Source: Verrucomicrobiales bacterium (GTDB taxonomy: Bacteria; Verrucomicrobiota; Verrucomicrobiia; Verrucomicrobiales; DEV007). Taken from it: a stretch of DNA of 46,288 nt. A program made the position numbers and the translations under genes. Below the pieces are notes generated by a model. The model saw nothing but the letters and a program-made list of their open reading frames with translations, was not told the DNA's origin and did no database searches. Where the stretch lies: NCBI GenBank assembly GCA_029213065.1, contig JARGPH010000018.1:62167-108454 (forward strand). The letters are read 5' to 3'. Shown here piece by piece: positions 1-46,288 of this stretch (position 1 is the first letter of the stretch; each line of letters opens with the position of its first letter).

Positions 1-36
1 CCGGCGCCGGAATAAGAGATTTAATAAAGGTGAGTA
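1..36. other. window edge, short palindrome
   Basis: The window opens with a perfect 10-base palindrome (CCGGCGCCGG) followed by an A/T-rich stretch just past the stop of the first pseudopilin gene. It could be the remainder of a terminator stem for the leftward operon, but the rest of any such structure lies outside the window and no clear T-run is visible. Confidence 0.2.
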
Positions 37-432
37 TTACCAGCCGGTAAGTGAGGTTGGGTTGTGCTGGCTGTTGTCAGTTCCTGCAAGTGAGCAGGTG
101 AGGTAGGCAGTTCCGATAGCCGGCACAGCAGTTCCGTATGTGTAGGTTCCGCCTGATGCGCAGGTGGGATCCGTTTCGAGCATTTTGCCTGAACCGATGA
201 TGGTTGCTTTGGCGAGAGTGCTTGCAACACTGAGCTCGTAAAGGTTCTGGTAAGAGCGCACTGCTTTCTGAACGTTCGAGATGTTCAAGATGCACTTGGC
301 CCGGTTGGAACCTTCCTTATAAGCTGAAACACCGATGAAGAGAACGCTGATGAGTCCGAGAAGGACTGCGATAACAAGGGTCACTTCGATCAAGGTAAGT
401 CCAGCCTGCTTATTGATTTTTGTTAGTTTCAT
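37..432 (-). CDS. prepilin-type (pseudopilin) protein
   Basis: This is a 131-residue type IV pilin-like protein. The N-terminus shows a class III prepilin leader: a short basic segment (MKLTKINKQAG), then cleavage after Gly11 in AG|LTLIEVTLVIAV with Glu at +5, then a hydrophobic helix up to about residue 37 and a small soluble domain. The family is processed by a prepilin peptidase and assembled into a pilus or pseudopilus in the inner membrane and periplasm. Two Cys near the C-terminus (in DPTCAS and YLTCSL) could form the disulfide loop common in pilins. It lies 64 bases downstream of the PilT-like ATPase gene and is probably co-transcribed with it. No Shine-Dalgarno sequence is evident before its ATG. 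It is short for a major pilin, so a minor pilin or pseudopilin is likelier. Confidence 0.8.
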   Translation of the reverse strand: MKLTKINKQAGLTLIEVTLVIAVLLGLISVLFIGVSAYKEGSNRAKCILNISNVQKAVRSYQNLYELSVASTLAKATIIGSGKMLETDPTCASGGTYTYGTAVPAIGTAYLTCSLAGTDNSQHNPTSLTGW

Positions 433-496
433 TTTGCTATTTTATGTTGTTGTATTGTTAGGTGGTAATCCCCGTGGATTGCCACAGAACGTCTTA

Positions 497-1711
497 TCAG
501 CCCGCTTCCTGAATGAAGAGGAGGTCGTCTGCCTCTTCCTCGTTCATGCGGTTCATTTGAAATGCTTGATGTGAAATCTTTCCTGCGTTGAGCAGATTGG
601 TGAGGTTCTTATCCCATTCGATGTTGCCGCTGTGGCGGATTGCGTCTTCGAGGGATTTGGCTGCTCCGTCGTAGGAGGCGATGCCGGAACGAACAGAGGA
701 GCTGTTGTTCTGGAGGAATTCGTAGTTCAGGACCCGGCCATCGGATGTGGGAATCAACCCCTGGGAGAGGATGAACATGAGAATCTCGGAAAGGCGCCCG
801 AGAAGCGAACGGTGCTGTGCCTGGGGGAAGAATTCGAGGATACGGCTGAGTGTTTTAACCGCTCCGTTGGTGTGCAGTGTCGAGATAACAACGTGTCCCG
901 TTTGAGCCGCCTCGATCGCGATCTCCATCGTTTCGCGGTCACGAATCTCACCAAGGAGGATAACGTGGGGCGCTTTACGAAGGGCGTCTTTGAGTCCCTG
1001 CTTATAGGACCCGAGGTGCTTACCAACTTCCTGCTGGGTTGTGAAACCGGGGGCAGGGATGAGTTTGCCCTCGGGCGTTTTGTGAGAGAGATATTTTGAA
1101 TAGCGATACTCAATAGGATCCTCAATCGTCACGATGTGGCGGGGATAGTTCTGGCGAAGCCAGTCGAGAATCGCGGCGAGAGTTGTTGATTTTCCCGAAC
1201 CGGTCTGGCCGGTCACGAGTCCAAAGCCCTGGCGGCGCGTCATGCAATCGCGGATTGCCATGATCGTGTCCGGTGCGAGACCGAGAGTGTCAAGCTCAGC
1301 GATCTCGTCGCTGAGAATACGGGCGGTAACTCCGGGGCCGGAAGTGCTGAGGTGGGCCTGGACCCTCATCCTTCCGGAGATAGTTCCGTCGGGGAGGGGG
1401 AAACCCTCGGTGCTGAAGTCGGCGACCTTGTCTTCGATCAGCCTGGCTTCAACATCTTTCTGATTCTGAAGCTTGGCGGTCTCTCCCATCGTCTCGCCGT
1501 CCTGCTTGCTGTAGAGGTATTTCACGACGCTCATTACAGTGTCAGGAGAAACGAGGCCGAGGCTGCTGATGATCTCAAGGCCCTGCTTGGTGTGGCAGTA
1601 GACAGCAGACTCACTCCGAATCTGAATATCGGAGATAGAGTTTGCACCTGCGGCAGAGAAAATCTCTTTCATCACATGGTGTGCTTGGGCTGTCTCGTCT
1701 TGAGAAATCAT
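497..1711 (-). CDS. PilT-like type IV pilus ATPase
   Basis: This 404-residue protein is a secretion/retraction ATPase of the PilT/GspE superfamily, which powers pilus disassembly from the cytoplasmic face. Visible motifs are Walker A GQTGSGKS (168-175), Asp box TIEDPIEY (195-202), Walker B-type HVILLGEIRD (249-258) and His box TGHVVISTLHTN (271-282). The order and spacing fit PilT better than PilB because the protein is short and lacks a Cys4 zinc motif. It is unusual in having an extra segment of about a dozen residues (SHKTPEGKLIPAPG, 209-222) between the Asp box and the conserved QEVG, and in lacking a recognisable AIRNLIRE motif near the C-terminus. It may be a cassette-specific PilT paralog. 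No PilB, PilC, PilM-Q or prepilin peptidase gene is in the window, so those must be encoded elsewhere. Confidence 0.85.
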   Translation of the reverse strand: MISQDETAQAHHVMKEIFSAAGANSISDIQIRSESAVYCHTKQGLEIISSLGLVSPDTVMSVVKYLYSKQDGETMGETAKLQNQKDVEARLIEDKVADFSTEGFPLPDGTISGRMRVQAHLSTSGPGVTARILSDEIAELDTLGLAPDTIMAIRDCMTRRQGFGLVTGQTGSGKSTTLAAILDWLRQNYPRHIVTIEDPIEYRYSKYLSHKTPEGKLIPAPGFTTQQEVGKHLGSYKQGLKDALRKAPHVILLGEIRDRETMEIAIEAAQTGHVVISTLHTNGAVKTLSRILEFFPQAQHRSLLGRLSEILMFILSQGLIPTSDGRVLNYEFLQNNSSSVRSGIASYDGAAKSLEDAIRHSGNIEWDKNLTNLLNAGKISHQAFQMNRMNEEEADDLLFIQEAG

Positions 1712-1820
1712 TTCAGTTGTATACTTGTAACAGTAATTATGGTTTTTATTAAAATCAACAGTAATTTCACTATAATTAATAATATTTTTAAAATTTATTT
1801 AAAGTTTAAAAATATTTATT
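1712..1820 (-). promoter_or_regulatory. A/T-rich upstream region of the PilT-like gene
   Basis: This 109-base gap between the His-rich gene and the PilT-like gene is extremely A/T-rich, in sharp contrast with the flanking coding DNA. That is what a leftward promoter region would look like. I could not settle on one -35/-10 pair with good spacing, so this is only a likely promoter zone separating the ABC transcription unit from pilT and the last pilin. Confidence 0.35.
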
Positions 1821-2945
1821 TTACGGGATTTCGATGCCGCCAATAACAGTGCTTTTTTCGCCGTCGGCGGTGCGCTCCTCGGCCCTGGCAATCATGGCGT
1901 CGAACTGCTCGAAGCTCTTGAGTGCGAAGCGGCTGCGGGATTCGATCTCAAGCTGTCGCTTCATGGGCACAGCATTCCATGTCCCCTTATTCAGCGCTTT
2001 TTCCTGTAGCGTTGCAAATTGACTGAGGCAGTAGGCGACGCGGTTTCGGTGGCTCTTCAGCGTCTCCGTCGGGAGTTTCCCGCTTGTTTCCGTAGCGTCT
2101 TCTGATTCGAGGAAATAGAGATTGGATGCGGCTGCCGCCGCTGTGAGCCAGGCCTCCGGATCCTCTTTCTCCTGCGAGATTACCTGGAGGGTGTGTTCGG
2201 CAATGGTTTTCGCATGACGTCTACTGTGCTCAGTGCCGCCGAATTCATGCGCCGTCAGGAAGAGGTGATAAGAGTTGTAGGCACCGTAATGGCTTGGATC
2301 CATTTTGTAACTGCGCAGCAGCATCTCCTCGACGTCTTTCTTCACCTTGGCGAGATGACCGGAACTCAGTGATCTGGGATTAGTCCTCTTGTAGCGAATG
2401 ATGGAGGCATTCTGGAGCCACTCTTTCGGTGTGGAACCGAGGAGGTGGAAGCCGTCATCCCCGGATACGGAGTGATGTGCGTGGTCGTGATCTCCGTGGT
2501 CGTGTCCCTCATGATCACCGTGGTCATGGGCATCGTGAGTATGGTCGTGACCTTCGTGATCATGATCATCGTGCGCATGATCGTGACCTTCGTGATCGGA
2601 TTCCTCTTCGATATTGCCCGATTCGTCGACGTGAAAGGTGAATGTGTCGGAGCTGTCGCCGTGGCTGCATGTTTCGCCGGGGGCGTGGTCGTGTCCGCAG
2701 TCCGGTCCGCAGCCGCCTGTGCCATGGGGAGTGATTTGCTCGACGCCCATGTGCCAAACCCGGTCAATCGTGGATTCGGAGAGGCGGGCGAGGAGTTTAC
2801 CGAAGGCGGATCGCTGGATCGCCATGGGATTCTGATCGGTTGCGAGCTTTCCGTTTCGGTGGAGCGATGCCGTGCTCAGACCGGAGAGGGCGGTGCCGGC
2901 TATGGCGAGCAGCGCTATGCAGATGGGAGTCGAGACGGATTTCAT
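1821..2945 (-). CDS. exported histidine-rich protein with C-terminal helical domain
   Basis: I do not recognise this 374-residue protein. It starts with a hydrophobic segment (about residues 7-26) that looks like a signal peptide or anchor. A Cys/His cluster follows (CGPDCGHDH and CSH, 79-95), then a run of 18 His among 41 residues (118-158; bases 2472-2594) in GHDH/HDH repeats. The remaining ~200 residues are helical with an uneven TPR-like feel and no clear enzyme motif. His/Asp tracts of this type bind zinc, nickel or copper. The start overlaps the permease stop (ATGA), so the gene is translationally coupled to the ABC permease and ATPase. A metal-sensing or metal-buffering partner of that transporter is plausible but inferred only from composition and context. 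Confidence 0.75.
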   Translation of the reverse strand: MKSVSTPICIALLAIAGTALSGLSTASLHRNGKLATDQNPMAIQRSAFGKLLARLSESTIDRVWHMGVEQITPHGTGGCGPDCGHDHAPGETCSHGDSSDTFTFHVDESGNIEEESDHEGHDHAHDDHDHEGHDHTHDAHDHGDHEGHDHGDHDHAHHSVSGDDGFHLLGSTPKEWLQNASIIRYKRTNPRSLSSGHLAKVKKDVEEMLLRSYKMDPSHYGAYNSYHLFLTAHEFGGTEHSRRHAKTIAEHTLQVISQEKEDPEAWLTAAAAASNLYFLESEDATETSGKLPTETLKSHRNRVAYCLSQFATLQEKALNKGTWNAVPMKRQLEIESRSRFALKSFEQFDAMIARAEERTADGEKSTVIGGIEIP

Positions 2946-3703
2946 TTGGTTTCGCGGTAAAGAGCGTAGGAAATTGCAGTGATCACCATTCCGATTCCTG
3001 CGAGGTAGAATGAAATTTGCAGCAGCTCTGATCCCGTAAGGGCGCCCAGTTTGAAAACGAGACGGGAGGTCAGGTCTGAGAGGTGGTAGTGGGGGGAGAG
3101 CAGGTAAACGATGTTGAGAATCGGATTTGAGTTGTCCGCGAGAAACACTTCCAGATACTGAATGCCGAAAAGTCCGTAGAGAGCGATTCCGATGGTGATG
3201 GCGTAGGCCGCAGCTCCGTTGAGCCGTGTTCCGAGGCTTATCGCAAGCGTCAGAAGGGGCGTCACGACGAGGAAGAACAGCAGTGCGTACTGGAGATTCG
3301 TGATCAACCAGTGCTTCGCCTCAATTGAGTCACCGGGCATCGCCGTGAAAGTGCTGATGGCAAATCCAATGGCGAGGAAGCCTGTGAAAATCGTGAAACA
3401 GCTGAGCCATACCTGGCCGATTTGTTTGCGACGCGAGACACCGAGTGTCTTGAAATAGGTGAACAAGCCCTGTGAGGCCCATTTGTCACCGATCATGGCA
3501 CCCTGGAAGAGGAGCCAGCTCAGTGCTGAAACCCAAACCAGCATCCAGGCTGTCTGGGCCCGGGCGGGTTCGAGGAGTGTCGGCTTCGTTTCCCACGGCG
3601 TCATCATTGGAAGCACGAAGGGAAGGATAAGGATTAAAGCCGCGAAGATAGCAAAGGTCTTCCGCGAAAGAATCGATGCGAGTGTCAGTTTATAGAGTTC
3701 CAT
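2942..3703 (-). CDS. ABC-2 type transporter permease
   Basis: This 253-residue inner-membrane protein has about six predicted transmembrane helices (near residues 15-34, 52-70, 98-120, 137-157, 164-183 and 228-248). That is the usual topology and length of an ABC-2 type permease, which pairs as a dimer with a separate ATPase to export a substrate. No substrate-specific motif is visible. It lies 24 bases after the ATPase gene and overlaps the next start by four bases (ATGA), so the three genes form one unit. Periplasm-facing acidic and His residues (LSPHYHLSD, 202-210) are notable beside a His-rich partner, but prove nothing about metals. The substrate remains open. Confidence 0.8.
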   Translation of the reverse strand: MELYKLTLASILSRKTFAIFAALILILPFVLPMMTPWETKPTLLEPARAQTAWMLVWVSALSWLLFQGAMIGDKWASQGLFTYFKTLGVSRRKQIGQVWLSCFTIFTGFLAIGFAISTFTAMPGDSIEAKHWLITNLQYALLFFLVVTPLLTLAISLGTRLNGAAAYAITIGIALYGLFGIQYLEVFLADNSNPILNIVYLLSPHYHLSDLTSRLVFKLGALTGSELLQISFYLAGIGMVITAISYALYRETK

Positions 3704-3727
3704 GGTTGGCAGAGGTGGGTAGAAATT

Positions 3728-4420
3728 CTAGTTGAGAGTTTTGCGGGCTTCGAGCCAGTCGAGTGAGCCTTTGACCTGAATTTGTTCGAGACGCCCTTCG
3801 CGGATCATGATGGCTGAATCCGCCTTCAGGGTGGGTTCGTCGGGGTGGACGCAGACGAGCCTCACGATGGAGTCTTCGTTTTCAGTCCAGATCGCATCGA
3901 CCTTTTCCCGCGCTGCAAAATCGAGACCTGAGAATGGCTCATCGAGCAGGAGAATCTGAGGGCCCCGGTTGTGGGCGCGAGCCTCGGCGACGACCAGAGC
4001 CACCTTCTGACGGTTGCCTTTGGAGAGCTTCCCGTAGGGCTTTTCAATGTCCAACTCGATGGTGTCGGCCATCGAATGAGCAAAGCTCAGCTGATCGTTC
4101 TTAAAGAGAGCTTTGAAGAGGTGACGGGTCTTCAGTTCGTCGTCGAACCTGAGATCCTCGTCGACGAACTGAACGGTGCCGATCAAAGCGATTTTTCCCT
4201 TAATCGAAGGGATAATGCCGGCGATCGTTTTCAGCAGGGTTGTTTTCCCCCGGCCGTTTCGGGCGAGGAGAAGGTGCCGGCCTTTGCTGAGCTCGATGGC
4301 TTTCGTCGCTTCTGCGAGGAGAACATTCTCCCGGTTTCCGCTGAAGCGACCGGGGCGATAACCGATCTGAAAGCTGTCAGGAACGGTGACGAGGGGAAGG
4401 TGATGGCTGTCCTTGTTCAT
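3728..4420 (-). CDS. ABC transporter ATP-binding protein
   Basis: This 230-residue nucleotide-binding subunit has all the core motifs: Walker A ARNGRGKTT (53-61), ABC signature LSKGN (132-136), Walker B ILLLDEP (156-162), D-loop SGLD (164-167) and switch His192. It would drive the permease encoded immediately downstream. The Walker A begins with Ala instead of Gly, and the signature is LSKGN in place of LSGGQ; both are tolerated in ABC-2 export ATPases. The N-terminal ~45 residues are matched by a decayed copy at 6577-6729, between the two large PilX-like genes, so this gene once existed in two copies. A good sigma70-type promoter lies just upstream. Confidence 0.88.
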   Translation of the reverse strand: MNKDSHHLPLVTVPDSFQIGYRPGRFSGNRENVLLAEATKAIELSKGRHLLLARNGRGKTTLLKTIAGIIPSIKGKIALIGTVQFVDEDLRFDDELKTRHLFKALFKNDQLSFAHSMADTIELDIEKPYGKLSKGNRQKVALVVAEARAHNRGPQILLLDEPFSGLDFAAREKVDAIWTENEDSIVRLVCVHPDEPTLKADSAIMIREGRLEQIQVKGSLDWLEARKTLN

Positions 4421-4442
4421 TATAGGTGTTATAATTATGGTT

Positions 4443-4470
4443 AATATAACAAATATAACGTGTCGGTCAA
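4443..4470 (-). promoter_or_regulatory. predicted sigma70-type promoter of the ABC/His-rich operon
   Basis: On the minus strand a TTGACC hexamer (4470-4465) and a TATATT hexamer (4448-4443) are separated by 16 bases, in an A/T-rich gap. The predicted transcription start would be near 4436, giving a 5' leader of under 20 bases before the ATPase ATG. Hexamer quality and location support a promoter; no expression evidence is available. Confidence 0.5.
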
Positions 4471-4525
4471 AAAAATATTACGAAAACTTTATAATTTATA
4501 GAAATTGTAATTCAGGAAGACGATT

Positions 4526-6529
4526 CTAATGAATCTCCTCGATGGTGACGAGCCAGTTCATCTGGTATACCGGGGGAAGTTCGGCGGGGCTCCTGAGCGA
4601 TTTTAAATCTGCTCGAATTTTGTCACCGGTGAGATCCCTCTCGCCTGCACCCTGGATGTCGAGCGGGTTCACGACTTTGCTCTGGTCAATCTCGAGACTG
4701 TTCAGTTGTCCTTCAATTTTAACGCGTCCCTCCACATCATTTGTTTCGCCGAACCGTTTCTCAGGAGCAAAGAGCGAGAGAGGAGGGTAGAAGTCAGAAC
4801 CTGCAGTGATGCCGGAATTGTCGGGAGGAGGCAGCGTGAAGGTGTTGAGTGATTCGCCAACATACATTCGCAGGTTGGTAACAACCGAAAGGCCATTGGA
4901 GAAGGGGCGTAGATCTTTGCCTCCCCGGAGCGTAATCGCCATATCCTTCAAATCGACAGGACCGTTTTCTCCGATTTTTTCATTTTCATCGGGCTCCGCA
5001 ACAAGATGTAATGAATTATTTTCGGTCTCATCCGCGGCGTCTCCGAGGGATGCCAGGAATGCGGGAATACGATCGATGTTTGTGATTAACGCGATTTTCG
5101 TGTCTTCAAGAATTTCCGTTTGGAAGGGAAATGAATCACCTCCCGGACTCTGCTCCGTTGGCCAATTGGAGGCCCGGTTGTAGGTCTTTGTTTGCGTGCC
5201 CCCGGAATCATCACGGTAGGTAAACTCAAATTCAATTGGAACGGGAGATTCGGCTGAACTCACTTCGGTTACGTTCACTGTCATCTCTGTGTTATTGGCA
5301 GGGCGGCTGTAGTCATGCCAGCCGGTGGGGGAAAGGCGCAAACTGCGGTTTCCATCTGATTTCTTCAGGAGACTGTCAGCACCCTGGTTGATCGGAATGA
5401 AGGCAACCTTGCCAATGTTTCCTCCCTGAGATGCGGCATGGAAATCGCTCTGAGAGTTGAGGGCTCGTTTCTCACGTTCTCCCAGAGCGTCGAAATCTGC
5501 TTCGATCGCCGTTCCGTCAATTGTCGTCGTTCCGTTGATGGAGACTTCCGTGCCCGCTGCGAGCGAGCCACCTGTCAGGTCGAATGTGCCTCTCGTTTGG
5601 ATTTCGTCGGCATAAACACCACCTTCAACAGAGATGTTCTCCCAGTCCTCGCCGTTGCTGTGACGTCCAAGCTGCAACGCGGTGGCAGCGGAAAGCGGGA
5701 TTTGAGAGGGGACCTCATAAATAGAGAGGACGTAGGACTTTTTCACAGAGGCGATTTGGGTGATGGATTCGTTGTCGGTGCCGAAATTCAAAGAGAAAAT
5801 CCACCAGTTGCGTTTCGCGACGAAGAGTTCGCCGGGGCGCTTATAACCGAATTTGATGTCGGGATACTGAAGGAGATTGAAGTCGGGATAGAGATCCGGG
5901 GAGAGTGAGAGTCCCTTCTGATACCAGTTCACATAGGTCTTGCTGCGCGAAATAATGGGATACCTCTTGTCGAGGAGGTAATCGGAATAGCTCAGACGCA
6001 GCGCGGCCGGTACCTGTGAGCCCACTGCCGGATCTCCCAGCATGATGTATTCCCACCAGTTGCCGCCGTTGACATGGTTAAAGGTGGCGTCTCGCGTTTC
6101 AGCGGGTGCGACGACGAACTCCTCCATCTTTGTAAAGTCGAGTTGCCCGGTGTTCGCGGAGAGGGCATCGCTCAGGCTGAGTGCATCAATGAGCTCAGGT
6201 GCGATCGATTCATCTGCGTTGGCGAGCTCGGCAGCGTCTTTGAAAATCTGATTCCAGGTATACTGGCTGGCGTTAGCCTGTGAGCCCGACTTCATCGCAC
6301 CAATCGCCTTGTTGGGAACGATCTGGATCAGTGCGTTCAGCATCGCATCCTCTTTCTGTGAGTAGTCCTGTTTAACTTGCGCTCTCGCTTGCGTTTGTGT
6401 GCTCGTGAGATTTCCGCGCAGCGCAAACGTGGTCATCGCGATAATGATCAAAGAAACGCCGGCTACGACGACGAAGGTGGTGTAGCCGTCCTGACGCCGA
6501 AGTGAATTGTGTTTTCTGAGTGGTTTCAT
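4526..6529 (-). CDS. large PilX-like pilus-associated protein, copy 2 of tandem pair
   Basis: This 667-residue protein has a basic N-terminus, one hydrophobic helix (about residues 17-40) and a long exported domain. The start (RRQDGYTTFVVVAG) resembles PilX-type minor pilins: a Gly before the helix but no Glu at +5. It is followed by a polar ALRGNLTSTQTQAR segment. It is a close paralog of the upstream 671-residue protein; the middle (for example YLLDKRYPIIS, PDLYPDFNLLQYPDIKFGY and the RNWWIFSLNFG block) and the C-terminal LPPVYQMNWLVTIEEI end are nearly the same, while the region after the 'GLSVVTNLR' block differs more. Within a cassette of pseudopilins it may be an exposed tip or surface subunit. 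It resembles the large members of verrucomicrobial prepilin cassettes, but I could not confirm a family. Confidence 0.8.
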   Translation of the reverse strand: MKPLRKHNSLRRQDGYTTFVVVAGVSLIIIAMTTFALRGNLTSTQTQARAQVKQDYSQKEDAMLNALIQIVPNKAIGAMKSGSQANASQYTWNQIFKDAAELANADESIAPELIDALSLSDALSANTGQLDFTKMEEFVVAPAETRDATFNHVNGGNWWEYIMLGDPAVGSQVPAALRLSYSDYLLDKRYPIISRSKTYVNWYQKGLSLSPDLYPDFNLLQYPDIKFGYKRPGELFVAKRNWWIFSLNFGTDNESITQIASVKKSYVLSIYEVPSQIPLSAATALQLGRHSNGEDWENISVEGGVYADEIQTRGTFDLTGGSLAAGTEVSINGTTTIDGTAIEADFDALGEREKRALNSQSDFHAASQGGNIGKVAFIPINQGADSLLKKSDGNRSLRLSPTGWHDYSRPANNTEMTVNVTEVSSAESPVPIEFEFTYRDDSGGTQTKTYNRASNWPTEQSPGGDSFPFQTEILEDTKIALITNIDRIPAFLASLGDAADETENNSLHLVAEPDENEKIGENGPVDLKDMAITLRGGKDLRPFSNGLSVVTNLRMYVGESLNTFTLPPPDNSGITAGSDFYPPLSLFAPEKRFGETNDVEGRVKIEGQLNSLEIDQSKVVNPLDIQGAGERDLTGDKIRADLKSLRSPAELPPVYQMNWLVTIEEIH

Positions 6530-6868
6530 GCCGGTCTTCGCGGGTAGGTGATCTCTCTTAGATGGGAGTATGTGTGTCAGCTGATTTGAGATTCACGGTT
6601 GTGGGCAAGGGCTTTCAGAAGCAAGCCGTTCCCGGTGCGGGGAAGGAGAAGCCAACGGACCGGCCCGATCGGGAGTGATAGAGCGGCGAGCTTGAGGTTC
6701 TCCCGGCTGCCGCTGGAGCGGTCGGGGTGCTACCTGATTTAAAAATTGAGGGGAGGAATCAGCGATGGAGGGAGGTTATTCTTGCGCTATTGCGTCTTTG
6801 GATTTGCTATAGAAGGAGGAGGAGTCGGAAGGTTGGGTTGAAAATGTCGATACAGGACAGGGGCGCTT
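6530..6868 (-). other. intergenic gap with duplication scar
   Basis: This 339-base stretch separates the tandem large paralogs. It has no intact gene. Its central part (6577-6729) encodes, on the minus strand, a recognisable but decayed N-terminal piece of the ABC ATPase found downstream of the second paralog. The right part, 6740-6868, is purine-rich on the plus strand and shows nothing I can assign. Confidence 0.7.
6577..6729 (-). pseudogene. decayed fragment of ABC ATPase gene
   Basis: Reading the minus strand from 6729 gives 50 open codons beginning HPDRSSGSREN and continuing through VRWLLLPRTGNGLLLKALA before a TGA. This lines up with residues 23-68 of the intact ATPase (RPGRFSGNREN ... 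GRHLLLARNGRGKTTLLKTIAG). Shared residues include P, R, SG, REN, LLL, the R.G.G spacing and LLK..A. The Walker A has lost its GKTT core, a TAG precedes the homologous segment in frame, and the remaining ~160 residues are gone, so it cannot make a working ATPase. The location between two paralogs, in the same relative position as the intact ATPase after the second paralog, shows a tandem duplication of a two-gene unit followed by decay. Confidence 0.75.
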
Positions 6869-8884
6869 TTAGAGGATCTCTTCAATCGTTACCAGCCAGT
6901 TCATTTGATGGATTGGCGGGAGTTCGGCGGGGCTTCTCAGTGATTTTAGCTCGGCGCGAATGTTGTTGCTGGGAATATTGTCTCCGTCGGCCCGTTGAAT
7001 ATCGAGCAGATTGACGGTTTTCGTTTGATCCGTTTCCAGGCTGTTTAACTGCCCGGTTATTTTGACGTTCCCGTCAAATCCGAGGACATCGCCGAATCGC
7101 TTTTCGGGAGCGAAGAGTGAAAGCGGTGGGTAGAATTCGGCTCCGGCAGCGAGCCCTGAATTGGATGGCGGTGTGACGGCTACGGTGTTGATCGATTCGG
7201 AGATATAGAGTCGAAGGTTGGTTACAATGGAGAGCCCCTTGCTGAATGCGCTGAGGTCCTTTCCTCCTCTCAGTGAGACCCCGAAGCCCAGGAGACTCTC
7301 AAGATCCAGATCAATGAGGTTGCCCAGCGTCTCAACCTTGAAGCCGATGTAGATGGAGTTGTTTACCGATACATCGGCAGCATCTCCGAGGGTTTCGAGG
7401 AAACCCGGAAGCCTTTCGAGGTTGCTGACGAGGGCCAGTCTCGTGTCTTCAAGCAATTCGGTCTGAAAGGGGAAAACGTCTCCATTGCTCTCGCCTTCGG
7501 CTGGCCAGTTTACGCCCCGTTCGAAACTGAGCGATTTCGTGTTGCCCGATTTGTCGATGTAACTGAATTCAAACTCGAGAGGAAGGGGGGAAGAGAGAAG
7601 GTTCAATGGATTGAGCCGCTTCAAGTGCACATTGACCGTCATCGCTGTCTGATTTGCAGCGCGGCTGTAGTCATTCCATCCCGTCGGTGAGATTCGCAGG
7701 CTGCGGTCGCCATCTGATTGCTTTACGAGGCTGTCAGCGCCTCTGTTAATGGGAACGAATGCTACTTTGCCGACGTTTCCTCCCTGAGAGGCCGCGTGGA
7801 AATCCGATTGCGACTCCAGGCCGCGTTTCTCGCGCTCTCCGAGTGCATCGAAATCCGCTTCCACCGCATTCCCGTCGACTGAGGTTGCCCCGCCAATGGA
7901 AACCGTCTTTCCAGCGGAGAGACCCCCTCCTGAAAGTGCAACCGTTCCTTTAGTCTGAATCTCGTTGGCATAGACGCCTCCTTCGACGCTGATGTTTTCC
8001 CAATCGTTCCCGTTGCCATACTGCCCCAAATTCAGGATCGTCGCAGCGGAAAGTGGAATTTGAGAGGGAACCTCATAGATAGAGAGAACATACGTTTTCT
8101 TCACTGCAGCGATGCCGCTTGCGGACTCAGAGTCAGCGCCGAAATTCAGAGAGAAGATCCACCAGTTTCTTTTTGCCACGAAGAGTTCCCCGGGACGCTT
8201 GTATCCGAATTTGATGTCGGGATACTGCAGTAAATTGAAGTCGGGGTACAGGTCCGGGGAAAGTGAGAGGCCCTTCTGATACCAGTTCACATAGATTTTA
8301 TCCTGTGAAATGATGGGATATCTTTTGTCGAGAAGGTAATCCGAATAGCTGACCCGCAACGCAGCGGGAACTTCCGAGCTGAGTTCCGGCTGTCCCAGCA
8401 TCATATACTCCCACCAGTTGCCGCCGTTGACGTGATTGAAGGTATTGTCCCGCGTTTCCGACGGGGCGATGACGAGCTCTTCCATTTTGGTGAAATCGAG
8501 CTGCCCCGTGTTCGCTGAGATAGCATTGCCGAGATTGAGTGCCGTAACCAGCGCGGGGGAAACTGTTTCTTCCGCGTTCGCCAGACTTGCGGCCTCCTGA
8601 AAGATCCGGTTCCAGGTGAAGTCGCTGGCGTTGGACTGTGAGCCTGACTTCATTGCCCCGATCGCCTTGTTGGGAACGATATGAAGGAGGGCGCTCAGCA
8701 TCGCGTCCTCTTTCTGAGAGAAATCCTGTTTAACCTGCGCTCTCGCCTGCGTTTGTGTGCTCGTAAGGTTACCGCGCAGCGCGAAGGTGGTCATCGCGAT
8801 GATGAGCAGTGAGACGCCCGAAACGACCGCGAAAGTTGTGTAGCCGCTTTCTTTTCTCCGTAGGTGTGATTTGTCGAACTCCAT
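6869..8884 (-). CDS. large PilX-like pilus-associated protein, copy 1 of tandem pair
   Basis: This 671-residue paralog of the next gene has the same architecture: RRKESGYTTFAVVSG start, one N-terminal hydrophobic helix, and a large exported domain ending LPPIHQMNWLVTIEEIL. Its start overlaps the stop of the upstream pseudopilin gene by one base (TAATG), so it belongs to the same transcript as the pilin-like genes. The two copies diverge most at about residues 430-560, where this copy has extra residues (LKRLNPLNLLSSPLP). That suggests an exposed region under different selection. The lack of Glu at +5 and the large size argue against a shaft pilin; a tip or surface component is more likely. 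Function is inferred only from context. Confidence 0.8.
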   Translation of the reverse strand: MEFDKSHLRRKESGYTTFAVVSGVSLLIIAMTTFALRGNLTSTQTQARAQVKQDFSQKEDAMLSALLHIVPNKAIGAMKSGSQSNASDFTWNRIFQEAASLANAEETVSPALVTALNLGNAISANTGQLDFTKMEELVIAPSETRDNTFNHVNGGNWWEYMMLGQPELSSEVPAALRVSYSDYLLDKRYPIISQDKIYVNWYQKGLSLSPDLYPDFNLLQYPDIKFGYKRPGELFVAKRNWWIFSLNFGADSESASGIAAVKKTYVLSIYEVPSQIPLSAATILNLGQYGNGNDWENISVEGGVYANEIQTKGTVALSGGGLSAGKTVSIGGATSVDGNAVEADFDALGEREKRGLESQSDFHAASQGGNVGKVAFVPINRGADSLVKQSDGDRSLRISPTGWNDYSRAANQTAMTVNVHLKRLNPLNLLSSPLPLEFEFSYIDKSGNTKSLSFERGVNWPAEGESNGDVFPFQTELLEDTRLALVSNLERLPGFLETLGDAADVSVNNSIYIGFKVETLGNLIDLDLESLLGFGVSLRGGKDLSAFSKGLSIVTNLRLYISESINTVAVTPPSNSGLAAGAEFYPPLSLFAPEKRFGDVLGFDGNVKITGQLNSLETDQTKTVNLLDIQRADGDNIPSNNIRAELKSLRSPAELPPIHQMNWLVTIEEIL

Positions 8885-9420
8885 TACTCGGGGTTCCCTG
8901 CGTAAGTGATTTCATCACCGTTCGGGCCGGTAATGGTGACGATTAGGATGCCGAAACTGTTGTCGAACACGATATTCTCCGGCTGTGATGAGACGGTCCA
9001 GCGCGGGGTGGAGGACCAGGCCGTTGTGTCGCCATCCTTAAGATAGTAGTTCAGTTCTTTCGAATCGTTACGTTCTTCAAAGGCGACGATACCGTCCTGA
9101 GTGGAACCGTCAGGGTTTCTGAATCGCAGACGGAGGGCCTTGCCTCCACTTCGAACCGCGTTGCTGAAATTCTTGGCTGAATCGAGATTCGCAAAGATAC
9201 GATAGTTGTCTGCACGGCTCGTCAGCGAGGTGAGAAGGGTGTTTACCTGAGGGGCTTCGTCGCGAAGAAAGCTGAATTGCCCCAATGCCTGACCGAAAGA
9301 CAATTGTTGCTGAAGAAGGATAAGAAGTACCCCGGCAATCGTGAGTGTCATCGAGAGCGCCAACGTCATCTCGATAAGAGTGAACCCCCGGCGCGATACT
9401 GTTCTCAGGTGAATGGTCAT
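8884..9420 (-). CDS. prepilin-type pseudopilin with canonical cleavage motif
   Basis: This 178-residue protein has a typical prepilin leader: basic MTIHLRTVSRRG, cleavage at RRG|FTLIEMTLALS with Glu at +5, and a hydrophobic helix to about residue 38. The remainder is a soluble domain with a likely beta-rich C-terminal half (IVTITGPNGDEITYAG). Its size fits a GspJ- or PilW-like minor pseudopilin. Start and stop overlap both neighbours (ATGA with the upstream gene, TAATG with the downstream one), showing tight translational coupling in the cassette. In verrucomicrobial prepilin cassettes several such proteins of different size occur side by side; this may be the one that starts tip assembly, but that is an inference. 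Confidence 0.82.
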   Translation of the reverse strand: MTIHLRTVSRRGFTLIEMTLALSMTLTIAGVLLILLQQQLSFGQALGQFSFLRDEAPQVNTLLTSLTSRADNYRIFANLDSAKNFSNAVRSGGKALRLRFRNPDGSTQDGIVAFEERNDSKELNYYLKDGDTTAWSSTPRWTVSSQPENIVFDNSFGILIVTITGPNGDEITYAGNPE

Positions 9421-9899
9421 CGCACGCGCAGGGTTGTCCGGGATTTGACATACTGTCTCGGGCCGATGTTATAGACCAGCAACGATTCGAGTTTCCATGC
9501 CTCCGAGCTGCTGGGGTTGCTCGTTGCTGTTCCTGTTCCGCCAGCAGAATTCAGGTTATTGGCATCGGGGAAACGTGTTCGGTGAAGGGTCGCTGTGACA
9601 TCCTTTGCGCCTGGAAGTTTTCCAACCACCACCTGAGTAGTAGCGATGGATGGGTAGGTCGGCCAGGGGGAACTGTTGGAAACGGCGAGCTCGAAGGGGA
9701 TCCTCGAACTCATTGCCGTCTCTCTGGTAATGTAGGCATCCGTCATCGCCTGTTTAACCGTCCATGAAAGACTCGAAGTCGTCACCGTGGAGGCTTTCAG
9801 GCTTAGCAGTGAGACGGTCACCAATGCGGCGAAGCTCAGCGCAATATCGACGAGTGCTGAGCCTCTTTCGCGGCTTCGATTTGAATTGGTGAGTCTCAT
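9417..9899 (-). CDS. prepilin-like protein with Asp at +5
   Basis: This 160-residue protein has the layout of a minor pilin: a basic leader (RLTNSNRSRERG), then G|SALVDIALSFAALV and a hydrophobic helix to about residue 35. Position +5 after the predicted cleavage site is Asp rather than the usual Glu, and +1 is Ser rather than Phe/Leu/Met. Minor pseudopilins with altered +5 residues exist (GspK-type proteins lack it), so it may still be processed. The soluble part is rich in Thr, Ser and Asn. Its stop overlaps the next pseudopilin start (ATGA), and it follows the secreted 342-residue protein by 19 bases. Confidence 0.75.
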   Translation of the reverse strand: MRLTNSNRSRERGSALVDIALSFAALVTVSLLSLKASTVTTSSLSWTVKQAMTDAYITRETAMSSRIPFELAVSNSSPWPTYPSIATTQVVVGKLPGAKDVTATLHRTRFPDANNLNSAGGTGTATSNPSSSEAWKLESLLVYNIGPRQYVKSRTTLRVR

Positions 9900-9918
9900 G
9901 GGGAGCAGGCTTATTTCG

Positions 9919-10947
9919 TTACTCGATACTGGTAACGTTGCCGTTCACGCTGATGGTTTTTTCCACCTCAAACGTTCTGTAAGCGAGACGATCGGCACCG
10001 AAAGGAGTCACCGTAATTACTTCGATGGTGTAGGTGCCGTCCTCCGGAATGAGGTCGTCCCAGTTGCGTGCCCAGATATTCTTATTTCGAGGTGTGGAAC
10101 TGTCGTAGTGAAAGGAGGACCCGGAAATCAGCGTTCCTACGGTTCCCAGTACCGCGGGCCCTTCGTAAATTTGAGCGTAGGTGTGTGAGTCGGGATAGAG
10201 ATCTTTCACTCGAAATTTAACATCGGGGGTCTTTCCCCGGATGAGGTCACCATCCTCGAGGCCTGTGATGATAGTGTATGCCACAGGCCATACCTGAACG
10301 AAAAGAGAATCCAGCTGTGATTCTTCTGCTTCATAGTCAGCAAGGGAGAATACCGAGAATCTTTCTTCACCGCGAATCTCGGTTCGAACAGAGCCGGGAA
10401 TGGATGAAACATCATACTCAAACTCGTATTCACCATTCGCATCAATCGATCCCTGAGTAAGGAGTGTGGCGTCTCCCCGATCAATGTCGATACCGTCTCC
10501 GTTGTCACCGTATGATTGGACATGGCGGAGCAACTTGACTGATTTGGCAGCTTCAGGTGCAGAGGGGTCGGAGCTCAACCCGGTTACCGTGATATTGACG
10601 GTGAAGGGGCGGTCTGCTCTTGTTCGAGGAATAACGGTATAGGGGTCGTCAGAAGTGATCCTTACTTCCGCGACCGGAATGTAAGAGTTCACATACGTGG
10701 TATCCAACAGGTAGCTCGTCAAAGGGCTTGCTTTCACTGCCCAGAGTTCAAAGCGGGCTCCGTTGGGGTTGATCTCCAGCTCGGAGCGCTGACTGCCTTC
10801 CTGGGGAACCGTTGTGTCCCATTCGAGTTCATCGGGAAGCTGAATTTGCCTCACGAAAAACGTGTAATCGTCGCTATCACTGCGCGCGGAGCCCGGGCAC
10901 AAAAGTGAAGCAGTGAAGAGGATCAGGAAAAGGGAATGGTATTTCAT
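9919..10947 (-). CDS. secreted protein with Ig-like C-terminal region
   Basis: This 342-residue protein has a clear signal peptide (hydrophobic to about residue 20, likely cleavage near GSARS|DSDD). The mature part is beta-rich. The C-terminal ~125 residues (from about TGLEDGDLIRGKTPDVKF) look like an Ig-like or fibronectin-type fold in which a stated property is followed by DGTYTIEVITVTP. No enzyme motif is seen. The start overlaps the upstream gene stop (ATGA). Placed directly before three prepilin-like genes, it may be a periplasmic or surface partner of the appendage. The family is not recognised. Confidence 0.75.
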   Translation of the reverse strand: MKYHSLFLILFTASLLCPGSARSDSDDYTFFVRQIQLPDELEWDTTVPQEGSQRSELEINPNGARFELWAVKASPLTSYLLDTTYVNSYIPVAEVRITSDDPYTVIPRTRADRPFTVNITVTGLSSDPSAPEAAKSVKLLRHVQSYGDNGDGIDIDRGDATLLTQGSIDANGEYEFEYDVSSIPGSVRTEIRGEERFSVFSLADYEAEESQLDSLFVQVWPVAYTIITGLEDGDLIRGKTPDVKFRVKDLYPDSHTYAQIYEGPAVLGTVGTLISGSSFHYDSSTPRNKNIWARNWDDLIPEDGTYTIEVITVTPFGADRLAYRTFEVEKTISVNGNVTSIE

Positions 10948-11540
10948 TTCCGGTAAATTACGGGTTTCATGTCGAGGCGGGATGGGATCTCTTCCTCAGT
11001 TTTCTGGGGAAGCACGGAAATCGGCCCCCCCTGGTAGGTCGCGATTACTATTGAATTGCTCTCACCGATTGATTTGATGATGGCCTCGCTGAAGGGAACG
11101 TGCCCCAGAGCCTGGTCCCGGCTTACTTCGATCGTGCGAATCCATCCACGATTGGCGCTGAAAAACTCCTGGAAGTTCTTCACTTTTACATTGGGTTTCT
11201 CACCAATTCGATCGCTCAGCTTTTCGGGGGTGAAGAGCACCGATTTTTTCGGGACGAGGGTGAGCAGGCCGTTGTAGGAGATTATCGTGGAGCTTTTGAT
11301 TAGATCGCGACTTGCCGTCTTCTTTGCCGGGTCTACCTCAAGGTTGCCTTTGGGAGGTCCCAGGTCGCGGATTGGATCTTTTTGTTGTGCCATCCGGAGC
11401 CTTTGGCTCAGCGCATTATTGCTGGTAACTTCCCGCATATTCATCACTTTGGACTGTTGAGCGGGCTGCTCTGCCTCTGTATAAAAAGGTGCCGCGCTGA
11501 AAGCTAGAGCAGTGAGTAAGTGGAAGTATGAGTATTTCAT
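10944..11540 (-). CDS. small secreted protein of unknown function
   Basis: I do not recognise this protein. Two in-frame ATGs are possible: 11561 and 11540. I chose the second because it begins directly at a signal peptide (MKYSYFHLLTALAFSAAP, cleavage near TEA|EQP), giving 198 residues. The mature part has a charged N-terminal half (QRLRMAQQKDP) and a predicted alpha/beta region with NRGWIRTIEVSRDQALG and IVIATYQGGPISVLP. The text around 'GLLTLVPKKSVLFTPEKL' suggests a repeating strand-turn pattern. The stop overlaps the next start. It is the second gene of the cassette and probably acts in the periplasm or outer envelope. Confidence 0.7.
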   Translation of the reverse strand: MKYSYFHLLTALAFSAAPFYTEAEQPAQQSKVMNMREVTSNNALSQRLRMAQQKDPIRDLGPPKGNLEVDPAKKTASRDLIKSSTIISYNGLLTLVPKKSVLFTPEKLSDRIGEKPNVKVKNFQEFFSANRGWIRTIEVSRDQALGHVPFSEAIIKSIGESNSIVIATYQGGPISVLPQKTEEEIPSRLDMKPVIYRK

Positions 11541-11584
11541 GGCTAAAGTCAGGGATCGCATCCGTCCTCTGAAATAAATGAGGA

Positions 11585-12331
11585 CTACTGTTGGCGTCTG
11601 CCGTCTGAGCCTTCGACGACTTCATCGTAGAAAGTGAGCAATACCGCCAAATCCTGAAGATCCCAGCCGTCGTCGTTGCGATTGGTATGGGTAAGTTCCA
11701 TTAGATAAATGATGTCTCTCGGCCCGATATCGACTCGTCCGTCCTCATCGAGATACGGGCTGATGAAAGCCTGAATCGTCGGCGCCTGGTGCATAGGCGT
11801 CGTTGTCGGAGGTATATCTCCCGCCTTGAGCGCGATTACATTGTAATTGTGATTGGTTGTGCTGAACCAAGTGCCCCAGCTGCGATCGTGGTAATACCGG
11901 CCTCCGATATTGATTGCCTTGCCTTCTTCGACAACCTGTGTGAAAACGACCTCAGAAGGATCGATGTCATAGTTGGAGCCGTAGAAGATTCGATTGTAAC
12001 TCCGGTTATTGTAACTCAGTTGGCATTCTGCAGGGACATAGTAGAGGCGACCACCGGAGTAGTAGGTGACGCCGCAACCTAACATCTTGACGTCCATAAT
12101 GAGATCGCGCTTGGGAGTGATTGTTCCCGGGGGATCCACTTCGAGCACTTCGGTAATCGTTTCGGGAATCACGATATCCCACGTGAGCTGAGGGCGTGTT
12201 CCTGCCTGGACGATAGTAGGGTATGCCGAGAGAGTACCCACGGGGATGGAAGGGGACTCATCTTGAGCCTGTGTGGAACCACCCCAGAGGAGGATTGCTA
12301 CCGTAAGTGTAAAGAATATTCTAAAATTCAT
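11585..12331 (-). CDS. secreted protein with acidic EF-hand/dockerin-like segments
   Basis: This 248-residue protein has a signal peptide (FFTLTVAILLWGGSTQA|QDES). The C-terminal ~60 residues carry two acidic loops each followed by a hydrophobic helix: DEDGRVDIGPRDIIYL and NRNDDGWDLQDLAVLL. The spacing is reminiscent of the calcium loops of dockerins/EF-hands, though some ligand positions are missing. The middle contains many Tyr/Asn pairs and two Cys (GCGVTYY, ECQLSY) that could be disulfide-linked. It is the first gene of the leftward cassette and is preceded by a promoter-like sequence, so it probably heads the transcript. Ca-dependent surface binding is possible, but not shown. Confidence 0.72.
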   Translation of the reverse strand: MNFRIFFTLTVAILLWGGSTQAQDESPSIPVGTLSAYPTIVQAGTRPQLTWDIVIPETITEVLEVDPPGTITPKRDLIMDVKMLGCGVTYYSGGRLYYVPAECQLSYNNRSYNRIFYGSNYDIDPSEVVFTQVVEEGKAINIGGRYYHDRSWGTWFSTTNHNYNVIALKAGDIPPTTTPMHQAPTIQAFISPYLDEDGRVDIGPRDIIYLMELTHTNRNDDGWDLQDLAVLLTFYDEVVEGSDGRRQQ

Positions 12332-12391
12332 TTTCGATCTGTTGAGTGTTGTGTGGGTCGGGAGCTCTTGAAAAGTTCTCCTTCACCTAAA

Positions 12392-12419
12392 AATATAGCG
12401 ATATTTAAAACAAAAGCAA
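12392..12419 (-). promoter_or_regulatory. predicted sigma70-type promoter of the prepilin cassette
   Basis: On the minus strand a TTGCTT hexamer (12419-12414), a 16-base spacer and TATATT (12397-12392) lie about 60 bases upstream of the first cassette gene. The -10 and spacer match those of the promoter predicted upstream of the ABC operon. A small palindrome (AAATAT-AGCG-ATATTT) overlaps the -10 and might be an operator. Confidence 0.45.
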
Positions 12420-12527
12420 TAAGAATAATAATTACCATACTTTGAGTAATTACCATCAGGATCCGGCACGTCGTGATGGAAAAGAGCTCAGACTAACGAT
12501 GGAACCTTGTTCGAACCTTCCTGGATC

Positions 12528-12571
12528 TACGCTTCAAGAGGATTGAAGTGTCTTAGCGTAAAGGGGGGGGG
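12528..12571. other. hairpin and G9 run downstream of tamA
   Basis: Downstream of the tamA reading frame are nested inverted repeats: outer TACGCT (12528-12533) with AGCGTA (12555-12560), and inner CTTCAA with TTGAAG around GAGGA. Nine consecutive G follow on the plus strand (12563-12571). Transcripts from tamA would read this as a C-run then a hairpin without a T-tract, so it is not a standard intrinsic terminator; it may instead protect the mRNA end. Confidence 0.3.
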
Positions 12572-12596
12572 CAGCGGTGTGATCTGTGGAAGCCCT

Positions 12597-14677
12597 CTAA
12601 TAAGAGAAGCCGAATCCAATGTGGAGCGTTCCACTCGGTTCGCCGATGCGCTGATCGGGATTGTGGCCATACTCAAGCTTGAGGGGGCCAATCGGGGTTT
12701 CGTAGCGAATCCCGAGACCGACCGCGTAACGCAAGTTGTCGAGACTGGCGTCGTCAGCGTCGTAGATTAAATTCCCGGCGTCGGCAAAGGGAACAATGCT
12801 GAGCCCTTCGAACTGCTTCACCGGGATTTCGTACTCGATATTGAATGTTGTGTAGAACTCGCCGCCAACGGGGTAGCCATTGACGTCCGTCATTCCCAAT
12901 CCGCGTTCATCGAAACTTCTCACGCTTTGAGCGCCGCCATTGAAGAATCTCAAGTCGATGGGAATCGCTGTCGTGTCTCCTATTGGGGAAATCATCCCGG
13001 CCCGTGCCGCGAGGCGGAGAGTGTGATCACCGACGGGATGATAGTAGCCGAGACGACCTGTCGCTTTGAAGAACTCCGTTTCACTGGCGATCGCCGAAGA
13101 GGCAATACTCATCGATCCCTGCGCGATGTAGCCGGATCTCGGATTACGAGGCTGATCGCGCCGGTCGTGGGTCATTGAAACACCCACCGAGTGCGCAAAG
13201 TATTCGCGGTCACCGAGGAAAGCGGCCTGAATATCAGCATCGTGAACATCGGTGTAGCTGGCCTCACCGAAGAGGGCAACGCTGTCTTTCATCTGCCGTC
13301 CGAAGCGTTTCGTCAGAGAATACCGGCCACCGGTTTGAAATTTCTCGTAGCCTTCTTCACTTCGATTGATCGCAAACAAGCCGGCACGGAACTCGGAATC
13401 CGTATTCAAAAACCAGGGATCAATGAATTCCACCTCGCCGCGAGCACCGCGCTTTGAGAATTCCAGCTCGGCATCGATCTTTCGCACACTCCCGAACAAG
13501 TTCAGGTTTCGGAACTCAAATCCTCCAATCGCTCCTTCGTAATTGGTAAAGCCACCGTATACACCGAGTTGCCGCGAATACCCCTCCTCGACATCGACAT
13601 TGAGGGCGAAGGTGCCGTCCTCCTGTTCGACGACATCGGTCCGGACGGTCTCGAACGCGCCGGTTTCGAGCAGCTCCTCGACTTCCTTGTTGGTGCCGTC
13701 GGGGGAGTAGGGCTGGTCGACCAACTCGGCGAAGTGTTTGTCGAAAAAGCTGTCAGTGACTTTGCTGTTGCCGCTCACATTGACGCCCGAAAGCTGCACA
13801 GGAGGGCCCCAGTCTGCCGAAACGACGAGATTGACCGTTTCAAGTTCACCCGCGGAAAGTCGCGCTGCTGCTGCTGCTGTTCTTCGTGTTGGCCGTGCTC
13901 TGACTCGGTTACATCGACCGTGGCATGGTAGAACCCGGCATCGACCGCTATCGCTCTCAGTCTCGAAGCGAGCTTGGGAGGGATCGCGGCACTGAAGGTC
14001 GTCGTTTCATATTCTTTTCGAATGTCCTCATACTTTTTGGCCATTTCATCGGAAGGCGCTTCGGGAAAAGCAATCGTTCCGACCTGATGCTGTCTCCCTT
14101 CCTCAATCGATACGAGAAGATCGGTTCTCCCGGAGTGCTCAGTGGTCTCGAGCTCAATCGCGACGCTCTCATAGCCGAGCAATTGATAAAACTCATCGAC
14201 CCGTGCCTGACCTGATTTGATATCAGGAGCGACGTAGGGCATCTCATCATCAACCTCGAGTTTCATGCGCTTCCTCGTCGCTGATGTGATCAGTTCGCGC
14301 ACCGCATCGTCCTCGAGAGCGGTGTTTCCGGTCACGCTGATTTCGCCGAGTCGCTGGGTATTGCCTTCGGAAACGGTGAGTAGAATTCGATCTCCATCGA
14401 GTTTCCATTCGACGGTGGCATTCTGATAACCGCGGTCGCGGAGGGCATTCTCAAGGAAATAGGAGACGTCATCGGCTTTCGCCATGCTCGCGTTGGTGGA
14501 CTCGATGAAAGTGATCTGATCTCTCACCCAGTCCCGTGCGTCGTCTTCACTGATCGAACTCAGCCCTTGCATAACAACCTGGCCAGCCGCTTTCGCGTTG
14601 GCGCAAAAAAGTGCAATACCTAGCGCCAGCGCGCAGGTAAGCCCGATTTTGATGGTTGGTTTCGTTCGAATTCGCAT
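12597..14677 (-). pseudogene. tamA: TamA/BamA-family outer-membrane protein, interrupted by a frameshift
   Basis: The product would be an outer-membrane Omp85-family protein that works with TamB. The first part (from 14677) has a signal peptide (about 30 residues) and POTRA-type repeats (GEISVTGNTALEDDAVRELI). The second part, in another frame, continues a POTRA (VQLSGVNVSGNSKVTD) and then the beta-barrel (FIDPWFLN; the QSVRSFDERGLG loop; and a C-terminal strand ending in HIGFGFSY). The first frame runs off into a nonsense tail (FRQTGALLCSFRASM) while the second frame already reads LSAGELETVNLVVSADWG upstream of its first GTG. The switch lies near a CAG run at 13855-13880 and needs a one-base gain. 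Either the gene is broken, or the assembly has lost one base. Total span otherwise fits TamA (~690 residues). It lies 15 bases after tamB. Confidence 0.8.
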
Positions 14678-14692
14678 GGGAGGGGAGTCACC

Positions 14693-17600
14693 TCAACGGA
14701 ATCGGAAGACGTATTTCAAGAGCGCACGATAGTCGCTCTCTTTGTCTACGTCTCCAACAAAAAACAGTTGCTTCCAGAGCCTTATTTTTCCTCCAAAAGT
14801 TTGATCTCCGGTCTCGGGATTGACCCCGCCGATCTCCAGTTCGGTCCGTTCTTCGAGCGCATCGAGGACGGATCTTTCTCTGTCCGCCCCGGCGCTGGAT
14901 TTCCGGATGTTCTTGAGAAAGAGCTTCGCGGCTTTTGATGCGGCCACTGAGCCGGCGTCATCCCCGACAAGATCGCTCCGCACACTGCCTGTGGCGAGAA
15001 GCGTCATGATGTCTTCGCTCGGGAGCGGGGGATTGCTCGTGAGCACGTATTGAGGAGAAAGAACCCGATTAAAGAGGTAGATGTTTGCGGTGTATTTACC
15101 CGACTTGGCACGGGCCTTGAACTCAAGCGCCCCGTTGAATCCGGTGGCAGCATCGAAGTTCACCGTTCCCGTCTCGACTTCGACGCTGCTGAAGGGAAGG
15201 CTGAGCTCGCCCTCGTCGATCTTGGCGTAGCCCACCGGGACGGGTGCTCCCAGCGTTCCGCCGAGGGTGATATCCGCATTGAGCGCCGATTCGACGAGGT
15301 TACTTCTCACGAGGAATGGATCTTTAGTGTAAATGCGGAGATTCACGGGCCAGTTTTTAAAAGGCTCGATGGGGACGCCGAGATTGAGATCCTGATAGGC
15401 TGTGCCACCTCCGCGGGGCGTCTTCTTGACGGTCGGGAGCACGGACTTGTTCCGGGTCGGAAGGCCGACGGGGAGGAGATCGAAATTTTTGAAGAAGCGG
15501 CTGTTCGTGATTCCCAACTCGCCTGCGATCGCAACCGCTGACCACGGCCCCTTGATCGAAATATCCGCATCGGTCCGCACGCTCACATCGGGACTTCTCA
15601 TGACGAGAACTTCCTGTCCGGTGATGCGGAAATCGAGTTCGGGGGCTTCCCCTGCGATTAGTTTGGCCCGTCCGCTTCCTTCGACGATTCCGCCTGCCAC
15701 GATAGCCTTGAGACTCTCAAGAATGAGGGAGTCCTCTTCAAACCGCGCCACGAGATCCATGTCGCGAAGCGAAGGGGCGTTGCGGTCCTCCATCTTGAGG
15801 CGGTCGAGGTCGATCATTCCACTCCCTGTCACTGCCGGCTTGGATAGGCTTCCTTTCAGTTTTGCATCGAGAGCGATCGTTCCAACAATCGTTTCGATCC
15901 CGGGCACCTGTGAAGTGAGAAAGGCGAGGGAGCTTTTCTCCATTTTCGCCGAGGCGGTCACAGATTCATCGAGCAACTTACGTTCGCCCCCGGCCCATTC
16001 CGCGGGAAAGAACGGGAGATCGGCGCGAATCACGAATGGATTGATATCGGGGTGCTGAAACTTTCCATTCACCGTTGCCTTGTTGTCTTTCGTGACCAGA
16101 TCGAGGTTGAGACGGCCGACGGGAAGATCCTTTTCCTCCTGCGGAACCACGATCTTGTCGAAAAGGAGACCGGTGGAAAGTGCGAGTGCCTTCGGGCTGC
16201 CTCCCGCTTTGACATTGAGGGTGATGTCTCCGTTGATCGGCGCTTTCTCCATGAAGAGTTTCGAGATCGACTCGATCGCGAGTGAATCGGTTTTGATCGA
16301 GAGATCAATCGGGGCCTCCTGATCGAACCATTTCTCAGCGGTGAGTTTTTCAGGATCGAGCGGAGCGGAGCCGCTCAGGGAAAGAATCTCCCGGCTTCCG
16401 TTGTTCCCGGTCCACTGATCGAGGTAAAGCACCTTGTCCTGCCAGCGCATCGCTCCGCGGAGATCGAGCGGTTTGCTCTCGATTTGGATGACCGGAAAAT
16501 TGGCCGAAGTGCCGCTGTAGGTTCCTTCGAGATTTAAGTCGAGCGGTGAAGCACCGGTGGCGAGAGTAACATTGTCGGCTTTGAGATTCAGATCGCCCTC
16601 GTGCCTTTTCTCTTTGAGAGCACCTTTGCCTTTCCACTCCACTTTGGTCAGGAGGGGAAGGAGCGATGCTGCCGGGGTATCGCCGAGGAGCTTGCGGAGC
16701 TTTTTGGAAGGGGAAAGGTCGGCGTCCAGATTGAGATCACCTGAGTAGGTTTGATCCTTGAGGTGATACCCTCCGTTTCCATTGAGGTGAGTAGCGTCGT
16801 CGAGGTGCACAGAGGCGATCACGTCGAACTGATCCGGGGCGCTGATCGTAGCATCGAGTGAGAGTTGATCGAGTGTCTCATTGTTGAAGGCGAGGGAATC
16901 AGACTCGATCAGTGCTTTGCCGCTGGTGAACGATCCGTCCTCCAATCGGAACTCATTCAAGGTTGCATTGAGCGAACCGGAGAGCGGAAGGTCGTCTTTC
17001 TGTTCGGGTAGAAAATCGGCGATGAGCGTTTCCAGCTTCTCGACGACGAGCGCGCCGGTGACCTCGAGGGGGCGTTTCGCGAGTGACTCAAAATCAGTCG
17101 CCCCGTCGAGGAGCAGCGCCGCCTTGGCATCGAGGGTGGCGCTGGACTGGTTGAAATCCACTTCCGCGAGAAGCGATTTTGACCCATTCTCCTCCACGGT
17201 GCTCGCGGTGAGAGAAATGGTTTCCAGATCGATCTCCTGAACCCGCAATCCGCTGACGTGGGCAAGCAGTTTCGCGTTCCATGATTCGGGCGTGTCGACA
17301 TCGCCGGTCAGTCCCAGGTCCAGTTTTACCAATGAATCAGCAACGCCTTCGCCTTCCGGGGTGAACTCGAAATTCCCGATGAGATCGATTGCATCAAACG
17401 AGCCTTTGCCGGTGAGGCGGCCATTGAGATTTCCTTCGAGAGGAGGTTTCTCTGCAAAAAAACAGGTCACGTCACCGAGCGCGAGCGCATTGGTATCGAG
17501 CTCCAGACTGATATCGCCAGGCTGATCGAGGAAGGCGCCTTCAAACTCAGGATCATAAGGAATCGCCGCAGAAAGCGTGAGAGGAGTCGCGCTCGGACGG

Positions 17601-19414
17601 GTCAGTCGCCACTTGGGAAGCGAGATCACTTTCCCGTCCCAGCTCGCGGTGCCGCTGAGGAGGCTGTCCCCGGATTTCAACTCCAGTTTCGAGATGGCGG
17701 CGTTGCTTCCTTCGTAGTCGGCGAGAATCTCACCGGTGACGGGTGATCCGGTCTCGATCGTGAGCTTTTCAAGACCCAGGGTCGCAGATCCTTTGTGCGA
17801 AACCTCTTTCAAATTGCCGCTTCCGTTCCAGTTCAGAAAAGCACGTCCCGAGAAACCTTCCGTTCCCAGTGTTTCGAGCACTTCCCCAAGGCGGCCATCG
17901 GTGTTAAACTCACCCTTCGCTTCAGCGGCGTAGTTCATTTCGTCTAAATTGAGTCCCGCGAGCAGCTGGAGCCGGTTCGCAAGATCGAGCCCGGCCTCTC
18001 CCGCAATTTGCAGTTGGTTAGGGGATTCCACGTTTGCCGCGAACTGGACGCCGCTGAGTAGGACATCATCCCAGGCGACATTCTCGGTGAGGACGAGGAG
18101 ACTTCCCGATTGCAGGTCTTTTCCGTTCCGAATCTGGAAGTCGCGTGCTTCAATCGAAAGCGCTCCGGTGAGAGGGATCTCCTCGGCGATTCCCTTGAGG
18201 GCTGACTCCAGTGAGGGGACTGACACTTTCGCTGCCACATCGATAGGGATGTTCTTCAAGTCGCCCGCCGATTCAGCTTGCTGAATCGGCGCTGAGAGGT
18301 TCGCGGACACAATTGCATCGGCCCGGCTCGCCTCCAGTTGCAACCGGTTTTCGGCTATTGTCAGGCTGATCGCGTCGGTGGTGTAGTCCTCCCATCCGAT
18401 TCCTTCCGTCGCAATATTCCCATCGATCACCCAGCTCTTCGGCTTCGCAAAATCTCCGGCGAATCCCAGATCGAGCGACGACACTTTACCCGCGAGCTCG
18501 AGCGGCTTTTCGGGATCGAGCTGGATTCTGGTAAGATCAATCGCAGTCCCGGGTTTTAACTTGAGACGGAATTGCCAGTTCTCCCCGAGAGAGCCTTCGA
18601 GAAGGCCTCCTGCGATTTCCAGGGCTGCGCCGCCCCGATACTGTCCCGGTTTCGGTTCCTCAATGTGGAGCGATTCCAGAGTGAGGAATGGAAGGGGAGT
18701 GATCGATCCGATTTCGATGCGGCGTTCGCCTTTGATGATTTTGGCATCGATGTCCTTGATGTCGGTCTGACCGGGAAAAGCAATACGATTGATTTGCAAA
18801 TAGCCGTCCTCGCCCGGAGCTGACTTTAAATTGAGGTGGGCAATTGTGATTTGCTCTTTGTCCGTGAGGAGATCGATGGAGAGATCATCAATCTCGACTT
18901 TGCTCGAAAGGAGATTCCAGAGGGGGCTGAAATCGGTCGCCGCCACCGCAGGCTCGCTCTTTATCGCAGAATCGGGCATTTCATCTTCCACTTCCTCCTC
19001 CGATCCGGGAAGAGGGATCACGAGGGTCGCCTTTCTGATCTCGAGCGCGTCGAGCCAGTTGAGCGAGGTGGCACTGCGAATCAGATCAAATCCCCGGTAG
19101 CGAATCGAGGCTTCTTCAATCTTGAAGAGCGCGGGGTTATCGCCCAGTCCGTCAAAATCAACCGAGGAAAGCGTAAAGCCCGACCAGAGGGTGCCATCGA
19201 CTTGGAGCCCGCCGCTAAGTCCTTGTGATTTAGCGACTTTAACTGCCGCGATGCGCGTCAGGGTTCTAAACCCGGGGCCGTTCAGGAGCAACAGCGTCAC
19301 TGGAAAGACGACGAGAAGGAGAATCAGGAAAACGACAAGGCAACCGCGTCGTTTGGGCGCGCTGGAAGTTTCAGGGCCCGGTGTTTCGGGCGCTGCTGTT
19401 TCAAAAGATGGCAT
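14693..19414 (-). CDS. tamB: TamB-family translocation and assembly module protein
   Basis: TamB spans from the inner membrane to the outer membrane and, with TamA or BamA, helps outer-membrane protein insertion or lipid transport. This ~1573-residue protein has a basic N-terminus, one transmembrane anchor (about residues 26-46), a very long repeating beta-rich (AsmA/DUF490-like) region, and the conserved C-terminal TamB domain: GYAKIDEGELSLPFSSVEV, VLSPQYVLTSNPPLPSED, and ending in LLKYVFRFR with a terminal aromatic/Arg pattern. I chose the ATG at 19414 over a TTG at 19429; no Shine-Dalgarno decides it. Length fits the larger end of the family. tamA follows 15 bases later, so this is a tamB-tamA operon, reversed relative to the usual tamA-tamB order. 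Confidence 0.85.
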   Translation of the reverse strand: MPSFETAAPETPGPETSSAPKRRGCLVVFLILLLVVFPVTLLLLNGPGFRTLTRIAAVKVAKSQGLSGGLQVDGTLWSGFTLSSVDFDGLGDNPALFKIEEASIRYRGFDLIRSATSLNWLDALEIRKATLVIPLPGSEEEVEDEMPDSAIKSEPAVAATDFSPLWNLLSSKVEIDDLSIDLLTDKEQITIAHLNLKSAPGEDGYLQINRIAFPGQTDIKDIDAKIIKGERRIEIGSITPLPFLTLESLHIEEPKPGQYRGGAALEIAGGLLEGSLGENWQFRLKLKPGTAIDLTRIQLDPEKPLELAGKVSSLDLGFAGDFAKPKSWVIDGNIATEGIGWEDYTTDAISLTIAENRLQLEASRADAIVSANLSAPIQQAESAGDLKNIPIDVAAKVSVPSLESALKGIAEEIPLTGALSIEARDFQIRNGKDLQSGSLLVLTENVAWDDVLLSGVQFAANVESPNQLQIAGEAGLDLANRLQLLAGLNLDEMNYAAEAKGEFNTDGRLGEVLETLGTEGFSGRAFLNWNGSGNLKEVSHKGSATLGLEKLTIETGSPVTGEILADYEGSNAAISKLELKSGDSLLSGTASWDGKVISLPKWRLTRPSATPLTLSAAIPYDPEFEGAFLDQPGDISLELDTNALALGDVTCFFAEKPPLEGNLNGRLTGKGSFDAIDLIGNFEFTPEGEGVADSLVKLDLGLTGDVDTPESWNAKLLAHVSGLRVQEIDLETISLTASTVEENGSKSLLAEVDFNQSSATLDAKAALLLDGATDFESLAKRPLEVTGALVVEKLETLIADFLPEQKDDLPLSGSLNATLNEFRLEDGSFTSGKALIESDSLAFNNETLDQLSLDATISAPDQFDVIASVHLDDATHLNGNGGYHLKDQTYSGDLNLDADLSPSKKLRKLLGDTPAASLLPLLTKVEWKGKGALKEKRHEGDLNLKADNVTLATGASPLDLNLEGTYSGTSANFPVIQIESKPLDLRGAMRWQDKVLYLDQWTGNNGSREILSLSGSAPLDPEKLTAEKWFDQEAPIDLSIKTDSLAIESISKLFMEKAPINGDITLNVKAGGSPKALALSTGLLFDKIVVPQEEKDLPVGRLNLDLVTKDNKATVNGKFQHPDINPFVIRADLPFFPAEWAGGERKLLDESVTASAKMEKSSLAFLTSQVPGIETIVGTIALDAKLKGSLSKPAVTGSGMIDLDRLKMEDRNAPSLRDMDLVARFEEDSLILESLKAIVAGGIVEGSGRAKLIAGEAPELDFRITGQEVLVMRSPDVSVRTDADISIKGPWSAVAIAGELGITNSRFFKNFDLLPVGLPTRNKSVLPTVKKTPRGGGTAYQDLNLGVPIEPFKNWPVNLRIYTKDPFLVRSNLVESALNADITLGGTLGAPVPVGYAKIDEGELSLPFSSVEVETGTVNFDAATGFNGALEFKARAKSGKYTANIYLFNRVLSPQYVLTSNPPLPSEDIMTLLATGSVRSDLVGDDAGSVAASKAAKLFLKNIRKSSAGADRERSVLDALEERTELEIGGVNPETGDQTFGGKIRLWKQLFFVGDVDKESDYRALLKYVFRFR

Positions 19415-19523
19415 TAAGGAGGGGACCAATCAGCAGAAGCAAAATTGCCTCACTTTTACTGATATACTGACCCATCCTACTATTAATAAGTCACACAAGC
19501 AATGCGATCCTGTGTCAACGGGG

Positions 19524-19542
19524 GGGCGATTCTCAATCGCCC
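19524..19542. other. hairpin GGGCGATT-CTC-AATCGCCC
   Basis: A perfect 8-base stem with a 3-base loop lies just past the stop of the spermidine-synthase-like gene and before tamB. No T-run follows on the minus strand, so it is at best a weak terminator or an mRNA-end hairpin. The rest of the 19415-19551 gap shows A/T-rich sequence, likely the tamB promoter zone. Confidence 0.35.
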
Positions 19543-19551
19543 GTCCGGCGC

Positions 19552-22500
19552 TTATTCCATTTCCACGGCGTCTGCGATCGGTTTCAGAGCGGGCGATTTG
19601 AGTTCGACCCGGTTGATTGATGAAATGAGAATACGCTCGTCAGGTGAGAGTCGATTGCACTTTCCAACGCCTTCTTTCATCACGTAGTCGACCATGTCTT
19701 TACGGTTGAGTCTCACACTCGCGGCGAAGAACGTGCGGATCCAGAAAGGATGCTGCATCACTTTTGGTTCTGCGCCTGTGATCACAGATTCGATCTGCTT
19801 GCTCGCAGAGCTATCGTCATTGCGAGCGAGGCTTTTGAGAAAATCGAGTCGAGCGCGCACCGCCGGATTTACGATTCCTGACTCGGCCAACTCGTTCATC
19901 CTTTTGACGAAAGGTTCCTCTGGCCAGGCTTCGGTTCCGGCCGAACCGAGAGTCTCGCTGTAGAGCAGCATTTCAATCTTCAACCAGTCGGAATCAAAGG
20001 TGGCGCTTTCGAGGAGAGCGTGGAGCAGGTCTGCATCATTCGCTTCTTTGATGAAGGAAGTGGGTTTCCCTGATCGATTCAGATTCATCTTGTCCGCACG
20101 TGCTTTGCGGATGCGGTCAGGCTCGAAGATATCGGTGTAGCCAATGAAGGAATTCGAGAAAATCGAGGGGAGATTGATTTTGTTGGAAGTGAAAAACGCC
20201 GTTTCAGAATGCTGCTCCACATAGGGGAAGTAGTCCGAGTTGGTGAGTGCCTTCAGCTGATCAAGGTTTGCCCGCAGGCTCGCTGACGAGGCGAGAAAGT
20301 TGGAAGGGCCGAAGTCTTCGATCTTCGCGTGAAACCGGTCGAACTCCTCGTCGAGCTCGCTCCGGTTTGCGAGTATTTCGGGGTCGATGAAAGTGAGCGG
20401 ATCATTCCCTGCCACGACAATAAAGTCTCCCGGACCACCGGGGATGCTGTAAATCTCAAAGTGCTCAAAGGTGTCCAGCGCGGAGAGAATTGATACAAGC
20501 AGCTCATCGCTGAACTCATAGCCGTGAACCCACTGAACGAGAACGCCGCCGGGGTTCAGGAAATGCTGGATGTGTTCGTAGAACTCTTTGGTAAAGAGGC
20601 CGGCCACTCCGGAGACCCAGGGGTTGGATGGCTCGGAGATGATGACGTCATAGGATTTACGGTTCGCGTAGAAGTGCCGCTTGGCGTCATCCACGACGAT
20701 ATTAAGGCGGTCATCGTTCCAGAGGCGCTCGTTCCGGGGGCGAAAATGTTTCGAGAGATCAATCACGGCCTGCTCGATTTCGATAAGATCGAGGGAGCGC
20801 AGGCTGTCATCGGTGAGGAGGTAGTGGCCGGTGAGGCCTGTCCCCAGTCCGATGAGAGCAGCGTCGTAATCCTTGTCCCGCGTCAGCATCGGGAGCGCCG
20901 CGAGCATTGCCACGGTCGTCTCGTCGGTGAGTTCATCGAGGTCGAACTTGCCTTCACCAACCCAAATTGCGCCGTCTGATTTTCCATTGGTGGCGATGAA
21001 GCCCCGCTTCGCGTCTTTTCCAACAGAGATGGTTGCGGTTTTTCCATGACGCACTTCGAGGAGATTGCGGCTCGTTCCCGAACTGGTGCGGTAGGCACCG
21101 CTGCAAAGCACTGCGCCATCGAATGAGGTCCAGAAGGCTGGCAGAAGAACAGCGGCGGTGAGTGCTACGGCTCCGGCACGTAAAGCGATGGAAGGGAAGG
21201 TGAGACGCTTCTTTTTCCAATGGAGAACCCCGAGGGAGAGGAGGACCAGGCCGAGAGCAATATCAAGCGCCGCTCCCGTGAAAATGGTCCATTTCAGCTC
21301 CAGCACAGGCATCAAAAGAAGTCCCGCGAGAGCCGCTCCGATGATGGATCCGATTGTGTTCCAGCCGTAGACGAGGCCGGTGTATTGTTCTTTTCCTGTA
21401 TCGCGGACGAGTCTCCACGTGATCAGAGGCAGCGTCATCCCGGCACAAAAGGCAGCGGGGAACATCAAGGCGAGGCAGAGGAAATACTTAAAGACCGAGT
21501 GAAGCGGGAAAGCGGCTTCGGTTTTGGCGAAGAGACCGTGTGACGCTTGAACGGCATCGAAAAAGGGCTGGTAAAGATAGAGACTCAGAGCGGCGAACGA
21601 TCCCATGATCACCTGGATCACTCCCAGAACAGGAGCGAGGTCCCCCTTGCATTTGGTGAGCAATCGCTTCACGGCGAGGCCACCGAAGGCGAGTCCGAGA
21701 ATGAAGGCCGAGATCATGGCGTCGAAGGAATGCGCCGATGATCCGAGGATGAGGCTGAGGAGACGGATCCAACCGACTTCGTAGATAAACGAGGCGAGCC
21801 CCGTTCCCGCGGCAACGAAAAGCCAGAGTTTGATGCGCGGGTTTGCCACTGGAGCCGGGTGGATTGCTTCGGAGACGGCGAGCTCTTCGGAAGCTTCCAG
21901 AACCGCTGAGTCCTCCGATGAAACCGTCTTGCTGATCCTGAATCGAAAAATGGCGTAGAAACCCGCGGCGACGATGAGGTTGCCAATCGACGCGACTTGA
22001 AGCGCTCCGTGCGTTCCCACAGCGGAAACGAGAAAATAGGAGCAGAACAGAATGCCGATAGCGCCACCGAGTGAGTTTGCGAAATACAAAGTCGGCAATG
22101 ATTTTTGACCACCGTCAGAGAAGCTCCGGATCATACCCGAAGCGATGAGAGGGAAAGTCATTCCGAGGAGCGCTGCAAAAGGAAGGGTCAGGAGCATGCA
22201 GATTCCAATCTGGACGGTGTCGGCGAAAAGCGGGCTGATCGCCTGAAGACTCGCCGCTTCGTTGAAGAACCAGTTTGTCATCACTTCATAGGCCCCGTGA
22301 AAGGAAAAGCCGAAGACCGCCGCAACCAGTTCGATTCGAGCGTAGGCGAGAAAAGGGTGGTTCACCCGCTTCAGGTATCGGGCTGCGAGAAAGGAACCGA
22401 GTCCCAGTCCGCCCATGAACATGATCAGAGTAACCACCTGCCCGTAAGAAGAGTGCCCGAGAAACAGTTTCAGATACCGCGACCAAAGCGCTTCATAGAT

Positions 22501-22554
22501 CAAGGCAACGGAACCTGAGAGCGTAAAGAAGAGGTAGATGAAAAAGCGGGTCAT
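19552..22554 (-). CDS. membrane-fused spermidine-synthase-like protein
   Basis: This 1000-residue protein has an N-terminal membrane part with two MFS-like halves (about residues 1-205 and 240-475, each starting GSVALIYEALWSRYL or ASFIYEVGWIRLLSLILG). A soluble Rossmann methyltransferase/aminopropyltransferase-like domain follows, with GLGTG (569-573), LIEIEQAVIDLSKHF and SEPSNPW (640-646), and then a ~250-residue helical tail. Such fused spermidine-synthase-like proteins are common in Verrucomicrobiota and Planctomycetota, but their reaction is mostly untested; a role in polyamine synthesis is not proven by the fold. I use the ATG at 22554, because translation from 22719 would add a 55-residue non-conserved lead that overlaps the kinase gene. 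The tail is typical of large fusions in this phylum. Confidence 0.8.
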   Translation of the reverse strand: MTRFFIYLFFTLSGSVALIYEALWSRYLKLFLGHSSYGQVVTLIMFMGGLGLGSFLAARYLKRVNHPFLAYARIELVAAVFGFSFHGAYEVMTNWFFNEAASLQAISPLFADTVQIGICMLLTLPFAALLGMTFPLIASGMIRSFSDGGQKSLPTLYFANSLGGAIGILFCSYFLVSAVGTHGALQVASIGNLIVAAGFYAIFRFRISKTVSSEDSAVLEASEELAVSEAIHPAPVANPRIKLWLFVAAGTGLASFIYEVGWIRLLSLILGSSAHSFDAMISAFILGLAFGGLAVKRLLTKCKGDLAPVLGVIQVIMGSFAALSLYLYQPFFDAVQASHGLFAKTEAAFPLHSVFKYFLCLALMFPAAFCAGMTLPLITWRLVRDTGKEQYTGLVYGWNTIGSIIGAALAGLLLMPVLELKWTIFTGAALDIALGLVLLSLGVLHWKKKRLTFPSIALRAGAVALTAAVLLPAFWTSFDGAVLCSGAYRTSSGTSRNLLEVRHGKTATISVGKDAKRGFIATNGKSDGAIWVGEGKFDLDELTDETTVAMLAALPMLTRDKDYDAALIGLGTGLTGHYLLTDDSLRSLDLIEIEQAVIDLSKHFRPRNERLWNDDRLNIVVDDAKRHFYANRKSYDVIISEPSNPWVSGVAGLFTKEFYEHIQHFLNPGGVLVQWVHGYEFSDELLVSILSALDTFEHFEIYSIPGGPGDFIVVAGNDPLTFIDPEILANRSELDEEFDRFHAKIEDFGPSNFLASSASLRANLDQLKALTNSDYFPYVEQHSETAFFTSNKINLPSIFSNSFIGYTDIFEPDRIRKARADKMNLNRSGKPTSFIKEANDADLLHALLESATFDSDWLKIEMLLYSETLGSAGTEAWPEEPFVKRMNELAESGIVNPAVRARLDFLKSLARNDDSSASKQIESVITGAEPKVMQHPFWIRTFFAASVRLNRKDMVDYVMKEGVGKCNRLSPDERILISSINRVELKSPALKPIADAVEME

Positions 22555-22675
22555 TACTAAATTATTACAATTATGTAATTTATTATAAATGTAATAATTA
22601 AGCAAGCGGTAATACCTCGGGAAGAAAACTAGGGATTTGAGAAACAGGGGGGCACGGAAGGGCGATCCGCGAGAA

Positions 22676-24670
22676 CTACGCCGGCAAAAAGACGCTTTGG
22701 CAGGCCGAAGAGAGCTCATCGATGAGAAATGGCTTTCGCACGATGGGACGTCTTAGAAATTGGAGCCGATCCTCGAACGCGCTGCCGCCGGCATCACCGG
22801 TTGCAAAGATGAAGCGGTTCAGCAGAGATGGCTTGTTTGTCTCGATCCATTTAAAGAGGGCAAAGCCATCGCCGTCCGGCATTCTCACGTCCGAGATGAT
22901 GAGATCGAAGTTTTCTCCGTTCTGAAGCCGTTCGATCGCTTTGGAACCACTTGAGGCGCTCTGAGATTCGAAGCCCAGTTTGCGCTTCAAAGCCCTGGAA
23001 ACCACTTCGGCCACGTAGGGTTCGTCATCGACAACGAGAACCCGGAGATTCCTTTCGGAGAGATCGAACGCTGGGGGAGCGGTCACCGTGACTTCACTCA
23101 CGGAGCACTCCTGCGACTCGCTCAGAGGGAGTCGAAGTGAGAAGGTGGTTCCCCGGTTCACTGTGGTGGTAAAGTCCAGTTCTCCGCCGTGCTGTTCGAC
23201 AATGTTTCGGCAGACGCCGAGTCCGAGTCCGCTTCCTTCGCTGGCTGATTTGGTGGTGAAGAATGTGTCGAAAATCTGCGGAGCTGCCTCATCAGGAATT
23301 CCACAGCCCGTATCGGAGATTGAAACCACGGCCTCTCTGGCCTCTTCCCGCAAGGTCATCACGACTCGCTTCTCTTTGGTCGCCGAAACGGCGTGGAAGG
23401 CGTTGAAAACGAGATTGACGATGACCTGACGCAACTGCGATGCATCAAACTCGATCGGGCTGAGTTTGTCATAGTCGACACAGTGAAAGATCAGTTCGCA
23501 ATCCTGGCGCCTCGCTTCGACACTGAGAAATTCAACGGTCCTCGTGAGCAGGTCGGAAAGGCAGGCCCGCTCCTTCCTCGCGACGGGCGGACGCGAAAGT
23601 TCCAGAAGCTGTCGGATGATTCCAGCCGCTTCTTCAGTCACCTCCGTCATCATCGGTGCAAATACGTTCAGGTCGACGCCTTCGCCCTTCGTCGATTCAT
23701 GGAGGGAGAGAAATCCCAGGACGGGCGACAGCTTGTTGTTGAGCTCATGAGCAATTCCACCCACGAGCTTGTCGAGAACCTTCGACTTTTCCTTTCGAAT
23801 CAGCGTCTGCTCCATCTCCCGCTGCTTTGTGATATCGTCGAAAATCACCGCAATTTGATCCGTGTCAGGACAATGAGCGAAGACCACTTTGGCGATTCTC
23901 TGAGCGGGGCCATCACCATCGTTGAGATGATATTCCTTTGAGATGACGCGCGAGCCTTCCTGCCTGCTCTTCCTGATGCGCTCCTCAAAGGCCGCCCGCT
24001 CTTTGGCTGCAATCACCGTGGAAAGATCTGCGCCCCGGGGGAGATTACCAAAGAGAGAGACACAGCGGGCGTTGCTATTTTCCACCGCCCCGTCTTCACC
24101 GACAATCACCGTCGCGAGAGGGTTCTCATTGAAAAGGGACGCCCACCGACTCCGGGATGCATGTAGCTCATCGAGGTTCGTCTGCATCTCCCGCGTCCGG
24201 TATTGGAGCGCTTGCCTCTGACACTGAATCTGCTCGGTATTCTCCTTCATCAAGCCCCACTGCACCTGAACGAGAGAGTGGGCGGGAATCATCCCGAGGA
24301 AGTGCCTTTCCTCGCTGATCAAAGCGACATCGTGATAGAACTCATTCTCGTCCCGCGAGTTCAAAGCCTGATCGAGAACTTCGTGAATCGACAGAGAGTC
24401 ACTTATACAGAGCAATTCTTTACAGAGATGGTCCTCAACCGGCTTTCTCGCAAAGAGCGGGAACCCGTAGCGGCCGCTCAAGAGAGAAAGCGTTTCGCTT
24501 CGCGACACCGAGCCGACATAACGGTTTTCATCAAGTATCGCCAGGAAATCGGAGCCATTCGCACGAAATCTGTCATAGACCTCCTCGATGAGGTCTCCCG
24601 CCTCGACAGACTCTGTGTGCGATATCAGCGAAGAAAGTCCCCCCTGATTGAAGGTTTGAAATGGATTCAT
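22676..24670 (-). CDS. hybrid sensor histidine kinase with CBS, PAS and receiver domains
   Basis: This 664-residue cytoplasmic protein has two CBS-type domains at the N-terminus (about 12-135), a coiled linker, a PAS domain (about 175-288), a histidine-kinase core and a C-terminal receiver. Seen motifs are the H-box GGIAHELNNKLSPV with His308, N-box NLVFNAFHAV (Asn423), G1 DTGCGIP (453-459), G2 GSGLGLG (479-485), and receiver acids DDE (548-550), phospho-acceptor Asp594 in ISDVRMP and Lys646. There is no transmembrane helix, so it senses a cytoplasmic signal; CBS pairs often bind adenosine nucleotides. It is divergent from the plus-strand membrane gene. The 121-base gap to the spermidine-synthase-like gene suggests a separate promoter for that gene. 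Confidence 0.88.
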   Translation of the reverse strand: MNPFQTFNQGGLSSLISHTESVEAGDLIEEVYDRFRANGSDFLAILDENRYVGSVSRSETLSLLSGRYGFPLFARKPVEDHLCKELLCISDSLSIHEVLDQALNSRDENEFYHDVALISEERHFLGMIPAHSLVQVQWGLMKENTEQIQCQRQALQYRTREMQTNLDELHASRSRWASLFNENPLATVIVGEDGAVENSNARCVSLFGNLPRGADLSTVIAAKERAAFEERIRKSRQEGSRVISKEYHLNDGDGPAQRIAKVVFAHCPDTDQIAVIFDDITKQREMEQTLIRKEKSKVLDKLVGGIAHELNNKLSPVLGFLSLHESTKGEGVDLNVFAPMMTEVTEEAAGIIRQLLELSRPPVARKERACLSDLLTRTVEFLSVEARRQDCELIFHCVDYDKLSPIEFDASQLRQVIVNLVFNAFHAVSATKEKRVVMTLREEAREAVVSISDTGCGIPDEAAPQIFDTFFTTKSASEGSGLGLGVCRNIVEQHGGELDFTTTVNRGTTFSLRLPLSESQECSVSEVTVTAPPAFDLSERNLRVLVVDDEPYVAEVVSRALKRKLGFESQSASSGSKAIERLQNGENFDLIISDVRMPDGDGFALFKWIETNKPSLLNRFIFATGDAGGSAFEDRLQFLRRPIVRKPFLIDELSSACQSVFLPA

Positions 24671-24875
24671 AGAAATAATACCCCAATAAACCTTAACCCT
24701 ATGGTAAATACACTCGTTACTGTTAATGTGGTGAAATTGTCACATAGCGAAACTGGGAGCGGGAAGGTCACTTAAGTTGGAGAGAGTTGTGGTTTCCGGT
24801 GGGGCTGCCCTTGAGGAGAGGACCGGAATAAAGGAACCTTGCCATGATCGTTTTTTACAGCGAGGAATCTCAACT
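24671..24875. promoter_or_regulatory. divergent intergenic region
   Basis: This ~205-base region lies between the divergent histidine kinase and the plus-strand membrane protein gene and must contain promoters for both. It has an interrupted palindrome GTGA-AATTG-TCAC (24731-24743), similar to a CRP/FNR half-site pair but with a 5-base spacer. A GAGGA (24862-24866 region) serves as a Shine-Dalgarno for the plus-strand gene. Confidence 0.35.
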
Positions 24876-25679
24876 ATGGATGAACCGCAAGAGCCATTCG
24901 CCGATGATCCCGGCAGCCACGAGAGCACGGCTCCGGAGTCGTTTTTGCGTGCCTTCGGGCCTAACTTCCTCGCCTTCGGGATAGGCCTCGCTCTCGCCTA
25001 CTTTCTGAAATGGGAAACGACCGATCTCGTCTGGAGCTTATGGCTCACCAGCCTCGTCGTAGGATATGCCACGATTCTGGCAACGGCTGTGGGAGCTGGC
25101 TGGGTCGGGGTTGTCATCACGAGGCAGCCCGAGTTTGATCCCAGCCTTCGATTCGTGGCCATTCTCGGAGGACTCGGATTCGGTCTCTTTTACGTGGGGT
25201 TTTTCTCGCTCCACTTCTGCGGGTTTCACGCAGGCCATTCCGTCTTTCTCAATTCCTTCTTTCCCGTCGAGGGGATTCCCAAGGATGGCTTCGGAAACGC
25301 TTTCATGAATCCGCTCCTGCTCTGGAAGCAGGTCTTTCAGTATCTCATCGTGCCCTACGGCGCCTTTCTGATTCCCGCATTCATCGTCGAGAGGAAGCAT
25401 TTGATGGCACCCTTCATCGGTGGAAGTCGCATCATGAGTGGCGGTCTTGAGGGAATCAAAAAGATGAAGAAGAAAGACGCCAATGGCCTCGGAGCAGGTA
25501 TGATGCGCCCCTACGTGAACGTGATACGGATGCACATTCTGATCTTCTTTTTCGCCGCCTGTCAGTTTCTCAAAGTCGACTCGTTTATGATCTACATCGT
25601 CGTCTCGACCGTCTACTTCTTCCCCTGGAGCGATCTCAGGAAATTCCGCCAAAGCCGAAAGCCTGCGGAGGGGGAGTGA
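24876..25679 (+). CDS. multi-pass membrane protein (DUF6498-like)
   Basis: This ~267-residue inner-membrane protein is mostly hydrophobic, with about six predicted helices (LAFGIGLALAYFL, LTSLVVGYATILATAVGAGW, FVAILGGLGFGLFYVGFF, and three in the C-terminal half). It resembles DUF6498 proteins: a conserved SLHFCGFHAGHSVF segment with two His and one Cys, and a YVNVIRMHILIFFFAACQ helix. No reaction is known for that family. I chose the ATG at 24876 because of a GAGGA about 10 bases upstream and because the preceding 33 residues from 24777 are not membrane-like. It begins a short plus-strand group. Confidence 0.65.
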   Translation: MDEPQEPFADDPGSHESTAPESFLRAFGPNFLAFGIGLALAYFLKWETTDLVWSLWLTSLVVGYATILATAVGAGWVGVVITRQPEFDPSLRFVAILGGLGFGLFYVGFFSLHFCGFHAGHSVFLNSFFPVEGIPKDGFGNAFMNPLLLWKQVFQYLIVPYGAFLIPAFIVERKHLMAPFIGGSRIMSGGLEGIKKMKKKDANGLGAGMMRPYVNVIRMHILIFFFAACQFLKVDSFMIYIVVSTVYFFPWSDLRKFRQSRKPAEGE

Positions 25680-25746
25680 GCCTTGTTTCTCAGAGGGATC
25701 ATGCTGAAATGTTGACCTGATTTGATGACCTCCAATTTTTGAAGCG

Positions 25747-26163
25747 ATGAAGAAATTCCTTCTTATCACAGGTATCGGTATCGTCCTCCCCGCGATCCTC
25801 ATTGTCGGATATCTGTTCACTTCGAATTTCTGGGACAATCGCAATCCTCTCATGAAGGCTCACATGTGGGAGGTTACCCGGGCTTGGACAGGGGTGCCCG
25901 ATTTGCCTGAGGATGCGACGGATTTCCGGATCAAGACCAATGGTGATTTTCTCACTCGAAAGTTCGAGAGCGCGTTTGCTGCTCCGACTTCGAGCATCGA
26001 GACATGGCTAGGAGGAATTCCTGATTTCGACAAAACGGAACAATCGGAATTGCCTGACGGCTCCGTCGAGCATGTCGGCTCTGGCAGAGAAGGTGCGACC
26101 TACTACCGTTTGAAACTCAATCCCGAGAGGACGAAGGTTCTTCTATTCGTTTCCTGGAACTGA
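25747..26163 (+). CDS. small anchored protein of unknown function
   Basis: I do not recognise this 138-residue protein. It has one N-terminal hydrophobic segment (ITGIGIVLPAILIVGYLF), so it is either anchored or exported, then a soluble domain with GVPDLPEDATDFRIKTNGDF and a C-terminal YYRLKLNPERTKVLLFVSW. The gap to the upstream membrane gene is 67 bases, so co-transcription is possible. No catalytic motif is visible. Confidence 0.6.
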   Translation: MKKFLLITGIGIVLPAILIVGYLFTSNFWDNRNPLMKAHMWEVTRAWTGVPDLPEDATDFRIKTNGDFLTRKFESAFAAPTSSIETWLGGIPDFDKTEQSELPDGSVEHVGSGREGATYYRLKLNPERTKVLLFVSWN

Positions 26164-26255
26164 CTGTTCATTTGTCGAAACCGAGGTTATATCCACGAAT
26201 GCTGAGAATCAGAAAATACGAGTTTGGAATGCGGAGTGTTCGCGCGGTTTGATTG

Positions 26256-27068
26256 ATGGCCAGTGAATCCAGCTCTGACTTTGTGTTTTCGAAGGAGTCC
26301 GCAATTTGGGAGGTGAATTCTCACTGGACCGGCATGGTTTATGGACCGGCTGCGGCGATTCTTCAGATCGCTCATCCTAAAGTGGCGCATGGCGTGGCGC
26401 GCCATAGCAATTTTAAATCGGATGCCCTCGGGCGTCTCACGCGGACGCTCGCGGATGTGAACAGCATCGCCTTCGGCACTTGGACCGAGGCGGAGGAAAC
26501 GAGAAAGCGGCTTTTTGCAATGCACTCGAAAGTGAGAGGGACCTCGGAGAGCGGTGTCGATTATCACGCCCTCGATCAGGATCTCCTGATTTGGGTTCTC
26601 GCAACGCTGGTGATGGCTTCCGTTCAAGGATACGAGCTGGTCTACGGGCCGGTCGATCTCGAACGTAAAGAGCAGTTTCTCGCCGAGATGGTCGTCTTAG
26701 GGCAGTTCTTCGGGATTCGTGAAGAGGGCGATGATCGCCTTTCGAGCTGGGCCAACTACGAACGCTATTTCGATGAAATGATCAACGGCGATCTCCTCGG
26801 AAGCGATCCTGTCTGCGGAGAGTTGGCGCTTAACCTCGTCAGTCTTCAGGACAGTTTGGGGGTGAGAGTTCTGAGTGCCCTCACTGCGTTTATTCCTGTG
26901 GAAACTCTACCGCCTCAGCTTTTAGGGTCGCTTACCCTGAAATCGACAACCCTATCACGAGCGAAAATGCGTTGGTTCAGCCGCGCGTTCCCGTTTATGT
27001 TTCAACGGCTTCCCGGGAAGTGGAAATACTACGCGCGCACCCGCCGGCGGCAGTTCGAGGGCGAGTGA
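26256..27068 (+). CDS. MpaB/DUF2236-family oxygenase-like protein
   Basis: This 270-residue protein matches the pattern of the MpaB/DUF2236 family, heme proteins that include rubber oxygenase Lcp. It has a conserved AAAILQIAHPKVAHGVARHSNF block (33-53 region) with His40 and His50, GRLTRTLADVN, FGTW, MHSKVRG with His90, and YHALDQDLLIWV. The basic His pattern is retained. No signal peptide is seen, so it is cytoplasmic. Substrate cannot be stated. I use the ATG at 26256 rather than a TTG one codon earlier. It converges with the PVC-type gene, 50 bases apart. Confidence 0.75.
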   Translation: MASESSSDFVFSKESAIWEVNSHWTGMVYGPAAAILQIAHPKVAHGVARHSNFKSDALGRLTRTLADVNSIAFGTWTEAEETRKRLFAMHSKVRGTSESGVDYHALDQDLLIWVLATLVMASVQGYELVYGPVDLERKEQFLAEMVVLGQFFGIREEGDDRLSSWANYERYFDEMINGDLLGSDPVCGELALNLVSLQDSLGVRVLSALTAFIPVETLPPQLLGSLTLKSTTLSRAKMRWFSRAFPFMFQRLPGKWKYYARTRRRQFEGE

Positions 27069-27074
27069 AGCGAA

Positions 27075-27112
27075 GACCTAACCCTGTTGAGTTCGTGACC
27101 TGACCCTATTGA
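27075..27112 (+). repeat. two copies of a 16-base intergenic motif
   Basis: GACCTAACCCTGTTGA (27075-27090) and GACCTGACCCTATTGA (27097-27112) match at 14 of 16 bases and lie 22 bases apart in a convergent gap. A related sequence, GACCCAACCCTGTTA, occurs near 42703 in another gene gap. This looks like a small dispersed intergenic element of unknown role. Confidence 0.5.
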
Positions 27113-27118
27113 ATCTAC

Positions 27119-30100
27119 TCAACGCATCTTCAAAAAGGCGATGAGGTCGATCATTTCGGTTTTGGTGATAGCGGCTTCGAGGCCGGGGGGCATCAGGGAG
27201 AATCCGCTCGTGGTGAGTGATTTCACTTCGGCTCGGGGGACTGTCAGGGTCTGCCCGCCGGGGACTCGCAGGGTGATGGCAACGGCGTCTTCGGCGTGAA
27301 TCAATCCGCTCAAGGTTCGTCCGTCGGTCGTCTCGATCGTCTGGGCGACCCACCGCTCTTCGACGGCGCGGTTGGGATCGAGAATATCGGTCATGAGCGC
27401 TTCGGCCTGCTTGATTTTGACGTCGTTCAGGGGCGGTCCGACGTCGACGCCGATATCGCCGACCTTATGACAAATCACGCAGGTCGCTTTTTGAAAAACG
27501 AGTTTCCCGTTCTCGGGATCTCCTTGGTGGTTTGGGATTTCAGCCCGGTATTCGTTGATAAGCGCGGAGCGATCCGAGGAGGCACTTCCAAACAGCTCGG
27601 TCGCGAGGGTTTTGATTTCCTCGTTGCTCGAGCGGCCATACGACCAGCGGGTCATCGGCGGCATGATCGCCGGACTGATTTCACCGGCTTTCATTTTCTT
27701 CATCAGTGCGAGACCGGTTTTGGTGTTGCCGGTGATGAGTTCAAGCGCTTCGCGACGGGGCGTCGGTGCGAGTGTCTTCCAGCGTTCGAAGAAGAAGTCG
27801 GCGACCTTCTCGCGGTTGTCGCGGCTGAGAAGCTGGCAGGCGGCCGACTGGATCGCGGGCGCTTCAGCGAGGACAATGAGCGCGTCGACGATTTCAAGTT
27901 TCTCCTCGTAGGGGCGCTGACTCACGAGGGTGAGGGCTCCGAGTCGGTCAGCGATGGGATGCTTTCGATCAAGGGCGATCGTGGTCGCCTTCTCGAGGAT
28001 CGTCGTCATCGCTTTGCTCCCCTCGACGAGTTCTTCAGGCGGTGATTTGATTAGAGCGGCGAGCGATTTCTGTTTCAGCGAGCTGCGCTTCAATCCCTCG
28101 GCGATTCCATTGGTCAGGGCAAAATGCCACCAGACAGGTTCACCCGCGAGTTGGTCCGTGATCGCTGCGATTTCTGCGGGCTTCCCGCGGGCGGCAGTCA
28201 GCTTCGCGAATTCTTCGAGAGCGGGTGTCGCCTCCGCCGGCGGCAGGGCGAGGAAAGACTTGTCGTTGAGAAGGTTAGCGAGAATAGCGGGAACCGCGTC
28301 GGGGGCTGAACTCATGATGGCTTTCCTCAACCAGTCACCATTGGGGGCGGCGGCTACCACGGGCGTGAGCGCAGCCGCGTTCCAACCGGCTTCGGGGAAG
28401 AGGGATAGCGCGAGGAAGCGAACACGGGGGGAGTCGCTCGAAAGTTGATCAAGGATCGAGGGTTTGAGCCCGGACTGCAATCCTGATTCGTGTGTCAATG
28501 TAAGAGCCAGTTCTCTCACGTCGGGTGAGTTGGAGTTGAGCGCGGCTTTCAGGTGGTTTGCGGTGAGTGAATCGAGCCCTGACAAAGTTCCCATCGCGTG
28601 GGCGACGGCAGTGGGGGATTCACTGCCGAGAAGTGTCTCAAGGGCGGGGACGATGCTTTTGTCCTGCTGCTCGACGAGAAGGCGCTGTGCCTCTGTGCGC
28701 TGCCAGCCATTCGCGTCTGAGAGCAGGGGGACGAGATCAGCCGCGGCTTCGGGAAGGGCTTCTGTTTTCGCGGGGGCCGCTCCTTTTTTGACGATACGCC
28801 AGATGCGTCCCTGATCGAGACCGGCGCGCATGTAGTGGGAGTTGGCGAAATCCTCGGGGAAGAAACGCGCGTGATCGATGAAGCGACGATACATATCCAC
28901 GACGTAGAGGGCTCCGTCGGGGCCGTTGCGAACTTGCACGGGGCGTGACCACTCGTCTCCCGAGGCGAGGAAGTCACGCGTCTCACCAACGCGCTCGGCG
29001 GTGTAGGAGGCACCCTGTTTGACCAGTTTATTCCGGGTCACCAGCTGGGAGGTAGGATCGCAGACGAAGATATCGCCCTGGAGATCGGGAACGGCGTCGC
29101 CGCGATAAACTGCGATTCCGCAGGCGGCGGTTGTCGTTCCGGCATGCGCGGCGGAAGTGGTATGGCTCACTGCGACGGGGCGCACCGGTGCTCCGGGAGG
29201 TTGAATGTCCTCATGCCCGGTGGTGATTCCGGCGAGGGGATTACGTTTCACCGCTTCGAGTGGCATCACCGCGAACATCGCCGGGTTGCGATTGCTGCAG
29301 AAAAAGTGGCGGTTAAAATCGTCGATCGTTCCGCCATACTGACCGGCACCCGTCGCCGGTCTCAGTTCATTGGTTCGCGGGTTGTAGCGGAGGTTCAATT
29401 TTGTGAAATTGAGAACTTTGTCAGGATCTTTCTCCGGGTAGATCTCTTTTCCGTCGAGTCCGTTGCTGAGGAAAATCTCATTGTTCAATCCGTAGCGTGG
29501 ACTGGAGACCTGGAGCTGATTGTGTCGCGGTTCGTTGCTGCGGAAAAGCACTTCACGCACGTCGGCGACATCGTCGTTGTCGGTGTCTTTGAGAAAGAGG
29601 ATCGCGGTCCGGGTTGTCGCGAGGAGACCGCCGTTCATCGGTGTGAGTCCCTGAACATGATCGAGATCGTCTGCCCAGGTCGTCGCCCCGTCCATGACGC
29701 CATCACCGTCCTTGTCCGTCAGAAGGCGAATCCGGGAAAGGTGCGGGCCTTCATCGACGGGGAGGGGGTAGTCGCCCATTTCGGCGACGAACATTCTGCC
29801 TTTCGCGTCCCAGACGACGTCGACAGGATCGCAGGTGAGTGGTTCCGACGCGACGAGTTGGATCTCGTAGTCTCCGTCGAGCTCCCAGAGTTTCCGGCTC
29901 TCCTCCGGACTCAGTGGTTCGGTTCGGGGAAGAATGCTCTCCCCGGTGATGGAGTAACCCATGTCTGTGGAGCCTTCTTTCACTGCCCATTTTTCAGAAT
30001 ACGATCCGATGGGATGAAGCTCAAGTCTGCGGATGTGGCATTCGGCAAGTTCGGTCTGCAGGCCAATGAAGCCGCTCGACGGTTTGCAATTTGTGACCTC

Positions 30101-30835
30101 GTTGACCTTGATGCCATTCAGTAGAATCGTCATCGTGTCGCCTTTGCAAATCACTTCCATTCGGTTCCACTCGCCGACCTGATTCTCGACCTCGTTCGGT
30201 CCGCGGAACCCCTTCACGTCGGCCCAGTCAGGGTCGCGATGTTGCCAGTTGATCCGCGCCATCGTTTTGCCCTCAGCGGGAAAGGTTTCCGACTCGCCTT
30301 TCGGATCCCAAACCGGTTCGCCGTCACGATCGCGGGTAACGGTTGCGGTGACGCTGGTGGGATCGATCGAGCCGTCATCGTTTTTGGTGGCGAGAACGAG
30401 GACGTCACCCGAGCCGCCTTCGATGAGCTGCGATTCGATACAGCTCATCCAGGTATTCCCATAGGCTCCGTCCGGTCCGTAAGCGTGAATCAGCAATCCG
30501 CAGTCACGGGCGCGATCGGCGCGTCCTGCAAGGGTGCGCTCACCCCACATATACTCCATCACAAGATGGTATTCCTCATAGGCTTTTGCGGTGCGGATGT
30601 AACCCATACCTTTGCCGGAGACGAAGAGGTTGCCGTCATTGTCGAAGTCCCAGATCTCGTCTCGCTCCTGCGTCAGAGAAACTTTTTCGTTGAGATGAAC
30701 CACAAAATCTTCGGGGGCGGAATCGTGGAGCAGATTAATGACCTCCGACGGAGTGATTGCTTCATCCGACCATCCGAATTGAGGGATGCCCGTGAGCAGG
30801 CAGAGGAGGAAAGAGAAAGTGGGGATCCGATTCAT
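27119..30835 (-). CDS. PVC-type DUF1080 / propeller / HEAT / c-type cytochrome protein
   Basis: This 1238-residue exported protein has a signal peptide (about residues 1-24), a DUF1080/3-keto-disaccharide hydrolase-like domain (about 45-275), a PVC-type dehydrogenase-like beta-propeller (about 310-690, with LTCDPVDVVWDAKGRMFVAE), HEAT-like helical repeats (about 715-1060), and a C-terminal heme c domain with CVICH (1119-1123) and a likely Met1215 axial ligand in LMPPG. Such fused proteins are hallmarks of Planctomycetota and Verrucomicrobiota and are linked to periplasmic polysaccharide oxidation. The exact substrate is unknown. DUF1080 domains bind glycans, and this fusion could deliver electrons from sugar oxidation to the respiratory chain. 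Its promoter region has a large palindrome. It converges with the MpaB-like gene. Confidence 0.88.
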   Translation of the reverse strand: MNRIPTFSFLLCLLTGIPQFGWSDEAITPSEVINLLHDSAPEDFVVHLNEKVSLTQERDEIWDFDNDGNLFVSGKGMGYIRTAKAYEEYHLVMEYMWGERTLAGRADRARDCGLLIHAYGPDGAYGNTWMSCIESQLIEGGSGDVLVLATKNDDGSIDPTSVTATVTRDRDGEPVWDPKGESETFPAEGKTMARINWQHRDPDWADVKGFRGPNEVENQVGEWNRMEVICKGDTMTILLNGIKVNEVTNCKPSSGFIGLQTELAECHIRRLELHPIGSYSEKWAVKEGSTDMGYSITGESILPRTEPLSPEESRKLWELDGDYEIQLVASEPLTCDPVDVVWDAKGRMFVAEMGDYPLPVDEGPHLSRIRLLTDKDGDGVMDGATTWADDLDHVQGLTPMNGGLLATTRTAILFLKDTDNDDVADVREVLFRSNEPRHNQLQVSSPRYGLNNEIFLSNGLDGKEIYPEKDPDKVLNFTKLNLRYNPRTNELRPATGAGQYGGTIDDFNRHFFCSNRNPAMFAVMPLEAVKRNPLAGITTGHEDIQPPGAPVRPVAVSHTTSAAHAGTTTAACGIAVYRGDAVPDLQGDIFVCDPTSQLVTRNKLVKQGASYTAERVGETRDFLASGDEWSRPVQVRNGPDGALYVVDMYRRFIDHARFFPEDFANSHYMRAGLDQGRIWRIVKKGAAPAKTEALPEAAADLVPLLSDANGWQRTEAQRLLVEQQDKSIVPALETLLGSESPTAVAHAMGTLSGLDSLTANHLKAALNSNSPDVRELALTLTHESGLQSGLKPSILDQLSSDSPRVRFLALSLFPEAGWNAAALTPVVAAAPNGDWLRKAIMSSAPDAVPAILANLLNDKSFLALPPAEATPALEEFAKLTAARGKPAEIAAITDQLAGEPVWWHFALTNGIAEGLKRSSLKQKSLAALIKSPPEELVEGSKAMTTILEKATTIALDRKHPIADRLGALTLVSQRPYEEKLEIVDALIVLAEAPAIQSAACQLLSRDNREKVADFFFERWKTLAPTPRREALELITGNTKTGLALMKKMKAGEISPAIMPPMTRWSYGRSSNEEIKTLATELFGSASSDRSALINEYRAEIPNHQGDPENGKLVFQKATCVICHKVGDIGVDVGPPLNDVKIKQAEALMTDILDPNRAVEERWVAQTIETTDGRTLSGLIHAEDAVAITLRVPGGQTLTVPRAEVKSLTTSGFSLMPPGLEAAITKTEMIDLIAFLKMR

Positions 30836-31160
30836 GAGGGAAGACTATCCAGTGCGCTTCCCTTTTGGAAAGGCCGAAGCTTCCGCCATTACGGTAATGG
30901 CGGGAACAGGTCCCTTTCCTTAAACGCTTAAAAATCACTCTGTTGCTGCCTGGGAATCGAGGCACATTTCATCGGTGATCACCGCGCTGATGACAGCCCG
31001 GACGCCCTTTTCAGATGGTTGAACGAACTGACTCCCTTCGATGGCTCTTTGCGCTTCAACGCAGAGAGCGCTTGAAATCGGTTGTCGGCTGAGGTTTGGG
31101 GTAATAGCCTTGGCAATTACCGGCCAGAAAGGCAGGTGGTCATCACTATTCACACTTGCA
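30836..31160. other. 325-base intergenic region
   Basis: This is the upstream region of the PVC-type gene and of the divergent small helical protein gene. It holds a strong palindrome (30883-30903). A 72-codon minus-strand frame starting with GTG at 31153 is open but has no recognisable family; I do not call it. Nothing else is seen. Confidence 0.6.
30883..30903. promoter_or_regulatory. 21-base palindrome upstream of the PVC-type gene
   Basis: CCGCCATTAC-G-GTAATGGCGG is a perfect inverted repeat with 10-base arms about 50 bases upstream of the ATG at 30835. It is nested between outer inverted GGAAAGG and CCTTTCC arms. This could be an operator or a cruciform-forming site; no T-run follows, so a terminator is less likely. 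Confidence 0.45.
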
Positions 31161-31613
31161 ATGTCATCACAGGAAATTCACAGAGAGCTTTCGGTCGAAT
31201 GTTTTAACGACGTTTGGGCCTTACTGGAATCCGACTCGCGATCAATGGACGACAATCGGCACATGCGGGAGACGGCACATGCTTCGCTGTTCCATTGGCT
31301 GAAGCGCGAGGATTGTGAGCCGGTGAATCTCTCGGTCGGGTTGTGGCAGGTCTCACGTGTTCATGCTGTCCTCAAGGACGGGCGGGCGGCGATGAAGTAT
31401 GCGCTCGAGTGCATCAGCATTTCCAATGACGCGGCACTCCCGGCATTCTATCGTGGCTATGCCTGTGAGGCCGCTGCTCGTGCCGCCAAAGTGATGAAGG
31501 ATTCGGATGCGGCGGCGCAATATCTAACTGAGGCACAACGCTGCCTTGCGGAAGTGGAAGGTGATGACGCGGCTGCTTTACAAGCAGATCTCGACGAGAT
31601 CGCTGCTTTCTAG
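31161..31613 (+). CDS. small helical protein of unknown function
   Basis: This ~150-residue cytoplasmic protein is nearly all alpha-helical (SQEIHRELSVECFNDVWALLE, AALPAFYRGYACEAAARAA). No signal or catalytic motif is seen. The C-terminal half has an Ala-rich tandem-helix pattern resembling TPR/half-TPR repeats. I chose ATG 31161 because the preceding 40 residues from 31041 look like non-coding sequence. Its stop codon overlaps the stop of the convergent flavoprotein gene in a shared CTAG. I do not recognise it. Confidence 0.65.
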   Translation: MSSQEIHRELSVECFNDVWALLESDSRSMDDNRHMRETAHASLFHWLKREDCEPVNLSVGLWQVSRVHAVLKDGRAAMKYALECISISNDAALPAFYRGYACEAAARAAKVMKDSDAAAQYLTEAQRCLAEVEGDDAAALQADLDEIAAF

Positions 31614-33187
31614 TCCAATGCTTCGGCGCAGCGGATCCCGTCGATTGCGGCGCTGACAATTCCGCCGGCGAATCCGGCGCCTTCGCCGCAGGGGAAGAGG
31701 CCTTTTACCTCGGGGTGCTGGAGCGAATCCGGGTCGCGGGGAATGCGGACAGGGGAGCTCGTGCGTGTTTCGAAGCCAATCAGATTTGCCTCCTCGGTAA
31801 GGTAGCCTTTCATCTGTTTCCCGAATCGTTTCAGTCCCTGCTTCATGCGCTTCACAATGGCACGGGGCATCAGTTCATCGAGCCTTGCGGGATTCAGTCC
31901 CGGTTTGTAGCTCGTCTCGGGAAGATGCGACGAATCTTTAGCAGCGATGAAATCGATGACGCGCTGGCCGGGGGCAACCTGGCCACCTCCGCCGGCCTGC
32001 TTTGCGAGACGTTCGAGGTGTTTTTGATAGGCGATTCCTGCGAGGACGCCATACTCTTTGACGAAATCTTCGGTGTCTTCGGGTTCGACCGTGACGACCA
32101 TCCCGCTGTTTGCAAAGGGGGAGTCACGTTTCGAAAGGCTCATCCCGTTGACGACGACTTCGTCATTTTCTGTCGCTGCAGGAACGATGAATCCGCCGGG
32201 GCACATGCAGAAAGAGTGGACGCCGCGATCATCGATTTTGGTGGCGAGGCTGTAGCTCGCGGCGGGCAGCAGAAGCGGACGTTCCAGCCCCCGCTGGTAG
32301 TGATACTGGAGGCTGTCGATGAGCGGTTGCGGGTGTTCGATGCGAACCCCGACGGCGAAGGGCTTCTGCTCGAGGCGAATCTTGTGATCGTGCAGAAGAT
32401 GGTAGATGTCCCGGGCGGAGTGTCCGGTTGCGAGAATGACAGCATCTCCGAGAAGCTCTTCGTCCCCGATTCGAACGCCTTTGATGGAATCGCCGGAGAG
32501 AATGAAGTCAGTCACTTTGGCATTGAAGCGAACCTCACCGCCGGATGCGATGATGGTCTCCCGCATCGCCTTAACGACGTTGGGGAGGAGGTTTGAGCCA
32601 ATGTGAGGGTGCGCGTCGATGAGGATACGGCCCGGGGCTCCGTGAGCGACAAGAACCTCGTAGACTTTCCTGACAGGGCCGCGTTTCGAGGCGCGCGTGT
32701 AAAGTTTTCCGTCGGAAAATGTGCCTGCTCCGCCTTCGCCGAAACAGTAGTTGGAATCTTCGATCACGGTGCCGTGTCGGAGGATGGGGGCGAGATCGAA
32801 GCGGCGTGCCGAAGCGTCTTTGCCGCGTTCGAGAACAATGGGTTTCCACCCTTTTTCGAGAGCGGTCAGGGCTGCAAAAATGCCGGCAGGGCCACTGCCG
32901 ACGATGATGACCGTCTTGCTGCTCTCTGAAACCTGCGGGAGCGATACCGATGGCGGTTCTTGAAACGGCAGTGGGTGATCGACTCCGACTTGAAGGCGGA
33001 GTCTGACTTTGATCTCACGTTGCCGCGCGTCGATGGAATGCTTGAGGAGGCGGATGTCTTTGATCCGCGCCGGGTGGACCCGGAGCTTTCGTCCCGCCGC
33101 TTTTTTCCAGGCAATCTCGTCCTCGGATTTCTCGAGCGCGAGGGTGATATCAACCTCGACCGGCTCAGGTGTGGGATCGTCGGCCAT
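31610..33187 (-). CDS. FAD-dependent oxidoreductase (COG2509-type)
   Basis: This 525-residue cytoplasmic flavoprotein has an N-terminal ~90-residue extension, then a Rossmann FAD-binding motif GSGPAG (97-102) followed by LERG (119-122), a FGEGGAGTFSDGKLYTR motif typical of COG2509 dehydrogenases, and ILATGHSARDIY. The C-terminus has GEGAGFAGGIVSAAIDG, the second flavin contact. Members are widely conserved but poorly defined; they act on an unknown substrate, possibly with NAD(P). It lies 8 bases after thiG and is probably co-transcribed with it. Its end overlaps the convergent small-protein gene by four bases (CTAG). Confidence 0.85.
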   Translation of the reverse strand: MADDPTPEPVEVDITLALEKSEDEIAWKKAAGRKLRVHPARIKDIRLLKHSIDARQREIKVRLRLQVGVDHPLPFQEPPSVSLPQVSESSKTVIIVGSGPAGIFAALTALEKGWKPIVLERGKDASARRFDLAPILRHGTVIEDSNYCFGEGGAGTFSDGKLYTRASKRGPVRKVYEVLVAHGAPGRILIDAHPHIGSNLLPNVVKAMRETIIASGGEVRFNAKVTDFILSGDSIKGVRIGDEELLGDAVILATGHSARDIYHLLHDHKIRLEQKPFAVGVRIEHPQPLIDSLQYHYQRGLERPLLLPAASYSLATKIDDRGVHSFCMCPGGFIVPAATENDEVVVNGMSLSKRDSPFANSGMVVTVEPEDTEDFVKEYGVLAGIAYQKHLERLAKQAGGGGQVAPGQRVIDFIAAKDSSHLPETSYKPGLNPARLDELMPRAIVKRMKQGLKRFGKQMKGYLTEEANLIGFETRTSSPVRIPRDPDSLQHPEVKGLFPCGEGAGFAGGIVSAAIDGIRCAEALD

Positions 33188-33195
33188 GCAGAGGA

Positions 33196-33993
33196 TCAGG
33201 AATTCTCGCCGGAGAAAAGGAACCCGGTGAGGGGGCTGCTCGCGGAGGCGTCTCTGGACATCTCGTGAATGCCGCCCGACTCGTAGGCGGTTCGCCCTGC
33301 CTCGACTGCCTTTTTGAAGGCGCCTGCGATGGCAGCCGGATCATCGGCGATCGCGATCGCGGTGTTAACGAGAACGGCGTCGGCCCCCATTTCAAGCGCT
33401 TCGGCGGCGTGGCTGGGACGCCCGATTCCGGCATCGACTACGACCGGAACGGTGGCCTGATTGATGATGATCTCGATCTGACGGCGCGTCTCGATTCCCT
33501 GATTGGAGCCAATCGGCGCTCCGAGTGGCATCACCGTGGCAGTGCCGACATCTTGAAGGCGTTTTGCGAGCACAGGATCGGCATTGATGTAGGGGAGCAC
33601 CGCGAAGCCCTCCTTCACGAGGACTTCGGCTGCCTTCAGCGTTTCGATAGGATCGGGAAGGAGGTAAGTGGGATCGGGATGGATCTCCAGTTTCACCCAT
33701 TTCGGAAGTCCGGCGGATACGGCGAGCCTCGCGAGACGGACTGCCTCTTCGGCATTCATCGCACCCGAGGTGTTGGGGAGGAGCAGATATTTCTCCGGAT
33801 CGATGAAATCGAGAATGTTGGCGTAGGGATCTTTCTCTCCGCTGAGGTCGGCGCGACGCAGGGCCACGGTGACTATTTCCGTTCCCGAGGCTTCGAGTGC
33901 GTCGCGCATTGACTCGTTCGACGAAAATTTCCCGGTTCCGAGCATGAGCCGGGAATTGAAAGTGCGATCAAAAATGGTGAGAGGAGAGTTCAA
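33196..33993 (-). CDS. thiG: thiazole synthase ThiG
   Basis: ThiG condenses 1-deoxy-D-xylulose 5-phosphate, dehydroglycine and ThiS-thiocarboxylate sulfur to form the thiazole of thiamine. The 265-residue protein begins like the family ([18 protein letters not shown]). The Schiff-base Lys is in WVKLEIHPD (Lys101), and the phosphate-binding region is [20 protein letters not shown]. The start is a TTG, forced by an in-frame stop at 34008-34006 and the good N-terminal match. No ThiS, ThiF or ThiH is next to it, and no TPP riboswitch was seen upstream. Instead an attenuator-like region precedes it. Confidence 0.92.
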
Positions 33994-33997
33994 AAAT

Positions 33998-34171
33998 CTA
34001 AGGCGTTAAGGAAAATGAAGTCTTCGAATCTACACCAGCTTGATAAATCGCCAGCAAAAATCGGGAGACGGGAGCGAAGGACACAAAAAAACCTCTCCAG
34101 TTAAGGAGAGGTTTTTTTCTGCGTATCGTGCTCGTAAGCACGGTCACAACAACAACCAAGTAATGAAACAT
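33998..34171 (-). CDS. possible leader peptide, Val-rich
   Basis: An ATG at 34171 opens a 57-codon frame, with [20 protein letters not shown] at its start, ending in TAG four bases before the thiG TTG. Its first part has Val, Leu, Thr and Ile codons as in leader peptides of branched-chain operons, and it runs through the downstream terminator. The same DNA in another frame gives three Cys codons in a row ([10 protein letters not shown]), ending with TAA in the terminator loop. Either frame may be accidental; the GTTGTTGTT run can produce such patterns by chance. No Shine-Dalgarno is clear. Confidence 0.3.
34085..34118. terminator. bidirectional Rho-independent terminator
   Basis: A perfect 7-base stem (CCTCTCC at 34092-34098, GGAGAGG at 34105-34111, loop AGTTAA) is flanked by seven A on the left (34085-34091) and seven T on the right (34112-34118). 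It can end transcripts of both directions: mscL or the leader RNA leftward. Its position before thiG means thiG must be transcribed through it or from a later promoter. Confidence 0.9.
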
Positions 34172-34237
34172 GGGCCAACAACAACCCGTTCAAATTCTGT
34201 GTTGATACTATGACCGCAAATTCAGTTGTTGTCTATA
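34085..34237 (-). ncRNA. putative leader RNA / small RNA upstream of thiG
   Basis: On the minus strand a TATAGA (34237-34232) is a possible -10 with a poor -35, so it may need an activator, and a CRP-type palindrome lies about 30 bases upstream. The predicted ~140-nt transcript contains two GTTGTTGTT runs, a perfect hairpin CGTGCT-TACG-AGCACG (34142-34127) and ends at the intrinsic terminator. The layout of promoter, small ORF, pause-like hairpin and terminator suggests either an attenuator or a stand-alone sRNA. An obvious antiterminator is not seen; only weak pairing between the GGTTGTTGTT tract and AAAAAAACC is possible. Confidence 0.4.
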
Positions 34238-34263
34238 CAAAATTGCAGAAGAATGACTCTTTT

Positions 34264-34281
34264 TTGTGATAATTATCACAA
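34264..34281. promoter_or_regulatory. perfect CRP-type palindrome
   Basis: TTGTGATAATTATCACAA is an 18-base perfect palindrome containing the consensus CRP half-sites TGTGA-N6-TCACA. It lies 8 bases after the mscL stop codon. No plus-strand gene follows, so it most likely controls the leftward leader/thiG unit. A Crp/Fnr-family regulator is inferred; none is encoded in the window. Confidence 0.55.
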
Positions 34282-34288
34282 ATGATAG

Positions 34289-34723
34289 TTATTTTGCCTT
34301 CAGGAGGTCGCGAATCTCGGTGAGAAGGGCGACATCTTCGCTGACTTTCTTTTCTTCGACGGGTTTTTCCTCTTCTTTCTTCAGCGCTGCCATGAACTTG
34401 TTGATCACGAGGAAGAGCACAAACGCGAGAATAATGAAGCTGACGAAGGCGGTGGCAAAATTTCCGTAGGTCAGCAGGTTCACTCCGTCAACTTTCTGGG
34501 CGGTCTCGAGGGAGGCATTTTCGGGCACCTCACCTGCGAGCACGAGGAACTTGTTGCTGAAATCGAGGCCGCCGGTAATTCTCCCGAGAATGGGCATGAA
34601 GATGTCGTCGACGAGACTTTTGATCACTGTGCCGAAGGCGCCACCGATAATAATACCCACCGCCATGTCGACGAGGTTCCCTTTAAATGCGAATTCCTTA
34701 AACTCTTTAATCATAGCCTTCAT
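34289..34723 (-). CDS. mscL: large-conductance mechanosensitive channel
   Basis: MscL opens under high membrane tension to release solutes during osmotic downshock. This 144-residue protein has the family layout: N-terminal amphipathic helix with KEFKEFAFKGNLVDMAVG, pore helix TM1 (IIIGGAFGTVIKSLVDDIFMPILG), a periplasmic loop, TM2 (ATAFVSFIILAFVLFLVINKF) and a charged C-terminal bundle helix. Length and motifs are normal. It is a single-gene unit with A/T-rich DNA on both sides. Confidence 0.95.
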   Translation of the reverse strand: MKAMIKEFKEFAFKGNLVDMAVGIIIGGAFGTVIKSLVDDIFMPILGRITGGLDFSNKFLVLAGEVPENASLETAQKVDGVNLLTYGNFATAFVSFIILAFVLFLVINKFMAALKKEEEKPVEEKKVSEDVALLTEIRDLLKAK

Positions 34724-34816
34724 TACTATTAAAAGTCGCTAATTAAGGCAAACCTTTAGTGCTTCACGGCAATGCGCTGAGTTCACTGTGACTTTTCGCA
34801 GGTTGGTTTCGTCGAG

Positions 34817-36190
34817 TCAGATCTCTGACTGAAATTTCTCCCATGCCTTCACGACAGCGAGTGCGGCGAGGAAAGCGATCGAAAGCACGCTGATCCAGAA
34901 GCCGATGTCGTAGAATATTGACGGCTTGAGTGACGCGGGGAGTCGCTTGTAGCGAAAGTGGACCGCACCTACGACGACGAGTAAAAGAATCGCTGCGGTG
35001 ATGGCACCTCCTGCCAGAACCATAAAGACCGGATCGCCGAACCAGAAAAAGAGCGCTGCCCAGAGCGCGGGAAAGAAGAAAGCGAGAAAGCCGATCGTTC
35101 TTGCGCGGGATTTCGGGTCAAAATAGTCAATCCACCCCACGGCTCCGAAGGCGTCGGAGAAGAGGCGGCTCCACGCTGCGAGGGCGGAGAAGAGGGTTGA
35201 GAAGAGCACGAAGAACGCGCCGACGAGGAAGGCGATTTCGGCCCATCCTCCGAGAGAATCGGTGTACATCCGGGAAAGGGTTCGCACTGTTTCAAAGCCC
35301 TCCGGTTTGAGCCCCTGTGCGTTCAGAATTGCGGCTCCGAGGATGTAAAAGGCGAGCGTCATGAAAGTGTAGACGAGCATCGAAAGAAACGCGTCCCAGT
35401 ACATGACACGGATCCAGCCTTTGGCTCTTGTCTCCCACTCGGGGGTATCTTCCCGTTTTCCGGCGCGGGCCGCGTAGCCTTTTTCGAGAAGCCAGTAATT
35501 GTAAGCCATCACTTCGTCACCTCCCACTCCGGTGATCCCGAAGGCGGCAATGGCGACACCGATGACGGCGACGGGAATGCCGTTCCAGAAGGAAAGACCT
35601 TCGATGATGTCCGATTTGGAAAACGCAAATTCGGTGTATTGAACCCCGATGACGCAGGCCACGGTGAAGATGGCGAATCCACCGATGAGGATCAGGGACA
35701 GCTTTTCAATGAAACCGTATTTCCCTTTGAAAATCATCAGGGAAACGATGGGCGCGATAATGCAGACCCAGATCCAGACGGGCACGGAAGGGACGAGAAT
35801 ATTCAGGACGAGCCCCACGCCGCCGATGATGCCGCCGACCTGAAGAGGCTTGATCAACATCATGATGAGCCACAGCCAGGTCGCCCAGTTACCCTTTCCG
35901 AATTTCGGACCGGGGATCTGGTTGAATGCTTGAAACGTCGTCTCGCCGGAGTGAATCGCGTGTTTACCGAACTCCAGTTGCACGAACACTTTCACAAGAC
36001 AGCTCACGAGAATGACCCACATCGCGACGAAGCCCGCCTCAGCTCCGAGGGCGGTCGTTGCGATGAGCTCACCGGAGCCGACAATGGAAGCCGAAAGAAT
36101 GAACCCCGGCCCCAGGTACCTGAGCATCCCTTTCCAGGAGGTAGGCGCCGGTGAGACCAGCGCCGGATCGAGTTCGTAAGGATTGTTCAA
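34817..36190 (-). CDS. Nramp-like transporter with altered metal-site motifs
   Basis: This 457-residue inner-membrane protein has about 11-12 helices and the overall LeuT/Nramp pattern (FILSASIVGSGELIATTALG at the first helix). Canonical Nramp proteins coordinate metal by DPGN in helix 1 and MPH in helix 6. Here those positions read VGSGEL (37-42) and GGDEVMAYNYW (223-233), so the usual Asp, Asn and Met ligands are absent, with Glu and Asp in their place. It may carry Mg2+ or another substrate, as in Nramp-related magnesium transporters, or may not be a metal carrier. The start is TTG at 36190; no upstream ATG exists before an in-frame stop. A CAGTTTT tandem repeat lies immediately upstream. 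Confidence 0.8.
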   Translation of the reverse strand: MNNPYELDPALVSPAPTSWKGMLRYLGPGFILSASIVGSGELIATTALGAEAGFVAMWVILVSCLVKVFVQLEFGKHAIHSGETTFQAFNQIPGPKFGKGNWATWLWLIMMLIKPLQVGGIIGGVGLVLNILVPSVPVWIWVCIIAPIVSLMIFKGKYGFIEKLSLILIGGFAIFTVACVIGVQYTEFAFSKSDIIEGLSFWNGIPVAVIGVAIAAFGITGVGGDEVMAYNYWLLEKGYAARAGKREDTPEWETRAKGWIRVMYWDAFLSMLVYTFMTLAFYILGAAILNAQGLKPEGFETVRTLSRMYTDSLGGWAEIAFLVGAFFVLFSTLFSALAAWSRLFSDAFGAVGWIDYFDPKSRARTIGFLAFFFPALWAALFFWFGDPVFMVLAGGAITAAILLLVVVGAVHFRYKRLPASLKPSIFYDIGFWISVLSIAFLAALAVVKAWEKFQSEI

Positions 36191-36194
36191 AGAA

Positions 36195-36215
36195 CAGTTT
36201 TCAGTTTTCAGTTTT
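36195..36215. repeat. heptamer tandem repeat CAGTTTT x3
   Basis: Three direct copies of CAGTTTT plus a partial fourth lie in the 58-base gap between the Nramp-like gene and the sialate O-acetylesterase gene. It is immediately upstream of the TTG start of the transporter, so length changes could alter translation initiation. Such heptamer repeats often vary in copy number. Confidence 0.6.
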
Positions 36216-36248
36216 CAGTCTGAATTCGGGAGTCCCGGAGAATTATCT

Positions 36249-37787
36249 CTACTCCGCCGCAGGCTTTGGCTCGGTGCTGAGAGTCCAGTCGTCGGTGCGG
36301 AATGGATCGAGGGGGAGGCCTTCTCTGCTTTCCACATTCGCGACCGGGTTGGCGGCCCAGGCGTAGCGAACCGCAACGGGCTCTTTCACCGCAGGGGAGG
36401 AAACTTCGATCTTGTCGCGCCCGAGAAGTTTTCCCGTGGCCTTGTGCCAGACTGTGTCTTTTCCCGCGAGGGTGAATCCGGTCGCAGACTTCGTATCAAA
36501 CGTGTACAGCGTAGACCCGACATGATCGAAGGTGAGAACCGCTTTGTCTCCTTTGACCTCCATGGATTTGTAGGTCGGGTTTTGGTAGGCAACGTTCACG
36601 CCGTAGTCACGGGCGAGGGCGATGCGGGCGAGGCGCTTTGCCACGTTTTGCTTGTCGCGCGGGTGGATATCGCGTCCTTCCCCGATGTCATAGATGACGG
36701 CTTGACCTGTGTTCGGAAGTTCGAGCGTGTTCGACTGCGCTTCACGAAGTTCCGCCCAGTCGCTTTCACCGGGCTCACTGACTTCGTCTTTGTAATCAGC
36801 GAGCTGAACCCAGTAAAAAGGGAAGTCGCCCTGGCCCCAGGCTTTGCGCCATTCGCCGATCATGAGACCGAAAAGATCATCGTATTGATAGGCGCGTCCG
36901 GCATTGCTTTCGCCCTGATACCAGATCGCTCCGCGGATTCCGTAGCCAATCGTGGGATTGAGCACTCCGGCCCAGAGGTTTCCGGGGCGGTGCTGACCCG
37001 TGAGCGGGTTGCGTGGATAACGGGGTGCCGGCTTCTTCGCTGCTTTGGCTGCTTCCGCTTTCGTCTGATAGTCAGCGAGAGTGGCTTCCCAGTTGAAAGT
37101 CTTTTCGGTGTTTTTCCATTCATTGATCACCGTGGCGAAACGGGGATCCTTCTCGAGGACATCGCGCTTCACCCAGGCTTCAGCGGCGGAACCGCCCCAG
37201 GCGTTGTCGATCAGGCCGATCGGAACGCCGAGCATCTGGTGCAGCATTCTGCCGTAGAAAAAGCCAACCGCTGAGAAATTTCCTACTGTATCGGGAGTGC
37301 AAATATCCCACTGGCCTTTGAAGTCATCCTGAATTTCCTGAGTGCCGACCTGCGGCACGGTGATGAGGCGGATGTTAGGATAGTTCGCTGTCGCGATTTC
37401 AAGATCGGCGTCATCGGACTGGCCAACGGCCCACTGCATGTTGGACTGCCCGGAGCAAACCCAGACTTCACCCATGACGATGTTGGAAAGGGTGATGCTC
37501 TCGGCCCCGGATTTCACGACCAGGTTCATCGCGTGTGAGGAACCTGACATTGATTTGATTTTCAGTTTCCAGTTTCCTTTTGCATCTGCTTTCGCAGTGC
37601 GGGTTTCCCCGGCAAAGGTCACCGAGACGTCTGCGTTCGGATCGGCCCAGCCCCAAACGGGATTCTCCATGTCTCGTTGCAGCACCATGTGATGCCCGAA
37701 AATGGAGGGAAGTCTCAATTCCGCCTGCACCGAGGCAGTGGCGAGTGAGACGAGAAAAACGGCAGTAAAAGCAGCAATGCGATTCAT
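36249..37787 (-). CDS. sialate O-acetylesterase
   Basis: This exported SGNH-type esterase removes O-acetyl groups from sialic acids or other sugars. The 512-residue protein starts with a signal peptide (IAAFTAVFLVSLATASVQA|E), then has a beta-sandwich domain, the nucleophile block CSGQSNMQW (Ser112), GGSAAEAW, WYQGESN, and a C-terminal catalytic DIHPRDKQ (Asp-x-His). All are typical of the family. I start at the ATG at 37787, not at 37823, because the signal peptide begins there. It belongs to the glycan-degrading repertoire typical of marine Verrucomicrobiota. Confidence 0.9.
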   Translation of the reverse strand: MNRIAAFTAVFLVSLATASVQAELRLPSIFGHHMVLQRDMENPVWGWADPNADVSVTFAGETRTAKADAKGNWKLKIKSMSGSSHAMNLVVKSGAESITLSNIVMGEVWVCSGQSNMQWAVGQSDDADLEIATANYPNIRLITVPQVGTQEIQDDFKGQWDICTPDTVGNFSAVGFFYGRMLHQMLGVPIGLIDNAWGGSAAEAWVKRDVLEKDPRFATVINEWKNTEKTFNWEATLADYQTKAEAAKAAKKPAPRYPRNPLTGQHRPGNLWAGVLNPTIGYGIRGAIWYQGESNAGRAYQYDDLFGLMIGEWRKAWGQGDFPFYWVQLADYKDEVSEPGESDWAELREAQSNTLELPNTGQAVIYDIGEGRDIHPRDKQNVAKRLARIALARDYGVNVAYQNPTYKSMEVKGDKAVLTFDHVGSTLYTFDTKSATGFTLAGKDTVWHKATGKLLGRDKIEVSSPAVKEPVAVRYAWAANPVANVESREGLPLDPFRTDDWTLSTEPKPAAE

Positions 37788-37865
37788 GCAGCGGGTTGTA
37801 AGGAAATAACCGTTGTGACGCAACCGTATTTCCTGACATCTTCGCGGCGGGCAGGCGTCTAGAGG

Positions 37866-37967
37866 GGAACCGCTGATGGGCGCTGATAAACGCTAGTCAG
37901 AATAGAAGGCTCTGAAAAAAACGGCAGAGACTCCGATCAGCGCCAATCAGCGTTTATGAGCGGTTCC
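37866..37967. repeat. interrupted inverted repeat in the esterase-dehydrogenase gap
   Basis: GGAACCGCT (37866-37874) pairs with AGCGGTTCC (37959-37967), and GATAAACGCT (37885-37894) pairs with the AGCGTTTAT block (37949-37957). CGCTGAT/ATCAGCG motifs recur between. The centre holds an A-run and an unrelated stretch. It looks like a small non-coding mobile or structural element (MITE- or REP-like) rather than a terminator, as no T-run follows. Confidence 0.55.
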
Positions 37968-37975
37968 TTTTCGTC

Positions 37976-38998
37976 TTAGTCATTGAGCTCGATAACCGCC
38001 TTGCGCAGCGTCGGATCGCTGATCGTGGTTTCGAATCCACCCACGACCTCGTCAAAGGCGAGTCGGTGCGTGATCCACGGGGCGGTATTGACCGCTCCCG
38101 ATTCAATCGCGGCAATCACTTCGCCGAACTCGGCGGAGGTCGCATTTCTGCTCGACATTAGAGTCAGCTCACGGCGGTGAAAATTGGGATCGTTGAAGGT
38201 GACATCGCCCTGAAAGAGTCCCACGAAAACAATCCTCGCTCCATTCGCGGCGAGATTGAACGTCGAGTGCATCGAGCCTTTGTTTCCCGTCGCATCAAAG
38301 ATGAGGTCGGGGAGTTGACCTCCGAAGCAGTCCCGAAGTTTCTTTTCGAGATCGACCTCAGCGCCCGCTTCGACGGTGTGCGTGACGCCAAAGGCATTGC
38401 GGCAGAAGTCGAGCCGGCTCGTGCTGATATCGGCGACGGCAACGTGTTCGGTTCGATTTTGGAGGAAGGAGAGGACGCTGAGACCGATCGGGCCGGCACC
38501 GAGAATGAGGGCGCGGTCGCCGGTCGCAGCGAGGCTGCGGTTCACGGCGTGTTGGCCAATACAGAGCATCTCAACGAGCGCAAGCTGGTCCATCGAGGCG
38601 CTCGCTGCGCGGTGAAGCTTGTGGGTCGGAACGGTGATGAACGGTCGCATCCCGCCATCGGTGTGGACCCCGAGAACTTTCAGCGACTCGCAGCAGTTTG
38701 TTTTGCCTTTCCGCGAAGCGGGGGAGGCGGGATCATTGAGATAGGGTTCAACCGCGACGAAATCGCCGGGCGAAAAAGAGGAGTCTCCATTCACCGAAAC
38801 GACCTCGGCCCCGAGCTCATGTCCGAGGATACGCGGGTATTCAAAAAAGGGCTGCCTTCCATGAAAGGCGTGGATGTCTGTTCCGCAAACCCCGATTCTG
38901 CGGATGCGGAGGAGGGTTTCGCCCTGCGCCGGCTCCGGAACCGCGCCCTCAACCGCGGCAAGGCGACCCGGTTCTTCGAGGCGGATTTCGGTCTGCAT
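37976..38998 (-). CDS. zinc-dependent alcohol dehydrogenase, RspB-like
   Basis: This 340-residue medium-chain dehydrogenase has the catalytic-zinc residues Cys38 (GVCGTDIH), His60-Glu61 (GHELG) and an NAD-binding GAGPIG (167-172). The closest pattern is RspB-like: RKGKTNCCESLKVLGVHTDGGM. In relatives, the structural zinc is held by four Cys (CxxCxxCxxxxxxxC); here only the last region remains (Cys102/103) and the first three positions are non-Cys (LNDPASPAS), so the structural site is likely lost. Substrate is probably a sugar acid or polyol. It lies 13 bases after the fumarase gene and is probably co-transcribed. Confidence 0.85.
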   Translation of the reverse strand: MQTEIRLEEPGRLAAVEGAVPEPAQGETLLRIRRIGVCGTDIHAFHGRQPFFEYPRILGHELGAEVVSVNGDSSFSPGDFVAVEPYLNDPASPASRKGKTNCCESLKVLGVHTDGGMRPFITVPTHKLHRAASASMDQLALVEMLCIGQHAVNRSLAATGDRALILGAGPIGLSVLSFLQNRTEHVAVADISTSRLDFCRNAFGVTHTVEAGAEVDLEKKLRDCFGGQLPDLIFDATGNKGSMHSTFNLAANGARIVFVGLFQGDVTFNDPNFHRRELTLMSSRNATSAEFGEVIAAIESGAVNTAPWITHRLAFDEVVGGFETTISDPTLRKAVIELND

Positions 38999-39011
38999 GT
39001 CAGAGGGCGTC

Positions 39012-40634
<1,623 letters not shown>

Positions 40635-40763
40635 GTTTATTGAAGAGAGTAGATAGGAGACAGTAGAGAGAATCTTGTGAAGCGGGCGCGCTTTCTCTGC
40701 TCGCGCCGCATCATAGGGCGAGAGGGGAAAAGATTCAATCTGAGATCGACTTTTTGAAGGCTC

Positions 40764-41732
40764 CTAAGCCCTCGGAGCGCGGGGAGCGTCGGGATCGGAA
40801 ATGTGGACCCAGGTGTGAACGTGAGGGTCGCCGCGGAAATACCAGACCATGTTGGGGCCTTCGAGTTTCCAGTTATCCCAAACGCCGTCATTGCCTAGAT
40901 CGCCATCGCTGAAGAAAGAGAGATGCAATTGATCGACGCCTACCTTCTCAATCAGTTTCATCGACTCGACGCGGTCCACTTCGCGGAAAGGCATGAGAAG
41001 ATCCGAGAGAACCTGGGTCATTTCGCCTTTCTGATCCGCTGACATATCGGCGACGGCGAGTCCGGGGATCTCCGCAGCGCCGCGTGTCAGTTTGATGACA
41101 CTGGCGGAGTCGTCAGGGGATTCGCTCAGGAGTGCCGCCTCTCGCTGTTTGCCGTCGAGCATCTCGAAGACCCGGTTCGCGCTTTTGGCCTGGAACCAGT
41201 AGGCGTTGCCTTTGTGGTCGGGACCTTCGTAAAACCCGTCGGCGGCGTGGCCGTAAAAAATCGGACCTCCGAAGGCTTTCCCCGCGACGGAATCACCGTC
41301 GATGCGGCGGGTCGTGTGTCGACCTGTGAGGACGAATTCAAACTTTCCTGTGTCAGGCTCGCCGAAAAGTGCGATCGAGGAATCTCCAAACCCTTTCTTT
41401 CCGCTGTCGTCCACGACCTGATCATAGACGACCTGCGCATACTCCTCTGAATGCGCTTTTATGAAAATCTCTTTCACCATCGCATTCTGGTCCTTGTCGA
41501 GAAAGGTTCCGATGCGGGGCTTCGTGATGTGCCAGTTATTGCCGATTTTAGTGCGAAGCACGTTGTCAAAATCAAAGGTAATCTCTTTGCGCTGAGCCTC
41601 GGTCAGGCTGTTGAAAAGCGATTTCACGACCGTTTCCGCCTCCGTCTTGACGGATTCCTCTGCGATGGCAGAGCCGAGTCCCAGAGCAGCGGTGGAAGCA
41701 AGGGAGCGATTGATGAAATGGCGACGATTCAT
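40764..41732 (-). CDS. Tat-exported DUF3500 protein
   Basis: This 322-residue protein begins with a Tat-type leader (MNRRHFINRSLASTAALG, RR at 3-4, cleavage near AIAEE). The rest is a DUF3500 domain, with YAQVVYDQVVDD, GDPHVHTWVHIS and several His positions that could bind metal. The family function is not known; it is frequent in Planctomycetota and Verrucomicrobiota near cytochrome c genes, as here. I chose the ATG at 41732 because the preceding 45 codons from 41867 overlap the cytochrome gene and are not protein-like. It lies 28 bases after the cytochrome c gene. Confidence 0.8.
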   Translation of the reverse strand: MNRRHFINRSLASTAALGLGSAIAEESVKTEAETVVKSLFNSLTEAQRKEITFDFDNVLRTKIGNNWHITKPRIGTFLDKDQNAMVKEIFIKAHSEEYAQVVYDQVVDDSGKKGFGDSSIALFGEPDTGKFEFVLTGRHTTRRIDGDSVAGKAFGGPIFYGHAADGFYEGPDHKGNAYWFQAKSANRVFEMLDGKQREAALLSESPDDSASVIKLTRGAAEIPGLAVADMSADQKGEMTQVLSDLLMPFREVDRVESMKLIEKVGVDQLHLSFFSDGDLGNDGVWDNWKLEGPNMVWYFRGDPHVHTWVHISDPDAPRAPRA

Positions 41733-41760
41733 GGGGATTTGCTTGAGTTGAGGTGGTGGT

Positions 41761-42189
41761 TCAGTCAGTGAGACTGTCGAGGAACGTGGTGAGATGAATG
41801 AGGTCGGAGAGGGTGAGCAGGTCGGTGAATTCCGGCATCGGTGAGTTCTCTGCTTTAACATGATCACCGACCCGCATCATGGCGATACGATAATCCTCCG
41901 CGACCGCGTGCTGCGGGTTCATGATTGCTTTGGCGTAGTCGTCCCGTGTCCACTTGCTGTGCAGGTCGCCGCCGAGTTCAATGACGAGGCGGGGCTCCAG
42001 TTCGACTTTGGGAAGTTTGGTTTCACCGGCGTTGTGGCATTGGTAACAACCTTTTCCGGTGAAGAGATCCTTGCCTATGAGGGCGTCCCCGGGAGGAACG
42101 ATCGTTTTGTGATCTACCGGGGAGTCGGCGGTGAGAGACGTTGTGAAACCAAGCAGTGCGAGCGAAAGGAGTGGGATAAACGTTTTCAT
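41761..42189 (-). CDS. small cytochrome c
   Basis: This 142-residue exported protein has a signal peptide (MKTFIPLLSLALLGFTTSLTA), one heme c motif CYQCH (48-52) and a likely axial Met near PMPEF. This is a class I single-heme cytochrome that would transfer electrons in the periplasm. It is just upstream of the DUF3500 gene, so that protein may be its partner or substrate. No Shine-Dalgarno sequence is obvious. Confidence 0.85.
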   Translation of the reverse strand: MKTFIPLLSLALLGFTTSLTADSPVDHKTIVPPGDALIGKDLFTGKGCYQCHNAGETKLPKVELEPRLVIELGGDLHSKWTRDDYAKAIMNPQHAVAEDYRIAMMRVGDHVKAENSPMPEFTDLLTLSDLIHLTTFLDSLTD

Positions 42190-42241
42190 GGAACGCTTCT
42201 ATTCTAACCTGTTCCCGTGCCAAGGTAAACGTTCAAGTCCG

Positions 42242-42673
42242 CTACTTGATACCGTATTGGGTCTTCGCGCGATGGAGCCGGACTTCGGCTTCGAGGAGTT
42301 TGACTCGAATTACACTGATGCCTTCTTCCGTCCGGCGGCTATCCTCGACGAGAGCTTTCTCGCGGTCCAGTTGCTCCTGCCGCAGTGCCACGATAGCGTT
42401 CAATTCTGAGACCACGACGGCAGGCTCGCGTTTTTCGGAAGCGAGTGCGATTTTGGCTTCGGAGAGTTCGATGGCGGCTTCGTTGAACGCGACGGTTTTT
42501 CCCAGTGCAAATTCCAACCGCGCAGTTTCCGCGATCCGTTCCCGGATTTTGACGATCTCCTCCAGCTTTTCGATGACGAGCGGATCGGGCGATTCAGCGT
42601 CATTGTCAGGTGCCGCAGCGAGAAGGGTCGTCAGGAGGAAGGCGGAGGCGATCAGGGCGGCTGGATATTTCAT
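42242..42673 (-). CDS. secreted coiled-coil protein
   Basis: This ~143-residue protein has a signal peptide (ALIASAFLLTTLLAAA|PDN) and a long amphipathic helix with heptad-like repeats (LVIEKLEEIVKIRERIAETA, LNAIVALRQEQLDREKALVE). It resembles the helical hairpin of TolC-type or adaptor proteins but is far too short for those. I chose the ATG at 42673 because it begins directly at the signal sequence. Its role is unknown; the location suggests an envelope function with the LolA-like carrier. Confidence 0.7.
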   Translation of the reverse strand: MKYPAALIASAFLLTTLLAAAPDNDAESPDPLVIEKLEEIVKIRERIAETARLEFALGKTVAFNEAAIELSEAKIALASEKREPAVVVSELNAIVALRQEQLDREKALVEDSRRTEEGISVIRVKLLEAEVRLHRAKTQYGIK

Positions 42674-42785
42674 AAGGCGCGGACTCAAGAGGGTATCATG
42701 AATGACCCAACCCTGTTATGCGAGGCCTGCTGCCGCGTTGAAAGCTAATTTTCAGGCGTCATCCCAGACCCGGGATAGGGGGCGC

Positions 42786-43448
42786 TCAGAATGTCGTCTC
42801 TCGATACCCTTCGAGACTGGGCTGGAAGAGCGAGAGGGGAACCGGCGCATTCGGAACCACCTTGTTAAAAACGGTTTCGACTGAGGAACCGTCTTTGAGA
42901 TCGATCTCGATACCGACGAGGCGGAAATGCCGTGATTCGACGACGTAGGTGAACGACTGCACGCCGCGGGCATCCGCTCCGAGGGGAGCCGCAACGATGC
43001 GGTAGGTGTTGTCACGCGGCTCAACCTGAAGAACCCGGTATTTCCGCTGAAACTCTTCGAGGGTTCGGGGGAAGCCTTTTGCCAGAGCTGCCATCGCGGG
43101 CGTGTCGCCGGTGCCCGGTGAGCGCTTCTCGTATTTTTTCATCGGAGTGCGGATGATGATGAGATCGCGGTGCGGTTTTACGACGATGGTTTGAGGCGGA
43201 TCGCCGACCTGCCACCGGAAGCGGGAATGTGAGTGATCGAGCCAGAGAGTTCCGGTCTGACGGATCGGAACTTTGAGAGAGCGCATTGTTCTCGTCTGGG
43301 TGAAATCAATCTGCAGTGATTTGACTCCGGAATTGGTCGCGAGCCAGCGCTTCACGATATCGAGATTGTCGGCGGCGAATCCTGACGGGGAGAAAAAGAG
43401 GCTCAGCAAAGCGAGGCAGACGAGACGGTGGGGGAGAAGAGGAGCCAT
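42786..43448 (-). CDS. LolA-like outer-membrane lipoprotein carrier
   Basis: This 220-residue periplasmic protein has a signal peptide (RLVCLALLSLFFSPSGFA|AD) and a LolA-type half-barrel pattern (VKSLQIDFTQTRTMRSLK, GTLWLDHSHSRFRWQV, VKPHRDLIIIRTPMKKYEK). LolA ferries lipoproteins or lipids from the inner to the outer membrane. It is 33 bases after the MMPL exporter gene. Such LolA-MMPL pairs occur in aryl polyene-type loci, where LolA-like proteins may carry lipid products. Whether this one handles lipoproteins (true LolA) or lipids is open. Confidence 0.8.
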   Translation of the reverse strand: MAPLLPHRLVCLALLSLFFSPSGFAADNLDIVKRWLATNSGVKSLQIDFTQTRTMRSLKVPIRQTGTLWLDHSHSRFRWQVGDPPQTIVVKPHRDLIIIRTPMKKYEKRSPGTGDTPAMAALAKGFPRTLEEFQRKYRVLQVEPRDNTYRIVAAPLGADARGVQSFTYVVESRHFRLVGIEIDLKDGSSVETVFNKVVPNAPVPLSLFQPSLEGYRETTF

Positions 43449-43481
43449 GGGTATAAAAGGTCGGTGTATCGGTGAAAAAGA

Positions 43482-45881
43482 TCAAGTGGTCGCGGGGGAC
43501 GCTTTGCGGGCGTGCAGCCAGACCCACCAGCGCGGCAGCAACCAGACGGCCACGACCATGTTCACGAGGACGCCGACGGCACACACGATGCCGAGGCTGG
43601 CGAGCCCGTGGGCGGACGCGGTTGCCAGTGAGCCGAAGCCGATCGCAGATGAGGTCCCGCAAAAGACGAGCGCTTTCCCGATGCCGTGACGCGCCGCGGT
43701 GACATTGCCGCCGTTGCGCCTCAGCGCGAAAATCATGTGAATGCTGAAGTCGAGCCCGGTCCCGAACAGGAGGGGAAGGCCGCAGACGTTGAAGGAGTTC
43801 CAGTTCATCGGTGTCCAGATCGTGAGGAGGACGATGAGACAGCCGGAGAAGAGAAGGCAGAATAATCCCGCGACGAGATCCCGCCACGAGCGGAAGACGA
43901 TCGCGAGCATGATGGAGAGCATCGCCATCATGGGAAGAAAAACGCGGACGAGATCTCCTTTGATACGTTCATTCAGCGCAGTTCCCAGAGAGCTGAGGCT
44001 TGCGACGACGGTGTTCTCGTCACAGATCGCATTGACCCAGGTGCGGTCTTCCGGACGAGCCGGTTTCACGGTTCCGAGTGCGGCAAAGACGCCTTCCTTT
44101 TCAGAAAAGAGTCGATTGACCGACCACTCGGCGAGTTTTCCTTCCGGTTTCGCGAAAGTGTTAGCGTCGAGCTGTTCGAGGTGGCTTCGCCACGAGTCGA
44201 AGACCGTTTCGGTGAGCTTGGCTCCGTCCTCTGAGAATCCGACGGCTGAAATTTCCGAGAGAATGCGGGGCTTCTCTTCGACGATCGCTCTGATAGCGGC
44301 ACGGTTCGCGGTCTGATTTTCCGGGGCGGGAATGAAGCTGGTGGGAAGCACTGAGTCAGTGAGAAGTCCCTCGTCGAGGGCCGCTTTGATTCTTTCCGAT
44401 GCCGCTTCGATATTGGCATTCAATTCGGGGAGGCTTTTCCCCGTGATCACTGTGGGGATGGAATTTTCCCGTCCTGCGAGTTCATGCTGGAGGGTTTGCC
44501 AGGCAATCATCGAGGGGCTTTCCCGAATCCGGAAGGGATGGAAGTTCGCCTCCAGTCCCGGCATTTCTTTGAGAAACATCGAGCCGATCGTGAACAGCGG
44601 AACAAAGATTGCGAGGACACCGGCCAAACGCCTTGTCACTCCCATGCCTTCGAGCTGTAATCCGCGTGGTTTGACGACGTCTTTGTTGAACTCCACCGCG
44701 ACGGGCGCGAAGAGATAGAGCATCACGAGAGCGCCCACGGCAATCCCGATCGCGACCAGATTCCCCATTTCGGAAAGCCCCGGTAGCGAGCTGAAATTGA
44801 GGGAGAGAAAGACCACCGCCGTAGTCGCCGCCGCCCAGATAATTCCGGGACCGACGGAGCGGCGCAGGGCCCCGGCGTCGCCCTTGGTGTCCATCGCCTC
44901 CCGATAGAGAACGATCCCGTAGTCCACTGCGAGCCCCATGAGAATCGCGGCGAATCCCGCGCTCATAATGCTGAGATCGCCGAAGAGAAATCCTCCGAAT
45001 GTCAGGGTGATCACGAGGGTGAGGAGCACCGCTGAGATGAGCCAGGAGAGCGGACGGGTGCGCCGGTGCATGACCCAGAACAGAAGCGAGATCAGCACCA
45101 TCGTCATAATCACTGAAACCGTCATGTCACGTTCCATCTCGGCACCGACTTCGGCCATAAAGGCGGGTGTTCCTGTCAGCCCGATAATGACTTTTTTGTG
45201 GTCACTCGAGGATTCTTTCCATTCCTCTTCCCAGGCCCTGACACTCGTCTTGAGTTTTTTCAACCAGACGGCTGCCTCGCGGTAGTCAGAGAAATCGACG
45301 CCGGCTCCTTCGAGATAGATGACCTGGAAGGTGCCGTCCGCAGAGATCATCGAATCCGGATTCGAGGCTTCATCGCCGAGGAGGGTTCCGAGGTCGGAAA
45401 AGCCGAGGGGATCGTAGCTTGTCACGATAACATCCTGATCAAAAAAGCCGCTCTGAATCGAGGCCATCGCTTCGCCGATTTGCTCACTTGATCGGGGGGC
45501 GCGAAGCTTTGCAAGCAGCTTCTCCAAATCATCGGGAGGTCCATTCATCCAAAGCCAGCTGAGGAGTCCGCCTCCTTCGGTCACCAGCTCCGAGATCGAG
45601 AGCTCCTGAAACACTTCGGCAACCAGTTCCGGTTCGTTTCTGAAATGGTCGGCGAGCGATTCGATTGCCTCTTCTGCGAGAAAAGATTCCTCCGCTTTCA
45701 CCGTGACAATGAGCTGACCGTCACGACTGAAATAACGGTTCAGTCGGTCCATTCCCTGAACTTCGGGGAGGTCTTCCGGCAGCATTTCATAGAGGCTCGC
45801 CGAGAATTTCACCCGCATGAGACTGAACGCTGCCAGTGAGCAGACGATCGCCATGATAATAATGGGGTGAATACGGGTCAT
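43482..45881 (-). CDS. MMPL/RND superfamily exporter
   Basis: This 799-residue inner-membrane protein has two repeats of one transmembrane helix, a large periplasmic domain, and a cluster of five to six transmembrane helices (around residues 1-30, 245-430, 440-460 and 610-790). The first helix set has GLAVDYGIVLYREAM and the second GTGLDFSIHMIFALRRN, typical of the MMPL/RND proton relay. Such proteins export lipids or hydrophobic molecules using proton flow. Together with the LolA-like carrier downstream it forms a lipid/envelope export unit. Confidence 0.85.
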   Translation of the reverse strand: MTRIHPIIIMAIVCSLAAFSLMRVKFSASLYEMLPEDLPEVQGMDRLNRYFSRDGQLIVTVKAEESFLAEEAIESLADHFRNEPELVAEVFQELSISELVTEGGGLLSWLWMNGPPDDLEKLLAKLRAPRSSEQIGEAMASIQSGFFDQDVIVTSYDPLGFSDLGTLLGDEASNPDSMISADGTFQVIYLEGAGVDFSDYREAAVWLKKLKTSVRAWEEEWKESSSDHKKVIIGLTGTPAFMAEVGAEMERDMTVSVIMTMVLISLLFWVMHRRTRPLSWLISAVLLTLVITLTFGGFLFGDLSIMSAGFAAILMGLAVDYGIVLYREAMDTKGDAGALRRSVGPGIIWAAATTAVVFLSLNFSSLPGLSEMGNLVAIGIAVGALVMLYLFAPVAVEFNKDVVKPRGLQLEGMGVTRRLAGVLAIFVPLFTIGSMFLKEMPGLEANFHPFRIRESPSMIAWQTLQHELAGRENSIPTVITGKSLPELNANIEAASERIKAALDEGLLTDSVLPTSFIPAPENQTANRAAIRAIVEEKPRILSEISAVGFSEDGAKLTETVFDSWRSHLEQLDANTFAKPEGKLAEWSVNRLFSEKEGVFAALGTVKPARPEDRTWVNAICDENTVVASLSSLGTALNERIKGDLVRVFLPMMAMLSIMLAIVFRSWRDLVAGLFCLLFSGCLIVLLTIWTPMNWNSFNVCGLPLLFGTGLDFSIHMIFALRRNGGNVTAARHGIGKALVFCGTSSAIGFGSLATASAHGLASLGIVCAVGVLVNMVVAVWLLPRWWVWLHARKASPATT

Positions 45882-45972
45882 GAATCAAAAATCGCCTGAT
45901 TCCAATTTTACTCCTTATAGTGTTTCTTATCCAGTAGGAATATTTAAGAAAGCTTAACGATTTTGGGAGAGC

Positions 45973-46288
45973 GTAGAGGAATCTGTGAGGATTTCTACCG
46001 TAGCAATGGGTGTCTCGAGCGGCACGGCCAACGCGGAGAAATGCTTACGCAATTCCTCTACAGGGTGGGTGAGTAGAGGAATCCGTGAGGATTTCTAACG
46101 TAGCAACGGGTGTCTCGGCGGCACGGCCAACGCGGAGAAATGCTTACGCAATTCCTCTACAGGGTGAGTGAGTAGAGGAATCCGTGAGGATTTCTGCCGC
46201 AGCAATGGGTGGCTCGAGCGGCACGGCTAACGTGGAGAAATGCTTACGCAATTCCTCTACAGGGTGGGTGAGTAGAGGAATCCGTGAG
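45973..46288. repeat. tandem array of REP/BIME-like units
   Basis: Three units (45973-46072, 46073-46171, 46172-46271; 100, 99 and 100 bases) and a fourth partial unit at 46272-46288 follow one another. Each unit begins with GTAGAGGAATC and ends with ATTCCTCTAC plus AGGGTGGGTGA-type spacer. Each contains one hairpin at the start (GTAG then AGGAATCC-GTGA-GGATTTCT) and an inverted partner at the end (on the other strand GTAG then AGGAATTGC-GTAA-GCATTTCT). The 5' GTAG and GNRA-type loops (GTGA, GTAA) are features of REP elements moved by RAYT transposases, and pairs of inverted REPs form BIMEs. The array continues beyond the window. Confidence 0.75.

Follow-up and report, generated by a model that had tools for sequence, protein, structure and literature searches.

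A tandem array of GTAG-tagged REP hairpins in a Verrucomicrobiales genome and a RAYT clade associated with the same hairpin geometry in sister species

Array layout and neighboring genes

The window analyzed here is a stretch of 46,288 nt (G000:C12:62167-108454) of a Verrucomicrobiales genome, referred to as G000 (5.91 Mb, 80 contigs, 96.21% complete), and its last part is a tandem array of inverted hairpins next to an MMPL-family gene (Table 1). The genes around the array all lie on the minus strand, and the array sits between co-directional genes: one side holds a flavin amine oxidoreductase that reads as CrtI-like, together with a glycosyltransferase and a CrtO-type acyltransferase, and the other side the MMPL gene and a LolA gene. 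The array may have a role in the expression of these neighboring genes, including the effect on MMPL transcription proposed in the initial annotation. As a separate observation, the same-strand run at L035 2626-5782 together with window positions 42786-45881 resembles a cluster for a glycosylated carotenoid or a related pigment.

Tandem Repeats Finder, run on the window, described the array as 3.2 copies with a period of 100, 93% matches, and a score of 562; counted by units, it consists of three repeats of 100, 99, and 100 nt plus 17 nt, in agreement with the initial annotation, which had proposed at least three full units and a partial one. A run of 100 N sets the limit of the window at position 46288; on the far side of this gap the array continues as far as approximately G000:C12:108611, so that the window does close inside the array, as had been noted. 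At 2472-2597 and 36195-36219, the same program also reported other short repeats in tandem, with units of 15 and 36 nt and a CAGTTTT heptamer.

Each unit of the window array contains a Y hairpin on the plus strand, GTAG AGGAATCY GTGA GGATTTCT, and an inverted Z hairpin on the minus strand, GTAG AGGAATTGC GTAA GCATTTCT, with one bulged base in this reading; the spacer from Y to Z measures 39 to 40 nt and the linker from Z to the next Y 11 nt. The common geometry is thus a GTAG tag, an 8-bp stem, and a GTGA or GTAA loop, and both the repeat analysis and the hairpin scan bear out the description of a tandem BIME array with GTAG ends and these two loops. The G-T pairs that had been noticed in the stems were also recovered: the third stem pair is G-T in every hairpin seen within the window, and unit 1 has an additional T-G closing pair (GAATCT versus GAATCC). 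Among the small changes that had been placed in or near the stems or the spacer, this one concerns the closing pair, and the AACGTAGC/GCCGCAGC difference belongs to the spacer, outside the stems.

Table 1. Coordinates, in window numbering, of the array, its hairpins, and the adjacent gene
Feature	Position	Strand	Description
MMPL-family gene	43482..45881	-	799 aa; PF03176, 79.8 bits; start 91 nt from array
Tandem BIME array	45973..46288	.	Period 99-100
REP Y1	45973..45996	+	GTAG + 8-bp stem + GTGA loop, T-G closing pair
REP Z1	46037..46061	-	GTAG + 8-bp stem with one bulged base + GTAA loop
REP Y2	46073..46096	+	Strict hairpin and genome pattern
REP Z2	46136..46160	-	Strict hairpin and genome pattern
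REP Y3	46172..46195	+	Strict hairpin and genome pattern
REP Z3	46236..46260	-	Genome pattern match, sequence
REP Y4, incomplete	46272..46288	+	Assembly gap cuts element at window end

When folded in silico as single-stranded DNA, the Y2 strand adopted exactly the hairpin described above (-4.1 kcal/mol, z -3.67, no shuffle equal), and its complement folded less well (-2.7 kcal/mol). The Z1 strand preferred a shorter hairpin of 6 pairs with a T-T mismatch (-3.1 kcal/mol), the bulged 8-bp form of the Z strand was not obtained by the DNA fold, and the complement was almost as stable (-2.8 kcal/mol); a strand difference is therefore clear for Y only. A complete Y-to-Z unit could form one long hairpin (-19.4 kcal/mol, z -4.2), and one unit folded as RNA reached -31.4 kcal/mol (z -3.75). 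A GTAG beside an imperfect palindrome able to form a hairpin, the feature that characterizes GTAG-REPs and BIMEs, is present in both elements, with a DNA fold that is clear for Y and weaker for Z. No match to a known RNA family was found in Rfam up to an E value of 1 over 7 kb around the array.

Dispersed copies in the array's own genome

Further copies of the hairpin are abundant. A strict pattern, GTAGAGRAAN{3,4}GTRANNATTTC, matched G000 99 times (50 forward, 49 reverse) at 27 separate places, and the reversed pattern, which served as the control, had no match; a strict hairpin rule gave 0 matches in 2.44 Mb of base-shuffled sequence of the same genome. At the two stem positions not fixed by the pattern, 194 of 194 cells over 97 sites were paired (mean of 2,000 shuffles, 139.7; maximum, 155), a contrast that mostly reflects Y versus Z, i.e., two main types with a few compensated variants within each. 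The pairs at these free positions were C-G, G-C, T-A, T-G, and G-T. The third inner pair, the 3' side of which is fixed as A by the pattern, was T-A in 93 of the 97 sites and unpaired in 4. By rough ORF calling, 22 of the 26 clusters examined lie between genes (convergent in 12 cases, co-directional in 8, and divergent in 2), and the other 4 overlap a long ORF. The family is thus present in high copy number, dispersed, and largely extragenic, and it forms mosaics of alternating orientation and tandem arrays, all of which are properties of GTAG-REPs and BIMEs.

The period of the arrays stays at 99 to 113 nt across loci even though the spacers differ from one array to another. Within arrays, the Y-Z spacers are 89% alike on average (43 pairs); between arrays, they share 52% identity versus 47.6% when shuffled (78 pairs, 30 of them at a shuffle p of <= 0.02). 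A Z-adjacent tail of the form ~GGATAGGCT..GCGG was found again at many loci, and without the tail next to Z, the between-array values were 46.5% versus 44.3% (10 of 78 pairs), a weak residue beyond the tail in which pairs exceed the chance expectation. A CRISPR-like or other kind of tandem repeat was excluded, since the units are inverted hairpin pairs and the spacers are alike within an array. Head-to-head and tail-to-tail arrangements coexist within arrays; seven of the nine lone doublets in G000 are tail-to-tail, with 10 to 17 nt between the tags, and two are head-to-head. Head-to-tail repeats of GTAGAGGA, the octamer with which the REP begins, directly adjoin an array at G000:C78:117910-117957.

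A RAYT clade in sister species and the missing partner in G000

Among 74 genomes of the family, the strict pattern occurred in four, all from one genus: G000 (99 matches), G004 (Akkermansiaceae bacterium UBA2367; 12 matches), G009 (Verrucomicrobiales bacterium CSSed162cmB_98, 79% complete; 3 matches), and G010 (Verrucomicrobiaceae bacterium AS06rmzACSIP_174; 1 match). A wider pattern yielded 201 sites (G004, 145; G003, 18; G009, 14; G005, 11; G015, 8; G010, 4; G000, 1), and a stem pair was broken in two of 150 of them among the matches listed. Single matches in unrelated phyla, obtained in a scan of named genomes (at least 81 stretches), look like chance. Judged by eye among the matches listed, the doublets of G004 are mainly head-to-head and about 52 nt apart.

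A clade of RAYT proteins of about 190 aa was found in the same genus, with 14 loci below an E value of 1e-30, spread over 12 of its 33 genomes; one locus, G005:C18, carries an internal stop. In the alignment, which covers 12 of the 14 loci, an MPDHxH motif is nearly invariant and Y135 and N139 are invariant. The NF047646 model matches all 12 aligned members and Pfam Y1_Tnp 6 of them; the scores with NF047646 of the ten clade loci listed, 41.9 to 51.7 bits, all lie below its curated cut-off of 80. The sole distinct PDB match of the clade profile was TnpAREP (4ER8; E = 1.3e-7). With an HUH motif, a catalytic tyrosine, and similarity to TnpAREP, the sister-species clade is assigned to the RAYTs on the basis of its sequence. 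The catalytic tyrosine of TnpAREP we take to be Y115. The residue N119 of TnpAREP is named in the text of PMC6006769.

The clade is associated with hairpins of the geometry seen in the window. With the rule fixed as a tag of GTAG or GTAA, 8 pairs exactly, and a loop of 4 to 5 nt, hairpins lay on both sides of 10 of the 14 clade loci, and none such were found at the other 4. Hairpins under this rule were present at 3 of 23 other Y1/RAYT loci, for which the two-sided arrangement was judged by eye, the both-sides count having been computed for the clade only, and 9 matches were obtained in 2.29 Mb of shuffled DNA. These 23 controls comprised 16 of 19 weaker RAYT matches (the other 3 had no locus) and 7 genes of G000 itself. 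The hairpins at the three control loci have ATCC/ATCT or GGCYC loops, so that GTAG REPs with different loops also accompany RAYTs of this genus outside the clade. A strict rule of GTAG plus GNRA was matched at 7 of the 14 clade loci, at 0 of the 23 others, and nowhere in 2.44 Mb of shuffled sequence. Around the clade RAYTs, the stems diverge strongly between lineages (AGAAnTTC, CGAAGGTC, CCGCnnTC, and CGGAAnTT) with pairing kept, and the loops are GTGA, GTAA, GTCA, GCAA, GGAA, GGCA, and a 5-nt GCNAA, with CCCA in one locus.

The REPtron closest to the window REP is G004:C100, in which the RAYT, 186 aa long, has REP hairpins to either side, namely, GTAG AGAAATTC GTGA GAATTTCT and relatives; a close relative thus holds a RAYT flanked by REPs of the same family. 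Also at this locus is GTGG AGGAATTC GTGA GAATTTCT; like the window hairpins, it has G-T as its third pair, and it differs from the window Y REP by a single tag base and one stem pair, the latter compensated. In other sisters, many tags read GTAA. Sites tagged GTAA account for 10 of 11 in G005 and for 3 of 3 among the matches listed in G015 (8 in all), and elsewhere, among the matches listed, for 7 of 14 in G009, 2 of 4 in G010, and 1 of 100 in G004. Hairpins with GTAA flank the RAYTs G015:C51 (L162, 5/5 hairpins) and G005:C9 (L163, 3/4), and the RAYTs of G005 and G015 are sisters in the tree (support 99/98). Since GTAA tags are also present in G009 and G010, in which no clade RAYT was matched, the switch from GTAG to GTAA is not confined to the G005/G015 sublineage.

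The initial annotation had also led one to expect, in some other part of the genome, a RAYT gene bordered by these hairpins, and no such gene was found: the protein search for the clade gave no match in G000 at E <= 0.001, and the clade profile, searched up to E 10, matched only other RAYT-type genes there. There are seven such Y1/RAYT genes, and none had window-type REPs within the flanks retrieved for it, which measured at most 1.5 kb (the C43 gene lies 253 nt from a contig end, so that one flank is short), which led us to reject them as the REP partner. The REP-like site nearest to any of them is about 4 kb from the C65 gene. Within this 96% complete assembly, therefore, no RAYT was found that is flanked by the same REPs; with seven Y1/RAYT genes and 99 hairpin copies, G000 is nevertheless not a genome that lacks both RAYT genes and further copies, the case that would have spoken against the initial annotation. 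A neighbor comparison found no common genomic site of the clade RAYTs by which an emptied site in G000 might be located; apart from RAYT-to-RAYT matches, only neighbors in G020 and G019 were weakly alike, and the G028 rows of this comparison represent the RAYT itself at other coordinates.

Three RAYT-like genes or groups are recorded here in their own right. At G000:C11:60134-60448 (L156 1430-2430), a 176-aa RAYT-like gene has a different repeated element on both sides, which on one side is in tandem about 140 nt apart and runs into a run of N. At G000:C65:7753-7983 (L034 1010-1935), a 238-aa RAYT-like gene lies between two inverted-repeat doublets of the GGACATCCCTGTCC type. A protein of about 350 to 380 aa, with a C-terminal half that accounts for most of its match to the RAYT model, is present in dozens of copies over dozens of contigs in G009 (78 matches) and twice in G000 (C2) and looks like a multicopy element.

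Given an assembly that is 96% complete and the runs of N in several arrays, loss of the gene is indistinguishable from its loss in assembly. We regard as a tentative alternative, on balance unlikely, that the matching RAYT exists in the organism and fell into the missing ~4%, in keeping with the fragmentation into 80 contigs and with the tendency of REP-rich loci to break contigs; against this, neither search recovered even a fragment of the clade, and the arrays on C12, C26, and C51 were scaffolded despite their N runs. It is less probable still that the family remains active and that another RAYT/Y1 protein of G000, for example, that encoded by the C11 or the C65 gene, moves the REPs in trans. 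Seven candidates exist, the clade profile gives a weak match to the C11 gene (29.8 bits), a REP-like site lies in the wider vicinity of the C65 gene, and the high similarity of spacers within arrays is compatible with recent amplification; however, slippage or unequal recombination would equally yield such similarity, the genes on C11 and C65 each have different repeats of their own alongside them, and none of the seven has window-type REPs in its fetched flanks. Improbable, finally, is that the arrays are kept as functional RNA or DNA elements (mRNA stabilizers, terminators, or gyrase or IHF-like sites) rather than being transposon debris, and just as improbable that the window array separates the expression of the CrtO-type and MMPL genes: its position between co-directional genes and the RNA fold of one unit would suit such functions, but clusters occur in every gene arrangement, with 12 of 26 between convergent genes, Rfam gave no match, and the confinement of the strict pattern, among the 74 family genomes, to four of one genus speaks against an old conserved role.

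Interpretation and comparison with known systems

We consider it very probable that the window array consists of BIMEs in tandem that belong to a GTAG-tagged REP family, one that was spread by a RAYT and whose partner is missing from the G000 assembly. Directly shown are the dispersed copies, the compensated hairpin, the mostly intergenic sites, the homogeneity within arrays, and the association of the hairpin geometry with the RAYT clade in sister species; the assignment to the REP/BIME kind thus holds, with GTAG-tagged elements throughout the genome and the same geometry flanking sister RAYTs. Points against this explanation are the lack of a clade RAYT match in G000, the NF047646 scores below the cut-off, the four clade loci without such hairpins, the four sites with an unpaired third inner pair, the weak Z fold, and the mostly tail-to-tail lone doublets, which do not have the head-to-head REPIN form.

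By analogy with the published biochemistry of TnpAREP, a RAYT would have bound the single-stranded GTAG hairpin, reading the tag, stem, and loop and leaving the stem sequence largely free, and would have cut and rejoined the strand, whereby REP doublets spread; local tandem duplication of doublets may then have made the arrays. As the window REPs combine constant parts with a free stem sequence, we infer recognition of the TnpAREP type as the best fit. Since the matching RAYT is missing from the G000 assembly, the REPs may be remnants, or another RAYT may move them in trans, i.e., the family is apparently orphaned or mobilized in trans. Any present role, in mRNA stability between co-directional genes or in supercoiling, would be secondary.

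Two points appear to be of some interest, the absence of the partner transposase from G000 and the GTAA-tagged REPs in sister species, and a joint reading of both can be put forward, which we regard as doubtful. The RAYT clade of the genus would read geometry (tag, 8 bp, and mostly a G..A loop) almost regardless of stem sequence; in G005 and G015, tag and transposase would have shifted together from GTAG to GTAA; and the window lineage would have lost its RAYT while about 100 REPs persisted, mostly as tail-to-tail units and their arrays. The GTAA tags in G009 and G010, both without the clade, lower the probability of this reading. If it is true, the co-shift predicts a shifted cleavage dinucleotide, which would make the GTAA variant a natural test of the guide-sequence model for cleavage-site choice, and a natural comparison with and without the transposase would exist inside one genus: REPs occur together with a clade RAYT in G003, G004, G005, and G015 and with no clade RAYT detected in G000, G009, and G010. 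With such a set, the fate of REP populations after loss of the transposase (decay, persistence, or continued amplification) can be addressed, and it bears on the part that REP/RAYT systems play in their hosts.

This GTAG-REP/BIME family belongs to a known kind and, as far as our searches go, is new both as such and for its taxon; among the literature matches listed, no title concerned REPs in Akkermansiaceae-type bacteria. The GTAG superfamily (Di Nocera et al. 2013, PMC3733652) resembles the window REPs in its 5' GTAG tag, stems of mostly 6 to 9 bp, short loop, G-T stem pairs, and occurrence as dimers and tandem groups with flanking DNA. Tail-to-tail dimers are known from GTAG-19 of Opitutus terrae, a member of the Verrucomicrobia that is highly enriched in GTAG repeats (PMC3733652). 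Many loops in the superfamily are TY or CMA, and "GNRA" is absent from the available text of that paper, whereas the loops in the window are GTGA and GTAA; the window consensus was set against its 24 families by text only. Some species are without REPtrons (PMC3733652, section 16). A difference from the superfamily is that the matching RAYT of the window family was found in sister species only.

The REPINs of P. fluorescens SBW25, which occur with a RAYT (Bertels and Rainey 2011, PMC3116915), share with the window family inverted doublets at a fixed distance, a less conserved spacer, and tandem clusters, and they differ from it with regard to the predominantly tail-to-tail lone doublets of G000. 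Tandem arrays with flanking DNA and diverse spacers have been described for REPs and REPINs (PMC3733652, PMC3116915, PMC8049555). According to the text of PMC8266576, TnpAREP recognizes and cuts the REP strand, not its complement, via GTAG and loop or stem irregularities. Compared with the Group 3 TnpAREP/REP systems of that study, in which the loop and GTAG matter in a strand-specific manner, the window family differs in its GTGA and GTAA loops and is alike in its short perfect stem, which in S. maltophilia likewise has 8 bp.
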